This document shows, piece by piece, positions 1 to 64,000 of a stretch of 64,000 bases of DNA. The notes below the pieces were generated by a model that was not told the DNA's origin, did not search any database, and worked only from the letters and a program-made list of their open reading frames with translations. The stretch spans positions 1-64,000 of the forward strand of contig JALCBJ010000008.1 of NCBI GenBank assembly GCA_028066595.1. Reading direction: 5' to 3'. Origin of the DNA: Thermoanaerobaculia bacterium (GTDB taxonomy: Bacteria > Acidobacteriota > Thermoanaerobaculia > Multivoradales > J023). A program made the position numbers and the translations under genes. The first letter of the stretch is position 1. Every line of letters begins with the position of its first letter.

Positions 1-2
1 AC

Positions 3-554
3 AGCTGCCTGATGGAGCAAGGCGGCGCCTTTCTCCAGGGCTACAACTGCCAGGCCGCAGTCGACGACGGCCACCAGGTCATCGTGGCCGCCGACCTCAC
101 CAACCAGGTCCCGGACAACGGGAATCTCGTGCCGATGCTGGAGCAGGTGCGCCGGAACTGTGGCGCGTCTGCGGCCGTGGCCACGGCCGACTCTGGCTAC
201 TGGGCGCCCGATACGCCCTCCGCCTGTCGCGACCTCGGGACCGAGGTCTACATTGCCACGGAGCGCCGCAAACACGGGGACCGAAATGACTCGGTCACCG
301 AAGGCCTGGGGCCGGGGGAAGCTGCGGATCCGCGCGCAGCGATGCGCTGGAAACTGCGCACTGAGCAAGGGCGGGAGATCTACGCTCGCCGCAAGGCAGT
401 CGTCGAACCGGTTTTCGGCCAGATCAAGGAGGCTCGCGGGGTGCGTCGTTTCCTCCTGCGTGGACTGGAAGCTGCGGGAGCCGAGTGGCAGCTGATCTGC
501 CTAGCGAACAACCTGCTCAAGCTCTTCCGGTCTGGCTCCTCGAGCTACGCCTGA
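3..554 (+). CDS. IS1182-like transposase, C-terminal part (5' end outside window)
   Basis: Catalyses movement of an insertion sequence; only the C-terminal 183 residues lie in the window. The frame is open from base 3, so the first ATG at 12 is internal. The region resembles the end of IS1182/IS5-type DDE transposases: a 'GYNCQAAVD' segment, then a catalytic-type Asp in 'ADSGYW' (codon 189-191), then the last catalytic Glu in 'VEPVFGQIK' (codon 405-407), and a Leu-rich tail. Between the Asp and Glu segments is a charged linker, as is usual in this family. No frameshift is seen in the visible part, so the copy could be intact. The stop codon lies inside one arm of an inverted repeat (551-606). 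Confidence 0.85.
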   Translation, partial: SCLMEQGGAFLQGYNCQAAVDDGHQVIVAADLTNQVPDNGNLVPMLEQVRRNCGASAAVATADSGYWAPDTPSACRDLGTEVYIATERRKHGDRNDSVTEGLGPGEAADPRAAMRWKLRTEQGREIYARRKAVVEPVFGQIKEARGVRRFLLRGLEAAGAEWQLICLANNLLKLFRSGSSSYA

Positions 555-606
555 GAGCCCAGCGGATCTGGAAACCGGCGGATCCGGCATCCAGCGAGGC
601 TCTCAG
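551..606 (+). terminator. Inverted repeat overlapping transposase stop
   Basis: A perfect 9-bp inverted repeat pairs 551-559 (CTGAGAGCC) with 598-606 (GGCTCTCAG), with a 38-base GC-rich interior. The transposase stop codon TGA (552-554) is inside the left arm. It may be a terminator or part of the right end of the insertion sequence. There is no T-run after it. Bases 607-820 hold nothing I recognise. Confidence 0.3.
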
Positions 607-820
607 TCGACGGAAACCGCCGAGCCAGCAACTCAATCCGCGCCGAGTAGCAGCGCCCCCCGAAGAGATCCGGCTAATCTCAGGTAACGAGGACCGAACA
701 CCGCCCAGGCCGCCTCCGGCATGGTGTGAACCGCTATACGCGACAAGCTCCTAGTTCCCGCCTCCTATCGAGCTCGTCAGATCTCGGCCAGAAGATCCGC
801 AGCCGGCTCCCGGTGAACCT

Positions 821-2227
821 TCAGAGCAACGGCCGTCCAAACGCCAGAAACAGGAGGACACTGGCGACAGCCGCCGCCGCGAGCCATTGCCGCGTACCAG
901 GCCGACGGTCCCAGAGCTCTATCTCATCGGAGGTCCAACCAATCCGGGCGGCGATCCAGGACACCGCGCATCCAGTGTAGAGAAACAGAATAGGCTCGAA
1001 CTGAAGCCGAAATCGCGATTTGACGTGGGACACGAGGAACACCAGCAGCGCGAAGCCGAGGACCGACAGCAAGGCCCGCGACCAACTTCGGCGCGCGATC
1101 GGAAAGACGATCGCGCCCACCGTGGCAAGCACCAGAACCGCTCCATAGAGGCCGTAGCTCCAGGCCTTCAAGAGCTTCGCAACGTGCCGCGGAGTGCCCT
1201 GGAATCCCCTTCCGCTTTCCGCGATCACGCCTCCGGGCAGCTGGTCCGTCAGAAACGTGTCCTTGTCGAGGAGGCGAAAATATTGACGCCCGGCCTGACG
1301 CGCCAGCAGACGCAACCAACCGACTTCCCGCCCCTCTGCCACAATCTCTGCCCACATCAGCTCGTTGCGTTCTCGTACCGAGGGGGCCTCGATGTAGCGT
1401 CGGAAGTACTGGCCTACGATCGGATCCACGAAGTCTTTACGTGACGTGTCGTGGAGGCCTACCCAGGCATTGAAAACCGCGCTTTCCACCATGGGATACT
1501 TCTTGACCTGCAAGCGATCACTCGAGTAGACGATACCCAGGACCATCAGGGCACCGGAGGCGACAATCGCCAGTCTCCTGCGAACGCCCTTCCTGACCCG
1601 AAACAGGAGGATCGGCAGCGCTACGAGCAACAGCGGCCATAGCAAGTACTTGCTGCTCAAGGTGACGCCGAGGAGTAGGCCGGCTCCGAACAGCCAGCCG
1701 AAGGAGTGGCGCCGGTGAAGAAGAATCCAACCCGTGGCCAGGTAGGCTGTCAAGTGGAGAATCTCCGGCCACAGGAAGTGAGCGAAACCCGCAAACGTCG
1801 GATAGATCAACATGAGTGAGCCACTGATCCAGCCGACTTGTCGTGACCCCGTGATCGAGCGAGAAATCTCACTCAGCAAATAGGCCGCCAGGAGGAGCAG
1901 GAGTGTCTGGACGATTTCGACCGCGAGCAGAGATCCCCCGGTCAAGCGGAGGATCAGCGCGAGGAACACCGGCTGAAACGGCGGCCACAGCGATTCGTAG
2001 CTCCAGGTCTGTCCCGACGCCAGAGTCTGGCCCCCCTCGAGATACATCGGCTCGTCGCCCATCCATTGACGCGGCTCGGGAAAGTGGGCGATCCAGAAGA
2101 CGACGACGTGGAGCGTGACACCGGTGGCTATGAGCAGCAAAAGCGCGATCCGGGTGGGAACCCGGAGGCTGACAGGGATCTGCGGCATCGCAGTAGGGTA
2201 CTCGGGAAAGAAGCGAAGATCCAACAT
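821..2227 (-). CDS. GT-C fold membrane glycosyltransferase (ArnT/PMT-like)
   Basis: A 468-residue polytopic membrane protein of the GT39/GT83 (ArnT, PMT, RgtA-D-like) type, which transfers a sugar from a polyprenyl-phosphate donor on the outer face of the inner membrane. A first TM segment (about 27-47) is followed by an extracytoplasmic loop with the acidic pair D58-E59 in 'MGDEPMYLEGG', the position of the catalytic acidic residue in GT-C enzymes. About nine further hydrophobic segments follow, ending with a C-terminal TM after a soluble stretch. The ATG at 2188 is an alternative start that shortens the N-terminus by 13 residues. It is transcribed divergently from the C25 peptidase across about 105 bases. 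Acceptor and sugar cannot be read from the sequence. Confidence 0.75.
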   Translation of the reverse strand: MLDLRFFPEYPTAMPQIPVSLRVPTRIALLLLIATGVTLHVVVFWIAHFPEPRQWMGDEPMYLEGGQTLASGQTWSYESLWPPFQPVFLALILRLTGGSLLAVEIVQTLLLLLAAYLLSEISRSITGSRQVGWISGSLMLIYPTFAGFAHFLWPEILHLTAYLATGWILLHRRHSFGWLFGAGLLLGVTLSSKYLLWPLLLVALPILLFRVRKGVRRRLAIVASGALMVLGIVYSSDRLQVKKYPMVESAVFNAWVGLHDTSRKDFVDPIVGQYFRRYIEAPSVRERNELMWAEIVAEGREVGWLRLLARQAGRQYFRLLDKDTFLTDQLPGGVIAESGRGFQGTPRHVAKLLKAWSYGLYGAVLVLATVGAIVFPIARRSWSRALLSVLGFALLVFLVSHVKSRFRLQFEPILFLYTGCAVSWIAARIGWTSDEIELWDRRPGTRQWLAAAAVASVLLFLAFGRPLL

Positions 2228-2332
2228 CCCTATTCACGTCGTGTCGACGCACGGCCGACTTGCAGGCGCGGACCGAGACACACGCGTGCCGTCCCAGGGA
2301 AGGTGACGATAGAGCAGGTGTAAACTCTCGCC

Positions 2333-4780
2333 ATGTCGCCCCGCTTCTCCACCCCCGGTTTCCTTGTCTCGACTTGCCTATTGGCCGTTTGGCTCAGCCC
2401 ATCCCTCGCCTTCGCGGAAGAGTCAGAGGCTCCTGCGTTCAAGATCAAGATCGATCGCGATGGCGCGTATAGGATCGATTTCTCGGATCTTCGGGCGATC
2501 GGATACGACGGCCCCGGTTTTCCCACCGAGCGACTCGGCTTGACCACGTCGGGGAGGCCAGTCGCTCTTTGGCTCCACGACGGTGATGACGGATCTTTCG
2601 ACCCCGGAGATTGGATCGAGTTCGTAGGACGCCATCTGCGCGGCGAAGCCACGTACTTCGATCGGCACACCCGGTACAACGTGTATTGGCTCCGCACCGA
2701 CGCCGAGGTCCCACTCCGGATGCGACCGGTATCGGCCGAGGGCTCTGAGGCAGGCCGGCAAGCTATCCCAGCTTCAAACGGAACCGCACCGGCTACCCTC
2801 GACCTGATCCGGCAGCGCCACCACGAAGAGGATCTACTCCGCGTCCGATGGAACAAGGTGCTGGGCAGTTCTGACGACGAGCTCTGGTTCTGGAAGCGAC
2901 TCGCGATGGGCCGCGAGCCGGCCCGTCACGAGCTGCATCTCGAGGACCTCGCTCCGAAAGAAGGCCTTACCGCTCATCTCCGCTTCGCATTTCGAGGCTG
3001 GTCTGTTCCAGCTCGGCGTATCGCCACGGATCTGCCCGACCATGTCGTAACGATCCGCCTGAACGGTGTCGACTTGATGACGCACGCCTGGGACGGGACC
3101 GAACCAGAACTTTTCGAGGCCGAAGTCCCCGTGCAGCAACTGAAGCGTGGAGTCAACGACATCGAAGTGCTCGTGCCGAGGCGCCGCCAGGACGATGGAA
3201 AGGTCTTCGTGGACGTGGTGCTGTGGAACTGGATGGACATCGAATACCCCCACTCGGGTCAACTTCATCCAGGGCAGACCTTCTTGACGGCAGACGGCAA
3301 CTCGACCTCCTCGCGGGTTCTCCTCGCCTCCCAATCCGCTCCAAACTCTGATCACCTCCTGGTATACGGCGCCGCTGACGGGACTCGCCGCAGCCTGCGC
3401 GGTGACAACGGCGCGGCCGTGCCCACTCCAGGGCAAACCAAGCACTGGAGCTTCCAGCGCGAGGCTCACGAGACGGCGTGGTACCTCACGGGACCGGACC
3501 ACCTCCTGCGACCTGCTTCGGTCTCCATCGACTCCCCTTCGCAATGGACCGCAACGAATCAACAAGCCGACTACTTGATGATCGCGCACCGGAAGTTCCT
3601 GGAGGCCATATCGCCGCTGGCCGACTTTCACCGCCAGAGAGGATTACGGGTGAAAGTGGTCGCGGTGGAAGACGTGTACGACGAGTTCAATCACGGTATC
3701 GCCCACCCCGAGGCTCTGAAGAGTTTCCTGACCCACGCGTACCATCGATGGCAGAGCCCGGCACCGAGGTTCGTGCTCCTCGTAGGGGATGCCAGCTGGG
3801 ATGGCAAAAACATCCGGGCTGTGGACGAGAACTACGCTGACTGGACGTTCCTCCGGCACGAACGAAACCGGTTCGGGAAGAACGAGAGCATTCCCTATCC
3901 CGAAGACGCCGATCTCAACCACCGCCACTACGTACCTACCTGGGAGTACGGTACTCATCAAGGCCACGCTGCAAGCGACAACTACTTCGTCGCCGTAGAT
4001 GGCGACGACAGCCTCCCGGACATGGCGATCGGTCGCCTCACGGTCGCCGATCCGGACGAGGTCTCCGCGATCGTCGAGAAGACGATCCGATATATGGAAA
4101 ACGAAGAGCCAGGGAGCTGGCGCAAGAAGGTGCTGTTCGTCACCAACGAGAATCAGGTGATGCAGATTCGCAGCGAGCAGGTAGCGGATACCGCGATCGA
4201 AATGGGTTTGGAACCCCATCGCGTGTATCCCGAAGCCAGCGACGCGAACAACACCGAACACACGTCGCGCTTGGTCGACGCATTCGAAGAAGGACTCTTC
4301 GCCGTCCACTTTCTCGGCCACGGCGGAAGGTACATTTGGCAAACCGGACCCCCGGATCTGAAGAAGAACCACGAGCTATTCGGCCTCGATCACCTCGACC
4401 AGCTCGCACCCACCTCCCGCCTCCCGATCATTCTCAGCCTCACGTGCTACTCGGCGCCTTTCGACCATCCCAACGCCGACTCGATCGGTGAGAAGTTCCT
4501 GAGGATCCCGGACCGCGGTGCTATCGCGGTAGTAGCAGCATCGTGGCGCAATCGTCCGCTGGCCAGCTGGGGTCAGATCCTGCTCACCGAGCTGACGCAG
4601 CCAGGTGCCACGATCGGGGAGGCGTTGATGAGAACCAAACATCAGGTGACCAACGAGCTGTTCGTCAACACGTACAACCTGCTTGGTGACCCCGCAGTAC
4701 CCATCCCGGCGGTCGGTTCTTCACTCGCGCCCCAACAACAGGGTCCGAGCGACGTCACCAGGACCGGCTCCCGGCGATAG
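2333..4780 (+). CDS. C25 (gingipain-type) cysteine peptidase, exported
   Basis: Likely a secreted or periplasmic cysteine protease of MEROPS family C25. A signal peptide occupies residues 1-28, with hydrophobic 'FLVSTCLLAVWL' and cleavage near 'AFA-EES'. Residues about 30-400 are beta-rich and resemble the N-terminal propeptide and jelly-roll part of bacterial C25-like proteins. The peptidase domain spans about 410-790. The catalytic His is H663 in 'HFLGHGG' and the catalytic Cys is C705 in 'LSLTCYSAPFDHP', and 'VLLVGDASWDG' is also typical. The domain closes with the family's 'LLGDPAVPIP' ending and only about 22 low-complexity residues follow. No type IX secretion C-terminal domain is present, so export is probably by Sec alone. 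Family assignment is strong; substrate is unknown. Confidence 0.85.
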   Translation: MSPRFSTPGFLVSTCLLAVWLSPSLAFAEESEAPAFKIKIDRDGAYRIDFSDLRAIGYDGPGFPTERLGLTTSGRPVALWLHDGDDGSFDPGDWIEFVGRHLRGEATYFDRHTRYNVYWLRTDAEVPLRMRPVSAEGSEAGRQAIPASNGTAPATLDLIRQRHHEEDLLRVRWNKVLGSSDDELWFWKRLAMGREPARHELHLEDLAPKEGLTAHLRFAFRGWSVPARRIATDLPDHVVTIRLNGVDLMTHAWDGTEPELFEAEVPVQQLKRGVNDIEVLVPRRRQDDGKVFVDVVLWNWMDIEYPHSGQLHPGQTFLTADGNSTSSRVLLASQSAPNSDHLLVYGAADGTRRSLRGDNGAAVPTPGQTKHWSFQREAHETAWYLTGPDHLLRPASVSIDSPSQWTATNQQADYLMIAHRKFLEAISPLADFHRQRGLRVKVVAVEDVYDEFNHGIAHPEALKSFLTHAYHRWQSPAPRFVLLVGDASWDGKNIRAVDENYADWTFLRHERNRFGKNESIPYPEDADLNHRHYVPTWEYGTHQGHAASDNYFVAVDGDDSLPDMAIGRLTVADPDEVSAIVEKTIRYMENEEPGSWRKKVLFVTNENQVMQIRSEQVADTAIEMGLEPHRVYPEASDANNTEHTSRLVDAFEEGLFAVHFLGHGGRYIWQTGPPDLKKNHELFGLDHLDQLAPTSRLPIILSLTCYSAPFDHPNADSIGEKFLRIPDRGAIAVVAASWRNRPLASWGQILLTELTQPGATIGEALMRTKHQVTNELFVNTYNLLGDPAVPIPAVGSSLAPQQQGPSDVTRTGSRR

Positions 4781-4812
4781 GCGCCACCGCCAACCAGCTC
4801 CGTCCGGCGGGG

Positions 4813-6255
4813 CTACTCCACCGTCCTGCCTTCGGCGACCACCCGAACGCCCTCATCGATCGTCAAGTTCAGGATTACGGGAACACGGTGCCCGTGAATC
4901 AGGCGATTCCGCGCCGGGCGTAGCGGCTGGCCGGGAAGACGAAGATCGCACGAGACAACCCGGACTTGACCCGCACGTTCCGGATCGCTGGTGCGGACCG
5001 CGACGACGCAGGGCGTTCCGAGCCACACGGTAGCGTCTCCCTGACCGGCCAACTCCAGGTGAACGCGGCTCCTCACCTCTGAAAGGTCAGCCGTGAGCGA
5101 AGAATCCACGAGCTGGACCCTCTCGACACGCTTGATACCCGATAGCCTGAGCTCTGACCGCGTGCCCTCGAGATTCAGTCTGCGAACATCGTCGGCTTCC
5201 AGGAGGCTGTCCTCGATCTTGACCAGAAGCTGCCGTTCGGCCTGGGTCAGCCGCGCTGTGGCGCCACCCGAAAGCTGCACCGACACGTCACCACGCAATG
5301 ACTCCGCCGTCGCCTCCAAACCATCGGAGCCTTCCAGCTTCAACGAGCCGCCGAGGTCCCGAACATCCAACGAACCGCTCGTCAGTCTCGCCTCCAGCGA
5401 ACCGGCCACGCGCTCGACGAAGGCCTGGAGGTCAGATCCTTCGACGACCCAGCCGTCGGGAGATCGCTCGACGTCGCGTGCTTCGAAACGGCCACCCTCG
5501 CCAACGAGATGAAGCTTGCCGCGCCAGAGCGAGACAGCCGCGTCAGTATGTTGCAGGTTCAGCTGGATCTGACCACTGCCACCATCGATGCGCAGGTCTC
5601 CTCCCTCACAGCGAGCCGTGATGTCACCGCGCTGATCCAGCACCTCGATCGATGTCTCGGCCCCGTCGACCTCGACAGATCCACTATGTCTCCGGATCGT
5701 CGCCGAGCCACGTCGCAGATCGAGATACAGGGCTCCCTCAGTGTCCCGGATCCAAAGTGAAGTGTCCGACGCCGTGATCCGGGTCTCGCCCGTACGATCG
5801 AGGTCGACTTCCGAAGCCTCGAGTCGTAGGTCGAGCGCCACACTGGATGGCTCCGAGCCGCCGGCCGAGACCTCCGTTTCGACCGCCGGTGTCGCCGCTT
5901 CATTCGGCACCCGGCGGACACGCAAAGAAATCTGGCGACCTCCCAAAGCAAGAGACTGGTCGGTGCGAAGGCGCAGGTCGACCTGCAAACGCATCGGCCC
6001 GTCGATGGGAGCGATGCGAAGAACCTCTGATCGGAGATCAGCCTCAATGGCTGCGCCATCGGCTTCGGCAGGCAACGCGTCGACAGCGATCACCGGCTCG
6101 GCAGAATCGTCGACGACGACCGTGACGTCGGCATCGGATAGTTCCAGTGAGACGGTCGCTCGGTCGAGACTCGTGCGAGCCGGAAGCGGGTAGCGTTCAC
6201 CGAACGCTGCAGTCCCCAGCAAGAGGACGAAAGCCGCCGAAACGAGGCGTTTCAT
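4813..6255 (-). CDS. Exported beta-helical protein (DUF4097-like adhesin fold)
   Basis: A 480-residue exported protein of unknown function. I chose the ATG at 6255 because a clear signal peptide follows (residues 1-19, MKRLV then a Leu/Ala-rich core). An upstream in-frame ATG at 6345 would add 30 Arg-rich residues and overlap the divergent lipoprotein gene. The mature part is almost entirely short alternating strands (for example 'GDLRIDGGSGQIQL', 'GSLDVRDLGGSLKLEG') about 15-20 residues apart, the pattern of DUF4097/putative auto-transporter adhesin beta-helices. There are no TM segments and no catalytic motif. It converges with the C25 gene and leaves 32 bases between them. A structural or surface role is inference from fold only. 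Confidence 0.65.
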   Translation of the reverse strand: MKRLVSAAFVLLLGTAAFGERYPLPARTSLDRATVSLELSDADVTVVVDDSAEPVIAVDALPAEADGAAIEADLRSEVLRIAPIDGPMRLQVDLRLRTDQSLALGGRQISLRVRRVPNEAATPAVETEVSAGGSEPSSVALDLRLEASEVDLDRTGETRITASDTSLWIRDTEGALYLDLRRGSATIRRHSGSVEVDGAETSIEVLDQRGDITARCEGGDLRIDGGSGQIQLNLQHTDAAVSLWRGKLHLVGEGGRFEARDVERSPDGWVVEGSDLQAFVERVAGSLEARLTSGSLDVRDLGGSLKLEGSDGLEATAESLRGDVSVQLSGGATARLTQAERQLLVKIEDSLLEADDVRRLNLEGTRSELRLSGIKRVERVQLVDSSLTADLSEVRSRVHLELAGQGDATVWLGTPCVVAVRTSDPERAGQVRVVSCDLRLPGQPLRPARNRLIHGHRVPVILNLTIDEGVRVVAEGRTVE

Positions 6256-6360
6256 GAAGTTTTCGTGGGCCACCCGTACGGTGTATCGTACCAGCCGATC
6301 AGCTCGCAGGCCGTACCGCGCAGCTCGATACGGAGCATCTCCCATGAGGTCTACAGGTTA

Positions 6361-6867
6361 ATGCAACGCTTCCATCCAATCGATTCCCCGGAGCCCCGGT
6401 CCAAACCACTCGCGCTTCTCGTCATGCTGTCGCTTCTTGTTCTCACGGCCTGTAGTACGAGCCTGGAGACACCACCGGACAGCGCTCCACAGCCCGCCGG
6501 GCCCGACGAATCTATGGCCGCTGGCTCCCCTCCACCCAAAGAGACCCAACCACCGGAGACCGACAATCCTCCCGAGGAACCCTACAAGAACACCATTCGC
6601 TGGTCGACTGCCAGCGAAGTAGAGAATTTCGGCTTCAACGTCTACCGCGGGGATACTGCGGATGGTCCTTTTCAACGCCTGAACGACGAGATCATCGAAG
6701 GCGGGTACACCACCGACGAGCCGCAGAGCTACACCTTCATCGACGACACCATCGACCCCTATCGCTCATACTTCTACTACGTCGAAAGCGTGTCCCTCTC
6801 CGGCATTCGGGAGAACTTCACGCCGGTCCTCCAAGCCAAACCGAAGCTTCCGAAGAACGACGGTTGA
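6361..6867 (+). CDS. Lipoprotein with fibronectin III-like domain
   Basis: A 168-residue predicted lipoprotein. The start at 6361 gives an N-region with Arg/Lys, a hydrophobic core, and a lipobox 'VLTAC' with acylated C31. The longer ORF starting at 6265 would put over 60 residues before the lipobox and is unlikely. After the Cys comes a Pro/Thr/Glu-rich spacer (about 32-75), then a domain of about 85 residues with 'IRWSTASEVENFGFNVYRG' and 'SYFYYVESV'. That is the strand pattern of a fibronectin type III or similar Ig-like domain often found in cell-surface proteins. It is divergent from the beta-helical protein gene. Function unknown. Confidence 0.65.
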   Translation: MQRFHPIDSPEPRSKPLALLVMLSLLVLTACSTSLETPPDSAPQPAGPDESMAAGSPPPKETQPPETDNPPEEPYKNTIRWSTASEVENFGFNVYRGDTADGPFQRLNDEIIEGGYTTDEPQSYTFIDDTIDPYRSYFYYVESVSLSGIRENFTPVLQAKPKLPKNDG

Positions 6868-6868
6868 C

Positions 6869-6884
6869 CCCAACACTTGTTGGG
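6869..6884. terminator. Hairpin between convergent genes
   Basis: CCCAAC (6869-6874), loop ACTT, GTTGGG (6879-6884): a perfect 6-bp stem with a 4-base loop directly after the lipoprotein stop and before the 3' end of the convergent spondin_N gene. It could serve both strands. There is no long T-run. Confidence 0.4.
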
Positions 6885-6937
6885 ATCGGCCGTTGGCCGG
6901 CTCGGCCATCGGCGAGACCCGGGATCACCGGATATCG

Positions 6938-7942
6938 CTATGGACACGTGGCAAAGGCATCGGTGTCCTGGATCGGCTGGTAGCGGTCACCCAAGTTGTT
7001 GGCGTAGATGTTGACCTGGCCGGTCTCGGTATCCTCCACCCGGAGCTCTACTCCGACGTCGGTAAGGCCGCCAGCGAAGACCCAGAAACGTTCGTTGAAG
7101 GTGCACGCGTCGAGCACTTTCACCACGACCTCGATGTTGCCGGGGCTGAAGAACCAGAGGTAGCCGGACTCATCCTGCAACTGGACTGCACGGGCGCGTC
7201 CACGCTCCAACTGGTGCGTCTGCCATTCGGCGCTCACATGGAATCGCCCGTCGAGCAAAGCAAGGACGTCTGGTGCCGGGTCGTCCTGACGGGTGAAGGT
7301 GAAGGTGCCGACGGGAACGCCATTGCCGAGGGGGCCCGAGTCGATGAGAGAGATCGGCTCGGGCGGTGAGGTGTTCTGATCCGGCGCTCGATAGGAGGCA
7401 CCACTGTCCGTGCCCGCGTCCCACGCGTAGAGCGTAACGACCTTCTCCTCCAACCATCCGGAGGGTGCGCGAAGATCGAGGCCCTGAACACCGACGAACC
7501 AATCCGGGCTCGGCGCCACCATACTGACCAGGGTGATCAGCGGATGATCCTGACTGACCGTGAAAAACGCTTGAGCAGAACCGCCCGGGGACGTGCCGAT
7601 TCCGCCCCCCGTGATGATCTCCGAGGCGGTGCCTGCATCGATGGCGCTCTGGACCTCCTCGTCTAGCGGGGAGATTCGCCCTCGTTCCGCCATCGCTTTG
7701 ATACCGGGTGATGCCAGATCCCCTGCTCGCCAAAACGACACTCCATGATCGTGAACCCCTCCGATCAGGCCTGAGAAGTGCGGATTCGGCGGAAAGTCCG
7801 TCGGATGAGTCTGGGGACTCCAGGTGGTGAAAAAGCGTACTTTGTACACTGCTGTGTCCGTAACTTCCGCCAGTGCAGGGGTACAGCAGATGGCGACTAC
7901 CGCCGAGACAAACAAGAAAGACGAGCTAAGACTCCAGCGCAT
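6938..7942 (-). CDS. Exported spondin_N domain protein
   Basis: A 334-residue exported protein. A signal peptide covers residues 1-25 and ends near 'PALA-EVTD'. Residues about 30-215 match the spondin N-terminal domain: 'YKVRFFTTWSPQTHP', 'PHFSGLIGGVHD', and the diagnostic 'VAPSPDWFVGV' followed by an 'LDLR' strand and a conserved 'YAWDAGTDSG' turn. The remaining 120 residues are a beta-rich tail with two Cys ('DACTFNERFWVF' and the C-terminal 'FATCP') that could form a disulfide. In bacteria this domain occurs in secreted proteins of unknown role; in animals it is an extracellular-matrix adhesion domain. Surface or extracellular function is inference. Confidence 0.75.
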   Translation of the reverse strand: MRWSLSSSFLFVSAVVAICCTPALAEVTDTAVYKVRFFTTWSPQTHPTDFPPNPHFSGLIGGVHDHGVSFWRAGDLASPGIKAMAERGRISPLDEEVQSAIDAGTASEIITGGGIGTSPGGSAQAFFTVSQDHPLITLVSMVAPSPDWFVGVQGLDLRAPSGWLEEKVVTLYAWDAGTDSGASYRAPDQNTSPPEPISLIDSGPLGNGVPVGTFTFTRQDDPAPDVLALLDGRFHVSAEWQTHQLERGRARAVQLQDESGYLWFFSPGNIEVVVKVLDACTFNERFWVFAGGLTDVGVELRVEDTETGQVNIYANNLGDRYQPIQDTDAFATCP

Positions 7943-8072
7943 GTTGACTCCGATTCGTCAGACGAGGGGTTCCTACGAGCTGCCCAGTTCTACGCGACCA
8001 CCGGCCGTCTGGATCGCTGCTGGTCTCCGGTGGGAAAGTACCGTGGTAGTCAACCCGGCTCTTCGTCGCGCC

Positions 8073-8118
8073 GCCAGCGCGGCTTCTCCTCGAAATAGCT
8101 CTGCTATTTCTCGCTGGC
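8073..8118. repeat. Compound stem-loop downstream of the RND operon
   Basis: Outer arms GCCAGCG (8073-8079) and CGCTGGC (8112-8118) enclose a perfect inner hairpin, GAAATAG (8092-8098) - CTCTG - CTATTTC (8104-8110). A 12-base bulge lies on one side and a 1-base bulge on the other. It lies 65 bases beyond the stop of the efflux pump gene (minus strand), so it may terminate or protect that transcript. It may also be a dispersed palindromic repeat. There is no T-run. The remaining bases between 7943 and 8182 show no gene. Confidence 0.45.
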
Positions 8119-8182
8119 GAGCCTTGGTGGCACGTCGTCGAATCTCGAGGCCGAACCCTCACAGGACTCTCGGCACGAGACC

Positions 8183-11100
8183 CTAAGCTGGTTTCTGCAC
8201 CCGGAAAAACACCGCGTAGAGGACCGGGACTACTCCCAGCGTCAGAGCGGTGGCGAAGGCCAGGCCAAAGATGATGGAAATAGCCATGGGCTCCCACATC
8301 GCGCCGCCGCCGAGCCAGAGTGGAATCATGCCACCGATGGTCGTGCACGTGGTGAGCAAGATCGGTCGTAGTCGTTGCTGGGTCGCCTCGAGTACCGCTT
8401 CGTAGGGCGGACGTCCGACCTCGTCGATCTCGATCCGAATTCGGTCGAGAAGCACGATGGCATTGTTGATGACGATACCCGCCAAGGAGATGATGCCCAA
8501 CAGCGTCATGAAGCCAAAGTAGGAACGAGCCAGGAGAAGCCCCGCGACCACACCGATCAGGCCCAACGGGATGGTGATCAAGATGATCGCCGGGCGTCTG
8601 ATGGAATTGAACTGCGTTACGAGCAGCAGGAGGATGATCATTCCAGCAATCGGCAGCTTCTCCCCGATCGAGGCATTGGCTTCGCCTGACGATTCCAACT
8701 CACCACCAAGCTCGTAGGAGGTGCCCGGAGGCCAGGTGGCCGCCTGCTCTTCGAGCCACGGCTCCAGCTCCGCCACGACGTCGGAGGCTGTGGTCCCGGG
8801 CAGGACGCCACACTCCACCGCCACCGAACGAAGTCGGTTCCGCCGCTTGATCTGCGCCGCCTCCCAGGCGATCTCTACGTCTGCCACCTGTCGTAGTGGA
8901 ATCGCCTGGCCCGTGGCCTGTGACGAGACGTTGAGGGCCTCCAGCTTCAGGAGGTCACGCCGTCCGGCCGCCGCCGAGCGTAGAGTCACGGGAATGATCC
9001 GGTCGCCTTCGCGATATTCCGTGGTCTGCAGCCCGTCGAGAAAGGCCTGGAGCGAGATCGCGACGTCTTGGTGACTGACGCCAGCGCGCAGAGCCCGGGG
9101 CTCGTCGATCTGCACTCGGAGCTTCTTCGCCCGCGGACCCCAATCGTCGTCGATCAATTTGGTTCCCTCGATCTCGGCCATCTTGGCCTTGACCGTCTCG
9201 ACCAGATCGAAGAGCTCTTCCGTATCCCTACCCGACAGGCGCACCTGAACCGGTGGCCAGGCGGGCGGCCCGTTCTCCAGCGGTCGGACGGTCGCTCTCA
9301 CGTCGGGGAATCGCTCGTTGATCCAGCGCTCCATCTGAGGCGTGATCTCGTCGATCACCGGGCGCGATACGGTGTTGGCCAGAATCACAGCCGTTTCCGG
9401 GGCGTTGAGACCCGGGTTGTAGCCGAGGGTGAATTTGGGACCTCCGTTGCCGATGAAGGTCGCCCAGTTGGTCACGCCATCCGGCTCACCGTCGTCGGTC
9501 TCGCCATTCCACCGGCCTACCACCAGGTTCTCGTGGAGGTAGTTCTCCACTTCCTCCACCACCTCGGTGGTGCGCTCGATCGGACTGCCTACAGGAAGCT
9601 TCAGGTCGGCCGTAAAGGTCGTGCGGTCGTTGGGCGGAAAGAACAAGTTGGGGACACGGCTGAAACCCAACATGGCGACGACGAAGACCGCAACGACGGC
9701 GCCCAGAAAGAGGCCGCGGCGACGTAGACAGAACGCGAGCGCCGTCCGATAACTCCCGGCCAGCCGGGCCATCATCGAGGGCCGGTCGCCACGCTTCTTG
9801 ACCCGTAGAGCTCGTGCGCAGAGCAGAGGAATCATGGTCAACGAGAGGAGCCAGGAACAAAGCAGCGTGAGCGTTACCACCTTGAACAACGGCGCCGTGT
9901 ACTCCCCCACCGCCGACTCGGCGAGGTAGATCGGGAGGAATGCCGCCGCCGTCGTGAGCGACGAGGTCAGCAAGGGGATGCGCAATTCGTTCGCCGCTCC
10001 GACCGCCGCTGCCACGGGCTCTTCGCCCTGCTCCATCCGTACCAGGATCGCCTCGGACATGACGATCGCGTTGTCCACCAGCATGCCCAACGCGATGATC
10101 AACGAAGCGATGGACATCTGATCCAGGCCGATGTCGAAGACGGTCATCATCAGCAAGGTGCCCAGCATGGCCATGGGGATCAGCGTCGCCACCACCAGCC
10201 CGGTCCGCGGGCCCAAGCTGACCAGCATCACGAGCGTGACGATCGCGATGGCCTGGAAGAGATTGTCCACGAAACCGTCCACCAGATCCGCCACAGTGCG
10301 CGGTGCAAACTGCACCACATCGAAATCGATACCGACGGGATAGAAGACTCGCAGACGCTCGAGCAGCGGCTCGACCTGGGTTCCCAACTCGACGATGTTG
10401 CCGCCCTCGCGCATGGAAACTGCCAGAACCACGCAGGATCCGCCGGTGCCGCGGGCCAGAGCTTGCGGCGGATCGATGGTTCCACGCCAAACCGACGCCA
10501 GGTCCTCGAGAAAGAGCAGCTGGCCGGTGCTCGGTACCTGAATTACCGTTCGCCGGAGGTCTTCGATCGACTCGAAGTTTCCCGACGGCTCCAGCACGAT
10601 GCGCTCGAACCGAGTGCTGACCGAACCGCCAGAGATCAAGATGTTGCGGGCCTCCAGCATGCCCTGGAGCTGCAACGCAGAAAGTCCCACTTCCGCGAGA
10701 CGAGCGTTGTTGAACTCGACGAAGATGCGTTCTTCCTGGGTGCCGAACAGGTCCACCTTGGCCACGTCCGGTAGCAGCAACAGCTCGTCACGGACCTCGA
10801 GCGCAACGTCCTCTACCTCGCGATCGGTGAATCCGTCGCCTGTCAACGTGAGGACGATGCCAAAGACGTCGCCGAATTCGTCGTCGACGATCGGACCCAT
10901 CACGCCATCGGGCAGCTCGCCTCGGACTCGCTCCACCTTCCGGCGCAGGGAATCCCAGATCGGCCGCATGTCTGCGTATTCTTCTCGAATGTCGACGAAG
11001 ATCAGGGACACGCCGGTCTTCGACGTGCTGCGTACAGCGTCGAGCTCGGGGATCTCCTGGATCGCCTCCTCGATCGGATCGGTGACGAGCTGCTCCACCC

Positions 11101-11272
11101 GCTCGGGACTGCCGCCTGGGAAGAAGGTCTGTACCACCGCCGTGCGCACGACGAATCCGGGATCCTCACTCTGAGGCAGTGTCAGGAAGGACTGGACGCC
11201 GGTTGCCAACAGCACCAGCAGTAACACGACGGTCACCCGATCCTTCTCGATGGCAGCGCGGGTCAGATTCAT
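8183..11272 (-). CDS. RND efflux transporter permease (AcrB/HAE1-like)
   Basis: A 1029-residue inner-membrane pump of the resistance-nodulation-division superfamily, expected to export small molecules using the proton gradient. I chose the ATG at 11272 ('MNLTRAAIEKDRVT') because RND pumps begin just before TM1; the longer ORF to 11395 adds a non-homologous Cys/Gly-rich stretch. Features include TM1 (about 10-30), a large periplasmic loop, a TM cluster with the proton-relay region 'ALGMLVDNAIVMSE' (TM4), a second TM around 'VVAVFVVAMLGFSRVPNLFFPPNDR', a second periplasmic loop, and a C-terminal TM cluster ending 'GVVPVLYAVFF'. Length is normal. It is third in an operon after the adaptor gene (37-base gap). 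Substrate is not predictable. Confidence 0.92.
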   Translation of the reverse strand: MNLTRAAIEKDRVTVVLLLVLLATGVQSFLTLPQSEDPGFVVRTAVVQTFFPGGSPERVEQLVTDPIEEAIQEIPELDAVRSTSKTGVSLIFVDIREEYADMRPIWDSLRRKVERVRGELPDGVMGPIVDDEFGDVFGIVLTLTGDGFTDREVEDVALEVRDELLLLPDVAKVDLFGTQEERIFVEFNNARLAEVGLSALQLQGMLEARNILISGGSVSTRFERIVLEPSGNFESIEDLRRTVIQVPSTGQLLFLEDLASVWRGTIDPPQALARGTGGSCVVLAVSMREGGNIVELGTQVEPLLERLRVFYPVGIDFDVVQFAPRTVADLVDGFVDNLFQAIAIVTLVMLVSLGPRTGLVVATLIPMAMLGTLLMMTVFDIGLDQMSIASLIIALGMLVDNAIVMSEAILVRMEQGEEPVAAAVGAANELRIPLLTSSLTTAAAFLPIYLAESAVGEYTAPLFKVVTLTLLCSWLLSLTMIPLLCARALRVKKRGDRPSMMARLAGSYRTALAFCLRRRGLFLGAVVAVFVVAMLGFSRVPNLFFPPNDRTTFTADLKLPVGSPIERTTEVVEEVENYLHENLVVGRWNGETDDGEPDGVTNWATFIGNGGPKFTLGYNPGLNAPETAVILANTVSRPVIDEITPQMERWINERFPDVRATVRPLENGPPAWPPVQVRLSGRDTEELFDLVETVKAKMAEIEGTKLIDDDWGPRAKKLRVQIDEPRALRAGVSHQDVAISLQAFLDGLQTTEYREGDRIIPVTLRSAAAGRRDLLKLEALNVSSQATGQAIPLRQVADVEIAWEAAQIKRRNRLRSVAVECGVLPGTTASDVVAELEPWLEEQAATWPPGTSYELGGELESSGEANASIGEKLPIAGMIILLLLVTQFNSIRRPAIILITIPLGLIGVVAGLLLARSYFGFMTLLGIISLAGIVINNAIVLLDRIRIEIDEVGRPPYEAVLEATQQRLRPILLTTCTTIGGMIPLWLGGGAMWEPMAISIIFGLAFATALTLGVVPVLYAVFFRVQKPA

Positions 11273-11309
11273 CAGTGGGTTCCACCCATGGCCGCGGTCA
11301 GGGACATGT

Positions 11310-12428
11310 TCATGGCGCCAGCAACCGCACGGTCTGCCCTTCGCGGATCCGGCGCAGCCCGGCGGTAGCGACCCGCTCTCCGTGCTCCAGGCCACCCGTG
11401 ATCTCCAGACCCTCGGGCGTCAGCTGCCCCACAGTGACCGCCCGCCGATTGGCCGTCCACAGCTCTTCACCACCCGCTTGCTGCAGCACGAATACGAATC
11501 TACCGTCACGGTCTTCGCCAACGGCGACCGGCGGCAGGACCACACGTTGGGAGCCGGCGGTATCGTCGCCGGCATGACGGAAGTGAAAACTCACGGTGGC
11601 AGCCATGCCCGAGCGGATCGACGGATCTTCGTCGTCGAGGCGTACCTTGATCGGATAGGTGGATCCTGTCGCGGCCACGCCCACTTCCGTCACAGTGGCC
11701 GGCAACGAGGTATCCGGAAGCGCGTCGAAGCTCACGAGCACGCCATCTCCTTCGTGGACGTCGGCGATCAGGACCTCGGGCATACCCACCTCCACTTCGG
11801 GGTGACTCCCCGAAGTCAGGAGCGCTACGGCCTGCCCTGCTTGCACGTTCTCACCAGCCTCGACTTGGACGGAGGCGATCGCGCCCGCGACCGGCGCCTG
11901 CAGCTGGGTATAGGCGCGTTCGCGGTTTGCCAGCGCCAAGGCTTGTCTGGCGGCCTCGAGCTGCGACCTGGCCGACTCCGCTTGGGCGCGCGCCGCGTCC
12001 AAGTCCGCCTTGGCCGCGTTGTCGTTCTCGTACAAGCCGCGCACTCGCTCATAGTCGGCCTCGGCGCGACGCTTCGCTGCCACAGCCTGGTCTACGCTGG
12101 CCTCTGCTTGGCGAACTCGCAACTCTGCATCCGTCGCATCGAGGCGGGCGATCTCGTCTCGTTCTGCCACCGAGTCGCCGACCGACACCGAAACGTTCTC
12201 GACCGTGCCCGAAACTCGGAAGCTCAGACGTGATTCCAGGCCTGCGCGAGCGGTTCCCGTGAAACTCCGCTCCTGGTACTCCGGGGCCGGAGCGACTTCC
12301 AGCCAACGGACGGGCCGAACGACGTCCGTCTCCGTCTCCGGCTCGGCACCACAGCCCACCTGTAGGAAGGCTGGGACGGCCAGCAGCACCGCGATCAGAA
12401 CTCGTCGCCAGGTCACCGATCGGATCAT
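11310..12428 (-). CDS. RND efflux periplasmic adaptor (membrane fusion lipoprotein)
   Basis: A 372-residue HlyD/AcrA-type adaptor linking the RND pump to the outer-membrane factor. The start at 12428 is set by a 4-base ATGA overlap with the upstream gene's stop and by the signal peptide that follows, with lipobox 'LQVGC' (C26 acylated). Domains in order: a barrel-sandwich half ('VSVGDSVAERDEIARLD'), an Ala/Arg/Glu-rich alpha-hairpin coiled coil (about 95-165), the second lipoyl half ('LQAPVAGAIASVQVEAGENV'), a beta-barrel, and a membrane-proximal domain ending 'LRRIREGQTVRLLAP'. Translational coupling to the gene upstream and the RND pump downstream supports a complete tripartite system. Confidence 0.92.
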   Translation of the reverse strand: MIRSVTWRRVLIAVLLAVPAFLQVGCGAEPETETDVVRPVRWLEVAPAPEYQERSFTGTARAGLESRLSFRVSGTVENVSVSVGDSVAERDEIARLDATDAELRVRQAEASVDQAVAAKRRAEADYERVRGLYENDNAAKADLDAARAQAESARSQLEAARQALALANRERAYTQLQAPVAGAIASVQVEAGENVQAGQAVALLTSGSHPEVEVGMPEVLIADVHEGDGVLVSFDALPDTSLPATVTEVGVAATGSTYPIKVRLDDEDPSIRSGMAATVSFHFRHAGDDTAGSQRVVLPPVAVGEDRDGRFVFVLQQAGGEELWTANRRAVTVGQLTPEGLEITGGLEHGERVATAGLRRIREGQTVRLLAP

Positions 12429-14872
12429 GGGACGTCTCCTGGTCGGAACCAACGATCGCCGCCGAGATGGATCTTGCGATCCGGTCTCGGTTCTACACCT
12501 TGGTTGCGGAAGTGCTCGCCCAGTCGCTCGAACCATGCCTCTTGCTCCTCGGGAGGAAGGAAATCGTAGTAGTAGCCGGCAGAGCGCTCCGTCTCCGTCA
12601 ACTCGCTGAAGAAGGTGAACTGAGCGTCGGCGGCAGCGAGCTCGGCTTGTAGTGCGGAGCTCTGGGCGTCCAGCAGCTCGAGGAGATCAGCTGCGCCCTG
12701 ACGGTACGCGTCGGATACCAGCTCGAGGCCGCGGCGTGCAGCAGCTGCCGAATCGCGGGTGAGGACAATGCCAGAGAAGGCCGCCTGAGAATCCTGTAGG
12801 TTGGAGCGAATGGCCTGCTCCAGCCGTTCGGCAAGCTCCTGTCGCTGGAGCCGCAACTGCTCCAGAGCTAGCTCTGCGCCCACCAAGTCAGCACGTCGGG
12901 CGCCTCCTGCGAAAAGCGGTAGCGAAATGGAAACGGCCGCGCTCCAGTTGGTCTCGTCGGGAATGTCCATCGAAAAGGGAGAGCCACCGTCTCCCTCCGA
13001 GCCTACGCCACTTTCCGCCAGCCGCCGGTCCCAGCTCAGCGCCGCGACGATGTCGGGACTGTAGTAGGCACGCCGAGCTGACTTCACCCCGCGCTGCTGC
13101 GCCGCGATCGAGGCATCGATCTCCTTGAGCTCAGGCACGACGATCAGGGCCTCCTGAATCATGAAGTCGCTGGTGAGCTCGAAATCGCGCGGCGAACCCG
13201 TGAACGCCAGGAGCCTCCCGCGGCGCATCAGCAGGTACTCGAGAGTCAAACCGTCGGACTCGGTGCGAAGGTCGTCCGACAGCGGACGATGCCGGACCCG
13301 ATTGAGTGCATAGCGTGCCTTGCGTACCTGGGCGGAGGCATCCACCAGTGCCCGTCGAGCATCGGCCAGCCGACTCTCCAAGCGATAGATCTCGGCGGGG
13401 CCAGCTTGCCCCAGCTCGCTGCGGATGCGGGCGAAATCCAGATGTGAACGTGTCAACGACAGATCTTCGCGGCGAATCGTCTCGAGCGTCTGGGATCGCA
13501 ACACGTTGTAGTACGCCACGGCGGCATCCCGCAGGGCATCGAGCTCCACGGCTTGCAGGCGTTGCCGCCGGCCCTCTTGGAGGGAGCTCTGTATGGTGAC
13601 GTTGCCGCGGGCTGCATCCGACCAGATCACCTGGGTCAGCTCGACTCCGGCGCGGACCGACCGCTCCACCTGACCGGCCAGCGGAGATGCCCGATCGTCG
13701 TCGATCTGGACGCCGGTGACCGTAGCGTCGAGGTTGGGGCGCAGGCCCGATCGGGCGCTGACCACGTCCTGCTCTCCGGCCTCCACGGCCTTGCGCTGCG
13801 CCGCCAAGCCGAGATTGCGGAACACCGCGTCGTTGAGAGCGTCCTCCAGCGTCACCACCGGCACCTCGCGCTCCGACTCGAACAGCAGCTCCGCCTCCGT
13901 GCGCATCTGCCAGGCCGGATCGACGCCGATGGCACGAGCCGTCTTCATGTTGATGCGCAGGCGCGGGCGGTCGACGAAGTCGATCGGCAAGCTGCCGGCA
14001 TCCTCGCCCAGGAGGATCCGCTGAACGTTCAGAGCCACACGACGAGCCAACCGCTCGATGAACTCGTCGCTACGCTGTGTCGCCAGAACGCCTCTCTCGA
14101 CCTCGATCGCTCCCAGGCTGGCAAAGCTCGGGATCCGAAGCTCGGTCAATCCTTCGATCAGCCGCTGCCGATCCTCCAACGACAGATGCAGGAGCGGAGC
14201 GACATAGGCGGCCTGGACGCCCTCCAAAGAGGCGAGCGCCTCGTCCACTGAATCGCCCACGGGTAGCACGTCGAGCTCGAATCCCCACTCCTCGTCCTGG
14301 AACTGAGAGAAGAGATCAGGGATGGCCTCCTGAAGCCACCGATTCGACACGAAGACGGCACGCTCGAAGGGAACGATCTCATGTAGGCGCTCCAGATCGC
14401 GTCGGATGTTGTCGGGAATCGCCAGGTAGTTGAGGTTGTGACGCCCACTGGCTTCGCCGAGTCGTGGCAGGCCCTGCACCTCGGCGTCCACTACCAAGGC
14501 GGCGACGACAGGCTTGGGCAGCACCGGCTCACAGCAGAAGAGATGAGACGCAAGGACACCTGCCGCTACGATCACATGCACGTTCGGATCGGCTTCCACT
14601 GCAGCGATCTCGGCACGCACGCTTTCGAGGGTCCACTCGCCTACGCGACGGTGAAACTCGGGGTCCAGCTCGCCTTCCAGCAGGATCTGGATCTCGCGCT
14701 CGATCAGGTCGACGAGGAGGTCCGTCTCGGCAGCGCTTCCGTCACCGACCAGGGCGATGCCTACCGGGTCCAGGCGAGGCTCGTCTGCCGGCGTGGCGGC
14801 AGGAGCACAGAACACCATCATCCACCATCCGAAGAACAAGAGCCACTTGTTCACTGCGGGCATGTCCCCCAT
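12425..14872 (-). CDS. Fusion: ABC substrate-binding-like domain + TolC outer-membrane factor
   Basis: About 815 residues, nearly twice a normal TolC-family protein. Counted from the ATG at 14872, a signal peptide covers residues about 4-28. Residues about 35-330 resemble the ABC_sub_bind family (PF04392, TrpX-like): a Rossmann-like 'DPNVHVIVAAG', 'GVQAAYVAPLLHLS', and the family's typical C-terminal signature 'LRINMKTARAIGVDP'. Residues about 345-815 form an outer-membrane efflux (OEP/TolC) domain with two heptad-rich repeats ('YNVLRSQTLETIRREDLSLT', 'LVSDAYRQGAADLLELLDAQ'). Starts at 14863 and 14929 are also possible; none has a well-spaced ribosome site. It is first in the efflux operon and overlaps the adaptor start by 4 bases. 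A ligand-sensing role for the N-terminal domain is inference. Confidence 0.8.
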   Translation of the reverse strand: MGDMPAVNKWLLFFGWWMMVFCAPAATPADEPRLDPVGIALVGDGSAAETDLLVDLIEREIQILLEGELDPEFHRRVGEWTLESVRAEIAAVEADPNVHVIVAAGVLASHLFCCEPVLPKPVVAALVVDAEVQGLPRLGEASGRHNLNYLAIPDNIRRDLERLHEIVPFERAVFVSNRWLQEAIPDLFSQFQDEEWGFELDVLPVGDSVDEALASLEGVQAAYVAPLLHLSLEDRQRLIEGLTELRIPSFASLGAIEVERGVLATQRSDEFIERLARRVALNVQRILLGEDAGSLPIDFVDRPRLRINMKTARAIGVDPAWQMRTEAELLFESEREVPVVTLEDALNDAVFRNLGLAAQRKAVEAGEQDVVSARSGLRPNLDATVTGVQIDDDRASPLAGQVERSVRAGVELTQVIWSDAARGNVTIQSSLQEGRRQRLQAVELDALRDAAVAYYNVLRSQTLETIRREDLSLTRSHLDFARIRSELGQAGPAEIYRLESRLADARRALVDASAQVRKARYALNRVRHRPLSDDLRTESDGLTLEYLLMRRGRLLAFTGSPRDFELTSDFMIQEALIVVPELKEIDASIAAQQRGVKSARRAYYSPDIVAALSWDRRLAESGVGSEGDGGSPFSMDIPDETNWSAAVSISLPLFAGGARRADLVGAELALEQLRLQRQELAERLEQAIRSNLQDSQAAFSGIVLTRDSAAAARRGLELVSDAYRQGAADLLELLDAQSSALQAELAAADAQFTFFSELTETERSAGYYYDFLPPEEQEAWFERLGEHFRNQGVEPRPDRKIHLGGDRWFRPGDVP

Positions 14873-14967
14873 ATCGAGTCGTGTTCGATCAGATCCAATC
14901 CAGCCGAATCGAGAACCGAGTCCATTCATTCTCCCGGGGTGAGCTGGTTCAAGCTATCGCATTCGAT

Positions 14968-15903
14968 CTATCTTCGCCATCGCCGATCGCGCCAAGACTC
15001 CGCCGACACCACGCCCAGAACCGCAGCCAGCGTCCAGAACAGAATGACCTGCGCCGCACGCAAACTCTCGCCGAGCGACACGAAATACCAGTCGACTCCG
15101 AGGAAGACCTGATTCCCCGGGCCGCGGGGGAAGATCCAGGCGTCACGCCGCCAGAGTGATTCCGCCCAATCACCGGTCAACATCAGCGCCGCGAGAACAA
15201 AGCCCGCGGCCAGGAGGTGTTCTCGCAGAAGCATCCACGGTGATCTGACAGGCCGGCGAAGCGCCTCCAGACGCCGAACGACCCGTCCGAGCCAGGGAAC
15301 CAGACTCCCGTGGAGCAGCGACCAGGCCAGCAGCAGGTAGAGGCCCGTGAGCCCCGCTTGGAGTAGCCACCATTGCGTGGCATCGAGATGCTCGCGATCG
15401 AGGTCCCAGAGCCAGGAGTCGAAACAGAACTGCACATAGGCGGCGATCGAAAGAACCACAGCCAAGACATCGGCCCAACGCATCGGGGCTTGGTCGAAAC
15501 TCAGGTGACGGAACGGACGCTTCGCGCCTCCGAAGCAGGCGGCCAACAGCAACACCGAGATCGCGGAGTAGATGCCGATCGACGGCACGAAGTGGAAATC
15601 GAGGGCCTGCTCGAGGACTCCGGCTGGCACCGCTCCGACGCCGTACAGCAAAAGGCAGCGCCCCAACGAATCGAAGAACAGAAGAGCATCGCGATGGGTT
15701 TCCCAGATCCGGGTCAGGGCACCGGCCAACAGAATCGAAACCCAAGGCAGGACGACGAGTGAGGCCAAGTCTGGACTCCGACGGCTCCCGTCCAGAACCC
15801 ATTCGAGCCCGATGGGATCCTGCGAGGCCAAGGAGAAGGTCGTCTGCAGCACCAGCCACGCGACGACGACGATCCCGATCGCTTGTCCGACACTCCGGTT
15901 CAC
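14968..15903 (-). CDS. Polytopic membrane protein of unknown function
   Basis: A 311-residue protein with about seven to eight hydrophobic helices, starting with an uncleaved-looking N-terminal segment (about 8-28). A conserved-looking 'GLEWVLDGSRRSPDLASLVVLPW' loop follows, and a Trp-rich C-terminal half contains 'GPGNQVFLGVDWYFVSLGES'. I do not recognise the family. It is codirectional with the efflux operon, 95 bases upstream of the fused outer-membrane factor, and follows the PilZ-AMIN gene by 101 bases. It might share a transcript with either neighbour. No catalytic motif is seen. Confidence 0.6.
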   Translation of the reverse strand: MNRSVGQAIGIVVVAWLVLQTTFSLASQDPIGLEWVLDGSRRSPDLASLVVLPWVSILLAGALTRIWETHRDALLFFDSLGRCLLLYGVGAVPAGVLEQALDFHFVPSIGIYSAISVLLLAACFGGAKRPFRHLSFDQAPMRWADVLAVVLSIAAYVQFCFDSWLWDLDREHLDATQWWLLQAGLTGLYLLLAWSLLHGSLVPWLGRVVRRLEALRRPVRSPWMLLREHLLAAGFVLAALMLTGDWAESLWRRDAWIFPRGPGNQVFLGVDWYFVSLGESLRAAQVILFWTLAAVLGVVSAESWRDRRWRR

Positions 15904-16004
15904 GAGCCGGTTCCTGGCCCGTCAGCAGTCATCCGGATCCCGAGCCGATCGGAGTCTCGGGCCCCGCGGGTGCGGCCAGAGCCCAGGTTGGAGCGGCGCC
16001 GTGC

Positions 16005-18740
16005 TCAATCCGACAATCGGACGACCAATTGACTTCCCTGGGCCTGAACACCCTGGATACTCACGGAATCCGACCGGAGATCGAAGACCAACCTCAACTC
16101 TTTGCCGGGGTGGAATCCCACTCGAATCTGCTGCAGGTGACTTCCGCGCCCCGCGATCACGGTCTGCTCGAAGTTGTCGAATCCCAGCAGCGTCACCATC
16201 TCTCGATCGGGCGCCCATGACAGCTGATCATGGGTGTACTGGCCGCTACGGATCTCGCCGTTGAGGTGGACGATGACATCGGTGCTACCGCTCCCCGGAA
16301 CCACATCGATGCTCTCGACCCTCCTTGCGGTGCCGGCGGCGGAGCGTGAGCCACCGGTCTCACGGGTCGTCGGCGGTGCTCGCGACTGTGTCTCCGCCGG
16401 CGGCGGATCGACGGTCCCGGACGGCGGCGAATCGCCACCCGTAGACGAGGGACGCAACGATTCAGCACTCGCTTGGGTCACCGCTCCACCATCACTCGAG
16501 TCCGACGAAGTCTCCGACTCGGAATCGGTCCCCACAGCGGCTTCGGGATCGATCCCGTTCCCTGGATCGGGCTCCGCTACTTCGACCGGTTCGGCGAGCG
16601 GATCGTCGGGCGGCGAATAGGTCTCGACCTCCTCGTCGCTGGAGGTCGCGTTGTCCAAGGTTGGCGGCGGGTCGGTCGAAGTGGCGGTGCCGCCACCGAA
16701 CCCGATCATGGGCAAGAGGGTCGATCTAAAAAAGAAGCTCGCCCCGCCGACGACGGCCAGGAGCACCACGACACCGATCAGCATCTTGGTGCGGCTACCC
16801 GATCCAGTGGGGTGAGGCGCCCATTCTTCCCAGTCGTCGTATGAATGCTGAAGGTCTTCGCCCTCGGTGGTCGGTGCCTTGGCCCCCATGACGGTATCGC
16901 TGAGATCCGGCAAAGCTCCGCCGCGGAGCGAGGCCGTCTCTTCCGGATCCAGAGCGGGTTGGGCGTCCGGCGGTCCTCGAAAAGCGAAAAGATCATCCGC
17001 CGTATCCGTACTTCGTTCCGAGGCAGCGACCGGGGCCGATGGTTGAGGCTCTTCTGCACCTTGCAGTTGTTCGTCCAGTTGCCCTGCCAACGCACTGGCC
17101 GCGATCGATTCCGGTGTCGAGACGTCCGGCAGATCAGCCACGGGTGCCAAAGGCGTTTCGAAGGAGAACCCCGCTTCGCCACCTTCTTGTGCCACAGATT
17201 CGGTTTCTGCCGGTGGTTCGAAGGCAAATCCGACATCGGGCGTCGCGGAAGCAGAACCTGTGTCGGTCTCCGCTGGCGGCTCGAAGGCAAATCCGACATC
17301 GGGCGTCGCGGAAGCAGAGCCTCCCTCGGTCTCCGGTGGCGGCTCGAAGGCAAAACCGACATCGGGCGCAGCCGATACAGACGCTTCTTCGATCTCCGCC
17401 GGCTGAGCTGTGGCATCTTCTGTCTCCGTTGCTTCGAACGAAGCGACCGGCTCAGGCTCGGTTCGTTCGAAATCCGGAGCGAGCTCCGCTTCCCCTGCGG
17501 AGTCGGCCCAAGCGCTACCGGCGCCATCCCCGACATCCGCAGGCGGAATCACCTGGCTGTCCGAATCTTCTCCGAACTCGACGTCGAAGGCTCCAGCGCT
17601 CGAAGCGCTACCGACGAACGTCGGCTCCTCCGGTCCGAGCTCTGGCACGCGGGCAGGTGCAGCGGTATCCGTGCCAGATGTCTGAGACGGCTCCGCTGGC
17701 ACCGAGGCCTCGGAGGGTTCCTCGGCCGCGGCAGCGGCCGGTTGGCTGTCGGGCAGCTGAAACAACGTACCGTCCACTTCGGGCACCGAGTCGCCGTCGA
17801 AGTCGGTAAAGGGGATGCTGCCTTGGGCTTCTTGCAGGGTCGTGACCCCACCCACCGGTTTGATCTCCGGCGCAGGGTCTTCCTCCTCCGTATCCCAGGC
17901 CGAGGCGCCGAAGTCGGTCTCGTCGAGGTGCGGATCGCCATCGTCCACAGGTGGCTCGAGCGCGAGGTCCGCCGACTCGGTCTCGTCGTGGGTCTCGTCG
18001 TGCGGACCCGATCCCGGAGCATAAGGAGATTCCGGCGCTTCCACCGCGGGAACGCTCGGCCCGCCACCACCCGTCGCCTTCGGCTCGGTCAGGAGCTCAT
18101 CGGGAATCTCGGGTAACTGTTCACCCCAGGGCGCACTGAAATCGGCCTCATCCTCGGGAGGCGGGAGCACCCCGGGTGGCAGATCCGGCAGACTCTCGCT
18201 GTCGTCCAGATCCGTGGCAATAGGCTGTTGCGCTGGCCGCGATCCCGTCTTTGCCTGCTGCGCAGCGGCGTGCTCCTCCTCACTCGGACCCGCGAGCGCC
18301 TGGACCACGGTCGGGTCGATGCTGCCGTCTTCTGGAACACGGTCGACCTCGAACGGGGCGCCCCCACTCTTCACCTGCTCTTCCAGTAACTTCAGGACCA
18401 GCTCGCGGCCGCTTTCGTCGAGAGAGAGAAATCGCAGCCCCATACCTTTTGGCCGCTCGCCCGTCATCGTCTTGAGACGTACCCAGACGACCTCGGCCAA
18501 GCCATAGAGCAATCGATAGCCGTCCTGCAAGCGAAAGTCCAGATAGACCTCGGAGCCGACTGGACGCAACAGTTCGGTATCGACGAATGCACCGCCGAGA
18601 GAGATTCGCGAACGATAGAGGTCGACAAAGTCCTGGAACTTGTCGAAACGTTTCTTGATATGTGCGTTCTCGGGTAGCTCCCGAGCACGCGAGCCGGTCT
18701 CGATCCGCAGATCGGACTGGTTCGTAAGATCGTCGGACAT
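16005..18740 (-). CDS. PilZ-linker-TM-AMIN fusion protein
   Basis: A 911-residue protein. Residues about 28-140 form a PilZ domain of the type common in myxobacterial and related proteins ('RISLGGAFVDT', 'KGMGLRFLSLDESG'), a fold that can bind cyclic di-GMP. The canonical [D/N]xSxxG motif appears here as RISLGG and the RxxxR site is degenerate, so binding is uncertain. Residues about 145-645 are a low-complexity acidic, Pro/Ala/Glu/Ser-rich linker with 21-residue tandem repeats. One TM segment lies at about 650-668 ('LIGVVVLLAVVGGASFFF'). After a Ser/Thr/Pro-rich periplasmic spacer, residues about 806-911 resemble an AMIN domain ('IDVVPGSGSTDVIVHL', 'ELRLVFDLRSD'), the peptidoglycan-targeting domain of PilQ and AmiC. 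The layout suggests a cytoplasmic sensor coupled to the cell wall. Confidence 0.7.
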   Translation of the reverse strand: MSDDLTNQSDLRIETGSRARELPENAHIKKRFDKFQDFVDLYRSRISLGGAFVDTELLRPVGSEVYLDFRLQDGYRLLYGLAEVVWVRLKTMTGERPKGMGLRFLSLDESGRELVLKLLEEQVKSGGAPFEVDRVPEDGSIDPTVVQALAGPSEEEHAAAQQAKTGSRPAQQPIATDLDDSESLPDLPPGVLPPPEDEADFSAPWGEQLPEIPDELLTEPKATGGGGPSVPAVEAPESPYAPGSGPHDETHDETESADLALEPPVDDGDPHLDETDFGASAWDTEEEDPAPEIKPVGGVTTLQEAQGSIPFTDFDGDSVPEVDGTLFQLPDSQPAAAAAEEPSEASVPAEPSQTSGTDTAAPARVPELGPEEPTFVGSASSAGAFDVEFGEDSDSQVIPPADVGDGAGSAWADSAGEAELAPDFERTEPEPVASFEATETEDATAQPAEIEEASVSAAPDVGFAFEPPPETEGGSASATPDVGFAFEPPAETDTGSASATPDVGFAFEPPAETESVAQEGGEAGFSFETPLAPVADLPDVSTPESIAASALAGQLDEQLQGAEEPQPSAPVAASERSTDTADDLFAFRGPPDAQPALDPEETASLRGGALPDLSDTVMGAKAPTTEGEDLQHSYDDWEEWAPHPTGSGSRTKMLIGVVVLLAVVGGASFFFRSTLLPMIGFGGGTATSTDPPPTLDNATSSDEEVETYSPPDDPLAEPVEVAEPDPGNGIDPEAAVGTDSESETSSDSSDGGAVTQASAESLRPSSTGGDSPPSGTVDPPPAETQSRAPPTTRETGGSRSAAGTARRVESIDVVPGSGSTDVIVHLNGEIRSGQYTHDQLSWAPDREMVTLLGFDNFEQTVIAGRGSHLQQIRVGFHPGKELRLVFDLRSDSVSIQGVQAQGSQLVVRLSD
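17161..17400 (-). repeat. 63-bp in-frame tandem repeat in the PilZ-AMIN linker
   Basis: Three close copies of a 63-bp unit begin at 17221, 17284 and 17347 on the plus-strand coordinates, and a fourth, diverged copy begins at 17161. Each encodes a 21-residue unit around 'PDVGFAFEPPxET'. The first two copies are nearly identical at DNA level, which suggests recent duplication or slippage. Confidence 0.85.
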
Positions 18741-18782
18741 TCGGTTCGGGCTCTCGATCGACGCGATGCTAGAAAAGAAAGG

Positions 18783-19388
18783 CTAGTCCGTACCGGTCGG
18801 GGTCCATTCAGGCTCGTCATCAGCCCCGAGACCGTCGGCGAGGCGATTGTAATAGCTGAACAACGCCGTCACCTGGACGATGTCATGAATCCCCGTATCG
18901 GTGAATCCTACCTTACGGAGCTCGTCGACATGATTCTGACGAACTTGGCCGGGGTGCAACGTCAAGAGCTCGACGAACCGAAGCATGGCCTCGTCGGCAA
19001 GACCCAAACGAGCCTGACGCCAGTCGCTACCGATGGCCTGCAACCATTCGTCGAAATCCCCCGACACGACGCCGCCTTCGGTCCCGTCCTCTCGCTCTGC
19101 TGCGACCTCGGCCCGGAGGTCGTCGAGATGGGCCCGTGTTCAGTAGTGACACGCGTTGAGGCGAGATACGACGACCGCGATCATCTCTCGGCGCGCCCTG
19201 CTCAGGGGGCTCCTCGGTGAGCGCATGACTTCCGTATATAGCTGAGTCGAGGCTCTCAACGTCTCAGGACGTGGACTCTGGATCCGGATGACCTGATAAA
19301 CCTTGCCCGCCCTCTTGACGGCGGCGTCGTATAGACGCTTCAGAAGTCCGGTCGCTTCGGATGGATCCGTCGTCTGGATGAATGGCAT
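18783..19388 (-). CDS. AhpD/CMD-fold peroxidase-like selenoprotein (TGA read as Sec)
   Basis: Reads as a 201-residue alkylhydroperoxidase-like (carboxymuconolactone decarboxylase superfamily) protein if the in-frame TGA at 19142-19140 is decoded as selenocysteine. The part before the TGA ends 'AVVVSRLNACHY'; cysteine members of this family have CxxC here ('SRxNxCHYC'), so the TGA sits exactly at the second redox Cys, giving C80-H81-Y82-U83. The frame stays open without shift through 'RAHLDDLRAEV' to the family's C-terminal half ('LLTLHPGQVRQNHVDELRKVGF', then 'FSYYNRLADGLG'). A SECIS-like hairpin begins 17 bases after the TGA. Expected role: reduction of peroxides through a selenenylsulfide or disulfide. 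The alternative, a nonsense mutation in a pseudogene, is less likely given the motif position and the hairpin. Confidence 0.82.
19103..19142 (-). promoter_or_regulatory. UGA codon and bacterial SECIS-like hairpin
   Basis: On the minus strand, TGA (19142-19140) is followed by a 7-bp perfect stem, CGACCTC (19122-19116) with GAGGTCG (19109-19103), closing a 6-base loop CGGGCC (19115-19110). The loop begins 25 bases after the TGA, and G is the second base of the loop. Bacterial SECIS elements are hairpins with a small G-containing apical loop about 16-37 bases past the UGA, bound by SelB. The fit is by eye, not from a folding program. Confidence 0.7.
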
Positions 19389-19433
19389 GGGGCAATGGAA
19401 CTACAGCCGCCCATACACTGTCAAGCCGATCCG

Positions 19434-19883
19434 CTACGGATGTGTGACGTCGAGGGTATACGTGACGACTTCATCCGGGAAGATGTTGCCCACGTCGAAG
19501 ATGCAGACGCAATAGTCCCCTGCCACCAACGAGGGGCTCTGCAGGATGGTGGAACGAGTGACGGAGGAGTCAGAAGCGAAGAAGCTACAGCCGTCGGCCG
19601 CCGCTTCGTCCGGAGTACCGATACCCATACCCAACGTCAGCGTTTCGAGTGGCCCCAGGTCAGCAAGCTCGATGTCGATGTCGCCGGTCAAGCTCGTCAT
19701 GAAGCCGTGGCAGTCCGTCTCTCCCAGCTCCAGATCCCCTGAGAACACCTCGGTCACCCGTTCCACTTCCACTACTTCTTCCTCGACCGGAGCCGTCGGG
19801 CTCTCGTACTCGCTGCAGCCAGCGATCCACGGTGCAAGCGTCAGCCACAGTGGAAGGAGGCACACTCGAATCGTTCGGCTCAT
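19434..19883 (-). CDS. Small lipoprotein, paralogue 1
   Basis: A 149-residue predicted lipoprotein with signal peptide and lipobox 'WIAGC' (C23). It continues with a short Ser/Pro/Glu spacer and a beta-rich domain of about 110 residues ending 'VTYTLDVTHP'. The next gene upstream encodes a similar protein (shared 'SPTAP/SPTGP' after the Cys, a Cys-containing central strand, a 'YCVCIFDVG/YFCVILYDSG' segment, and a C-terminal 'YxxxLxVxxP'). The two look like tandem duplicates. The domain resembles bacterial pre-peptidase C-terminal/IPT-type beta-sandwiches only in general pattern. Function unknown. Confidence 0.6.
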   Translation of the reverse strand: MSRTIRVCLLPLWLTLAPWIAGCSEYESPTAPVEEEVVEVERVTEVFSGDLELGETDCHGFMTSLTGDIDIELADLGPLETLTLGMGIGTPDEAAADGCSFFASDSSVTRSTILQSPSLVAGDYCVCIFDVGNIFPDEVVTYTLDVTHP

Positions 19884-19926
19884 GGATCTCTCCGGTGGTC
19901 GCCGGTCCCGTAGTTGGCGGTGTGCC

Positions 19927-20346
19927 CTACGGATCGACGACCAGAGTGAATTGGTAGGTCGAATCGGCGAGAAATGCGCCGGAGTCGTACAAGATCACGC
20001 AGAAGTAGCCGGTTCTGAAGAGCTCGAAAGCGAAACTGTCGCCAACAGACATCGAGTCCACGAACGTCGCAACGCAACTGTTCTCGGACACCTCACCGAG
20101 ACTGAAACCAACGGACGGTTCGGGAATCGAGAGACCTCCCGTCACGTCGACCAGAATCGGCGTCAGCTCTGTGAGCGTCACTCGAATGACATCCTCCGCC
20201 GTATCAAAGAAGAAGGTCTCCGAACCCAAGGAAGACAGAGTGCCGCTGAAGTAGATCGGTTCGCTCCCGGGACCCGTTGGGCTGTCGGAGCAGCCCAGGA
20301 CACCAAGTGAAGCAATGAGGATCAGTAACGTCTTGATGGGGTTCAA
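19927..20346 (-). CDS. Small lipoprotein, paralogue 2
   Basis: A 139-residue predicted lipoprotein; lipobox 'GVLGC' (C19), then a Ser/Pro/Gly spacer and a beta-rich domain ending 'YQFTLVVDP'. It is paralogous to the next gene downstream (43 bases apart, same strand), so the pair is probably one transcript produced by local duplication. The central segment 'FRTGYFCVILYDSGAFLADS' aligns with the equivalent Cys-containing strand of its neighbour. No catalytic residues are recognisable; it probably sits on the periplasmic side of a membrane. Confidence 0.6.
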   Translation of the reverse strand: MNPIKTLLILIASLGVLGCSDSPTGPGSEPIYFSGTLSSLGSETFFFDTAEDVIRVTLTELTPILVDVTGGLSIPEPSVGFSLGEVSENSCVATFVDSMSVGDSFAFELFRTGYFCVILYDSGAFLADSTYQFTLVVDP

Positions 20347-20533
20347 TTCTCGGCTGTCCGTCGTAGCGAGTAGGAAGACAGTAGCGAGACGGAATGCCTC
20401 ACTACGCGCCGGAGAACGTTCACCCTGCGCCGAAACAACCTAACAGCTCCAGCCCCATGCAGTTGTAAGGGATGTAAGTATTGAGTTATCTCGGAGTAAA
20501 CCGGTCATCAATGCGGTGCCCTGCATGGACATC

Positions 20534-23500
20534 TCAGCCAAAGCGCTTCCACAGCCGCAGGAACTCGCCTTCGCGCGTGACCCGGAAGACATTCTCGAGA
20601 CGCCTGGCCAAAGGGTGCCCCGGCGCCGGCTCGCCGTCGATGGTCTCCACCCGTACCGACGAGATGGGATCCGCCTCCCGGGTCAGCATGCGCTCGAAGG
20701 ATAAGAAGAACTCGCCGAGGCGTGGATGGTCGATGGAGGTACAGAGTTCCAAGTCCTTGCCGTTGCGGCGGCTGACGAGCACCAGCTCCTTGCCGAGGTA
20801 GACGAGATGAGTGGAGGGCCTGCGGGCGGGAAGGTTGGCCTTGAGAGTCTCGACGTCGAGGCCGCACATGGACGCTGGATCGGCGGCACACAGGCTGTAG
20901 ATCGCGTCTTCGGGCAGGCCCCGCTGCAGGTCGCGGAAGGCACCGTGAGAGGTGAACTGGAGCCCCTGGACGCCCCGGAAGAAATGTCCGGCGAGCACCT
21001 CTCCCGAAAGCTCCATGAGCCGCAAGGCGCGGAAGATCTTCGACCAGCGGAGCGCCGGCAGCTCGCGATCGAGGAGATGGCGGAAGAGGACGCCCCAGCG
21101 CTGGAGGAGCAGGCGCACGCGGCCCTTGCCCAGTTCGTCGCGCTCCAGGGGATCGAGGTCGACGTCGGGCAGGTCTAAACGACGCCAGGAGCCGGTGATC
21201 TGGCTACCGCTCCTCCAGCCCGAGGTCCAGCGTCCTCGCCGCCGAGTCGAGGCCACGCCCGAATGGCTAGGCCGCGCGGGGCGCTTCGGCGCCGGCGGAG
21301 CTTTGAATCCGGTCGACACTCCACGGCGCACCGGCAGGTAGGAATCGTGACTGACCCGGCCCTGCCAGGCCAGTTGCCACAGCCGGTCGCTGACTTCTGC
21401 CGTCGATCGGCCGGCCAGGCTCACGGCGTCGGCAAGCTCGATGCGCAGACGGTCCGGGCCGAAGAGATGGTCGGTGGTGAGGGCATCGTCTTCGTCGTCA
21501 GACCCATCCGGGAGGTCGCCCGGATCGAAGAAGAGCTCCAGATCGCTCTCGAATCCGAAGGTCAGTCTCTGCTGGCCGGTGCCCACCCAGAGCAGCTCAC
21601 TCGACTGGAGGGCCGAGTCGAGCCAAGACGGATAGTACGGACGCAGCCGGGCCGGCAGGATCTCGGTCTCCCATAGCGCGGCGCGGGTCGGGCTCCCGAA
21701 GAGACATTCCAGGCGTTCCTGGAGGGCTTCGAGACCGACTCCGGGGTCCGTCAGCCCCTGGTGCTGCGCAATGAAGAGCGGCAGGTAGTCGGCATCGAGG
21801 GCCTCGAACGTGGGTCGCTGATCGAGACGCAGCCGGCGGAGCAGAATCTCCAGGTTCTCCGCGTCGCAGAGCTGCGGACCCGCCGCGCCCTCCACCAGCC
21901 GGTCGACGACGACACCGAAAGCCTCCTTCAGCGTCTCCATCAGCTCGCCGTCACGATCCGGTCCCCAAACGGATCGCAGCTCGTCGAGATCCACCGGACC
22001 GGTGGAGCGTAGAAACTCGGCCATCAGCGGCGCCATGCCCAGCTCGCCGGACCCTGCGTCATCATCTCTTGACTTCGACGCCGAAAACAACAGGGCCAGT
22101 CGATGGCGAGCCGCCGGCCCCAACTCGCCACCCTGGACCGAGCGTGGCTCCAACTCTTCGACGCCGACGCCGAGGGCCGCCGTCAGTCGCGGCACCGTCT
22201 CCAGCGCCACCAGCGCCGGCACTGTCGCCGCCGGCAGTATCACCCGGGCGGCGCGATCCTCCACGCTCGCCAGAGCCTCGTCCGGTTCGATCTCGTGGTC
22301 GCGGGAGACGGCGCTCGCCAGGCTCCGAGCCTCACCCTCGGGGACCAAGACGCGCTCCTCCAGCCACAGCACCAACTCGTCGCCCGGCACCGGCGCATAG
22401 CCCTCAGCGGTGCGCTGGGCCTTCCGCTCGAAATCGGCCACCAACTCGGCCGGCAGCCTGGGCCGCAAGTCCGACGAGTACACCAGCTCGCGAAGCACGT
22501 CGGCGTGCAGACCGCGACCGCCGGGCTTGCCGTCGGCGGAGTCGTCCTCGTACATGTACTGATTCGTGTACTGCCAAACCAGGTTGCCCGCCAGCGGCGA
22601 CGGCGACGTGGTGGACACGGTCTCCAGCGGAAGCTCGCCGGAGCGGACTCTCGACAACACCTCCTTGAGCCGGTCCAGTTCGAACTCGTCCCGCAGACAC
22701 GTACGCCACGTCTCGATCACCACCGGGAAGTCGCCATACTCCTTCACCGAATCGAGGAGCTTCTTCGATCGCTGGCGGTTGAGCCACAGCGGTGTTCGCT
22801 GGCGGAAACCCGCTTTCGGCAGAAGCATCGACGTCTGGGCCGCCCAGCGAAATCGGGAGCCGAAGAACCCCGACGGCTCCAGCTGACTGCGCAGCAGCTC
22901 CTCCACCTGCTCGGGCGACAGCAGGGCGAAGACCTCCGAGACATCGACGTCTTCGGGCAGCCGCAGCAGGAGACAGGCGTCGTCGTGGAAAATCTCCAGC
23001 GGCTCATGCTGGTGGGCGTCTTGCCGCTCGTCCCACGCACTCTGGAGTGCCAGCGCCAGCGGACGATGGACCTTGCCGCCCCACCAGCTGTGGATCACCA
23101 CTTGGTGATGGCCGGGTGCGACTCCCGCTACCGGGCCACCGACCCGCTCCACCAGCAGCCGATCGCGGCGCGGCAGGCGCCCGCCGGTGGCTGCCTTCTG
23201 CTCCTGGAGATAGTCGCGCAACGCCGGCGCCGCCGACTCGTCGAGCTTGTGGACGTCGTGGAGCTCCGTCAAGAACTCGGCCCGACCCAGCCGTCCCTCG
23301 GCGCGCTCCAGAAAAGCGGCGATCTTCTGGCACAGATCGAAGCCGCGGTCCTGGGCGTCGGCGCGCCAGAACGGCGCCATCGCTCCACCGCTCTTCGCAG
23401 GCCGCACCAATACGTCGTTATGAGTGATGCGCTGGATACGCCAGCTCTGCGCGCCGAGCGTGAAGACATCGCCCACCGAACGCTCCCACACGAATTCTTC

Positions 23501-25135
23501 GTCGAGATCGCCCAACTTGGCCATGCCCTCGTGGAGACGCAGAGTGAAGTAGCCGCGATCGGCGATCGTGCCGCCGGAGAGGTAGATCAGCCGCTCCTGG
23601 CCCTTGCGCGCCTTGACCACTCCGCGTACCCGGTCCACCAGCACCCGCGGACGCAGCTCGCGCACTCGCGAGTCAGCGTAGCGGCCCGACAGCATGTCGA
23701 TCACCAGATCGAAATGCCGACGTGGCAAATGGCGGTAGGGTGCGCTGGTACGGACCTGATGAAAGAGATCGTCGATGGGCCACGACTCGGCACAGACCAT
23801 CGAGAGGATGACCTGGGCCAGCACGTCGAGCGGTGCCGCCACGGCCTCCATCTCCTCGATCTCCTGCTCCACCACGGCCTGCGCCACCACCGCCGACTCC
23901 AACAGGTCGCGGCCGTCGGTGGGAAAGAACACACCGCGGCTCACTTCGCCAACTCCGTGACCTGCACGGCCTACCCGCTGAATAGCCGACGCCATCGAGC
24001 GAGGCGTCTGCACCATCAGCACCTCGTCGAGACTCCCGATATCGATACCCAGCTCGAGGGAGTTGGTGGCCACGATCGCCTTGAGTCGCCCTTCTTTGAG
24101 GCGCGATTCGACAGTCGTCCTCACCTCGCGCGACAGGGAGCCGTGGTGGCTGTATGCCAGCTCGCCAGGGCCCGAGAAGCCGCCCTGGGCATTGATCAGG
24201 CGCGTGACTTTCTCCGTCGTCCGCCGGCTGTTGGCAAACAGCAGAGTCGAACGATTGCGATCGATGATGCGACGGAACTCTTCCGTCAGGACGTCCCAGG
24301 ACGAATCGTCGTCACGCCGAGCACTATCCCGCGAGCCGCCTTCCAGGTCTATGGTCTCGCCCGCGCTCGCGAGGGGAAACCGCACTTGGACCCGATAGCG
24401 CTTCTCGTCCGACGAGCGCAGGATCTTGACCCTCCTGGGCTCGAATACCGGTTCCGGAGCATCCGAGGGAATCACACGGTATCCACCGACGAACTCGGCT
24501 ACTTTCTCCATCGGCTTGACGGTCGCGGAAAGCGCGATGCGCTGGAACTCGCCGCTCAGCGGTACCAGCCGGTCGACGGCGGTGATCAAATGGGTCCCCC
24601 GTTTGCCGCCGTAGACAGCATGAATCTCGTCGAGAATCACTGCTTCGAGACCGTCCAGCAGCCCGCGCCCACTCGCCGAGGTCAGCAAGATGTTGAGGCT
24701 CTCCGGCGTCGTCACCAGGATCTCCGGTGGATGGCGCAGCATTTTTCGCCTCTCGCTCTGCGGCGTGTCGCCGGAGCGCGTCAGTACGCGGATCGGAGGC
24801 GGTTCATTTCCGCCAGGTTCTGATGCCTGGTCGAAACGCGAGCGCAGCGCCTGGAGAGGCCCTTCCAAGTTCCGGCGAATATCCGCGTTGAGCGCACGCA
24901 AGGGCGAAACGTAGAGCACTCGAGTCTTTCCGGCCTCCCAAGCTCCGGTCATGAGCCGGTCGAGTGCCCAAAGAAAGGCTGTCAGCGTCTTGCCGCTACC
25001 CGTGGGAGCCGAGATCAGGACATGTTCGCCTGCCGCGATCTCGGGCCAAGCCAAGCGCTGGATGTGGGTAGGCTTTCCGACCTGGTGCAGGAACCAATCG
25101 CGAACCAGGGGATGAAAGAGCTCTAGTTGACCCAC
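20534..25135 (-). CDS. lhr: Lhr-type large ATP-dependent helicase
   Basis: A 1533-residue superfamily-2 helicase, close to the length of full bacterial Lhr (about 1500), a 3'-5' helicase implicated in DNA repair. Motifs: Q-motif region 'PTHIQRLAWPEIAAG'; Walker A 'APTGSGKT' (residues 43-50); motif Ia 'YVSPLRALNADI'; motif II 'LDEIH' followed by 'AVYGGKRGTH'; motif III 'LSAT'; motif IV 'TLLFANSRRTTEKV'; and motif VI 'QRVGRAGHG'. Beyond the helicase core are the winged-helix and Lhr-specific beta-barrel regions and a long C-terminal domain of about 600 residues, so this is the long form, not the short archaeal type. The start at 25135 overlaps the 3' end of the upstream rhomboid-like gene by 13 bases, which suggests cotranscription. 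Confidence 0.93.
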   Translation of the reverse strand: MGQLELFHPLVRDWFLHQVGKPTHIQRLAWPEIAAGEHVLISAPTGSGKTLTAFLWALDRLMTGAWEAGKTRVLYVSPLRALNADIRRNLEGPLQALRSRFDQASEPGGNEPPPIRVLTRSGDTPQSERRKMLRHPPEILVTTPESLNILLTSASGRGLLDGLEAVILDEIHAVYGGKRGTHLITAVDRLVPLSGEFQRIALSATVKPMEKVAEFVGGYRVIPSDAPEPVFEPRRVKILRSSDEKRYRVQVRFPLASAGETIDLEGGSRDSARRDDDSSWDVLTEEFRRIIDRNRSTLLFANSRRTTEKVTRLINAQGGFSGPGELAYSHHGSLSREVRTTVESRLKEGRLKAIVATNSLELGIDIGSLDEVLMVQTPRSMASAIQRVGRAGHGVGEVSRGVFFPTDGRDLLESAVVAQAVVEQEIEEMEAVAAPLDVLAQVILSMVCAESWPIDDLFHQVRTSAPYRHLPRRHFDLVIDMLSGRYADSRVRELRPRVLVDRVRGVVKARKGQERLIYLSGGTIADRGYFTLRLHEGMAKLGDLDEEFVWERSVGDVFTLGAQSWRIQRITHNDVLVRPAKSGGAMAPFWRADAQDRGFDLCQKIAAFLERAEGRLGRAEFLTELHDVHKLDESAAPALRDYLQEQKAATGGRLPRRDRLLVERVGGPVAGVAPGHHQVVIHSWWGGKVHRPLALALQSAWDERQDAHQHEPLEIFHDDACLLLRLPEDVDVSEVFALLSPEQVEELLRSQLEPSGFFGSRFRWAAQTSMLLPKAGFRQRTPLWLNRQRSKKLLDSVKEYGDFPVVIETWRTCLRDEFELDRLKEVLSRVRSGELPLETVSTTSPSPLAGNLVWQYTNQYMYEDDSADGKPGGRGLHADVLRELVYSSDLRPRLPAELVADFERKAQRTAEGYAPVPGDELVLWLEERVLVPEGEARSLASAVSRDHEIEPDEALASVEDRAARVILPAATVPALVALETVPRLTAALGVGVEELEPRSVQGGELGPAARHRLALLFSASKSRDDDAGSGELGMAPLMAEFLRSTGPVDLDELRSVWGPDRDGELMETLKEAFGVVVDRLVEGAAGPQLCDAENLEILLRRLRLDQRPTFEALDADYLPLFIAQHQGLTDPGVGLEALQERLECLFGSPTRAALWETEILPARLRPYYPSWLDSALQSSELLWVGTGQQRLTFGFESDLELFFDPGDLPDGSDDEDDALTTDHLFGPDRLRIELADAVSLAGRSTAEVSDRLWQLAWQGRVSHDSYLPVRRGVSTGFKAPPAPKRPARPSHSGVASTRRRGRWTSGWRSGSQITGSWRRLDLPDVDLDPLERDELGKGRVRLLLQRWGVLFRHLLDRELPALRWSKIFRALRLMELSGEVLAGHFFRGVQGLQFTSHGAFRDLQRGLPEDAIYSLCAADPASMCGLDVETLKANLPARRPSTHLVYLGKELVLVSRRNGKDLELCTSIDHPRLGEFFLSFERMLTREADPISSVRVETIDGEPAPGHPLARRLENVFRVTREGEFLRLWKRFG

Positions 25136-25914
25136 GGCCCCTGATGGACGTTCCCGTCATCGGGTCCGTCGGAGCCGCCCCGTCCCTTCGCCTTGCTCTG
25201 CATCCGCTTGAGCTTCACTTCGAGGATCCGCCGTTCCGCTCTCAGGCGCGTCTCCCTCAACCAACGCCCGAAACCACGCCCGGACGCGAGGAAGTACGTC
25301 ACGACGACCGCTGTCGTCAGTCCGACGAACCCACCGAAGTCCTTGGTTGCCAGGAAACCGATGAATGCGAGAAGTACCTCGAGCCAGAGGAACCATCCTG
25401 CGCGCATCGGCAGAATGAAGAAGAAGTAGATGGTGGCGTTGCGGAAAAACGTGGCGAAGGCTGCGATGAGAATGGCGAGGACCATCTCGGCACCCTGCAT
25501 CATCAGGAAGGGCTGCGCCAGAAACGGGCTCCGCAGGCCGACGAGGTCGACCAAGATCTGGCCGACCACCGCCGCTACTGCACCGGCCACGGAAGCCGTC
25601 AACAGCAGGCGCCAGAAGGCCCGTCGTCCCATCACGCGGAACACCTGGCCACCGAACTGAGCCACCATGAAGGCGACCACGAGGAACCAGATGCCGTTGA
25701 AGCTCTCGGCTACTGGATACGTGACGATCTGCCACAGGAAGCCGACCTGCCACACGTCGGGCGTGAGCTGGAGAAGCCGAATGAAACCGCGAGTCGCTTC
25801 GAAGGCCCAGAGGGTGTAGCTGGCGAACAGGACACAGAGCAGGATGATCAGATCCTTCGGTATCGGACCCAAACCGATCCCGATCTGCCGTTGGCCCGGC
25901 TGGCGGAAGTGCAT
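25123..25914 (-). CDS. Rhomboid-like membrane protein lacking catalytic Ser/His
   Basis: A 263-residue protein with six TM helices in rhomboid order: TM1 (about 20-40), 'WQIVTYPVAE' (61-70), the L1-type 'FGGQVFRVMGRRAFWRLLL' (87-105), and 'FFFILPMRAGWFLW' (164-177). Where active rhomboid proteases have GxSG, this protein has 'MQGAEM' (139-144). Where they have the TM6 His ('HxxG'), it has 'DFGGFVG' (192-198). Both catalytic residues are therefore missing, making it a pseudoprotease or a derlin/iRhom-like folding or trafficking factor. The C-terminus is a basic coiled cytoplasmic tail. It is upstream of and overlaps lhr, and lies 7 bases after the FKBP gene's stop. Confidence 0.7.
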   Translation of the reverse strand: MHFRQPGQRQIGIGLGPIPKDLIILLCVLFASYTLWAFEATRGFIRLLQLTPDVWQVGFLWQIVTYPVAESFNGIWFLVVAFMVAQFGGQVFRVMGRRAFWRLLLTASVAGAVAAVVGQILVDLVGLRSPFLAQPFLMMQGAEMVLAILIAAFATFFRNATIYFFFILPMRAGWFLWLEVLLAFIGFLATKDFGGFVGLTTAVVVTYFLASGRGFGRWLRETRLRAERRILEVKLKRMQSKAKGRGGSDGPDDGNVHQGPWVN

Positions 25915-25921
25915 CGTTGCT

Positions 25922-26758
25922 TCAGCCTTGGCGAGGCAGCATGCTGTTGGGCAATACGCGGACCAGCTCGACGTGCAGGATCAGTGGCTTGTTGGGGGAG
26001 GATCCGGGCCAGTCGCCGCCATGGACCGCCGATGGGATCCACAAGTAGCGTTCTTCCCCCACCTTCATTTCCTGGACGATCTCCGAGAAACCGAGAAATA
26101 CACGGTCGAGCATGAAAGCGGTCGGGCGCCCTCTCAGTTCGGTCGACTGCACCACCTTGCCATCGGCTCCCCACTGCGTCCAGGTCAGGAGCGCCGTACC
26201 TCCCGCGGGGGGCGACTCGTCCGACGTACCGGTCTTGATCCGCTTCCAACGAGCACCAGAAGGCGACCGCTCCGCATCCTCGGGTGCGGCCAACGGCGGT
26301 ACCTCCGGGAGCTGCCGTATCGCCACCAGCTCGAGGTCGAAAACGGCCGACTCGGGACCCCGATTGTTCTTCGGCCCAAGATGTTCGGGAACCCAGATCC
26401 GCTGTAGCTCGCCGGGAACCATCCCCTCCAGGGCCTGGCGCCAACCCGGAAACAGCTTCGACAACTGCACCGACCAAGGTTGCGGACGTTCTCCTTCCCG
26501 GGTGCTGGCGAACTGCTTGCCGTCCCGGTCCCAACCCGTGAAATGCAATACGACGACATCGTCACCCGTAGGCTTGCTCTCTCCTTCACCCTTCTCCAAT
26601 AGGAGCGTGACCAGGCCCGAAGTGTGCCGTATCGCCTCGGGCGGCGGTGTCCTGGCCTCGTCCGGCGTGGGAGCGGCAAAGCAAGGCACGGTCGCGATCG
26701 CCCCGAAGAGGGCGGTTGCGGAGAGGAGGGCGCGGGACAAGATCGTCGTTCGATTCAT
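25922..26758 (-). CDS. Exported FKBP-type peptidyl-prolyl isomerase, two domains
   Basis: A 278-residue periplasmic protein with two FKBP-like domains, probably a folding helper (cis-trans isomerisation of prolyl bonds). The ATG at 26758 is followed by a signal peptide cleaved near 'CFA-APTP'; the ORF start at 26797 adds 13 residues without ribosome-site support. Domain 1 (about 45-150) has 'VVLHFTGWDRDGKQFAST', 'FPGWRQALEGMVPGELQRIWVPEHLG' and 'VFDLELVAI'. Domain 2 (about 170-275) repeats this layout with 'ALLTWTQWGADGKVVQST', 'GFSEIVQEMKVGEERYLWIP' and 'LILHVELVRVLP'. Domain 2 is the more diverged and may have lost activity. It is seven bases upstream of the rhomboid-like gene, so probably cotranscribed with it and lhr. 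Confidence 0.85.
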   Translation of the reverse strand: MNRTTILSRALLSATALFGAIATVPCFAAPTPDEARTPPPEAIRHTSGLVTLLLEKGEGESKPTGDDVVVLHFTGWDRDGKQFASTREGERPQPWSVQLSKLFPGWRQALEGMVPGELQRIWVPEHLGPKNNRGPESAVFDLELVAIRQLPEVPPLAAPEDAERSPSGARWKRIKTGTSDESPPAGGTALLTWTQWGADGKVVQSTELRGRPTAFMLDRVFLGFSEIVQEMKVGEERYLWIPSAVHGGDWPGSSPNKPLILHVELVRVLPNSMLPRQG

Positions 26759-26841
26759 GACGCGACGAACGCTATCGCCTCGCTGGAACAGGCGCAACCG
26801 ACAGGGCGTAAAGCCGACGTAACGAGCGCTCGGAGACCGAG

Positions 26842-28734
26842 CTAGAAACTCAACCGCACCCCCAGCTGCCCCATACGCCCGCGCTCGTCCTCCTGCTCCT
26901 CGAAGAGGTCGAATACCTCGGCCAAGACTTCCAACGACACGTCACCTCCGACGGGAACTATCTTGGCTACGCGCAGGTCCAGCCCCATCGCGTCGAACGG
27001 ATCTTCTCGCGGACGATGGAGAACCGAAAAACCAGTCAGGACGGGCGACGGATCGCTGCGATATACCGCGGCGACGAGGATGTCGGCCGGTGCCTTATAG
27101 AGTCCGGTCACGACCGTACGGTCTTGTGTCTCGACACCTACGGCATCGGGCTCCGTACGGCTGTAGGAAGCGCGGACCTGAAATACATCGCTGAATCGGC
27201 TGCGAATCGTGACGGCAAAGGCCTCGTAGTCGCGTGATCGTCCGGCGGAGTCTACGGTCATCGCATCGACTGTCAGGCCCAAGAACGGATTTATTTGCCA
27301 AGACCAGCCCAGGCTGAACCGATCGATTTCGTCACCCGCTTCAGGGTCGCCGAATCGCCCGGCGCCACCCCGCAACAAGTGGTTTCCGGCTCCGTCGAGA
27401 TCCCAGACCAGGCCGAGCCGGGGCGCCCACCGCTCCTCGTCACGTCTCGCGTCTTCGAACGTATCGAGGCGTAAGCCGCCGAGGAGCGAAAGTCTGTCGG
27501 CGACCTGCCAGCGATCTCGCGCGAAGAGCGACCACCTATCGGTCGAGCTGTCGTCGAACGACGTTTCCACGCTCTCGACACCGAAAGCCAGATCGTGGAC
27601 ACCGATCCCTGAAGCCGCTGTGGCGAAGACGTCACTACGTAGTTGATTCCTCCGATCGTGCAGCGAGCCGTCGCTCGACTCGAGATCCTCGACCTGCACC
27701 GTCAGGTCGTGAAGGATGTTCGATGTCAAACGCGTTTGCCAGGCCACCAGCAGAGAGTCGAGACGACCTCGGCCCTCGGGGTCGTCGCGAAGGAGACGCA
27801 GGAGTGCCAGGTTCCGTCGATCGTGCCGGCTCCCGCGACCGAGGAAGCCTCGACGGCCGGGATCGTCGCCGTCCTCGACCTCCGCTGCGACGAAGAAGTG
27901 ACTTCCCTTACCGGACCTCTGGCGTCCGTAAGGCCCACCGAGAGACACGCCGAGATGCCGTCGTGCCACGGCTGCATCCAGCCTCTCGTCTCGATGCAGA
28001 ACGAATGCCTCGCCCCGGCGAGTCGACCCGCCGCTACGGGTCAACAGCGAAACCACACCGGCCGAACGGCCGTGCGCCACTTTGGACGAGTGCTCGGCGA
28101 GGTCCGCTTCGAGAATCGACGACCATGGCGGTTGCGACGACGGGGATACCAAGCCTCCGTCGAGCCGAACGTCTACGGGCGAAGTCACGATCGTCAGCAG
28201 CGAGTGACCCTGCAGTTCGCTCAGATTCCGGAAGCGAAGAGGAAGATTCGTGAGCTCCCTTCGATCCAACGATACGCCGAGACCTGGGGTCGTTCGTACG
28301 AGGGGTGGGTAGTCGACGACACTGACCATTTCCTGGACGTCGGAGGGCTCCAGTGTCAAATCGAGGTGGCGATTCTGCACGACGACGAGTCGCACGTCGG
28401 CGACGACGCGGACGGTGAATCCGGGTGCCGAGGCCTCGACGTCCCAATTCCCGGGCGGCAAGGCAGGAAAGAGGAAATAGCCCTCGACATCGGCTTCCGT
28501 GGACCGTCGGACCTTGGTGCCTTCTCTTCGCGCGAAGACCTTGGCTCCCGAGACGCCCTCGCCTTGTTCGTCTACGACCCTTCCTCCGAGGCTCGCCACC
28601 GCGGGTTGAGCCGACACTGGTGGCACGAGCCAACCTCCCGCCCAGAGAGCCAGCATCACCAGCCAGGGGGTACAGTGCTTCACAAGTCTGAGCGTTCGAT
28701 CCGGAATGACTGGGCCCGCGAGTCGGGAGATCAT
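26842..28734 (-). CDS. Short Oar/TonB-receptor-like protein with carboxypeptidase-regulatory domain
   Basis: A 630-residue outer-membrane protein. A signal peptide ends near 'PPVSA-QPAV' (about residue 42; a shorter start is possible). Residues about 48-125 are a carboxypeptidase-regulatory/transthyretin-like domain ('GGRVVDEQGEGVSGAKVFA', 'GYFLFPALPPGNWDVEASAPGF'). A degenerate plug region follows ('LDRRELTNLPLRFRNLSELQG'). The remaining 430 residues are amphipathic strands ending with a C-terminal Phe ('LGVRLSF'), as expected for a beta-barrel. Oar-like receptors, which are abundant in Acidobacteriota, are usually about 1000 residues, so barrel and plug are much reduced here. No clear TonB box. 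Divergent from the PQQ-like gene at 28948. Confidence 0.7.
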   Translation of the reverse strand: MISRLAGPVIPDRTLRLVKHCTPWLVMLALWAGGWLVPPVSAQPAVASLGGRVVDEQGEGVSGAKVFARREGTKVRRSTEADVEGYFLFPALPPGNWDVEASAPGFTVRVVADVRLVVVQNRHLDLTLEPSDVQEMVSVVDYPPLVRTTPGLGVSLDRRELTNLPLRFRNLSELQGHSLLTIVTSPVDVRLDGGLVSPSSQPPWSSILEADLAEHSSKVAHGRSAGVVSLLTRSGGSTRRGEAFVLHRDERLDAAVARRHLGVSLGGPYGRQRSGKGSHFFVAAEVEDGDDPGRRGFLGRGSRHDRRNLALLRLLRDDPEGRGRLDSLLVAWQTRLTSNILHDLTVQVEDLESSDGSLHDRRNQLRSDVFATAASGIGVHDLAFGVESVETSFDDSSTDRWSLFARDRWQVADRLSLLGGLRLDTFEDARRDEERWAPRLGLVWDLDGAGNHLLRGGAGRFGDPEAGDEIDRFSLGWSWQINPFLGLTVDAMTVDSAGRSRDYEAFAVTIRSRFSDVFQVRASYSRTEPDAVGVETQDRTVVTGLYKAPADILVAAVYRSDPSPVLTGFSVLHRPREDPFDAMGLDLRVAKIVPVGGDVSLEVLAEVFDLFEEQEDERGRMGQLGVRLSF

Positions 28735-28947
28735 AGAAGAGTGCCACGGAGCAGCCCGCCGGCACCCCGCGATGCGCGGAGTTTATCGGTTGCGGCACCG
28801 ATCTCCGAGCCGCTACGACGACCGTCGCCGATAGGCCTTGAAACAACCGCTTTTACACCCAATTTACTGGGGTTCGACGACCCCGCCAGCGGCCATCCGT
28901 AATCATGGCTACGTCAAGAAACCGCCGATCAACCGAAGAGGAATAGG

Positions 28948-31221
28948 ATGTCCATCCGAGTCATGCCCCATCGCTCGCAACGTGTCGCGACCGCCCTCGC
29001 CGTACTGCTCCTCGTCTCGTTGCTGGCTCCGGCATTTGCCGGTGCCGAGTGGACCCACTGGCGAGGCCCGAACCAGAACGGCACGAGCTCCGAGACAGGC
29101 CTCATTTCGTCCTGGTCCGTGGACGGAGAGAACGTGGTCTGGCGCGCCGACTTCGTCGGGCGCTCCACCGCCGCCGTCTTCGACGGCCGCGCCTGCGCCA
29201 TCGGCCGCGATGGCGAGGAAATCCTGCGCCAAGAAATCGTGGTCTGCTGGGACGCCGAAAACGGCGAACAGCTCTGGGAGCACCGTTTCACGGCCCACAA
29301 CACATTCGTGCCATGGCAGCGCCTCGGCTGGGCGCATGTCGCCGGCGATTCGGAGACCGGATACCTCTTCGCCCACACGTCAGACGGCGTCCTCGCCGCC
29401 TTCGACCGCGAAGGGTCCATCGTCTGGCACTGGCGCCTCGGCGAGGACATCGCCCGCCTTTCGGGCTACGGCGGGCGCACCCACAGCCCCATCGTCGACG
29501 AAGATCGTGTGATCCTCGCCGCCATCAATTCCAGCTGGGGAACGATGGGAGGCCCCGGTAGCATGCGTTACTGGGCGTTCGACAAGCGCACTGGCGAGGT
29601 ACTCTTTGCCGCCAAGCCGTCGCCCCGCACCAAAGACGCCAATACCCAGTCGACGCCAATCGTCGCCATCGTCAACGGCGAACGGTTGCTGATCGGCGCG
29701 AGCTCCGACGGCTTCGTCTATGCCGTCAACGCCCGAACTGGCGAGAAGCGCTGGCAGTACCAGCTCAGCCAGGTGTCGCTGAATGCCGGTGTCACGATCG
29801 ACGACAAGGGACGCGTCTTTGCCTCCCACAGTGAGGAGAACGTCGATACCGGGACCATGGGTCGCATGGTCGCCATCGATGGCACCGGGACGGGTGACGC
29901 CGAGGAGATCTGGCGTATTCCGGACCTCAAGGCGGGCTTCGGCACGCCGCTCTTCCACGACGGCCGTGTCTACCACCTCGACAATTCCGCCAACCTCTAC
30001 GCCATCGACGCGGCCACCGGGAACATCATCTGGGAGCACAACGTCGGCACTGTGGGCAAGAGCGGTCCTGTGTGGGCCGACGGCAAGATCTACATCACCG
30101 AGGTGAACGGCAGGTTCCACATTCTGAAGGACGCAGGCGACAAGGCCGAAGTACTCGATTCCGAAGAGATCTTCATGCCGGATGGCGTGCGGCCGGCCGA
30201 GATCTACGCTTCCCCAGCCGTCGCCTATGGCCGTATCTACTTTGCTACCGAGAATGGCTTCTTCTGTCTCGGCGACAAATCCAAAGCCTTCCAGGCAAAG
30301 CCCGGCGTCGCTGCCTGGCCCAGCACGGAGGCCGAGAAGGCGCCGACCGGCAAGGTCGCGTCGATCCAGGTCGTTCCCGCCGAAGTGGTCACCACGACGG
30401 ATGCCAGCCATGAGTTTCGTGTCCTCTCCTACGACGCCAACGGACGGTTTCTCGGCGAGAAGGCCGCGACGAGCTGGAGCCTTAGGGATCTGAAGGGCAA
30501 AGTCAGCTCCGATGGCCAACTGAGCCTCGAGGACGTGAACGGGCTGCAGCTCGGCTACGTCGTCGCCAAAGTCGGCGAAGTCGAGGGCGAGGCCCGCGTA
30601 CGAGCCGCAGGCCCCCTACCCTGGTCCGAGGATTTCAACGACCTACCGGCTGGTCCGTTCCCCCAAGGCGGCTTCCCGCCGGGCTGGCTCGGCCGCGGGC
30701 CGAAGAAAACCCACGTGGAAGAGGTCGACGGCGAGAAGGTCCTCGTCCAGCCGGATCCGAAGTTCTTTGCGCCCCGCGTAGCGATCTACATGGGTCCGTC
30801 CTTCATGAAGGGCTACACGGTGCAGGCCGACATCTACGCCACGCGCGAAAAGCGTCGCAAGCCGGAGCTGGGCATCATCAACAGTGGCTACACCATGCTG
30901 CTCGCGGGCATCCAGCAGCGCGTGGAGATCCGCTCCTGGGGCTCGGAGCTGCGCATGATGCAGCGCCACAAGTTCGCATGGGAAACCGATACCTGGTACA
31001 CGATCAAGATGCGCGTGGACTTCCAGGAATCGGCCGACAGTCCCGTGGGCGAACAGGCCGTGATCAAAGGCAAGGCGTGGAAGCGCGGCGAGGCCGAGCC
31101 CGCCGACTGGATGTTCACCGCCACCGACCCGCTGCCCATCCGCCAGGGCGCACCGGGCCTCTACGGCTTCACGCCGGTTCCGGGCTACTTCGACAACGTC
31201 AAGATCACCAAGAGTGAGTAA
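28948..31221 (+). CDS. Exported PQQ-like beta-propeller protein with C-terminal lectin-like domain
   Basis: 757 residues. The ATG is preceded by AGAGGAATAGG, a good ribosome site. A signal peptide covers residues 1-32 ('LLVSLLAPAFA-GAEW'). Residues about 33-450 are PQQ_2-type propeller repeats, each with the 'AxDxxTGxxxW' signature (for example 'VCWDAENGEQLWEH', 'YAVNARTGEKRWQY', 'YAIDAATGNIIWEH'). Residues about 460-550 form an Ig-like linker, and about 555-757 form a concanavalin/DUF1080-like jelly-roll ('LPWSEDFNDLPAG' to 'YFDNVKITKSE'). The Asp/Glu and Cys-Cys pair of PQQ dehydrogenases are not evident, so it is probably a binding or scaffold protein, not an enzyme. First gene of the cluster; 9 bases before the next PQQ-like gene. 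Confidence 0.8.
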   Translation: MSIRVMPHRSQRVATALAVLLLVSLLAPAFAGAEWTHWRGPNQNGTSSETGLISSWSVDGENVVWRADFVGRSTAAVFDGRACAIGRDGEEILRQEIVVCWDAENGEQLWEHRFTAHNTFVPWQRLGWAHVAGDSETGYLFAHTSDGVLAAFDREGSIVWHWRLGEDIARLSGYGGRTHSPIVDEDRVILAAINSSWGTMGGPGSMRYWAFDKRTGEVLFAAKPSPRTKDANTQSTPIVAIVNGERLLIGASSDGFVYAVNARTGEKRWQYQLSQVSLNAGVTIDDKGRVFASHSEENVDTGTMGRMVAIDGTGTGDAEEIWRIPDLKAGFGTPLFHDGRVYHLDNSANLYAIDAATGNIIWEHNVGTVGKSGPVWADGKIYITEVNGRFHILKDAGDKAEVLDSEEIFMPDGVRPAEIYASPAVAYGRIYFATENGFFCLGDKSKAFQAKPGVAAWPSTEAEKAPTGKVASIQVVPAEVVTTTDASHEFRVLSYDANGRFLGEKAATSWSLRDLKGKVSSDGQLSLEDVNGLQLGYVVAKVGEVEGEARVRAAGPLPWSEDFNDLPAGPFPQGGFPPGWLGRGPKKTHVEEVDGEKVLVQPDPKFFAPRVAIYMGPSFMKGYTVQADIYATREKRRKPELGIINSGYTMLLAGIQQRVEIRSWGSELRMMQRHKFAWETDTWYTIKMRVDFQESADSPVGEQAVIKGKAWKRGEAEPADWMFTATDPLPIRQGAPGLYGFTPVPGYFDNVKITKSE

Positions 31222-31230
31222 AGGATACGG

Positions 31231-32790
31231 ATGATGACTACGACTTCCCTCTCCCATGTCCGCACTGTTGCCATCGGCGCGGTGCTTCTGCTGGGCTTGG
31301 CTCTGCTGGGTGCCATTCCCACTCTCGCCGCCGACGCCGACAATCCGAATCCGGGTGCCGTGATGTTCGGCGACGGCCCGAAACGCAACATGATCAACCT
31401 CACCGAGAAGGGCCTTCCTACGGAGTGGGACGTGCGCTCGGGCAAGAACATCAAATGGCGCCAGCAGCTGGGCTCCCAGACCTACGCCGGACCCATCATC
31501 CACGAGGGCAAGGTCTTCGTGGGCACGAACAACGAGGGCCTGCGCAACCCAAAGCTCACCAAGGACCGTGGCAACATCATGGCCTTCGACGAGAAGACCG
31601 GTGAGTTCCTGTGGCAGATCACCCACACCAAGCTCCCTGAGTCGAAGCTGCACGATTGGCCGCTACAGGGCATCTGCTCGACACCGGCTATCGAGGGTGA
31701 CCGCCTCTACTACGTGTCGAATCGGGCCGAGGTCGTGGCCATCGACACCGAGGGCTTTCGCGACGGCGAGAATGACGGGCCGTACAAGGACGAAGAGCAC
31801 ACCAGTGAGATCGATGGCGACATCGTGTGGATCTACGACCTGATGGCCGAGCTCGATGCCTTTCCGCACAACCTCGCGGCCGGTTCACCACTGCTGGTGG
31901 GCGATCTGATCTACGCCTCTACCGGCACCGGTGTCGACGAGGCCCACATCAATGTACCCGTGCCGTACGCGCCGTCGTTGGTGGCGATGAACAAGAACAG
32001 CGGTGAGCTGGTGTGGGACGACGCCACGCCCGACGAAAACGTCCTCCACGGCACTTGGTCGAACCCCAGCTTCGCCGTCATCAACGGCCGCCCGCAGGTC
32101 ATCTTCCCTGCTGGCGATGGCTGGATCTACTCTTTCGAGCCCGAGACCGGCGAGATCCTGTGGAGGTTCGACGCGAATCCCAAAGATTCCGTATGGCGCC
32201 TGGGCGGCGCCGGTACGCGAAACAACATCATCAGCATGCCGGTGATCTACGACAACAAGGTCTATATCGGCGTCGGCCAGGACCCCGAGCACGGCGAGGC
32301 GCCGGGCCACTTCTACGCCATCGATCCGACCGGCTCCGGCGACATCACCGAAAGCGGCAAAATCTGGCAGCGTAGTGGTGAGGACTTCAACCGCACCATC
32401 TCGTCGGCGTCCATCAAGGACGACATCATCTACATCGCTGACCTCTCCGGCTTCCTGTACGCGCTAAACGCCCAGTCCGGCGAGCACTACTGGACCTATG
32501 ACGTTTTCGCCGCCGTATGGGGCTCCACCTTCGTCGCCGACGGCAAGGTCTACCTCGGTGACGAGGACGGCGACATCGTGGTTCTGAAGGAGGGCAAAGG
32601 CGAAAACGGCGAGGCGGTAGATATCGCCGAGATGAACATGGGAGCCGCCGTCTACACCACCCCGGTGGCCCACGACGGCACGCTCTTCATCGCGTCACGT
32701 AGTGAGCTCTTCGCCATCGAAGAGGGTGCTTCTCTGAAACCCGCAGAGAAAGCTCCAGCTGAGTCCGAAGGCGCGGCTTCGGACGAATAA
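31231..32790 (+). CDS. Exported PQQ-like beta-propeller protein
   Basis: 519 residues. A signal peptide covers about 1-35 ('VLLLGLALLGAIPTLA-ADAD'), followed by an eight-bladed-looking propeller with repeated 'xxFDxxTGExLWxI' strands ('MAFDEKTGEFLWQI', 'YSFEPETGEILWRF', 'YALNAQSGEHYWTY'). Its opening 'KRNMINLTEKGLPTEWDVRSGKNIKW' segment is typical of propeller proteins with a substrate-like 'W...NIKW' first blade. The C-terminus ends in a Glu/Ala/Pro-rich tail without an anchor. It follows the larger propeller gene by 9 bases and is followed by a strong hairpin (32846-32872), so these two probably form one transcript. Not an evident quinoprotein dehydrogenase. Confidence 0.8.
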   Translation: MMTTTSLSHVRTVAIGAVLLLGLALLGAIPTLAADADNPNPGAVMFGDGPKRNMINLTEKGLPTEWDVRSGKNIKWRQQLGSQTYAGPIIHEGKVFVGTNNEGLRNPKLTKDRGNIMAFDEKTGEFLWQITHTKLPESKLHDWPLQGICSTPAIEGDRLYYVSNRAEVVAIDTEGFRDGENDGPYKDEEHTSEIDGDIVWIYDLMAELDAFPHNLAAGSPLLVGDLIYASTGTGVDEAHINVPVPYAPSLVAMNKNSGELVWDDATPDENVLHGTWSNPSFAVINGRPQVIFPAGDGWIYSFEPETGEILWRFDANPKDSVWRLGGAGTRNNIISMPVIYDNKVYIGVGQDPEHGEAPGHFYAIDPTGSGDITESGKIWQRSGEDFNRTISSASIKDDIIYIADLSGFLYALNAQSGEHYWTYDVFAAVWGSTFVADGKVYLGDEDGDIVVLKEGKGENGEAVDIAEMNMGAAVYTTPVAHDGTLFIASRSELFAIEEGASLKPAEKAPAESEGAASDE

Positions 32791-32845
32791 CAGAATGATG
32801 CGACCCGTGGCCTCAGCTCGCCACGCGTTGCATCCCGCCTTGGAA

Positions 32846-32884
32846 ACGTCCCCGGGGCTTGCCTGGGGACGTCACACTAGTTTT
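32846..32884 (+). terminator. Intrinsic terminator after the PQQ-like gene pair
   Basis: ACGTCCCC (32846-32853) pairs perfectly with GGGGACGT (32865-32872). Inner GGG/CCT pairing (including a G-U) extends the stem to about 11 bp with loop GCTTG. It is followed within nine bases by a TTTT run (32881-32884). The next gene starts only 12 bases later, so some read-through or an internal promoter is needed. Confidence 0.7.
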
Positions 32885-32895
32885 CCGAGCTCCTC

Positions 32896-34065
32896 ATGAG
32901 CCTCGCCGAGACGCCAACTGATCGGACCGCGGAGACGCATTCGATGCCGATGACCGAAACCCAGAGCACGCCCGCTGCAACCCTCCAGGACCCTGAGCTC
33001 CAGCGTCGCGCGGACGCAGCCCGCGAGCAACTCGACGCCCATGTGCGTCAAATCGTCGCCTGGCACTTTCATCCGGACACGGGCTGCCCCTTCTGGTTGG
33101 AAAAGTCCCAGGAATTCGACTTCGACCCACTCCAGGACATCCGCGGGTTCGACGATCTCAAGCTCTTCGGCCACTTTCAGGACGAATGGCTCCGGGGAGG
33201 GCCGGTGCGCCGCTGGCTACCCAAGGGTCTGGAAGGAGAGCCTGTCTACGTCTTCGAGACGGGTGGTACGACCGGGATCCCGAAGAGTCGGATCAACTGT
33301 CACGATTTCGAGGTCGACTACGAGCAGTTCGCCGACACCCTGGACGACCAAACCTTCCCTCGTGGCAGCGATTGGCTGATGCTCGGCCCTACCGGACCCA
33401 GGAGATTGCGCCTGGCCATCGAGCACCTGGCTCAGTACCGAGGTGGCATTTCCTTCCATGTCGATCTCGATCCACGCTGGGTCACCGGCCTGGTCAAGGC
33501 CCAGAGGTGGGACGAGCTCGAGGCCTATAAAGAACATGTCACGGGTCAGGCGCTCAAGATCCTCCGGGCGCACGAGATCCGCTGCATCTTCACGACGCCC
33601 AAGCTGCTGGAGCATCTTGCGTCGAAGATCGACCTGGTGAAGTACGGGATCAGCGGAATCTTCTGCGGCGGCACCGAGATGAACGCGGACTTCCACCGAT
33701 TCGCCCGGGAGGAGTTGGTGCCCGGAGCGGATTTCCGGCCTGTCTACGGAAACACGCTGATGGGTCTGGCCCGCGCCAAGCCCTTTGATCCCGCAGAAGG
33801 CGACTACACGATTTCCTACTACGCACCCGCTCCCCGAGCGATGTTCGAGATCGTCGATCCGGATGACCTGGACCAGACGGTGGGCTACGGCGAGACGGGT
33901 CGTGTGCTCCTCACCACTCTCACGCGAGAGTTCTTCATGCCGCGATTCGCCGAGCGCGACGAGGGAGAGCGAGCTCTACCGACGCTCGATACGCCGTGGG
34001 ACGGCGTGTCAAACCTCCGCCTTTTTTCGCGTTTCGCCAAGAAGGTCGCCGTGGGGGTGTATTGA
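32896..34065 (+). CDS. PaaK/LuxE-like adenylate-forming enzyme
   Basis: A 389-residue member of the ANL (acyl-adenylate) superfamily, shorter than usual PaaK (about 430). It would activate a carboxylic acid with ATP to an acyl-adenylate and pass it to CoA or a protein thiol. The phosphate-binding loop is 'FETGGTTGIPKSR' (120-132). Later motifs are 'SGIFCGGTEMN', 'FRPVYGNTLMG' (the Y/F-GxT-type A5 motif) and 'GYGETGRVLLTTLT' (A7-like). The extreme C-terminal lysine-bearing subdomain looks truncated ('FSRFAKKVAVGVY'). Its stop overlaps the start of the aldehyde-dehydrogenase-like gene by one base (TGATG), so the two are translationally coupled. That pairing suggests delivery of the activated acid straight to a reductase, as in LuxE-LuxC. 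The substrate acid is unknown. Confidence 0.75.
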   Translation: MSLAETPTDRTAETHSMPMTETQSTPAATLQDPELQRRADAAREQLDAHVRQIVAWHFHPDTGCPFWLEKSQEFDFDPLQDIRGFDDLKLFGHFQDEWLRGGPVRRWLPKGLEGEPVYVFETGGTTGIPKSRINCHDFEVDYEQFADTLDDQTFPRGSDWLMLGPTGPRRLRLAIEHLAQYRGGISFHVDLDPRWVTGLVKAQRWDELEAYKEHVTGQALKILRAHEIRCIFTTPKLLEHLASKIDLVKYGISGIFCGGTEMNADFHRFAREELVPGADFRPVYGNTLMGLARAKPFDPAEGDYTISYYAPAPRAMFEIVDPDDLDQTVGYGETGRVLLTTLTREFFMPRFAERDEGERALPTLDTPWDGVSNLRLFSRFAKKVAVGVY

Positions 34066-35540
34066 TGCCGAATGCGCTTCCCCAGCTTCCGGTCCTGCGT
34101 CTCGGCAAGCCTTACTTCAGCTTGGAGAGGCGTACTCTCACGGACGTCCGCACAGGCGCGCCCGTAGCGGAGATGAGCCAAGCGATCCCGGGGCTCGTGT
34201 CGCGTGATTTGGGTCGTGCGGCAGAACGCCGCCGCATCCTCGATGCCATACCCGTCGCCCAGCTGATCGAGATCTGCCATCGTGCCGGCGAGCTGTTCGG
34301 TACCGGGGAGCTGCCGCTATTCCCTGGCTCTGACGTCCGTTTCGGTCCCGATGACTACCTGCAGCACCTCACTGCCACGACGGGCATGCCGCTGGCTCTC
34401 GGCCGAGCCAACCTGGACAAGATCGTGCACGTGATGACCGGCATCGAGGGCGTCTTGGACGGCCTCACCCGCGGTCTCGACCTGTCGGTTCTAGACGGAG
34501 GTTGGGGCGAGCAGCACGGCCGCAAGCTCAGTTACCAACGCCTCACCGACGATCTGGGAGCGATCCTGCCCAACAATTCGCCCGGTGTGCACAACCTGTG
34601 GATTCCGGCGTTTCCACTCAAAGTGCCGCTCGTACTGCGTCCGGGAAGCTCCGAACCCTGGTCTCCCTATCGCATCGTGTCCGCCTTCCTCGAAGCCGGT
34701 GCGCCACCCGAAGCCTTCTCGCTCTACCCTGGCGCCCACAGTCTGGTGCCGCCGATCCTCGTGGGTACGGGCCGCTCCATGTTCTTCGGCGACGCATCGA
34801 CGGTCGCCGGCTGGCGCGGCACGGGTAAGGTGCAAGTCCACGGCCCCGGCTGGTCGAAGGTCATCCTGGGACCCGATGTGGCCAGCGACAACTGGCGTCA
34901 GCACGTTCCGATGTTGGCTGATTCGGTCGCGCGCAACGGCGGCCGATCCTGCATCAACTGCTCGGGAGTGTGGGCCGCCTCGGACGGTCAGACGGCCTCC
35001 GCGCGGGCGATCGGCGAAGCCATGGCCCGAGAGCTGCTGTCACTCGAAGCTCGTGCCCTCGACCATCCTGAGGCCGGACTCGCGGCGTTCCCAGATCCCG
35101 AGGTCGCTCGAGCCATCTCCGACCTGGTGGATTCCCATTTGGCAACCCCGGGTGCCGTCGACTTGAGTATGGAGGCCCGAATCGCAGCTGGAAAGTCCCC
35201 ATCGCGGGTCGCCGAGGCCGGTGGCTGCACCTTCCTGCTACCGACAGTGATCCATGCCGAAGATCCGGACCACCCGCTGGTTGCCTGTGAGTTCATCTTC
35301 CCCTTCGTGACGGTCGTGGACTGTCCGACCGAAGTTCTCTTCGAGCAGATCGGCGAGACGCTCATCGGCTCGGTCGTATCGGACGACGAGGAGTTCCTTC
35401 GCCGGGCGCTCGACTGTCGCCATATCGACCGGTTGAACCTCGGTGCCATGGCAACGTACCGGATCTCGTGGGACCAGCCCCACGAGGGAAACCTCTTCGA
35501 CCACCTCTATCAGCAGCGAGCCTTCCAGCTCGCATCCTGA
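34065..35540 (+). CDS. Aldehyde dehydrogenase-fold acyl reductase (LuxC-like role)
   Basis: A 491-residue protein with the aldehyde dehydrogenase superfamily fold. The start at 34065 (TGATG overlap) gives 'MPNALPQLPVLRLG'; the ORF opening at 33996 is out of register with any ribosome site. 'NNSPGVHNLWIPAFPLKVPLVLRPGSSEPW' (broken into two conserved stretches) matches the cofactor-binding region, and 'GKVQVHGPGWSKVILG' is the ALDH strand before the active site. C296 in 'NGGRSCINC' is at the catalytic Cys position, with C299 nearby. The C-terminus has the ALDH-like 'EFIFPFVTVVDC'. Between an acyl-activating enzyme and an alcohol dehydrogenase, the likely reaction is reduction of an acyl thioester or adenylate to an aldehyde with NAD(P)H. 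Direction is inferred from context. Confidence 0.75.
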   Translation: MPNALPQLPVLRLGKPYFSLERRTLTDVRTGAPVAEMSQAIPGLVSRDLGRAAERRRILDAIPVAQLIEICHRAGELFGTGELPLFPGSDVRFGPDDYLQHLTATTGMPLALGRANLDKIVHVMTGIEGVLDGLTRGLDLSVLDGGWGEQHGRKLSYQRLTDDLGAILPNNSPGVHNLWIPAFPLKVPLVLRPGSSEPWSPYRIVSAFLEAGAPPEAFSLYPGAHSLVPPILVGTGRSMFFGDASTVAGWRGTGKVQVHGPGWSKVILGPDVASDNWRQHVPMLADSVARNGGRSCINCSGVWAASDGQTASARAIGEAMARELLSLEARALDHPEAGLAAFPDPEVARAISDLVDSHLATPGAVDLSMEARIAAGKSPSRVAEAGGCTFLLPTVIHAEDPDHPLVACEFIFPFVTVVDCPTEVLFEQIGETLIGSVVSDDEEFLRRALDCRHIDRLNLGAMATYRISWDQPHEGNLFDHLYQQRAFQLAS

Positions 35541-35554
35541 CCGGAAGACCTAAC

Positions 35555-36748
35555 TTGAGCCACGATCACGACTTCGGCCCCGGTAGCTGGTCCGCCGACC
35601 TCGGAGGCAGCCATGTCGTCTTCGGTGCCGGCGTCCTGAATCGGCTCGGCGAGCTCGCGCTCGATCTCCCCGGTGTACAAGCTCCGCCCCAGCGGGCTTT
35701 GCTGGTCACCGATCCCGGCCTGCGGGCAGCAGGTCATGCTCGTCGGGCGCGTGAGGCTCTGGAAGCCAGCGGTCTGGCAGTAGCGATTTTCGACGAGGTC
35801 GAGGAGAATCCGACCACCGCGCACGTCGAACGAGGGACCGAAGCAGCCCATCGCCACGGCACAGACCTCCTGGTGGGCCTGGGGGGCGGCTCCGCCATGG
35901 ACTGCTGCAAGGGGATCAACTTCCTCCTCACCCAAGGTGGAGCGATGGAGGACTATTGGGGTGTCGGCAAGGCTAGGCGCCCGATGCTTCCGTCCATCGG
36001 TGTGCCCACCACCGGAGGCACGGGTTCAGAGGCTCAACGCTTCGCCCTGGTGTCTCGCGCTTCGGATCACCGCAAGATGGCCTGCGGCGACCGCAAGGCA
36101 CGCTTCCGCACCGTCGTCCTCGACCCCGACCTGCTGCAGACCGTACCTCGGCATGTGGCGACGGTCACCGGTCTCGATGCCATCTCCCACGCCGTCGAGA
36201 GTCACGCCAGTCGGGCACGTTCTCCGCTTTCCCAGATGTACTCCCGCGAGGCGTTCCGTCGGCTCGACCGCGCCTTCGCCACCTACCTCGCCGACCCTAC
36301 CGACACCGACGCCCGCGCCGATATGTTGCTGGGTGCCCACCTCGGTGGAGCAGCGATCGAGGCGTCGATGTTGGGAGCCGCCCACAGCCTCGCCAACCCT
36401 CTCACCGCCCGGTACGACGTCACCCACGGTGTCGCGGTCGGTCTCATGCTTCCCCACGTGGTCCGATTCAACGGTTCCGCGGCTTCCGCGGACTACGCCG
36501 ACCTGCTCGGCGGCGAGCCCACCGACGCTGCCGAGCGGCTTGCCGACCGCTTGCAGCAGCTGGCGACACTCGCAGAGGTTCCGCCGGACTTGGCGTCCTG
36601 TGGCGTCGATCGGGCCGAGCTGCCAGCTCTCGGCCTCAGAGCCGCGGAACAGTGGACGGCTCAATTCAATCCGCGTGAGGTGGACGCTGCGGAGCTGACG
36701 GCACTCTACGAGTCGGCCTTCGAATCCACCATTCTCACTCCCGCCTGA
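35555..36748 (+). CDS. Iron-containing alcohol dehydrogenase (TTG start)
   Basis: A 397-residue group III alcohol dehydrogenase that interconverts an alcohol and an aldehyde with NAD(P). I place the start at TTG 35555, which is preceded by GGAAG at 8-base spacing, lies 14 bases after the upstream stop, and matches the family's usual N-terminus. The longer GTG start at 35468 would run inside the preceding gene. The nucleotide-binding motif is 'GLGGGSAMD' (108-116), followed by 'PTTGGTGSEA' (151-160). The four metal ligands are all present with normal spacing: D208 and H212 in 'GLDAISHAVESH', H277 in 'GAAHSLANP', H291 in 'DVTHGVAVG'. It is third in a tight ligase-reductase-dehydrogenase unit, so its likely role is reducing the aldehyde to an alcohol. 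Confidence 0.88.
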   Translation: MSHDHDFGPGSWSADLGGSHVVFGAGVLNRLGELALDLPGVQAPPQRALLVTDPGLRAAGHARRAREALEASGLAVAIFDEVEENPTTAHVERGTEAAHRHGTDLLVGLGGGSAMDCCKGINFLLTQGGAMEDYWGVGKARRPMLPSIGVPTTGGTGSEAQRFALVSRASDHRKMACGDRKARFRTVVLDPDLLQTVPRHVATVTGLDAISHAVESHASRARSPLSQMYSREAFRRLDRAFATYLADPTDTDARADMLLGAHLGGAAIEASMLGAAHSLANPLTARYDVTHGVAVGLMLPHVVRFNGSAASADYADLLGGEPTDAAERLADRLQQLATLAEVPPDLASCGVDRAELPALGLRAAEQWTAQFNPREVDAAELTALYESAFESTILTPA

Positions 36749-36818
36749 CGACGATGAGGACTCGATGACGAATCGGTCTTGTCTATCCGTATTCCCAAAG
36801 CGCTCCCTTCCAAGCCAA

Positions 36819-37118
36819 GCCGGCAGGATGCCGGCGGTCCCAGCGGGCACCGCCGATGTCTACCGCGAGCCCCTCCAGACGCGGAACCGAGCTGTTGTAG
36901 CTGCTGGGTTCAGCCAGAACCGATCAGATGAAAGCGTGGAGCCCACAGGCGTCGCGTATTCCCGACTACCGAACCGGTCCATCGAAGGTGCTGGGAAACC
37001 AGACGTGACGTATTTCTCGAGCCGGTCCATCGAAGGTGCCGGGAACCCACGCGTGGCGTATTCGTCGAGCCGGTCCATCGAAGGTGCTGGGACCGCCGGC
37101 GTCTCGCCGGCTTCTGCG
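36819..37118. repeat. Repeat block: three 48-bp direct repeats flanked by GCCGGC twin palindromes
   Basis: The 370 bases between 36749 and 37118 hold no supported gene. Three direct repeats of 48 bp begin at 36974, 37022 and 37070, each opening CCGGTCCATCGAAGGTG; copies 1 and 2 are similar along their full length, while copy 3 is diverged after about 24 bases. A partial copy precedes them near 36947. The block is bounded by the same palindromic motif, GCCGGC-N5-GCCGGC, at 36819-36835 and 37095-37111. These look like a mosaic of dispersed REP-like elements. Reading frame through them gives 'RSIEGAG' repeats, but nothing suggests translation. Confidence 0.8.
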
Positions 37119-38258
37119 ATGTCGCGAATCGGCCTCGTACTGGCAGTCCTCATGGTTCTCCTGACCGTCCCCGCTACCGCCGACTGGAAACAGTTCCGGG
37201 GAGAGCCGACGCAGAAAGGTATCGCCGACAGTCCCCTGCCCCAACAGCTGGTTCCGATCTGGACGTTTCGGGTACCCGAGGGTGCAGAGACCACCCCCGC
37301 CATCGGCGACGGACGAATCTATCTCGGCGGCCTGGGCGGTACGTTCCATGCGGTCGATCTGGCCACCGGCAAGTCCCTCTGGGCCTACGAAGTCCCGGAG
37401 AATCCCGAGATCAAGTCGTCGGCCCTGGTCTGGGACGGGGTGGTGTACTTCGGCGACGAGTTCGGTTTTCTCAACGCTCTCGACGCGGAATCGGGACAGG
37501 AACGGTGGCGGTTCGAAGCCGGCGCGGCCATCACGGGATCGCCGAACCGGTTGGAAACCGGCTGCCTGGTCGTAGGTTCGTACGACAACCACATCTACTG
37601 CATCGATCGCAAAGACGGCTCGGTGCAATGGAAGCAAGAAACCGAGGGCTACATCCACGGTACTCCTGCCGTCACCACCGACGGCCAGGTGATCTCTTCG
37701 GGATGCGACGGATTTCTCCGGGTGCTGAGCCCTACCGGCGAGGTTGCTGCGGAGCTGCAGATCGGCAGCTACGTCGCGGGCAGCCCCGCGATCGAAGGCC
37801 AGCACGTTTTTGTCGGGAACTTCGACAACGAAGTCCTATCCGTAGATCTCGCCAAGGGTGACGTCGCCTGGCGCTATAGCCACCCGGAACGAGATTTCCC
37901 GTTCTATTCCTCCCCGGCCGTACACCAGGGCCTCGTTGTGATCGGTGGCCGCGACAAGATGGTCCACGCCCTGGACGCGGCCTCCGGGCAGTCGAAGTGG
38001 ACCCACCGCATGCGCGCCCGTGTCGAAGCCTCTCCGGTGGTGACCGGCGATCGGGTCGTCGTGGCCGACACCAGCGGTCTGCTACAGATCCTGTCGTTGC
38101 AGGACGGCTCGGTGTCCTGGGAGTTCGAGGCAAGCGATGGCTTCAGTGGCTCTCCCGCTGTGACCGCGGGCTATCTCGTAATCGCAGCTCTCGACGGCAC
38201 CCTCTATGCCTTCGCCGACCCATCGAAAAGGCCGTCGTCCTCGGGCCCGGCACTCTGA
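37119..38258 (+). CDS. Exported PQQ-like beta-propeller protein
   Basis: 379 residues from the ATG at 37119, which starts a clear signal peptide ('MSRIGLVLAVLMVLLTVPATA-DW'). The open frame reaches back to 36765, but that extension is made of intergenic repeats. The mature protein is a seven- or eight-bladed propeller of PQQ_2 repeats: 'HAVDLATGKSLWAY', 'NALDAESGQERWRF', 'YCIDRKDGSVQWKQ', 'LSVDLAKGDVAWRY', 'HALDAASGQSKWTH' and 'QILSLQDGSVSWEF'. It resembles BamB in architecture but lacks a lipobox. It lies 52 bases before the radical SAM gene. A periplasmic binding or scaffold role is inference. Confidence 0.82.
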   Translation: MSRIGLVLAVLMVLLTVPATADWKQFRGEPTQKGIADSPLPQQLVPIWTFRVPEGAETTPAIGDGRIYLGGLGGTFHAVDLATGKSLWAYEVPENPEIKSSALVWDGVVYFGDEFGFLNALDAESGQERWRFEAGAAITGSPNRLETGCLVVGSYDNHIYCIDRKDGSVQWKQETEGYIHGTPAVTTDGQVISSGCDGFLRVLSPTGEVAAELQIGSYVAGSPAIEGQHVFVGNFDNEVLSVDLAKGDVAWRYSHPERDFPFYSSPAVHQGLVVIGGRDKMVHALDAASGQSKWTHRMRARVEASPVVTGDRVVVADTSGLLQILSLQDGSVSWEFEASDGFSGSPAVTAGYLVIAALDGTLYAFADPSKRPSSSGPAL

Positions 38259-38310
38259 GTCCCACCCCACTCGCGATCCAACTCCGTACTCCCGACCCTC
38301 CGGAGGCACC

Positions 38311-39705
38311 ATGAGCCGCACCGAGCCCACCAAGACCGATTCGACTCCCGAGAAGCGGCCACCGGTCAACTTCAGCGATGCCCGCGGACCATCGGCCTCG
38401 GAAACCGAAGTCGGCAGCGTCTTCGTGTCCAACTATCCGCCGTTCTCCGCCTGGCAAGCTGACGCGCTGCCGGAGTATGAAGACGTCATCGAGCAGGCCC
38501 CGGAACGCGCCAGCGAGCTCGGTCTCTACTTGCATATCCCCTTCTGCCGCAAGCGCTGCAAGTTCTGCTACTTCCGCGTCTACATCGACCGCAACGCCGA
38601 TCAGATCCAGCACTACCTCGACAGCCTGGCACGGGAGGTCGAGATCTACTCGCGGAAGCCAGCGGTGGCTGATCGACCGCTGAAGTTCGTGTACTTCGGT
38701 GGCGGCACTCCCTCCTACGTGGCGGTCAAGCACATGAAGCAGCTGTGGAATCGTGTGCGGGCAGCCATTCCTTGGGATGACGTCGAAGAAGTCACGTTCG
38801 AATGCGAACCAGGCACTCTCACCGAGAGCAAGGTGCACACGTATCGCGAGATGGGCGTCACCCGGCTGTCCTTGGGGATCGAGAACTTCGACGACGCGAT
38901 TCTGCGCGAGAACGGGCGAGCTCACGAGACCAAAGAGATCCACCGCTGCCTGCCCTGGATCCGAGAAGCGAGCTTCGACCAGCTGAACGTAGACCTCATC
39001 GCCGGTATGGTCGGCGAGACGTGGGAGACGTGGAAAGACACCCTCGAGAAGACCATCGACGTCGACCCCGACAGCGTCACGATCTATCAGATGGAGCTGC
39101 CTTTCAACACGGTCTACTCCCAGGGCATCCTGAAGGACGGCGAGCCGGTCAAGGTGGCCGATTGGGAGACGAAACGGGCCTGGAACGAGTACGCGATCGA
39201 CCGCTTGTGCGAAGTCGGCTACGAGGTGTCGAGCGCCTACACGCTGGTGAAGTCTTCCGGCAAGGCGGCAGGGGAAGGGCGCTTCGTGTATCGCGACGCC
39301 CTGTGGCACGGTGCCGACATGTTGGGAACGGGCATTGCCAGCTTCGGCCACATGCAAGGCGTCCACATTCAGAACGTCGCGTCCTGGAACGACTACTTGG
39401 ACAGCCTCGCGGAGGGACGCCTTCCCTGGGGCCGCGCGTACAAGACGTCCGCCGAGGATCTGCTCACCCGTGAATTGATACTGCAGATGAAGCTCGGCAA
39501 TCTAGATCTTCAGCCCTTTCGGGAGAAGTACGGCGTCGACCCGCTGGACCGATTCTTCGGGGCCTTCGAGACCTTGGAAGGCGAAGGCATGTTGAGGATC
39601 CGCGACCGCCGTCACGTGGAGCTGTCGCGCCCCGGTCTTCTTCGTGTCGATAGTCTGCTGTCAAACTTTTACGCTGAGCGCTATCAGAACGCTCGCTACA
39701 CTTGA
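38311..39705 (+). CDS. HemN/HemW-like radical SAM enzyme
   Basis: 464 residues. ATG 38311 follows GGAGG at good spacing; the ORF start at 38206 overlaps the previous gene. The radical SAM cluster motif is C79-x3-C83-x2-C86 ('CRKRCKFCYF'), preceded by the HemN-type 'LGLYLHIPF'. 'VYFGGGTPSY', 'ECEPGTL', 'VTRLSLGIENFD' and 'NVDLIAGMVGETWETW' follow the HemN/HemW pattern, and a winged-helix HemN_C-like domain ends the protein ('RPGLLRVDSLLSNFYAER'). HemW inserts haem; relatives in pathway clusters carry out radical methylation or cyclopropanation. An N-terminal extension of about 65 residues is not typical of HemW. In this neighbourhood a tailoring role is more likely than haem synthesis, but this is inference. 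Confidence 0.85.
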   Translation: MSRTEPTKTDSTPEKRPPVNFSDARGPSASETEVGSVFVSNYPPFSAWQADALPEYEDVIEQAPERASELGLYLHIPFCRKRCKFCYFRVYIDRNADQIQHYLDSLAREVEIYSRKPAVADRPLKFVYFGGGTPSYVAVKHMKQLWNRVRAAIPWDDVEEVTFECEPGTLTESKVHTYREMGVTRLSLGIENFDDAILRENGRAHETKEIHRCLPWIREASFDQLNVDLIAGMVGETWETWKDTLEKTIDVDPDSVTIYQMELPFNTVYSQGILKDGEPVKVADWETKRAWNEYAIDRLCEVGYEVSSAYTLVKSSGKAAGEGRFVYRDALWHGADMLGTGIASFGHMQGVHIQNVASWNDYLDSLAEGRLPWGRAYKTSAEDLLTRELILQMKLGNLDLQPFREKYGVDPLDRFFGAFETLEGEGMLRIRDRRHVELSRPGLLRVDSLLSNFYAERYQNARYT

Positions 39706-39768
39706 TTCCGAACGGTGCATCCGGCTCGGCATCTCACGCGAAAACCTGATCGAGGAGCTTCTCTGAAG

Positions 39769-41034
39769 ATGACCCGTCCAGCCTCCAACCCGTACCTTCG
39801 CCTAGCCGCCCTGGCTCTCGCCCTCGTATCGGTCTCCTTTGCCGGATCTGTGACCGCTACCGATTCAGGCCAGGGACCGATCGATTGGCCGCAGTTCCGC
39901 GGACCAGAAGGCGACGGCATCCATCCGGCAGACGCTTTCCCCTCCGAGTGGCCGGACGGTGGACTGGAAGTCGCCTGGAAGATCGCTCTCGGCAAGGGTT
40001 TCTCCGGTGTCTCGGCGGTCGACGGTGTGCTCTACACTCAGTATTCGAGAGAGGGCGAAGAATATTTGGCGGCGTACGATGCCGCCACGGGCGACCAAAA
40101 ATGGAAGCTCCGATTGGATCGTGAGCGCCCCGACCAATTTGGTGACGGACCACGGTCGACGCCCACCATCGACGGAAATCTGATCTTCGCCGTATCGGCT
40201 CTCGGCAACTTGTGGGCCGCGAATCGAGCCTCGGGAGAGCAGGTTTGGAACGTCGATCTCGCCAAGGAGTACGGCGCCAAGATTCCCACGTGGGGCGTGT
40301 CCGCCGCCCCTGTGGTGGTGGACGACCTCCTCCTGTTCAACGTCGGCGGCCGGGACGGCTACCTGCTGGCAGGTTTCGACAAGTCCACCGGCGAGCTGAA
40401 GTGGCATGGCGGCTCGGGCAAACCCGGGTACAGCCTGCCGCTCACCATCACCGTCGGAGGCATTCGTCAGACGATCTTCTTCGCTGGCGACAAAGTCGTC
40501 TCCGTCGATCCCGCGTCCGGAGCCGAGCATTGGAGCCATCCCTGGTCGACAGCCTATGACGTCAACGCCGCGGCGCCCGTGTTCGTGCCGCCGGATCGGC
40601 TCTACATCTCTTCGGGGTACGACACCGGCGCCAGCCTCTTTCGACTCTCGGCCAAGGACGGGAAGGCGGCAGCCGAGGTGGTTTGGTCGTCACGGCGGAT
40701 GAAGAACCAATTCAGCTCCAGCGTCTACTACGACGGACATATCTACGGCTTCGACAACCGCAGCCTGAAGTGCATCGTCGCCGAAACCGGTGAAGACGTG
40801 TGGCGCAAGAGCGGCTTCAACCACGGCTCACTGTTCCTCGTCGATGGCCACCTGGTGGTGCTCGGCGAGAAGGGCAAGCTGGCCTTGGTGGAGGCGACCT
40901 CAACCTCGTACGTCGAGAAGTCTCTGTTCCAAGCCGCCAAGGGCAAGCATTGGACCGTGCCGACTCTCTACGGCGATCTTCTCTACGTGCGCAACGAGCT
41001 CGAGCTCATCGCGTTCAAGTTGCCCAAGAGCTAG
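39769..41034 (+). CDS. Exported PQQ-like beta-propeller protein
   Basis: 421 residues from ATG 39769. GAGGAG about 11 bases upstream and the following signal peptide ('LRLAALALALVSVSFAGSVTA') support this start over 39715. PQQ_2 propeller repeats include 'AAYDAATGDQKWKL', 'WAANRASGEQVWNV', 'AGFDKSTGELKWHG' and 'KCIVAETGEDVWRK'. A 'WPQFRGPEGDGI' opening motif is shared with the first cluster protein ('THWRGPNQNG'). No anchor and no dehydrogenase active-site residues are evident. It is the fourth propeller protein of the cluster, placed between the radical SAM and halogenase-like genes, and only 29 bases before the latter. Confidence 0.82.
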   Translation: MTRPASNPYLRLAALALALVSVSFAGSVTATDSGQGPIDWPQFRGPEGDGIHPADAFPSEWPDGGLEVAWKIALGKGFSGVSAVDGVLYTQYSREGEEYLAAYDAATGDQKWKLRLDRERPDQFGDGPRSTPTIDGNLIFAVSALGNLWAANRASGEQVWNVDLAKEYGAKIPTWGVSAAPVVVDDLLLFNVGGRDGYLLAGFDKSTGELKWHGGSGKPGYSLPLTITVGGIRQTIFFAGDKVVSVDPASGAEHWSHPWSTAYDVNAAAPVFVPPDRLYISSGYDTGASLFRLSAKDGKAAAEVVWSSRRMKNQFSSSVYYDGHIYGFDNRSLKCIVAETGEDVWRKSGFNHGSLFLVDGHLVVLGEKGKLALVEATSTSYVEKSLFQAAKGKHWTVPTLYGDLLYVRNELELIAFKLPKS

Positions 41035-41063
41035 CCCCTTCCACGACCGACGACGACACGACG

Positions 41064-42407
41064 ATGAGCCCTATCGAGACCGACACTTCGCGAGCGAGCA
41101 CGCCCGATCAGATCCGCGATCGATACGACGTCGTGGTGGTCGGTGGTGGCCCGGCAGGAGCCACGGCCGCCACGCTGCTCGCGCAGCGTGGTCGCGACGT
41201 CCTGCTGCTCGAGCGAGATGTCTTTCCTCGCTTCAAGATCGGAGAGTCGCTCATCCCGGCGGTCGTGGGAACGCTCGAGCGCCTGGGCATGATCGAGAAA
41301 ATGAGCGCCTCGAACTTCCCGAAGAAGTACAGCGTGCAGTTCTTCTCCGGATCGGGTAAGTCCAGCGCACCGTTCTACTTCTCGGAAACCGAAACCGAGG
41401 AACAGAGCCAGACCTGGCAGGTGCTACGCGCCGACTTCGACACGATGATGTTCGACAACGCCGTCGAGCACGGTGTCGATGGTCTCCAAGGCGCGGCGGT
41501 CCGTCGGGTGCTTTTCGACTCCGCCGAACCGGAGACCGAAGCGTCGGCACGTGGCGTTCAAGTGGAGATGTCGGACGGATCGAAGCGGGAGATCAGGAGC
41601 CGCGTCGTCGTCGATGCCACGGGCCAACGGGCCATGATCTCGCGCCAGTTGGGCTTGCGGACGACGGATCCCAGACTCCGTCAGGCGTCGATCTTCACCC
41701 ATTATCGGGGCGCTGTTCGCGACGAGGGCATCGACGAGGGCGCGACCTTGATCCTCCAGACTCGAGACAAGAACTCGTGGTTCTGGTTCATCCCGCTGCC
41801 CGACGACACGGCTTCGGTGGGCGTGGTGGGTCAGATCGACTACCTGATCCAGGGCCGGCAAGGCGATCCCCAGAAGATCTTCGACGAGGAGCTGGCATTG
41901 TGCCCCGGCCTCACACCCCGCCTATCAGAGGCCGAGCAACTCTTCCCGGTACGGGTGCTCAACGAGTTCTCCTACATGACCCGCCGCCCGGCTGGCGACG
42001 GCTGGGTCCTCGCGGGAGACGCGTTCGGCTTCCTCGATCCGATGTATTCCACGGGCGTGCTCCTGGCGCTCAAGTCCGGTGAATTCGTCGGCGATACGGT
42101 GGCCGACGCCCTCGACGCCGACGACGTGTCCGGCGGACGTCTGGGCAGCTTCGCTCCTCGGCTCCTGGAAGGTATGTCCGCCTTCCGCAGACTGGTCTAT
42201 GCGTTCTACGACCAGGAGTTCAGCTTCGGGCGTTTCCTCAAGAAGTTCCCTCACCATCGCCGCGACATCGTGAGCATCCTGGTGGGCGACGTCTTCGACA
42301 AAGACTTCGAGCCGCTGTTCGGTGATCTCGCCACCATGATCGACCTGCCGAACGAGCCGTATCGAGTTCCCATGCAGTCCTCGGAACGAGCGACGGCTAC
42401 CGTCTGA
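41064..42407 (+). CDS. Flavin-dependent halogenase-like FAD oxidoreductase
   Basis: 447 residues. The FAD-binding GxGxxG is 'VVVGGGPAGATAA' (24-36). 'GESLIPAVVGTLERLG' (60-75) and the lysines K87-K88 in 'NFPKKYSVQF' align with the position of the active-site lysine in phenol/tryptophan halogenases of this fold. The halogenase signature WxWxIP is present as W239-F-W241-F-I-P244. 'VLAGDAFGFLDPMYSTGV' is the second FAD motif. Geranylgeranyl reductases and some non-halogenating oxidases share this fold, so halogenation is a prediction; a cognate flavin reductase is not encoded nearby. The ATG at 41064 was chosen because the longer ORF overlaps the previous gene. Next gene follows after 20 bases. 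Confidence 0.75.
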   Translation: MSPIETDTSRASTPDQIRDRYDVVVVGGGPAGATAATLLAQRGRDVLLLERDVFPRFKIGESLIPAVVGTLERLGMIEKMSASNFPKKYSVQFFSGSGKSSAPFYFSETETEEQSQTWQVLRADFDTMMFDNAVEHGVDGLQGAAVRRVLFDSAEPETEASARGVQVEMSDGSKREIRSRVVVDATGQRAMISRQLGLRTTDPRLRQASIFTHYRGAVRDEGIDEGATLILQTRDKNSWFWFIPLPDDTASVGVVGQIDYLIQGRQGDPQKIFDEELALCPGLTPRLSEAEQLFPVRVLNEFSYMTRRPAGDGWVLAGDAFGFLDPMYSTGVLLALKSGEFVGDTVADALDADDVSGGRLGSFAPRLLEGMSAFRRLVYAFYDQEFSFGRFLKKFPHHRRDIVSILVGDVFDKDFEPLFGDLATMIDLPNEPYRVPMQSSERATATV

Positions 42408-42427
42408 CGACGTTTGGAAGAAGACCG

Positions 42428-43753
42428 ATGAAGATCGCCTACATCACCGGGGGTTCCGCGGGCATGATCTGCGGAACCTGCATGCACGATAACACGCTGG
42501 CGTCGTCGCTCATGGAGCGCGGCCACGAGGTCTCGCTGCTGCCCACCTACACGCAGTTGCGCCTCGACGAAGAGAGTGTCGCCACGGACAAGATCTTCTT
42601 CGGCGCCATCAACGTGTATCTGCAGCAGAAGGCCGGGTTCTTTCGCCGGTTCCGTCTCTTCGACAAGCTCCTCGACAGCCGCAGCGTGCTGGGACTCATC
42701 TCCAAGCTCGGAGTCTCCTCCACCAGTGCCGAAGATCTGGGATCGCTGACGTTGTCCATGATGCAGGGCGAAAACGGCTTCCAGGCCCGGGAGCTCGACA
42801 AGCTGGTGGACTTCCTCGAAGAGATCATTCGGCCTGAAGTCGTCCATCTCTCCTTTACGCTCTTCGCCGGATTCGCGAAGCGCATCAAGGAACGTCTCGG
42901 AGTACCGGTGGTCTGCTCGCTGCAGGGCGAAGATCTGTTCTATGACGACCTCATCGAGCCCTACCGTCGGCAGACGCTAGAAGAGCTGGCGGCGCGCATG
43001 GACGATATCGACCTGTTCACGTCGCACAGTCGCTACTACGCCGACCTGATGTCGGAGCGATACGGCGTACCTCGCGATCGCACGGTCATCACCAAGCTAG
43101 GTATTCGCACGGAAGGATTCCGCGACGCTTCCGAGCGCACGAGCAACGCACTGCACATCGGCTACCTCGCGCGCCAATGTCCCGAGAAAGGTCTCCACCT
43201 CCTGGTCGACGCCTTCCGCCTCGCAGCCGAGGACGTTCCCGAGCTGCGCCTACACGTCGCTGGATACCAAGGCGGAAAAGACAAGTCCTTCATCGAAGAG
43301 CAGCACCAGAAGATCGACCAGGCAGGTCTCGGCCACCGCGTGCTGTGGCGAGGCGCCATCGACCGCACCGAGAAACTCCGCTTCCTGGCCGATCTCGACC
43401 TCTTCTCCGTCCCCGCGGTGTACCACGAGCCCAAGGGCCTCTACGTCGCCGAAGCACTCGCCAGCGGCGTACCCGTGCTACTACCGAACCACGGCGCGTT
43501 TCCCGAATGGATCGAACAGACCGGCGGCGGCCGCCTGGTGGAATCCGACTCGGCGGAGGCCCTAGCCGAGGAGATGAAGGCGTTGGCCCGGGATGCCGAG
43601 GCACGCCGAGAGCTGGCAAGGCAGGGTCGTCGGATCATTCATGGCGAGTTCCATCACGAAGCCATGGCCGACGAGATGGAAGGCATCTACGAGGGTGTCC
43701 TGACCTCCGTGTCGGATGTGGGCTCCGGCAAGCTTGCGGAGTCGGCTGCGTAG
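42428..43753 (+). CDS. GT4-family glycosyltransferase
   Basis: 441 residues with GT-B fold. The N-terminal domain opens 'MKIAYITGGSAGMICGTC', with a Gly-rich loop and two Cys, and contains 'VHLSFTLFAGFAKRIKERLG' and 'VVCSLQGEDLFYDDL'. The C-terminal donor domain has 'LHIGYLARQCPEKGLHLLVDAF' (the GT4 strand-loop for nucleotide-sugar binding) and the retaining-enzyme EX7E motif within 'YHEPKGLYVAEALASGVP'. It would transfer a sugar from an NDP-sugar to the pathway product or a lipid carrier. It is the last gene of the cluster, 20 bases after the halogenase-like gene, and probably cotranscribed with it. Donor and acceptor are not predictable. Confidence 0.88.
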   Translation: MKIAYITGGSAGMICGTCMHDNTLASSLMERGHEVSLLPTYTQLRLDEESVATDKIFFGAINVYLQQKAGFFRRFRLFDKLLDSRSVLGLISKLGVSSTSAEDLGSLTLSMMQGENGFQARELDKLVDFLEEIIRPEVVHLSFTLFAGFAKRIKERLGVPVVCSLQGEDLFYDDLIEPYRRQTLEELAARMDDIDLFTSHSRYYADLMSERYGVPRDRTVITKLGIRTEGFRDASERTSNALHIGYLARQCPEKGLHLLVDAFRLAAEDVPELRLHVAGYQGGKDKSFIEEQHQKIDQAGLGHRVLWRGAIDRTEKLRFLADLDLFSVPAVYHEPKGLYVAEALASGVPVLLPNHGAFPEWIEQTGGGRLVESDSAEALAEEMKALARDAEARRELARQGRRIIHGEFHHEAMADEMEGIYEGVLTSVSDVGSGKLAESAA

Positions 43754-43888
43754 CCTCCCCACGACCGTACGTGGTCTCCAGCAGACGCCCGCGGCGCGAC
43801 TTCTGAGCTCCAGCCGCCTGCTCGGGTCAACATGTGACGCCCCAAGATCTTGGCTTCCGTTCGCCCGATGGACAGCCCACCGGATCCA

Positions 43889-45052
43889 CTAGCCGGTCGA
43901 CGACCCGAACTCCGACAGGAATCTGCGCCGCTCTTCCCTCGCTCCTTCGTCGATCTTGCGCAGACGTTCCAAGAAGAAAAACACGACCCGGCTTTCGAAG
44001 AGCCAGGCGAAGAATAGGAACAGCAGGCACTTGAGGACCAGGGCCAGAAACGTCAGGGCCAACATCAGCTGTTCGTTCCACTGCAGTACCGGCCAGGCTC
44101 CCTGGATGCAGGCATAGACGTATAGGCAGGCGATCACGGGCGGCGAAGAATCTATATATCGGCTGTCCAACCGGCCGACCAATAGGGCGAGTGCCGTGCC
44201 TTGGGCAAAGCCACCGATCCAGCCGAACCACTGTTGCACCGACCATCCAAGGCCGGCCAGGAGGCTCGCCGATTCGAAGGTGGTCAGAAGCAGCGCAAAG
44301 CACAGCCAGGCCTCCAGCGGCAACAGCTGACGGCGCGAGAAGTCGTCTTCCAAAGTCGGGCGTGAAACCACTTCGTATGCCAGAAAGAGCATCACGGTTC
44401 CCGCGTTCTGCGTGAGATTCAGACCGATCACCAGCCATCGGGCCTCGGGAGAAACCGGAGCCTGCGCCGTCGGCAAGACGGCGAGGAGCGCCGCAGCAGC
44501 GAGTCCGAGGTAGAGAAACAGCCAGGACGTCCACGCGAGTCCCCAGTAGCGCCGCAGATCAGCTGCCGCTGCCAGGGCGAACCGGAGCCGCCGTGAAGGC
44601 TCCGCGTAGATCCCTCGGCGGTCGATGGCTCGGGGCAGGCGAGTCACGAGTGCCAGGATGACCAAGAAGTGCACAGTGTGAATCGCCGGGGAAACTGATC
44701 CTGTTCCCAGGCTCAGCCAGCCGAGGACGGCGGTCAGAATCGTGCCACCCAGTGCGATCCAGAGGCTCGGGTTGTCGACACGGAACAGCCACTCGGAGAA
44801 CGTCTCGAACCTTACTTCCGACACACGCCGCGGCCGCGTCAGCGCTTCCACGGGCAGCTCCAACGTCTCGGCGAGGATCTCGATGGTCTTGCGTTGAGGT
44901 GTCCGCGGGCCATAGATCGCATTCGCGATGGTGTTCTTGGAAAGGCCCGAGCGCCGCTCGATCTCCGCCATGGAGAGCGACATCGTCTCCAGGCGTTCGA
45001 GGATCACCTCGCCGACCGGTGTCGGTTGATGGATTTCGGAGGGTTTCGTCAT
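43889..45052 (-). CDS. XRE-type helix-turn-helix protein with polytopic membrane domain
   Basis: 387 residues. An N-terminal Cro/C1-type HTH (about 20-60: 'MAEIERRSGLSKNTIANAIYG', then 'RKTIEILAETLELPVEAL') is followed by about eight TM helices (about 90-365) and a basic cytoplasmic tail ('ERLRKIDEGAREERRRF'). This gives a DNA-binding head fixed to the inner membrane, an arrangement expected of one-component regulators that sense membrane or transport signals. The start at 45052 or the upstream 45094 are both possible; the first fits the HTH boundary. It is divergent from the NSS transporter operon, which is the likely target. No signal-sensing motif is recognisable. Confidence 0.72.
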   Translation of the reverse strand: MTKPSEIHQPTPVGEVILERLETMSLSMAEIERRSGLSKNTIANAIYGPRTPQRKTIEILAETLELPVEALTRPRRVSEVRFETFSEWLFRVDNPSLWIALGGTILTAVLGWLSLGTGSVSPAIHTVHFLVILALVTRLPRAIDRRGIYAEPSRRLRFALAAAADLRRYWGLAWTSWLFLYLGLAAAALLAVLPTAQAPVSPEARWLVIGLNLTQNAGTVMLFLAYEVVSRPTLEDDFSRRQLLPLEAWLCFALLLTTFESASLLAGLGWSVQQWFGWIGGFAQGTALALLVGRLDSRYIDSSPPVIACLYVYACIQGAWPVLQWNEQLMLALTFLALVLKCLLFLFFAWLFESRVVFFFLERLRKIDEGAREERRRFLSEFGSSTG

Positions 45053-45185
45053 GGGCGTGTGCGGCAAGTTTATTCGGACACCCCCTACCCTCACCGGTCC
45101 AGTCCCCGCGATTCACCCGAGATCGAACCGAAATCGACCCATGTTTGCCGTGGAATGGTCTTCGCCCGCGGCCTACGTTGTCTAC
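45053..45185. promoter_or_regulatory. Divergent control region between HTH regulator and NSS transporter
   Basis: 133 bases between two start codons on opposite strands. The divergent layout suggests both promoters lie here and that the XRE-type regulator acts on one or both. No convincing -35/-10 pair or palindrome was found by eye. If the transporter starts at 45141 or upstream, the region is shorter. Confidence 0.35.
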
Positions 45186-46793
45186 ATGCAACGTCACACC
45201 TCATCCCACCTTTCCCAGTCGCAGGATGCACCGGCCGCTCAGGCGTCTGGTGGTGATCCGCGCTGGACCCGTTTCGGATTCATCATGGCCGCGTCTGGCT
45301 CTGCGATCGGGCTCGGCAACGTGGTGTTCTTCCCTGCGAACGCATATCGCTTCGGCGGCGGGAGCTTCTACCTTCCCTACCTCCTCGCGCTCCTGGTCGT
45401 CGGAGTTCCCCTGCTGATCGTCGAGCTCGGTCTGGGGCGGGAGCATCGACGCGCCTACCCAGGTGCCCTACGCAAGGCGGCAGGTGGTACTGGCGAGTTC
45501 CTGGGTTGGTGGGCCCTTTTCAACACGGGATTCATCGCGCTCTGCTACGTCGCGATCCTCGGTTGGGTCGTCGGCATGTTGGTGGGTTCTCTGGGCCCGC
45601 TATGGGAGCCGTCCACGGCACTGACGGGCTTCGATGCCGAGCGTCTAGCGAATCCGAGAGGGTTCTTCTACCGCATGATCTCCAGGCCGGCGCCACTCTT
45701 GTTCATCGCGTTGATCTGGGCCGCCAATCTATGGATCGTACGCAGGGGTGCTGCGGGGATCGAAAGGGCGGTGCGCGTGTTCGTCCCGGCGATGTGGATC
45801 TTGATGTTCTTGCTTTTGATTCGCGGCGTGACATTGCCCGGGGGTGTAGACGGCGTCTGGTATCTGTTCACTCCCGACCCGGCGGTCTTGAGCGACGTCG
45901 AGGTCTGGAGAGGCGCCATCAGTCAGATCTTCTTCACGATATCCATTGGTTTCGGAGTGATGACTGCCTACGGTGCCTATCTTCCGGAACGAGGATCCCA
46001 GACGACCCAGGCTGTTCTCGTGTCGTTTCTGAACTGCGGGTTCGAATATGTCGCCGGCATCGCCGTCTTCGCGATCCTCTTCGCTTTCGCGGTGGTACCT
46101 CAGGCCAGCACGATCGCCATGACGTTCTTCATCGCACCAGAGGGAATCGGCCAGCTGCCCGGCGGCCCGCCCGTGGTGACGAGCTTCGGAGTGCTCTTCT
46201 TCCTCCTCTTGCTTCTGGCCGGTCTTTCCTCCTCCGTCTCGATGGTCGAGGCCTTGGTCGCGGCCCTGCGGGAAAAGTTCGACCTCCATCGCGGCGCGAC
46301 GACGACGGCGATCTGCACCGCTGGCATCCTCGGCAGCTGGGTCTTCGCGCTGCCCCATGTCGTCGATCCGCAGCTGCACGGACACGGCACGCTGGGGATG
46401 ACTCTCTTCGATCTGATCGATCACTGGGCGTTCGACTACGGACTGCTGCTGGTCGGCCTGTCCCAAGCTCTGCTCCTGGCACGGCACCGGCGAATCGAAC
46501 GGCTACGGCGTTCACTCGATGCGAGATCGCCGAGGAAGCTGGGCCCAGCTTTCGACATCCTCGTGGGGCGCGTGATCCCCGTCCTGCTCACGGCCCTCTT
46601 GGTCTGGTCGTTGGTAGCCGAAGTGCGGGCCGGGCTCTACGGCGCCGACGCTACCTTCGCCGATGGCTGGTCACGGTTGGCAACCGTCGCGCCCGGGGCG
46701 GCTCTCCTGCTCTGGCTCACCGTGCCGACCGGCCTCGCAATCCTACTCACCCGATGGCCGCCCGTCCCGCGGACGCGAAGGAGCCAACCATGA
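45186..46793 (+). CDS. NSS-family sodium-dependent transporter
   Basis: 535 residues of the neurotransmitter:sodium symporter (SLC6/LeuT) family, importing an amino acid or similar solute with Na+. The family signature appears at the first TM as 'GFIMAASGSAIGLGNVVFFP', containing the unwound TM1 residues that bind Na+ and substrate, and TM2 'LPYLLALLVVGVPLLIVELGLG'. About twelve TM segments follow, including 'QIFFTISIGFGVMTAYGAYLP' (TM6) and 'LLLAGLSSSVSMVEALVAAL' (TM8, with the Ser-Ser sodium site). The ATG at 45186 places the signature about 30 residues in; ATG 45141 is an alternative. Its stop overlaps the next gene's start (ATGA), so the two are coupled. Confidence 0.88.
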   Translation: MQRHTSSHLSQSQDAPAAQASGGDPRWTRFGFIMAASGSAIGLGNVVFFPANAYRFGGGSFYLPYLLALLVVGVPLLIVELGLGREHRRAYPGALRKAAGGTGEFLGWWALFNTGFIALCYVAILGWVVGMLVGSLGPLWEPSTALTGFDAERLANPRGFFYRMISRPAPLLFIALIWAANLWIVRRGAAGIERAVRVFVPAMWILMFLLLIRGVTLPGGVDGVWYLFTPDPAVLSDVEVWRGAISQIFFTISIGFGVMTAYGAYLPERGSQTTQAVLVSFLNCGFEYVAGIAVFAILFAFAVVPQASTIAMTFFIAPEGIGQLPGGPPVVTSFGVLFFLLLLLAGLSSSVSMVEALVAALREKFDLHRGATTTAICTAGILGSWVFALPHVVDPQLHGHGTLGMTLFDLIDHWAFDYGLLLVGLSQALLLARHRRIERLRRSLDARSPRKLGPAFDILVGRVIPVLLTALLVWSLVAEVRAGLYGADATFADGWSRLATVAPGAALLLWLTVPTGLAILLTRWPPVPRTRRSQP

Positions 46794-47266
46794 CCCGCCC
46801 TCGATGGTCTCTCGTCCTGGCCCTCCTTGTGGCGTCCACTGCCGTTCTACATACCGGCGTCAGGGCTGCCTCTGCGACGGCGTCCGAGTTCGAAATCCAC
46901 TCGGACTCCAGCATCCCCAGGGTGGGTCAAGTCACGCAGCTCCGCATCGTCGACGTGTCTCAGCGGGCAGGATCTCCCGTCGGTCTGATCCTTCGGGGTA
47001 CGTCTCGGCCAGGATCGGTGGCTGCGGAACCGATCGAGCACCGGCAGCGCGTCGTGGACGGTTCGCTGAGCTGGACACCGCAGCGAGCCGGCCTGGTCCG
47101 TTGGATCGCCGTCGACGAATCGGACGAAATCGTGGCGGTCTTGGACCTGGCCGTAGCGCCAGAACGAGTTCCACCGGCAGGTCTTCTGATCCTGCTCGCG
47201 GCAGGCACGACACTGTTCGGCGGAATCGCGATCGCACTGCGGAGAGACCGGCACGAATCTTCCTAG
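46790..47266 (+). CDS. Small exported membrane-anchored protein coupled to the NSS transporter
   Basis: 158 residues. ATG 46790 overlaps the transporter stop by four bases and has AAGGAG seven bases upstream. It is easily missed because a longer overlapping frame runs through the transporter gene. A signal peptide (1-26, 'LVLALLVASTAVLHTGVRA') leads to an Ig-like extracytoplasmic domain (about 30-125), then one C-terminal TM ('AGLLILLAAGTTLFGGIAIAL') and a short basic tail. The type I topology and coupling suggest an accessory subunit of the transporter. I do not recognise the family. Its stop codon is inside a perfect 15-bp stem. Confidence 0.75.
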   Translation: MTRPRWSLVLALLVASTAVLHTGVRAASATASEFEIHSDSSIPRVGQVTQLRIVDVSQRAGSPVGLILRGTSRPGSVAAEPIEHRQRVVDGSLSWTPQRAGLVRWIAVDESDEIVAVLDLAVAPERVPPAGLLILLAAGTTLFGGIAIALRRDRHESS

Positions 47267-47291
47267 CTGGGCTTCGAGCTAGGAAGATTCG
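47254..47291 (+). terminator. Perfect 15-bp stem overlapping the stop codon
   Basis: CGAATCTTCCTAGCT (47254-47268) pairs perfectly with AGCTAGGAAGATTCG (47277-47291) around an 8-base loop (47269-47276). The TAG stop (47264-47266) of the preceding gene is inside the stem. No T-run follows, so it may be a factor-assisted terminator, an mRNA-stabilising end or a binding site. Bases 47292-47476 hold no gene. Confidence 0.6.
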
Positions 47292-47476
47292 ACGTTGCAG
47301 ATACCGGCCCTCTGGATGAAAACCACCATCTGTAACGAAGGGGTAAAGCCAGGCCCGATCTTGGATCGTGGCGTGCTCTCTCTCGTACCTTAGGAGGCTC
47401 AGGGGTAATCGACCGGAGGACTCATGACATTAGACAGTACCCTGTGATTCCGCGCTCCATCGCATGTTCTCGGAGA

Positions 47477-49669
47477 ATGACAATCGCAATCCTCGGGGTC
47501 CTCGCGACCACCGGGGCGATGGCCCAAGACAGTACATCGGACGCCCCCAAGCCACGTCCAGTGATCGAGGCGCTACGGATCGACAGTCCGTTGTCGGTGG
47601 ATGGTGTGCTCGACGAATTGGCTTGGGAGCAAGCACCGCGCAGCGGCGACTTCTTCCAACGCCAGCCCGTGGAGTTCGCGCCATCCACGGAACGTACCGA
47701 GATCCAGATCGCATACACGGCCGAGATGCTCTACGTTGCAGTGCGGGCCTACGACCGCGAGCCCGAGAAGATCGTCGCCGGAGAGATGGGACTGGACGTC
47801 GGTATCTTCCGCGATGATGGAATCGTGCTCCTTTTCGACACGTTCCACGATCGCCGCAACGCCTATTTCTTCGAGACGAATCCCAACAGCTCACGCACCG
47901 ACGGAATCGTCACCGACGAGGGCCGCGACTTCAATATCGACTGGGACACAATCTGGTCCGTACAGTCACGGATCCACGAAGGAGGCTGGACGGCGGAGTT
48001 CGGCATCCCCTTCTCGAGCCTGCGTTTCGATCCCGCATCCGACACCTGGGGCCTTCAGGTGCGCCGGATCATCAAACGCAACGAAGAGATCACCTTCTGG
48101 TCTCCCATTGGCCTACAAGCAAGCCTCTTTCGCATGTCATTGGCTGGTGAGGTCCGCGGCCTGCGGGATCTACAGGTAGGACGAAGTCTGCGCGTCACAC
48201 CTTTCGTAGTGGGAGACGCCTCGAGTGCGCGGGACGAGGACACGGGCCGGAGCGAGGACACGACGGATTTCGATGCCGGACTCGACGTCAAATGGGGCAT
48301 CACCGACGGCCTGACACTCGACCTGACGGTCAACACCGACTTCGCCGAAACCGAGGTCGACGAGATCCAGACCAACCTCACGCGCTTCCCACTGTTCTTC
48401 CCGGAGAAGCGCGCGTTCTTCCTGGAGAACGCCGGGATCTTTCAGTTTGGTCCGAATCTGGGCCCGTTCCTGCAACCGTTCTTTTCCCGCCGAATCGGGA
48501 TTTCTGACGACGGACGGATGGTGGATCTCGAGGCGGGTGCACGCTTGGCGGGTCGCGCGGGAGAGTGGAGCCTGGGATTTCTCGGCGCGCGAACCGGCTC
48601 GCTCCCTGCCGACCCCGAAGACGATCTCGAGGCCATCCCCGAGAGCACGTGGGGCGTCGCCCGGATCAAGCGCAACCTGGGAGAGCGCTCCTTCGTGGGC
48701 TTGCTCGCGACCCACCGGGACCAGGACGACGGTACGAAGCAGACTATCTTCGGAGCGGACTACAACTGGAAACCCGATGACGCCTGGGACGTCTGGCTGT
48801 TCGGCGCGGGGACCGACACGCACGACAGTCCCGGTGCGGAGACAGGTGACGCAGGGGTGTTCGGCCTGTCGACGCTGTATCGCGCGGATCAGTTCAACGC
48901 GCGCTTCGTGGCCTGGGAGGTAGGTGAGAACTGGGAGCCGGCAGCCGGCTTCACGCTTCGCAACGGATTCCGCAACTACTGCACTCACATGACCTGGGAG
49001 CCCCGGCCTTCCTGGCGAGGCGTGCGCAATCTCTTCCACCAGCTGACCATCGACTACTTCGACAACCCGGACGGAGAGAAGGAGACGGTCGAGGTGGAAT
49101 TCGACCTCTTCGGCATGCAGTTCCTGTCGGGCGATTTCTTCACCGTCCTCGGGCACTACACCTTCGAACGCCTCGACGAGCCGTTCGAGATCTTCGACGG
49201 CATCGAGATCCCTTCCGGCGAATACGAATGGACCGATGTCGGTTTCTTTTTCACCACGCCGACCAGTCGTCCCCTCGACACCGACCTGTTCGTGACGGTG
49301 GGCGATTTCTTCGACGGCGATCGCCTGAGCGCGAACTTCCTCCTCCAGTACCGGCCCAACAAGTACTTTCGTACACGCACGAGCTGGAACCACAACCGCA
49401 TCGAGCTTCCGGCAGGAAACTTCACTACCAACATCATCCGCCAACGGATCGAAGTCTCGTTCTCACCCGACCTGGTACTGAACGCGCTGATCCAGTCGAG
49501 CGATGCCTCCGAGAGCTTGGGCATCAACCTTCGCCTCAACTGGCACTACCGGCCGGGCTCGGATCTGTTCGTGGTCTACAACCACGGCTGGGACGCTCCG
49601 GACGTCAGCGATCTGACCAGTCGTAGCCGCCAGCTCGTGGTGAAGTGGACCTGGGCGTGGCAGTCCTAG
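47477..49669 (+). CDS. DUF5916 protein with CBM9-like N-terminal domain
   Basis: 730 residues, exported (signal peptide 'MTIAILGVLATTGAMA-QDS'). I chose ATG 47477 over the upstream GTG at 47444 because it directly precedes the signal peptide and has GGAG in front. Residues about 35-215 resemble the carbohydrate-binding module 9-like domain ('SPLSVDGVLDELAWEQA', 'LYVAVRAYDREPEKI', 'DGIVLLFDTFHDRRNAYFFETN'). The remaining 500 residues are the DUF5916 region: 'DFAETEVDEIQTNLTRFPLFFPEKRAFFLENAGIF', seen here in pieces, is the hallmark, followed by amphipathic strands of a probable outer-membrane barrel. The terminal aromatic residue pattern ('KWTWAWQS') is compatible with a barrel. Common in Acidobacteriota and Bacteroidota; role unknown. 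Confidence 0.82.
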   Translation: MTIAILGVLATTGAMAQDSTSDAPKPRPVIEALRIDSPLSVDGVLDELAWEQAPRSGDFFQRQPVEFAPSTERTEIQIAYTAEMLYVAVRAYDREPEKIVAGEMGLDVGIFRDDGIVLLFDTFHDRRNAYFFETNPNSSRTDGIVTDEGRDFNIDWDTIWSVQSRIHEGGWTAEFGIPFSSLRFDPASDTWGLQVRRIIKRNEEITFWSPIGLQASLFRMSLAGEVRGLRDLQVGRSLRVTPFVVGDASSARDEDTGRSEDTTDFDAGLDVKWGITDGLTLDLTVNTDFAETEVDEIQTNLTRFPLFFPEKRAFFLENAGIFQFGPNLGPFLQPFFSRRIGISDDGRMVDLEAGARLAGRAGEWSLGFLGARTGSLPADPEDDLEAIPESTWGVARIKRNLGERSFVGLLATHRDQDDGTKQTIFGADYNWKPDDAWDVWLFGAGTDTHDSPGAETGDAGVFGLSTLYRADQFNARFVAWEVGENWEPAAGFTLRNGFRNYCTHMTWEPRPSWRGVRNLFHQLTIDYFDNPDGEKETVEVEFDLFGMQFLSGDFFTVLGHYTFERLDEPFEIFDGIEIPSGEYEWTDVGFFFTTPTSRPLDTDLFVTVGDFFDGDRLSANFLLQYRPNKYFRTRTSWNHNRIELPAGNFTTNIIRQRIEVSFSPDLVLNALIQSSDASESLGINLRLNWHYRPGSDLFVVYNHGWDAPDVSDLTSRSRQLVVKWTWAWQS

Positions 49670-49759
49670 GGAAGGTCTGATCGGGCATTCGAATCGACTC
49701 GATCAAACACCGCACTAGCCGGTCCGGGTTCCTTGTCGTAGGTTCCGGCACGACCCCAA

Positions 49760-50371
49760 TCAAACAGACGAGACCACCGCGATCACGACACCGAGTACCA
49801 GCAGAACGAGAAGGAACCAAAGCCATAGAGGTGTCTCGTATTCGAGATCGGGCGTCTGCTCGACGATGCGCTGGTACTCCTCGGTGAGGATTCGCTTGCC
49901 CTTCGCACTGTGCAGTAAATAGAGGACATAGGAGCCGAACAGCGTGCCCATGGGAACGCCCAACAAGCCTATGATCATCAGAATCGTCAGGATCGTCCGA
50001 ATCTTCGGATCTAGATTCCGCAAACCCCGACCGATCCAGACACTCAGCCAACCGATGAACCCATAGAGTCCGACGGTCATTGCGAGGAGTAGCAGGCCCT
50101 CGCCCGTCGGTTCCTGTAAGAAGACCATTGCGGCAGCCCCGACAGCCGACAGGCCTGCCACCACCAAAGCGACGATCCCGCCCCAGTAGTAAAGGCAGCC
50201 GACCGAGCGTAGGGATGCTTCGTGACTGAGATGATCCCGACGGATCGACTCCGCATGCTCGATTGCGTCGCTCGGCCCTCCCAGCTGTGATGTGGGAGGC
50301 GCGTACGGATTGTGGACAGGATCCTGCTTGGGCGTGGGCGGCAAGGCGAACGGATTGTGCTGGTCTGTCAT
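49760..50371 (-). CDS. Small polytopic membrane protein with NPYAPP N-terminus
   Basis: 203 residues. ATG 50371 has GAGGGACGAG upstream; the longer ORF to 50506 lacks one. A cytoplasmic Pro-rich N-terminus ('PFALPPTPKQ', 'NPYAPPTSQLG') is followed by three closely spaced TM helices (about 70-155), a charged linker with 'RILTEEYQRIVEQTPDLEY', and a C-terminal TM ('PLWLWFLLVLLVLGVVIAVVSSV'). Asn-Pro-Tyr-rich N-termini before helical bundles are common in small uncharacterised membrane proteins of several phyla. It follows the DUF58 gene by 37 bases and is probably the last gene of the MoxR cluster. Function unknown. Confidence 0.65.
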   Translation of the reverse strand: MTDQHNPFALPPTPKQDPVHNPYAPPTSQLGGPSDAIEHAESIRRDHLSHEASLRSVGCLYYWGGIVALVVAGLSAVGAAAMVFLQEPTGEGLLLLAMTVGLYGFIGWLSVWIGRGLRNLDPKIRTILTILMIIGLLGVPMGTLFGSYVLYLLHSAKGKRILTEEYQRIVEQTPDLEYETPLWLWFLLVLLVLGVVIAVVSSV

Positions 50372-50408
50372 CTCGTCCCTCAGAGAACAGAATAGAAAGT
50401 CATGGTGG

Positions 50409-51788
50409 TCATAGCTGTCCTGCGCGCTTGATCTCGAGATATCGAGCCACCAGTGCATGGGGCAGCTTCGGCGGCTCGACATCGACGACAAAGGCACCGG
50501 CTGCACGAACGCGCTCGTGGGCCTCGGTACGAGCGCGCAGGTAGTGGTGAGCTGCCGAGATCTCGAGTGCCGATCGATGTTCTTCGACCAGCTGGTCTCG
50601 TAGTGCCGTCAGCGCGAGCTCCCGCGTCGAAGCCACGACGACGAGATGTCGCCGACGAAGCATTCGCACGGCCGCCAGCAACTCGGCCGCATCCTCGTCC
50701 CGTAGGTTGGTGAGCAACAGCACCAAGGCGCGACGCTTCTGGCGTTCCATGAGTCGGGCCGCAGCGCTGGAATAGTCGGGCGACTCACCGGTGGTCTGGA
50801 GGTCGTGGATGGCATCGAGAAGGCGATTCACCGAGCCCCCGCCGCGCAACGGTGGCAACCACCGCTCCTCGCCGGCGAACGCCTGCATGCCGATGGCATC
50901 GCCTTGACGGTGTGCGACATAGCCCAATAACAGTGACGCGTCCAGGACATGATCGAAATGGGTCAGATCACCTTCCATCGCGTGCATACGCCGGCCGCAA
51001 TCGAGCAGCAGTACCACCTGCTGATTCCGCTCCTCCTGAAACTGCCGGGCCACCAGACGACCCCGGCGCGCCGTCGCTTTCCAGTCTACCTGGCGTAGTG
51101 TGTCGCCCTCGCGGTAGTCGCGCAACTCTTGGAACTCCAGTCCCTCCCCGCGGCGCCTCTGGAGATGGAATCCCGATCGGATCATGTGCTCCTCGATTCC
51201 CGCCAGCCCTTCGCTGAGGATCGGACGGAAGTTCGGCAGCACGCGGACGGTCCTCGAAGCCTTCGGGGTGTACCGACGGCGTAGCAGGTCGAGAAAGGAG
51301 CTACGCCACACCTCGACGATCCCGAACTCCGCCGCACCACGTCGACGCGGTCGGAGCTCGTAATCGCAGCGGGCGACGGACTCTCTCCACTCGCTCGACG
51401 TCCTGCCACGACGCAACACCCAGGGCAATGCACGGGTCTCCGCACGCGCCGGATGGTGGTCGTAGATCTCCCACCGAGGCGTTCTCCGCCACCAAGGAAC
51501 GTTCTCTGTCCTGAGCTCGATCCTGACCGTGCTCCACTCACCCAAAGGCAACGACGGAGCGACATCCCGTTGTACTTTTATACCCGGGTCGAGCCCCAGC
51601 TGCACCACCGCCAGCAGGCACAAGCCGAGGATCGAAGTACCAGTCCACTGCCAGGCCGGGAGCGCAGAGGGTAGGGCGACGGCGAGAAAGCCCAGAGCGA
51701 CCCAAGCCAGCAGCAGACGCAGCAGCACCGGTCCCGGTGACCAGGATGTAGGAAACCAGCTGGTCATGCGACCGGCGCCGGAGCTCAC
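50409..51788 (-). CDS. DUF58 (von Willebrand A-like) protein
   Basis: 459 residues. Two TM helices near the N-terminus (about 20-60) are followed by a beta-rich region and the DUF58 core: 'GEGLEFQELRDYREGDTLRQVDWKATAR' (in parts) is the family signature, leading into a vWA-like fold ('VVLLLDCGRRM', a degenerate DxSxS metal site where the first Ser is replaced). The C-terminal half contains 'RALVLLLTNLRDEDAAEL'. The GTG at 51788 overlaps the MoxR stop by four bases (GTGA); ATG 51767 is the alternative start. DUF58 proteins partner with MoxR ATPases, which are thought to act on vWA-containing complexes. Confidence 0.88.
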   Translation of the reverse strand: MSSGAGRMTSWFPTSWSPGPVLLRLLLAWVALGFLAVALPSALPAWQWTGTSILGLCLLAVVQLGLDPGIKVQRDVAPSLPLGEWSTVRIELRTENVPWWRRTPRWEIYDHHPARAETRALPWVLRRGRTSSEWRESVARCDYELRPRRRGAAEFGIVEVWRSSFLDLLRRRYTPKASRTVRVLPNFRPILSEGLAGIEEHMIRSGFHLQRRRGEGLEFQELRDYREGDTLRQVDWKATARRGRLVARQFQEERNQQVVLLLDCGRRMHAMEGDLTHFDHVLDASLLLGYVAHRQGDAIGMQAFAGEERWLPPLRGGGSVNRLLDAIHDLQTTGESPDYSSAAARLMERQKRRALVLLLTNLRDEDAAELLAAVRMLRRRHLVVVASTRELALTALRDQLVEEHRSALEISAAHHYLRARTEAHERVRAAGAFVVDVEPPKLPHALVARYLEIKRAGQL

Positions 51789-52825
51789 CGCCTGGGTGCC
51801 TCCACGTCTTCGAGCATCTGGGACAGGACGTCGTCGGCCGTCTGGCCAGCCATCTCGAGCTCGGGTGACACCGAGACGCGGTGGCGTAGAACCGGCAACG
51901 CGGCGCGCTTGACGTCGTCGGGTACGACGAAGTCACGTTCCGCGAGGAGGGCCAAAGCGCGGGCGGTACGTACCAGCGCGATCGCGCCGCGCGGGCCCGT
52001 GCCCAGTCGCAACCCTCCCCACTCTCGCGTCGTCCGGACGATGCGCACCGCGTAGTCGAGAATTCGTCGGTCGACGGTCAGGGCGCTGGCGGTCTTCTGT
52101 AACTCCAGGACGCTCTCTGGCTCCGCAACCTGCTCTACCGAGCCCACGTCCAGCCGATCTCCAGACCGACCCTCGGTCACGCGCGCGACGATTGCCACCT
52201 CGGTGTCGGTGTCCGATGGATAGGGAATCAGGACCTTGAGCAGAAACCGGTCGAGCTGGGCCTCCGGCAGCGGATAGGTGCCTTCGTGCTCGATAGGGTT
52301 TTGGGTCGCGATCACGAGAAACGGACCGGGTAGCTGAAACGACTCTCCCTCGATCGACACCTGCTGCTCCTGCATGACCTCGAGCAAGGCAGCCTGGGTC
52401 TTGGCCGGCGCGCGATTGATCTCGTCGGCGAGAAGCAGATGAGTAAACGCAGGTCCCTTGCGGATACGGAACTCTCCGGTCTCTGGCCGATAGACAGAGT
52501 GGCCGGTGACGTCGCTGGGCATCAGATCGGGGGTGAACTGGACCCGGCGGAAGGTGCCACCGAACGTGCGGGAGAGAGACAGAGCCAGCAACGTCTTGCC
52601 GACTCCAGGCACACCCTCCAGGAGGACATGTCCCCCTGCGAGAAGTGCCGCCAGTACCTGTTCCACTACATCCTCCTGGCCGACCACCGCTCTGCCGATC
52701 TGGGTTCGAATTCGCGAGACCAGATCCAGTGCTGGTGAAGCCGCTGACCCGGGTGTCTCACCGGGACCGATCTGAGGATCCGGTGATTCCGGCTCCGGAA
52801 GGTCTCTCGTGGTGTCGTCGAACAT
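51785..52825 (-). CDS. MoxR-family AAA+ ATPase
   Basis: 346 residues; the ATG at 52825 has AAGGAG upstream (the ORF start at 52906 runs into the previous gene's end). Walker A is 'GVPGVGKT' (71-78), Walker B 'LLLADEINRAP' (D134-E135), sensor 1 'VIATQNPIEHEG', and the arginine-finger region is 'LPEAQLDRFLLKV'. An N-terminal extension of about 30 acidic/Pro residues is not conserved. It acts as a chaperone-like ATPase that remodels vWA-domain partners. Here it is directly coupled to the DUF58 gene (4-base overlap) and follows the DUF4350 gene. In this cluster it is the only obvious enzyme that could drive assembly of the membrane components. Confidence 0.93.
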   Translation of the reverse strand: MFDDTTRDLPEPESPDPQIGPGETPGSAASPALDLVSRIRTQIGRAVVGQEDVVEQVLAALLAGGHVLLEGVPGVGKTLLALSLSRTFGGTFRRVQFTPDLMPSDVTGHSVYRPETGEFRIRKGPAFTHLLLADEINRAPAKTQAALLEVMQEQQVSIEGESFQLPGPFLVIATQNPIEHEGTYPLPEAQLDRFLLKVLIPYPSDTDTEVAIVARVTEGRSGDRLDVGSVEQVAEPESVLELQKTASALTVDRRILDYAVRIVRTTREWGGLRLGTGPRGAIALVRTARALALLAERDFVVPDDVKRAALPVLRHRVSVSPELEMAGQTADDVLSQMLEDVEAPRR

Positions 52826-52883
52826 GCGCTCTCCTTTGTTTCTCGACCTCGTCGTCTCGATCTCGATCTTCTGACGCGGCGCC

Positions 52884-54038
52884 CTACCGTCCGATGCCCC
52901 GGCCACGACGCAGCGCCTCCAAGATGCGAACGGTTCCGACGAAATGATCTCGGTCCCGCGTTCCCTTGACCTGCAGGGCTCTCTTCACCGCCTCCGGTTC
53001 GATCCCCGCTCGTCGAGCCGCAGGGGTCACCTCGGCCATCAGCTTTGTGCCCCGATCGTCGAGCCGTCCTCCGAGACCGCCGCGTCCTCGGTGAAGCTCG
53101 TCGAGTACGGTCCCGCGCTGCGCTTCCAGCAAGACCTCTTCACATCCCACTCGCCAGAAGAACTCACCACTGGCGCGGAGATGTTCCGCCAGATGCCGAC
53201 GATCGCGGCTGGGAGATGGCAAGACGGGCCCCACGCGCCGCGCCAGGCCCCAAAGACCCAGGATCGAGATCACCACGAGGCTGACGGCCGCCGGCTGTGC
53301 ACGCCGGCCGAGGATCAGCCAGACCGAAGGCTTGGGATCCCGAGTGACGAGCGTCACCCCTGTCCGGCCCTCGTCTGCACGCACGAGGTGCCATGCGAGC
53401 AAGGCGTGGTCCATCTTCGCAATCTGATCGTTGGTCAGAAAACTGCTGCTGTTGAGCACCGTAACGAGGCCCTCACCATAGGCGACGGTCAGGTTCCAGG
53501 CGGCATCGGCGGCACCCTCGACGGCAACGATCTCGGTTTCTTCTTGCGGAAGGTAGAACTTGGGCCAAGGAGGGCGCTCGATCTGGAACTCCTGCTCGCT
53601 CAGGTGGTCGTCGTCGTCGGCCTGCTCTGCAGAAAAGACGGCGATCCCGGCCGTATCGACCAACTCGTCGAAACCCGGCAACGGTTCCAAGATCAGATGG
53701 CCGCCTCCCTCGACCCACGAGAGCAGGCGTTCCGGCGACAAACGCCGAGTGGGAGCCAACCACCAGAGCACGCCGTCACTGGGAGGGAACGCTTCCAAGC
53801 TGGAAGCTCTGCGGGCCGGCAAACCGCTGCGTATCAGTAACTCTTCCAGAGCCAGGTGGGCGTTGATCAGGGCTTCGCCACTGGGCGGTGTCGGCTCTTC
53901 GACTTCCACACGCTCGAAAAAGAGATCGCGGACGATCCACGAAGCGCCGAGCAACAGGATCACTGCCATGGCGAAGAGCAGCCAGAGCCAGCGTGTCCTC
54001 GACTCCGGTCGCGCGACAGTGGCTGCCCCCGCACTCAT
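52884..54038 (-). CDS. DUF4350-domain membrane protein
   Basis: 384 residues from ATG 54038, 13 bases after the upstream stop. Longer starts at 54083 and 54170 would overlap the DUF4129 gene. An N-terminal TM (about 18-38) anchors an extracytoplasmic DUF4350 region (about 50-210: 'INAHLALEELLIRSGLPARR', 'VLWWLAPTRRLSPERLLSWVEGGGHLILEP'). A second TM ('AAVSLVVISILGLWGLARR', about 245-262) leads to a cytoplasmic helical tail ending 'ILEALRRGRGIGR'. The domain resembles a GATase-like fold used for protein-protein contact. Its position between DUF4129 and MoxR genes is the usual one in this type of cluster. Role unknown. Confidence 0.8.
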   Translation of the reverse strand: MSAGAATVARPESRTRWLWLLFAMAVILLLGASWIVRDLFFERVEVEEPTPPSGEALINAHLALEELLIRSGLPARRASSLEAFPPSDGVLWWLAPTRRLSPERLLSWVEGGGHLILEPLPGFDELVDTAGIAVFSAEQADDDDHLSEQEFQIERPPWPKFYLPQEETEIVAVEGAADAAWNLTVAYGEGLVTVLNSSSFLTNDQIAKMDHALLAWHLVRADEGRTGVTLVTRDPKPSVWLILGRRAQPAAVSLVVISILGLWGLARRVGPVLPSPSRDRRHLAEHLRASGEFFWRVGCEEVLLEAQRGTVLDELHRGRGGLGGRLDDRGTKLMAEVTPAARRAGIEPEAVKRALQVKGTRDRDHFVGTVRILEALRRGRGIGR

Positions 54039-54051
54039 CGCACGCCCCCCG

Positions 54052-55716
54052 TCACGAAGCGACCCCTTCCGGTTCCGGAGCATCGAAGTGACGCCGCCAC
54101 CCGAGCCACCAGTCCTCGCCCTTTGCGGCATTGGGTGGCCGATGTCCGTAGGCAACGCCCTGCCAGGCACGGGTAAGCTCCGCCAGAAATCCCGTCCGAA
54201 CCGGATCCAGCCGGGCTCGAGCCGCCCGTAGACAGTCGTCCTCGGTGAAGCTCTCGGCCAAAACGACCCCTTCGTCGGCGATGCGAGCCAGCGCGCCCCG
54301 GTAGAGCAAACTCATGGCTGCCGTAATGTCTCCGGCGCGCCAGAGTCTCTCCGCCTCGCCCGCGATGTCGGCCGGAAGTGACTCGGAACGCAAGTCAAGG
54401 CCGAACAACGTATCGGGCGCCTGGGTAGCCGAGCCCTCCAGACGGTCCTCGCGACCAGGCCACTTGCGTATCGCCAAGCCCACGACACCCAAGGCGATCA
54501 CGCCTGCGATGAGCCAGAGCGCAAACTCGCTCAGCCAGATCAAGAACCGGGCGATTCCCAGCATCACAGGATGGGGCTTCGAGGCCTCCTCGGGCGAGTC
54601 GACATCTCGACTCTTGTCGAGCCACTTACGGAGATCATCACGCAGCTGCCAACGCGAGACCGTGATCGTTCCACCAAACTCGGGACGCGCTGTGATCTCG
54701 CGAGCCACCACACGCGGATCCTCGTCGGAATCCCCTTCCCAGACGGCGGCGGGAGGCATAGCAGGCACCTCCTCCCGGACTTCGAGCGCCTCGCCCTCTT
54801 CCCCCTCCTCCAAGTTCTCGATCTCCTCCGCGGGCACGGTGTCTTGCGCAGACGCAGACTGCGCAGTCGAGCCAGCGAGCCCGGTCAAAAGTGCCGCGAC
54901 ACCGAAGCCGACCCACCAAACAGCGGGTCGCGGCGCGCTTCGCCCGTCCCGGTGGGCTGTAGTACCGGCATCCTCCAGGCGCTGTAGCTTGCGGGCCAGA
55001 CGTCGAAAGGCGATCTCCAGATCCCAGCCCTCGAGCGCCGTTCGTCGGTCGAGATAGAGCGCGAAGCCTGCGGCGACATAGAACGGATCGACCGCGATGA
55101 TCACGAATGCGAATGCACTCCAGACGGAACGATAGGCCACGGCAGAGCTCTGGCCTTCGAAGAAACGCGTGAGGACTTCTCCCCAATCGACGCCGAACCA
55201 CGGCGGGGTCATCATCGCGAGCATCGAGAGGAACGCGAGGAACAGGAATATTTCGAAGCACAGGAATACGACCGTCAGGTTCCCATGAACGTCGATGGCA
55301 CGACTCAGTGCCGTGCGACGAAGCCTCCGCGCAGTACCGTCGAGCCCCTCGAGCTGGCCGATGGGCAGAGAGAAGGAACGCGCGGGATGCAAACGGCGAA
55401 GCGCCACTTCGCGCCAGGCACCCTTCATCTCGCCGGGCGCCGCTCTCAACGTATCTCTGACGTCCGGCAGCTCGCCGAAAACGGCTCGCGACAGGGGCCG
55501 CAGAATCGAGGCTTCGAATAGCGGTAGAAGCCACCAGAAGAGCAACAGGCCCCACACCCCCAAAGTCCAGATCAAAACCAGCGCGACGGGAACCGTCAAG
55601 GTCAGCCAGGGACCGTAGATCGTTCCTCTCCAGGTCCGCACCATGGCGAATCCGAGGTCTACTGCTTCCCAAGGCTTGCGCGGCCGCAGCCGAACCGAGA
55701 GACGCTCAAGATCCAC
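54052..55716 (-). CDS. DUF4129-domain membrane protein (GTG start)
   Basis: 554 residues. I choose the GTG at 55716 ('MDLERLSVRLRPRKPWEAVDLG'), which overlaps the upstream SpoIIM stop by 11 bases, has GGGGGGC in front, and matches the typical start of this family. The track-length ORF to 55956 reads through the SpoIIM gene in another frame. TM helices cluster at about 37-60, 145-175 and 190-225. An acidic central region ('EEIENLEEGEEGEALEVREE') and another TM (about 410-430) precede the C-terminal DUF4129 domain (about 455-545: 'AERLWRAGDITAAMSLLYRGALARI', 'DCLRAARARL', 'LTRAWQGVAYGHRPP'). DUF4129 is helical and appears in the same neighbourhood as MoxR/DUF58 in many bacteria, with transglutaminase proteins in some. 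Function unknown. Confidence 0.82.
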   Translation of the reverse strand: MDLERLSVRLRPRKPWEAVDLGFAMVRTWRGTIYGPWLTLTVPVALVLIWTLGVWGLLLFWWLLPLFEASILRPLSRAVFGELPDVRDTLRAAPGEMKGAWREVALRRLHPARSFSLPIGQLEGLDGTARRLRRTALSRAIDVHGNLTVVFLCFEIFLFLAFLSMLAMMTPPWFGVDWGEVLTRFFEGQSSAVAYRSVWSAFAFVIIAVDPFYVAAGFALYLDRRTALEGWDLEIAFRRLARKLQRLEDAGTTAHRDGRSAPRPAVWWVGFGVAALLTGLAGSTAQSASAQDTVPAEEIENLEEGEEGEALEVREEVPAMPPAAVWEGDSDEDPRVVAREITARPEFGGTITVSRWQLRDDLRKWLDKSRDVDSPEEASKPHPVMLGIARFLIWLSEFALWLIAGVIALGVVGLAIRKWPGREDRLEGSATQAPDTLFGLDLRSESLPADIAGEAERLWRAGDITAAMSLLYRGALARIADEGVVLAESFTEDDCLRAARARLDPVRTGFLAELTRAWQGVAYGHRPPNAAKGEDWWLGWRRHFDAPEPEGVAS

Positions 55717-56662
55717 GCCGCCCCCCGAGCCCGAGATAGGCATAGACAGCAATCCACGCGGCGGATCCAACGGCGACCTTGGTGTCCGGTGAGGCCCAAG
55801 AGGCACTGGACCAAAAGGCCTCGAGAAACGCCGCCAACAGCAGGAGGAACGCCGAGCCCAAAGCGATCGACAACGCTTCCGGCGCTGCAGAACGTAGCGC
55901 ATCGACACGGCGCCGGCGGCCGGGCGAAACGACCGCAGCACCCAACCGCAATCCACCGACGCCGGCCAGCACGATGGCGGTCAGCTCGAAGGCACCGTGG
56001 GTGATGACGAAGGTCAGCAGATGGTCGGCGATACCCTCGTTGGTGAGGTGGGCGAAGACCGCGCCGAGGTACAGCCCGTTGAAAGTGAGAATGACGATCG
56101 TACCGATCGCGAGCAGGATGCCGGCCGCGAAGGTGCGCAGAGCGATTCCGACATTGTTGTAGATGTAGAAGCCGAACATCCCGAAGTCGATCGATGCATC
56201 CCGCTCGTCCTGCGGCGGATCGCGGTACATCTCCTCGAACTGCGCCACCTGCTCAAGCTCGAGCAGAGAGTAGACGGCGTCGGGCTGCTCGAGCACCATC
56301 CAACCCATGGCGAGCGCTGGGCCATAGAACAGCACGGTCGCCAACCAGAAGGTTCTGGCATGCCGCCGCACGAGGCGCGGAAAGTCGGCGCCCAAGAAGC
56401 GGAGAACCTTCCGCAGTCCCCCAGAACGACGCCGGTAGAGATGACGGTAGCCGCGCAGGGCGATCTGGTGAAGTCGTCCTTCGACCTCGGCATCGTAGTC
56501 ACGCTGGCGTGCCAGGGCCAGGTGATGACAGCAGCGACGGTACAGAGCAGGGAATTCCGCCAGCTCGTGTTCGACGCGACGGCCCTCATCGAGCCGGTCG
56601 AGGAGATCTTCCACCTGATCCCACGTCGGCTGGTTGTGGCGGACGAAGTCGTCGCGGTTCAC
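55706..56662 (-). CDS. SpoIIM/DUF95-like membrane protein (GTG start)
   Basis: 318 residues. A GTG start overlaps the RDD gene's stop (GTGA). A cytoplasmic N-terminal helical region (about 1-95) with 'LAEFPALYRRCCHHLALARQ' precedes five to six TM helices. Conserved SpoIIM features are 'FGFYIYNNVGIALRTFAAGILLAIGTIVILTFNGLYLG' (read in parts) and 'FVITHGAFELTAIVLAGVGGLRLG'. In spore-formers SpoIIM joins the DMP complex that degrades septal peptidoglycan. In organisms without sporulation genes, as probably here, it occurs next to RDD, MoxR and DUF58 genes and its role is not settled. Membrane assembly or envelope remodelling is inference. Confidence 0.88.
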   Translation of the reverse strand: MNRDDFVRHNQPTWDQVEDLLDRLDEGRRVEHELAEFPALYRRCCHHLALARQRDYDAEVEGRLHQIALRGYRHLYRRRSGGLRKVLRFLGADFPRLVRRHARTFWLATVLFYGPALAMGWMVLEQPDAVYSLLELEQVAQFEEMYRDPPQDERDASIDFGMFGFYIYNNVGIALRTFAAGILLAIGTIVILTFNGLYLGAVFAHLTNEGIADHLLTFVITHGAFELTAIVLAGVGGLRLGAAVVSPGRRRRVDALRSAAPEALSIALGSAFLLLLAAFLEAFWSSASWASPDTKVAVGSAAWIAVYAYLGLGGRRGS

Positions 56663-57408
56663 GCAGCCCCCTCTCCGCCGGGTAGCCGAACGCTCGTCCC
56701 GACAGTGCGGACCTCATCGCTGGATTCGTTTCGTCTCCCCAATACGTACTGAGCCATGCCTACCAAACGCTCGACGCTGCGAGGCCCCTGCGCGCGGGTC
56801 AGTGGCTGAATCACCGAAGCGAGCTCCTGCGCACGTTCCGGACCCCAAGTCGGAAGACGCGCGGCGAAGTCCACCAGAGCCCGCTGTTCCGATCTCGACA
56901 GCGCTACGGGCGGGACGACGGGCTCGGCTGGTGGCACGCCGCGATGCGTCTCGTCTTCTCGGTAGACCACCAGGGTTCCGGCGGCCATGTCCCCCAACCG
57001 CTGGCAATCTTTGCTGAGGAAGAGTGCCACCAGGCCGGCTCCGTAGGCCATGGGAAGAAAGTCTGCGACGCGAAGCAGGTTCCGCAGTAGCGATCCCGTG
57101 ACAGTCACCGGCGTACCGTCGTCGTGTACCACCCGCAGACCGAGGATCTTCTTGCCAGGAGTGGTGCCGTCGTTCAGCTGCTCGAATACCACGCCATAGA
57201 ACCAAGAGATGCTAAACAAGAAGATCAGCAACAATCCGATACCGAAGGTGCCGAAAAAAGCCAGCACCATCTGCAGGAGGAAGACCGACAGAGAGATCAG
57301 GATCAGATCGATGAACCAGGCCAAAGAGCGGATGGGTGCACCTGCCACGCGCAGCGACAGGTTGATGCCTTCAGGCGTAGCCCGGCTTCTGACTGTATCG
57401 AGACGCAA
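56659..57408 (-). CDS. RDD-family membrane protein (TTG start)
   Basis: 249 residues. TTG 57408 is preceded by GGAGGG at 6-7-base spacing and starts 'MRLDTVRSRATPEGINLSLRVAGAPIRSLAWFIDL', the normal family opening (quoted here in part of that form). The ATG-like ORF at 57492 adds 28 Arg/Gly-rich residues. The RDD motif appears as 'SLAWFIDLILIS' (R and D positions relaxed). TM helices lie at about 30-50, 52-75 and 110-135, and 'GTTPGKKILGLRVVHDDG' is the conserved RDD loop. A soluble C-terminal helical tail of about 80 residues follows. First gene of the minus-strand cluster; its stop overlaps the SpoIIM start. Confidence 0.85.
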   Translation of the reverse strand: MRLDTVRSRATPEGINLSLRVAGAPIRSLAWFIDLILISLSVFLLQMVLAFFGTFGIGLLLIFLFSISWFYGVVFEQLNDGTTPGKKILGLRVVHDDGTPVTVTGSLLRNLLRVADFLPMAYGAGLVALFLSKDCQRLGDMAAGTLVVYREDETHRGVPPAEPVVPPVALSRSEQRALVDFAARLPTWGPERAQELASVIQPLTRAQGPRSVERLVGMAQYVLGRRNESSDEVRTVGTSVRLPGGEGAA

Positions 57409-57522
57409 GTTGGACCCTCCGCGGGAGCCTACGGATGGTACACCACGTCTGTTCAGACTAACCCTCGGTCGTACCCGCGCCCAACCTCGCAACTCGCCGA
57501 ACTTCCAGCCCGTACGTCGAGC

Positions 57523-58578
57523 ATGAGGTTTCGAACCCTTCTATGGCTCGCTCTATTGGCCATCTTGGCTTCTTGTACGCGAGATCAGGCCCCGGCCCCG
57601 CTCACCCTCGACGAGCTACGGGCACGAGCTTCTCAGGTCGAGGGCCTCGAGAGTCTCGCCATCTGGCACCGCGGGTCCGTCCTTCTCGAGATCTACCTCG
57701 AAGGCGATGCCGACGATCTCCGCGACGTGCGCTCGGTCACCAAGAGCTTGACGTCAGTGCTGGTCGGGATCGCCATCGACCAGGAGCTGCTCCCGTCGGC
57801 CGAGCAGCCGCTCGCTCTGACCCTCGGTCGACACGGTCTGCCAGCCAGCGCCCTATCGTCCGAGATCCGGCTCCGTCACTTGCTCACCATGTCAGCGGGC
57901 CTCGACTGGGACGATCGGGAAGACATCTCTCTTTACCAAGCCTGGCGAGCATCGAGCAACCCGGTCCACTTCTACCTCGATCGCCCCGCCACGTCCGCGC
58001 CGGGAGAAGACTTCGTCTATGCCTCACCCGCACCCCATGTTCTGGGAGCGGTGATCGAGGAAGCTAGCGGTGTATCGCTGCCCGACTTCGCTCAGTCCCA
58101 CCTCTTCTCTGCTCTGGGAATCAGCGAGGTCTCCTGGCAGGCGCTCGATGATCGCCAGACGAATGCGGGCGGCGCTCTTCGAATCCGCACGATGGATCTG
58201 CTACGCATCGGGCGCCTGGTGCTCGACAACGGGCGGTGGCAGGACCGCGACATCGTGTCTCGAGACTGGATCGCCGAGTCGACCCGGATGCACATCCGAC
58301 TCCGCGACGACTTCGGATACGGCTACCTTTGGTGGATCTCAGACGGGCCACCGGTGCGGGTCGTCATGGGGCAGGGATTTGGCGGCCAAAGCCTGGTCGT
58401 GGTTCCTGAGTGGCAGCTGGTCGCGGTCAGCACGAGCCGCTGGAGGAGAATCAGCCAGCACACCGCAGAGCAGCAGGCGAGGTCCGTTCAGACGTTTTTC
58501 CTCCAGGATCTGGCACCGCTGATCGCTGGCCTGGAGGGAATGTCGTCTGCCTCAGGGACGGCAACGTCTGGCGACTGA
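57523..58578 (+). CDS. Lipoprotein serine hydrolase of the beta-lactamase/class C family
   Basis: 351 residues from ATG 57523, followed by a signal peptide with lipobox 'LASC' (C18). The first active-site motif SxxK is S71-V-T-K74 ('RSVTKSLTS'). The Tyr motif is Y166-A-S168 ('FVYASPAPHVLGAVIEE'), where YxN/YxS is usual. The third motif region is 'GQGFGGQSLVVVPEWQLV', typical of the Beta-lactamase (PF00144) esterase/D-Ala-D-Ala-peptidase-like group. It likely acts on a periplasmic ester, amide or peptidoglycan-type substrate; true beta-lactamase activity is not implied. Divergent from the RDD gene across about 114 bases. Confidence 0.82.
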   Translation: MRFRTLLWLALLAILASCTRDQAPAPLTLDELRARASQVEGLESLAIWHRGSVLLEIYLEGDADDLRDVRSVTKSLTSVLVGIAIDQELLPSAEQPLALTLGRHGLPASALSSEIRLRHLLTMSAGLDWDDREDISLYQAWRASSNPVHFYLDRPATSAPGEDFVYASPAPHVLGAVIEEASGVSLPDFAQSHLFSALGISEVSWQALDDRQTNAGGALRIRTMDLLRIGRLVLDNGRWQDRDIVSRDWIAESTRMHIRLRDDFGYGYLWWISDGPPVRVVMGQGFGGQSLVVVPEWQLVAVSTSRWRRISQHTAEQQARSVQTFFLQDLAPLIAGLEGMSSASGTATSGD

Positions 58579-58726
58579 TGGGCCGGCGCCAATGTGCCCT
58601 CGTACGAAGTCCGCAGACCGACTCCGCATACGGCAGCGGCCACATTCCGCTTCGGGAATAAATATGAGTCGATATTTGTCATATCCAACAGGAACTGAAT
58701 CTGATATCGTTTCACTCAGATCCATC

Positions 58727-58755
58727 TTGACATCGAACCACTAAGGTTCTAGATT
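58727..58755 (+). promoter_or_regulatory. Predicted dnaK promoter with a dyad in the spacer
   Basis: A perfect -35 TTGACA (58727-58732), a 17-base spacer and a -10 TAGATT (58750-58755). The spacer contains an inverted repeat GAACC-ACTAA-GGTTC (58735-58749), an operator-like position between the two boxes. No CIRCE or HAIR element was found. The surrounding 58579-58840 interval is AT-richer than the genes and holds no other gene. Confidence 0.6.
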
Positions 58756-58840
58756 CACCTCGAACAGAGATGACCGGGCCCCCGACGCACCGTTCCAGAC
58801 CGGGAGCCCGTCTCAGATACCAGTCAAGGAGACACCGACC

Positions 58841-60763
<1,923 letters not shown>

Positions 60764-60782
60764 CCGTCTTTGATCTGATCCA

Positions 60783-60811
60783 GAGGCGGGCCGACCTCGA
60801 CGGCCCGCCTC
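60783..60811 (+). terminator. Intrinsic terminator after dnaK
   Basis: An 11-bp stem, GAGGCGGGCCG (60783-60793) and CGGCCCGCCTC (60801-60811), with a 7-base loop ACCTCGA, is followed by GGTTTCGTT. Strong GC-rich stem with a moderately T-rich tail. It separates dnaK from the regulator gene, so the latter may need its own promoter or read-through. Confidence 0.75.
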
Positions 60812-60864
60812 GGTTTCGTTCCAGGTCATAGAATGAACCCGCCACGACCTCGAGGGAACAGAGC

Positions 60865-61254
60865 ATGCCGAAACGAACACGCGGCTCGGTCAAGTACCTG
60901 CGAATCAGCGCCGTGGCGGAGCGTTTCGAGATCCACCCTCAGACCCTCCGCCTCTACGAGCGCGAGGGGCTGATCCGTCCGGCCCGATCCAGCGGCAACA
61001 CCCGTCTCTACGACGAGGAGACTCTACGGCGTCTCGAGATCGTCCTGACCCTGACCCGTGAGCTCGGCGTCAACCTGGCGGGCGTAGAGGTGATCCTCAA
61101 CATGCGGGAGCAAATGGACCGCATGCGCAGCGAGATGGATCGCGTTCTGGACAACGTTCGCCGCGAGACCGTCGAGCGACGGGCCGCGGCTGAGAAGGAA
61201 CACGCCCTCGTACCCCTGCGGGGCGGCCCGTTGGTACGCGTGAAAGGCCGGTAG
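60865..61254 (+). CDS. hspR: HspR-like MerR-family regulator
   Basis: A 129-residue MerR-type DNA-binding protein. The winged HTH (about 10-70) includes 'ISAVAERFEIHPQTLRLYEREGLIRPARSSGNTRLY', shown here in two recognisable halves, which matches HspR rather than metal-sensing MerR. The helix-rich end has 'VLTLTRELGVNLAGVEVILNMREQM' and a basic coiled tail. No metal-binding Cys cluster is present. In actinobacteria HspR represses the dnaK operon through inverted repeats with DnaK as corepressor. Here it lies 50 bases after the dnaK terminator, so autoregulation with dnaK is likely but not shown. Start ATG follows GAGGGAAC. Confidence 0.82.
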   Translation: MPKRTRGSVKYLRISAVAERFEIHPQTLRLYEREGLIRPARSSGNTRLYDEETLRRLEIVLTLTRELGVNLAGVEVILNMREQMDRMRSEMDRVLDNVRRETVERRAAAEKEHALVPLRGGPLVRVKGR

Positions 61255-61577
61255 AGAAAGGTCCCGATCCGGCCCACATGGCCGTCGGGTGAAGTGCGGG
61301 CGACGCTTGCCTGCCACGGAAGAGCTGAGGTGTGAGTGTCCGGTCTCGGAGGCAGCAGAAGCAATGCAGCTGCGCGAGCTCGGGGAACTCGCTGCCCAAA
61401 ATACCATTCGATGACCAGAAATGGCATCTATTTGACTTGTGAGTCTCAGAATTCACTTGACAGATAGAACATTCCGCTCTGAGAAAGAGAATTCACTTGT
61501 ATGTGAACCTCTCTGATATTCGTATCATTCACGACTTGATATTGATTTACGCCTGATTTGCGCCTTACACTGAATGC
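61255..61577. promoter_or_regulatory. AT-rich control region before imuA with direct and inverted repeats
   Basis: 323 bases without a supported gene. The right-hand half (about 61380-61577) is clearly more AT-rich than the flanking genes. It has two direct repeats of GAATTCACTTG (61449-61459 and 61489-61499, 40 bases apart). The second is part of an inverted repeat TTCAC-N6-GTGAA (61492-61507), followed by GATA-N4-TATC. These may be damage-response operators of the imuA operon. The left-hand half is GC-rich with no recognisable signal. Confidence 0.45.
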
Positions 61578-62522
61578 ATGTCGCGCCTCGCCGCACTGCT
61601 TTCCCAAAAGTCCATGCCTGCGGAATGGACACGTCGCCTGCAGACGGATCTGCGTACGGGGCGGCAGCTGGTGGAGCAACGGCGGCGAACGCCGGAGGAA
61701 GAGGTCTTCGCCACCGCCACGCCTCTCGATGGATTGCTCGACGGCGGACTGCGTCGCGGCACCATGACGGAGCTGGTGGGTTGGGGTTCCAGCGGACGGT
61801 TTTCGCTGGTGCTCGGTGTACTGGCAGCAGTGACCTCCCGAGGTGAAGTGGCCGCGTTGATCGACCTGGGCGATGCGCTCGATCCTCGGCTCGCCGAGGC
61901 GGCGGGCATCGAATTGTCACGCCTCTTGTGGGCCCGCCCGCAACGGTTGAAGGAGGCCTTGGCGGCCGTCGAAGCGATATTGGAGGCAGGTCTGCCGATG
62001 GTAGTGCTCGATCTGGGGGTGCCGCCGGTACCCGGCGGACGCGGTGTCGAGGCATTCTGGCTGCGCATTGCCCGGGCCGCCCAAGCCCGCCGCTCGGCGC
62101 TTCTGGTGTCGAGCCCCTACCGCGTCAGCGGCACCGCCACCCATGCCGTGGTGGAGGCCAAGGATCGCCGGAGCGGCTGGCAGGGCCGCGGCGCCGAACC
62201 CAGGTTGCTCGCGGGCCTACGGAGCTGTCTCGGTCTGGTGAAGGGTCCGGGTTGGCGAGAAGGGCGTGCCGAAGAACTGACGCTCCATCCACCCGCCCCC
62301 ATTGCCCGTCTTCCGGAAGAAAGCGAGAAAACCGAGAACGCTACGCTCCAGCCGCCGGCATCGCTGGCCGAGATCCGGCTCTGGCGCCCACGTCGGGGGG
62401 ACGTCGGCCGAAGCAAAAAAACGACTCGCCCCGTCGAACCGCCACCCGATCCGCTGATGGCCCGTGGCCAGAGGCGAAAGCCCCGAAAAACAACGCAGCT
62501 GCGTCCAGTGGCGCCACCATGA
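61578..62522 (+). CDS. imuA: ImuA-like mutasome protein
   Basis: A 314-residue RecA-like protein of the ImuA (SulA-like) group, part of the ImuA-ImuB-DnaE2 error-prone translesion mutasome induced by DNA damage. It opens with 'LAALLSQKSMPAEW', then 'PLDGLLDGGLRRGTMTELVGWGSSGRFSLVLGV', where the GWGSSGRFSL loop is a P-loop-like element lacking the standard GKT. 'VAALIDLGDALDPRLAEAAGI' and 'LLWARPQRLKEALAAVEAIL' follow the RecA core. The C-terminal about 70 residues are basic, Pro-rich and probably disordered. It is followed by imuB after 99 bases, which is the usual order. Inactive ATPase is inference from the loop. Confidence 0.85.
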   Translation: MSRLAALLSQKSMPAEWTRRLQTDLRTGRQLVEQRRRTPEEEVFATATPLDGLLDGGLRRGTMTELVGWGSSGRFSLVLGVLAAVTSRGEVAALIDLGDALDPRLAEAAGIELSRLLWARPQRLKEALAAVEAILEAGLPMVVLDLGVPPVPGGRGVEAFWLRIARAAQARRSALLVSSPYRVSGTATHAVVEAKDRRSGWQGRGAEPRLLAGLRSCLGLVKGPGWREGRAEELTLHPPAPIARLPEESEKTENATLQPPASLAEIRLWRPRRGDVGRSKKTTRPVEPPPDPLMARGQRRKPRKTTQLRPVAPP

Positions 62523-62621
62523 GCGCGGGGTACTCAACCAGCCGAGCCACGGTGAGCTGCAGTAACCCAATAGACGGTACATTCCTCGGCGAGTTTCTCC
62601 TTCTGCCAAGTCATACAGACC

Positions 62622-64000
62622 ATGGCAGAGCTTGAAGGCAGCACGAGACCAGCCGGCGGGCGTATCGTCTGCGCCCTCGTCCCACTCTTCTCCCTGGCTG
62701 CCCGATTGCGCGCCGAGCCCGAATTGCGTGACGAGGCGGTGGCCGTGCTCGCGGGGCGGGGCGACAAGGCGCGGGTGGTGGCGGCCACGCGACGCGCACG
62801 CAAGGCTGGCGTACGGCCGGGCTTCACACTGTCCCAAGCGCGTGCCAGGTTACCCAGGCTCGTCGCCCGCCCGCGCGATGCGGAATGCGAACGGGCCGCC
62901 CAGGAGGCGCTGCTCGACGTCGCCGAGTCGTTCTCACCACGTATCGAAGACGCTGGCGACGGGGTGATCTACCTCGACGCCGAAGGGTTGGAGCGCCTCT
63001 TTGCTGGCTCGGGACAGGATGAAGGTGGCGATCCCGATCTGGCACTGGGCCGCGCTCTGGCCCACGAGGCCGAGCGTCGCGCTGGCGTACCGGTATGGGT
63101 CGGCGTGGCAGCGAGCAAGCTGGCTGCACGGGTGGCAGCAGAGGGCGGCGGTGTCGAAGTCGTCCCATCTGGGCAGGAGGCTGAGTATCTGGCAAACCTA
63201 CCCCTCGACCGCCTCTCTCCCGAGGCGGGCACCCTCACCACCCTCGAACGCTGGGGCGTCCACCTCCTGGGTGATTTCGCTCGTTTACCCGCTGCCGAAG
63301 TAGTGAGCCGGTTGGGCCCGGCGGGCGAGCAGCTTCACGCCATAGCCCGTGGCGAGGACCCCACGCCCCTGGTACCGCGGACGCCGCCGCCCACGTTTCG
63401 CGAAGGAATGGAGATCGACTGGCCTCTCGTGAGCCTCGAGCCCTTCCTCTTCGTCGCTCGTGCCGCACTCGACCGCTTGGTACAGCGTATGGAATGTTGT
63501 GGGCTCGGCTGCCGGCGCCTGGAACTGTCGATGGAACTCGAACCCGACGGACACCACGAGCGCTCGATCACGCTGCCGGCACCCACCCGCGACGTCAAGA
63601 CGCTGCTCAAGCTGGTACATCTCGATCTCGAAGCCCACCCCCCAGGCGCCCCCGTCGTCTCTTTCGCACTCACTGCGCACCCCGACCGACCGCGAGGCGC
63701 CCAGCTCTCTCTTTTCGGCCCCGAAGCCCTCTCTCCCGACAAGCTCGCCACCACTCTGGCCCGTCTGTTCTCCCTTCTCGGCGAGGACCGTGTGGGCTCT
63801 CCCCGCACCGAGGACAGCCACCTCCCAGAAAGTGTACGCCTCGTGCCCTTCCAGCCACCTCCGCCACCCAAAACGCGATGTGAAGCGCCGAAGGGCAAGG
63901 GCCTCCTGGGTCTACGTGTTCTGCGGCCGGCGCTGCCGGTGGAGGTGATGACCGACAGCCTCGCACCCGCGCCGGCCGACGCGAACCCGTCGTCCTCCGA
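62622..64000 (+). CDS. imuB: ImuB-like inactive Y-family polymerase (3' end outside window)
   Basis: At least 459 residues, open to the window edge. The start at ATG 62622 gives 'MAELEGSTRPAGGRIVCALVPLFSLAARLRAEPEL', here quoted as two parts; the frame then stays open without a stop. The fold is that of Y-family polymerases (DinB/UmuC): 'VVAATRRARKAGVRPGFTLSQARA', 'VIYLDAEGLERLF', 'GVAASKLAARVAAEGG' and 'LANLPLDRLSPEAGTLTTLERWGVHLLGDFARLP'. In place of the acidic metal ligands at the N-terminus it has 'CALVPLFS', as in other ImuB proteins, so it is probably a catalytically dead hub that links the beta clamp, ImuA and DnaE2. The clamp-binding motif and C-terminus would be beyond the window. 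Confidence 0.88.
   Translation, partial: MAELEGSTRPAGGRIVCALVPLFSLAARLRAEPELRDEAVAVLAGRGDKARVVAATRRARKAGVRPGFTLSQARARLPRLVARPRDAECERAAQEALLDVAESFSPRIEDAGDGVIYLDAEGLERLFAGSGQDEGGDPDLALGRALAHEAERRAGVPVWVGVAASKLAARVAAEGGGVEVVPSGQEAEYLANLPLDRLSPEAGTLTTLERWGVHLLGDFARLPAAEVVSRLGPAGEQLHAIARGEDPTPLVPRTPPPTFREGMEIDWPLVSLEPFLFVARAALDRLVQRMECCGLGCRRLELSMELEPDGHHERSITLPAPTRDVKTLLKLVHLDLEAHPPGAPVVSFALTAHPDRPRGAQLSLFGPEALSPDKLATTLARLFSLLGEDRVGSPRTEDSHLPESVRLVPFQPPPPPKTRCEAPKGKGLLGLRVLRPALPVEVMTDSLAPAPADANPSSS

Follow-up and report, generated by a model that had tools for sequence, protein, structure and literature searches.

A predicted AhpD-like selenoprotein with a conserved SECIS hairpin in a Thermoanaerobaculia bacterium

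A 64,000-nucleotide stretch of a Thermoanaerobaculia genome (hereafter the window) contains two minus-strand open reading frames, 19388-19140 and 19067-18783, that lie in the same frame, raising the question of whether the TGA between them (19142-19140) ends a gene or encodes selenocysteine. This TGA is the single stop from 19388 to the terminal TAG, and standard gene calling splits the gene there into two ORFs. Decoded as selenocysteine, it gives a protein of 201 residues with the motif C80-H81-Y82-U83. The original prediction held that the two ORFs join into one family-length protein and that the TGA falls at the second Cys of a CxxC motif. Both statements stand: the TGA is the sole interruption, a match to the TIGR01926 model spans residues 4-194, and solved relatives have Cys at the position of U83. 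The start region is fixed by a TAG in frame five codons upstream of the ATG at 19388, with which the starts of homologues coincide. Reading the TGA through would correct an annotation that is otherwise two fragments or a pseudogene. Coordinates of the features are collected in Table 1.

Table 1. Features of the predicted selenoprotein gene, in window coordinates.
Feature	Position	Strand	Details and basis
AhpD-like selenoprotein, predicted complete CDS	18783..19388	minus	ATG 19388, TAG stop 18785-18783, 201 aa with Sec83
In-frame UGA, predicted selenocysteine codon (residue 83, second position of CxxU)	19140..19142	minus	TGA in 27/27 aligned
Active-site segment E68-(11)-C80-H-Y-U83-(3)-H87	19128..19187	minus	Comparison with the AhpD relay
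Putative bacterial SECIS hairpin, 7-bp stem CGACCTC/GAGGTCG, 6-nt loop CGGGCC	19103..19122	minus	98.9% paired cells, compensatory changes, frozen Leu91 codon

Profile searches place the read-through protein in the AhpD/CMD fold. It exceeds the curated cut-offs of TIGR01926, 'peroxidase-related enzyme' (129.9 bits against 81.8), of TIGR00778 (40.1 bits against 27.8) and of Pfam CMD (48.3 bits against 23, residues 41-94), and it carries the CMD/AhpD core of CxxC-x3-H with an upstream Glu as E68, C80, U83 and H87. Its score against the model of AhpD proper, TIGR00777, is 17.4 bits, below the cut-off of 191.95. Two solved relatives of the Cys form, 6k40 and 2oyo, align across residues 11-195 and place a Cys opposite U83. 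An AlphaFold model of middling quality, built from only two sequences (pLDDT 70, pTM 0.72), consists almost entirely of helices, and its first PDB matches are these same entries; it supports the fold class only, because the overall rmsd to full-length PDB entries is high. We are highly confident in reading the gene as that of a TIGR01926-type, peroxidase-related enzyme of the AhpD/CMD fold, with selenocysteine in place of the second redox Cys.

The TGA is kept in relatives. Of 148 related genomes sampled, 65 have a homologue. In this survey and in a phylum sample, all matches scoring above 80 bits contain a TGA. Among the best matches outside the window's genome, which come from other genera and families at 46-63% identity, all 27 have TGA at the same codon, and in close relatives the frame is open on both sides of it. 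The prospect raised at the outset that close relatives might show a real stop or a frameshift here was thus not borne out, and the homologue alignment gave the pattern anticipated for a selenoprotein, with TGA in close relatives and Cys in the solved ones. Proteins with Cys at this site (CHWC, CAYC and others) are paralogues at a greater distance, and the window's own genome has two of them, CHWC and CAYC. When 65 proteins were placed in a tree built with the Sec/Cys column masked, only two changes between Sec and Cys forms were required. From this tree selenocysteine looks old and stable in the group, with uncertainty in the deep part, where branches are long.

These data bear on two trivial readings of the locus. 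A sequencing or assembly error that turned TGC or TGT into TGA is conceivable in a draft assembly (7.5 Mb in 228 contigs), and the original prediction had named such a read-level error as a risk; the same codon is TGA in dozens of independent genomes, which excludes this in practice and leaves it a negligible probability. The split gene call would also fit a pseudogene or two fragments, with the TGA a true stop and the C-terminal half dead or restarted at the GTG at 19067. Against this, the TGA is fixed across families in homologues with 40-60% identity, both halves of the gene are coding-constrained in a 27-sequence alignment, and the 72-base stretch from the TGA to the GTG, which a restart would skip, encodes the conserved residues H87, D90, L91, R92 and E94. 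Together with the constraint on codons and hairpin described below, which is specific to the SECIS position, this makes a dead or divided gene very improbable.

An open frame alone cannot distinguish selenocysteine from readthrough by a reassigned code (e.g. UGA as Trp or Gly) or a near-cognate tRNA. In the window, however, TGA terminates 22 of 37 long ORFs, indicating that the code is not reassigned, and solved homologues have Cys at the aligned position. A search of the host genome for selA, selB, selC (tRNA-Sec) and selD recovered all four: a tRNA-Sec with anticodon tca (71.7 bits), selA (452 bits), selB (324 bits, matching along the whole model) and selD (355 bits, with a CGU active site of its own). 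With this full machinery and a hairpin under selection, we consider readthrough by any other route highly improbable, and the in-frame TGA of the AhpD-like gene is almost certainly read as selenocysteine. Of the 148 sampled relatives, 139 have a selA match; because selA is nearly universal, its co-occurrence with the gene among these 148 does not discriminate, and selenocysteine use looks ancestral in the class. Four incomplete relatives (69-84% complete) have a Sec homologue and no selA match. The selD of the host genome (C115:9442-10362; also L049:1450-2480) is itself a predicted selenoprotein with the motif SLSKTCGU, so that selenophosphate synthesis would depend on its own product.

We next consider the hairpin downstream of the TGA. 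The element described in the original prediction, a 7-bp stem with the 6-base loop CGGGCC beginning 17 bases downstream, is present at 19122-19103. By the bSECISearch criterion the apical loop should lie 16-37 nt past the UGA and have G as its first or second base; the loop CGGGCC, at +25 to +30, lies in this range and has G in second place. Comparable hairpins arise by chance: across the window, 2% of TGA triplets are followed by an equally long one in the same spacing range with Watson-Crick pairs, and 13% when G-U pairs are allowed, and synonymous recoding of the region yields one in 5-15% of trials. Taken alone, the hairpin of the window is for this reason weak to modest evidence, and the family decides. 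The folding free energy of the 42 nt after the UGA did not differ significantly from that of synonymous versions (mean z of -0.54 for Sec and -0.55 for Cys forms), and an Rfam scan of the hairpin region gave no match.

We therefore turned to an alignment of the window's sequence with those of 26 close relatives, 27 distinct sequences in all. In it, 98.9% of stem cells are paired, compared to 28-50% when the partners are slid by 1-3 columns. The stem co-varies through compensatory changes: its outermost pair is G-C in 13 sequences and C-G in 12, and another pair is C-G in 20, U-A in five and U-G in two. The covariation score exceeded that of all 500 shuffles, a control that ignores the relatedness of the sequences. 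The inner six-pair stem is intact in every sequence, against 3.4 expected from synonymous codons at the codon usage of the window. The codon for Leu91 is CTC throughout, whereas three to six different codons occur in each of the remaining conserved Leu columns. Glu94 is likewise GAG in all 27, but so is E68, a conserved Glu outside the hairpin, and the Glu94 codon alone is consequently no evidence for selection on the SECIS. The retained stem, its compensatory changes and the frozen Leu codon argue clearly that the hairpin is under selection and that its conservation in relatives is not due to chance. Such a set of SECIS elements with compensatory changes would be useful to train and test SECIS finders.

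Because the element lies in frame, its pairing may also constrain the protein. We are evenly divided on whether the SECIS dictates protein sequence here, in an order that would also stand out for an unusually large number of Sec-CMD paralogues. If it does, the need of the RNA stem to pair may couple residue switches around the DLR and E[V/I] motifs: the residues that precede DLR and follow E[V/I] may switch together (Asp with Ala, Glu with Gln or Pro), and the change from Val to Ile may be coupled to a GAT codon for Asp90. Nature would then offer a clean example of amino-acid co-variation driven by RNA structure beside an active site.

What would the protein do? We propose that SelB carrying Sec-tRNA-Sec binds the hairpin, whose stem opens 17 nt past the UGA, and that selenocysteine is thereby inserted at residue 83; such insertion in the cell, which we infer, would produce the full 201-residue protein. 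A Glu68/His87 relay would then activate the Sec83 selenolate, which would most likely attack a hydroperoxide to form a selenenic acid; Cys80 would resolve this to a selenenyl-sulfide, and an external thiol system would reduce it. The likeliest function would be that of a thiol-dependent hydroperoxide reductase in which selenocysteine makes the attack. The peroxide substrate, catalytic order and reductant suggested here are drawn from AhpD and from selenoenzyme chemistry, and we hold the direct-peroxidase step, attack on hydroperoxide by Sec83, to be somewhat probable. On this model, peroxide handling is the target of an apparently working selenocysteine system in the lineage.

The comparison with AhpD of M. 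tuberculosis, whose relay consists of Glu118, Cys130, His132, Cys133 and His137 (PMC3141380), bears on this step. Although distant in sequence, this protein (1gu9, 1knc) aligns its Glu118, Cys130, Cys133 and His137 with E68, C80, U83 and H87, and its His132 corresponds to Tyr82, a position at which PA0269 also has Tyr. Selenocysteine could alternatively serve in a CxxU thiol oxidoreductase, in an adaptor for an AhpC-type peroxiredoxin or on a non-peroxide substrate, and not in a direct hydroperoxidase. In M. tuberculosis, AhpD serves AhpC as an essential adaptor (PMC3141380), members of TIGR01926 are named merely 'peroxidase-related', and the CMD fold also covers the Bmp8 debrominase and sestrin, both among the weaker fold matches of our model. 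The Glu-Cys-x-x-Cys(Sec)-His relay of AhpD is nonetheless retained, albeit with Tyr at 82 for His132, and none of the gene's neighbours in the window (a PilZ protein and small lipoproteins) recurs within 1.5 kb of homologues. The lack of a recurring neighbour argues against an adaptor or oxidoreductase and means that gene context gives no functional clue. We regard such a role as possible but rather doubtful.

As the original prediction recognized, AhpD-like selenoproteins are a known type; here one occurs in a new bacterium. Sargasso Sea data yielded 27 sequences of the CxxU type (Zhang et al. 2005, PMC1088965), such members were also found in Global Ocean Sampling data (PMC2398784), and 'AhpD-like protein, TIGR01926, CxxU' is an entry in a 2026 catalogue (PMC13188914). 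The predicted protein shares with TIGR01926 CxxU AhpD-like proteins the family model, the CxxU motif, a single Sec and a SECIS just downstream of the UGA; it differs only in its host lineage and, possibly, in belonging to the particular CHYU/DLRxEV clade. The solved Cys forms 6k40 (D. radiodurans), 2oyo, 3c1l, 2pfx and 2prr have the same length, fold and active-site arrangement, with Cys in place of Sec83. We also considered NF041238 (AhpD_rel_CFYUT, an alkylhydroperoxidase-related selenoprotein), which shares the CMD core with C-x-Y-U-T, and rejected membership: the match reaches 47 bits against a cut-off of 175 and is confined to the model's C-terminal part (positions 211-334 of 357).

The relatives hold further TIGR01926 Sec clades, of the HHGAGLR, HHRRGLRRLL, SHAEFLR and CVFU types, often two per genome and with downstream hairpins that differ between clades. 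Around the gene in the window, two small lipoprotein-like ORFs lie in tandem on the minus strand (19434-19883 and 19927-20346); neither has a Pfam match, and they are weakly similar to each other (28% identity, E 2e-4 in a single comparison). On its other side, a 911-aa PilZ-domain protein (16005-18740, minus strand) carries several near-identical PDVGFAFEPPxET units in its low-complexity middle.
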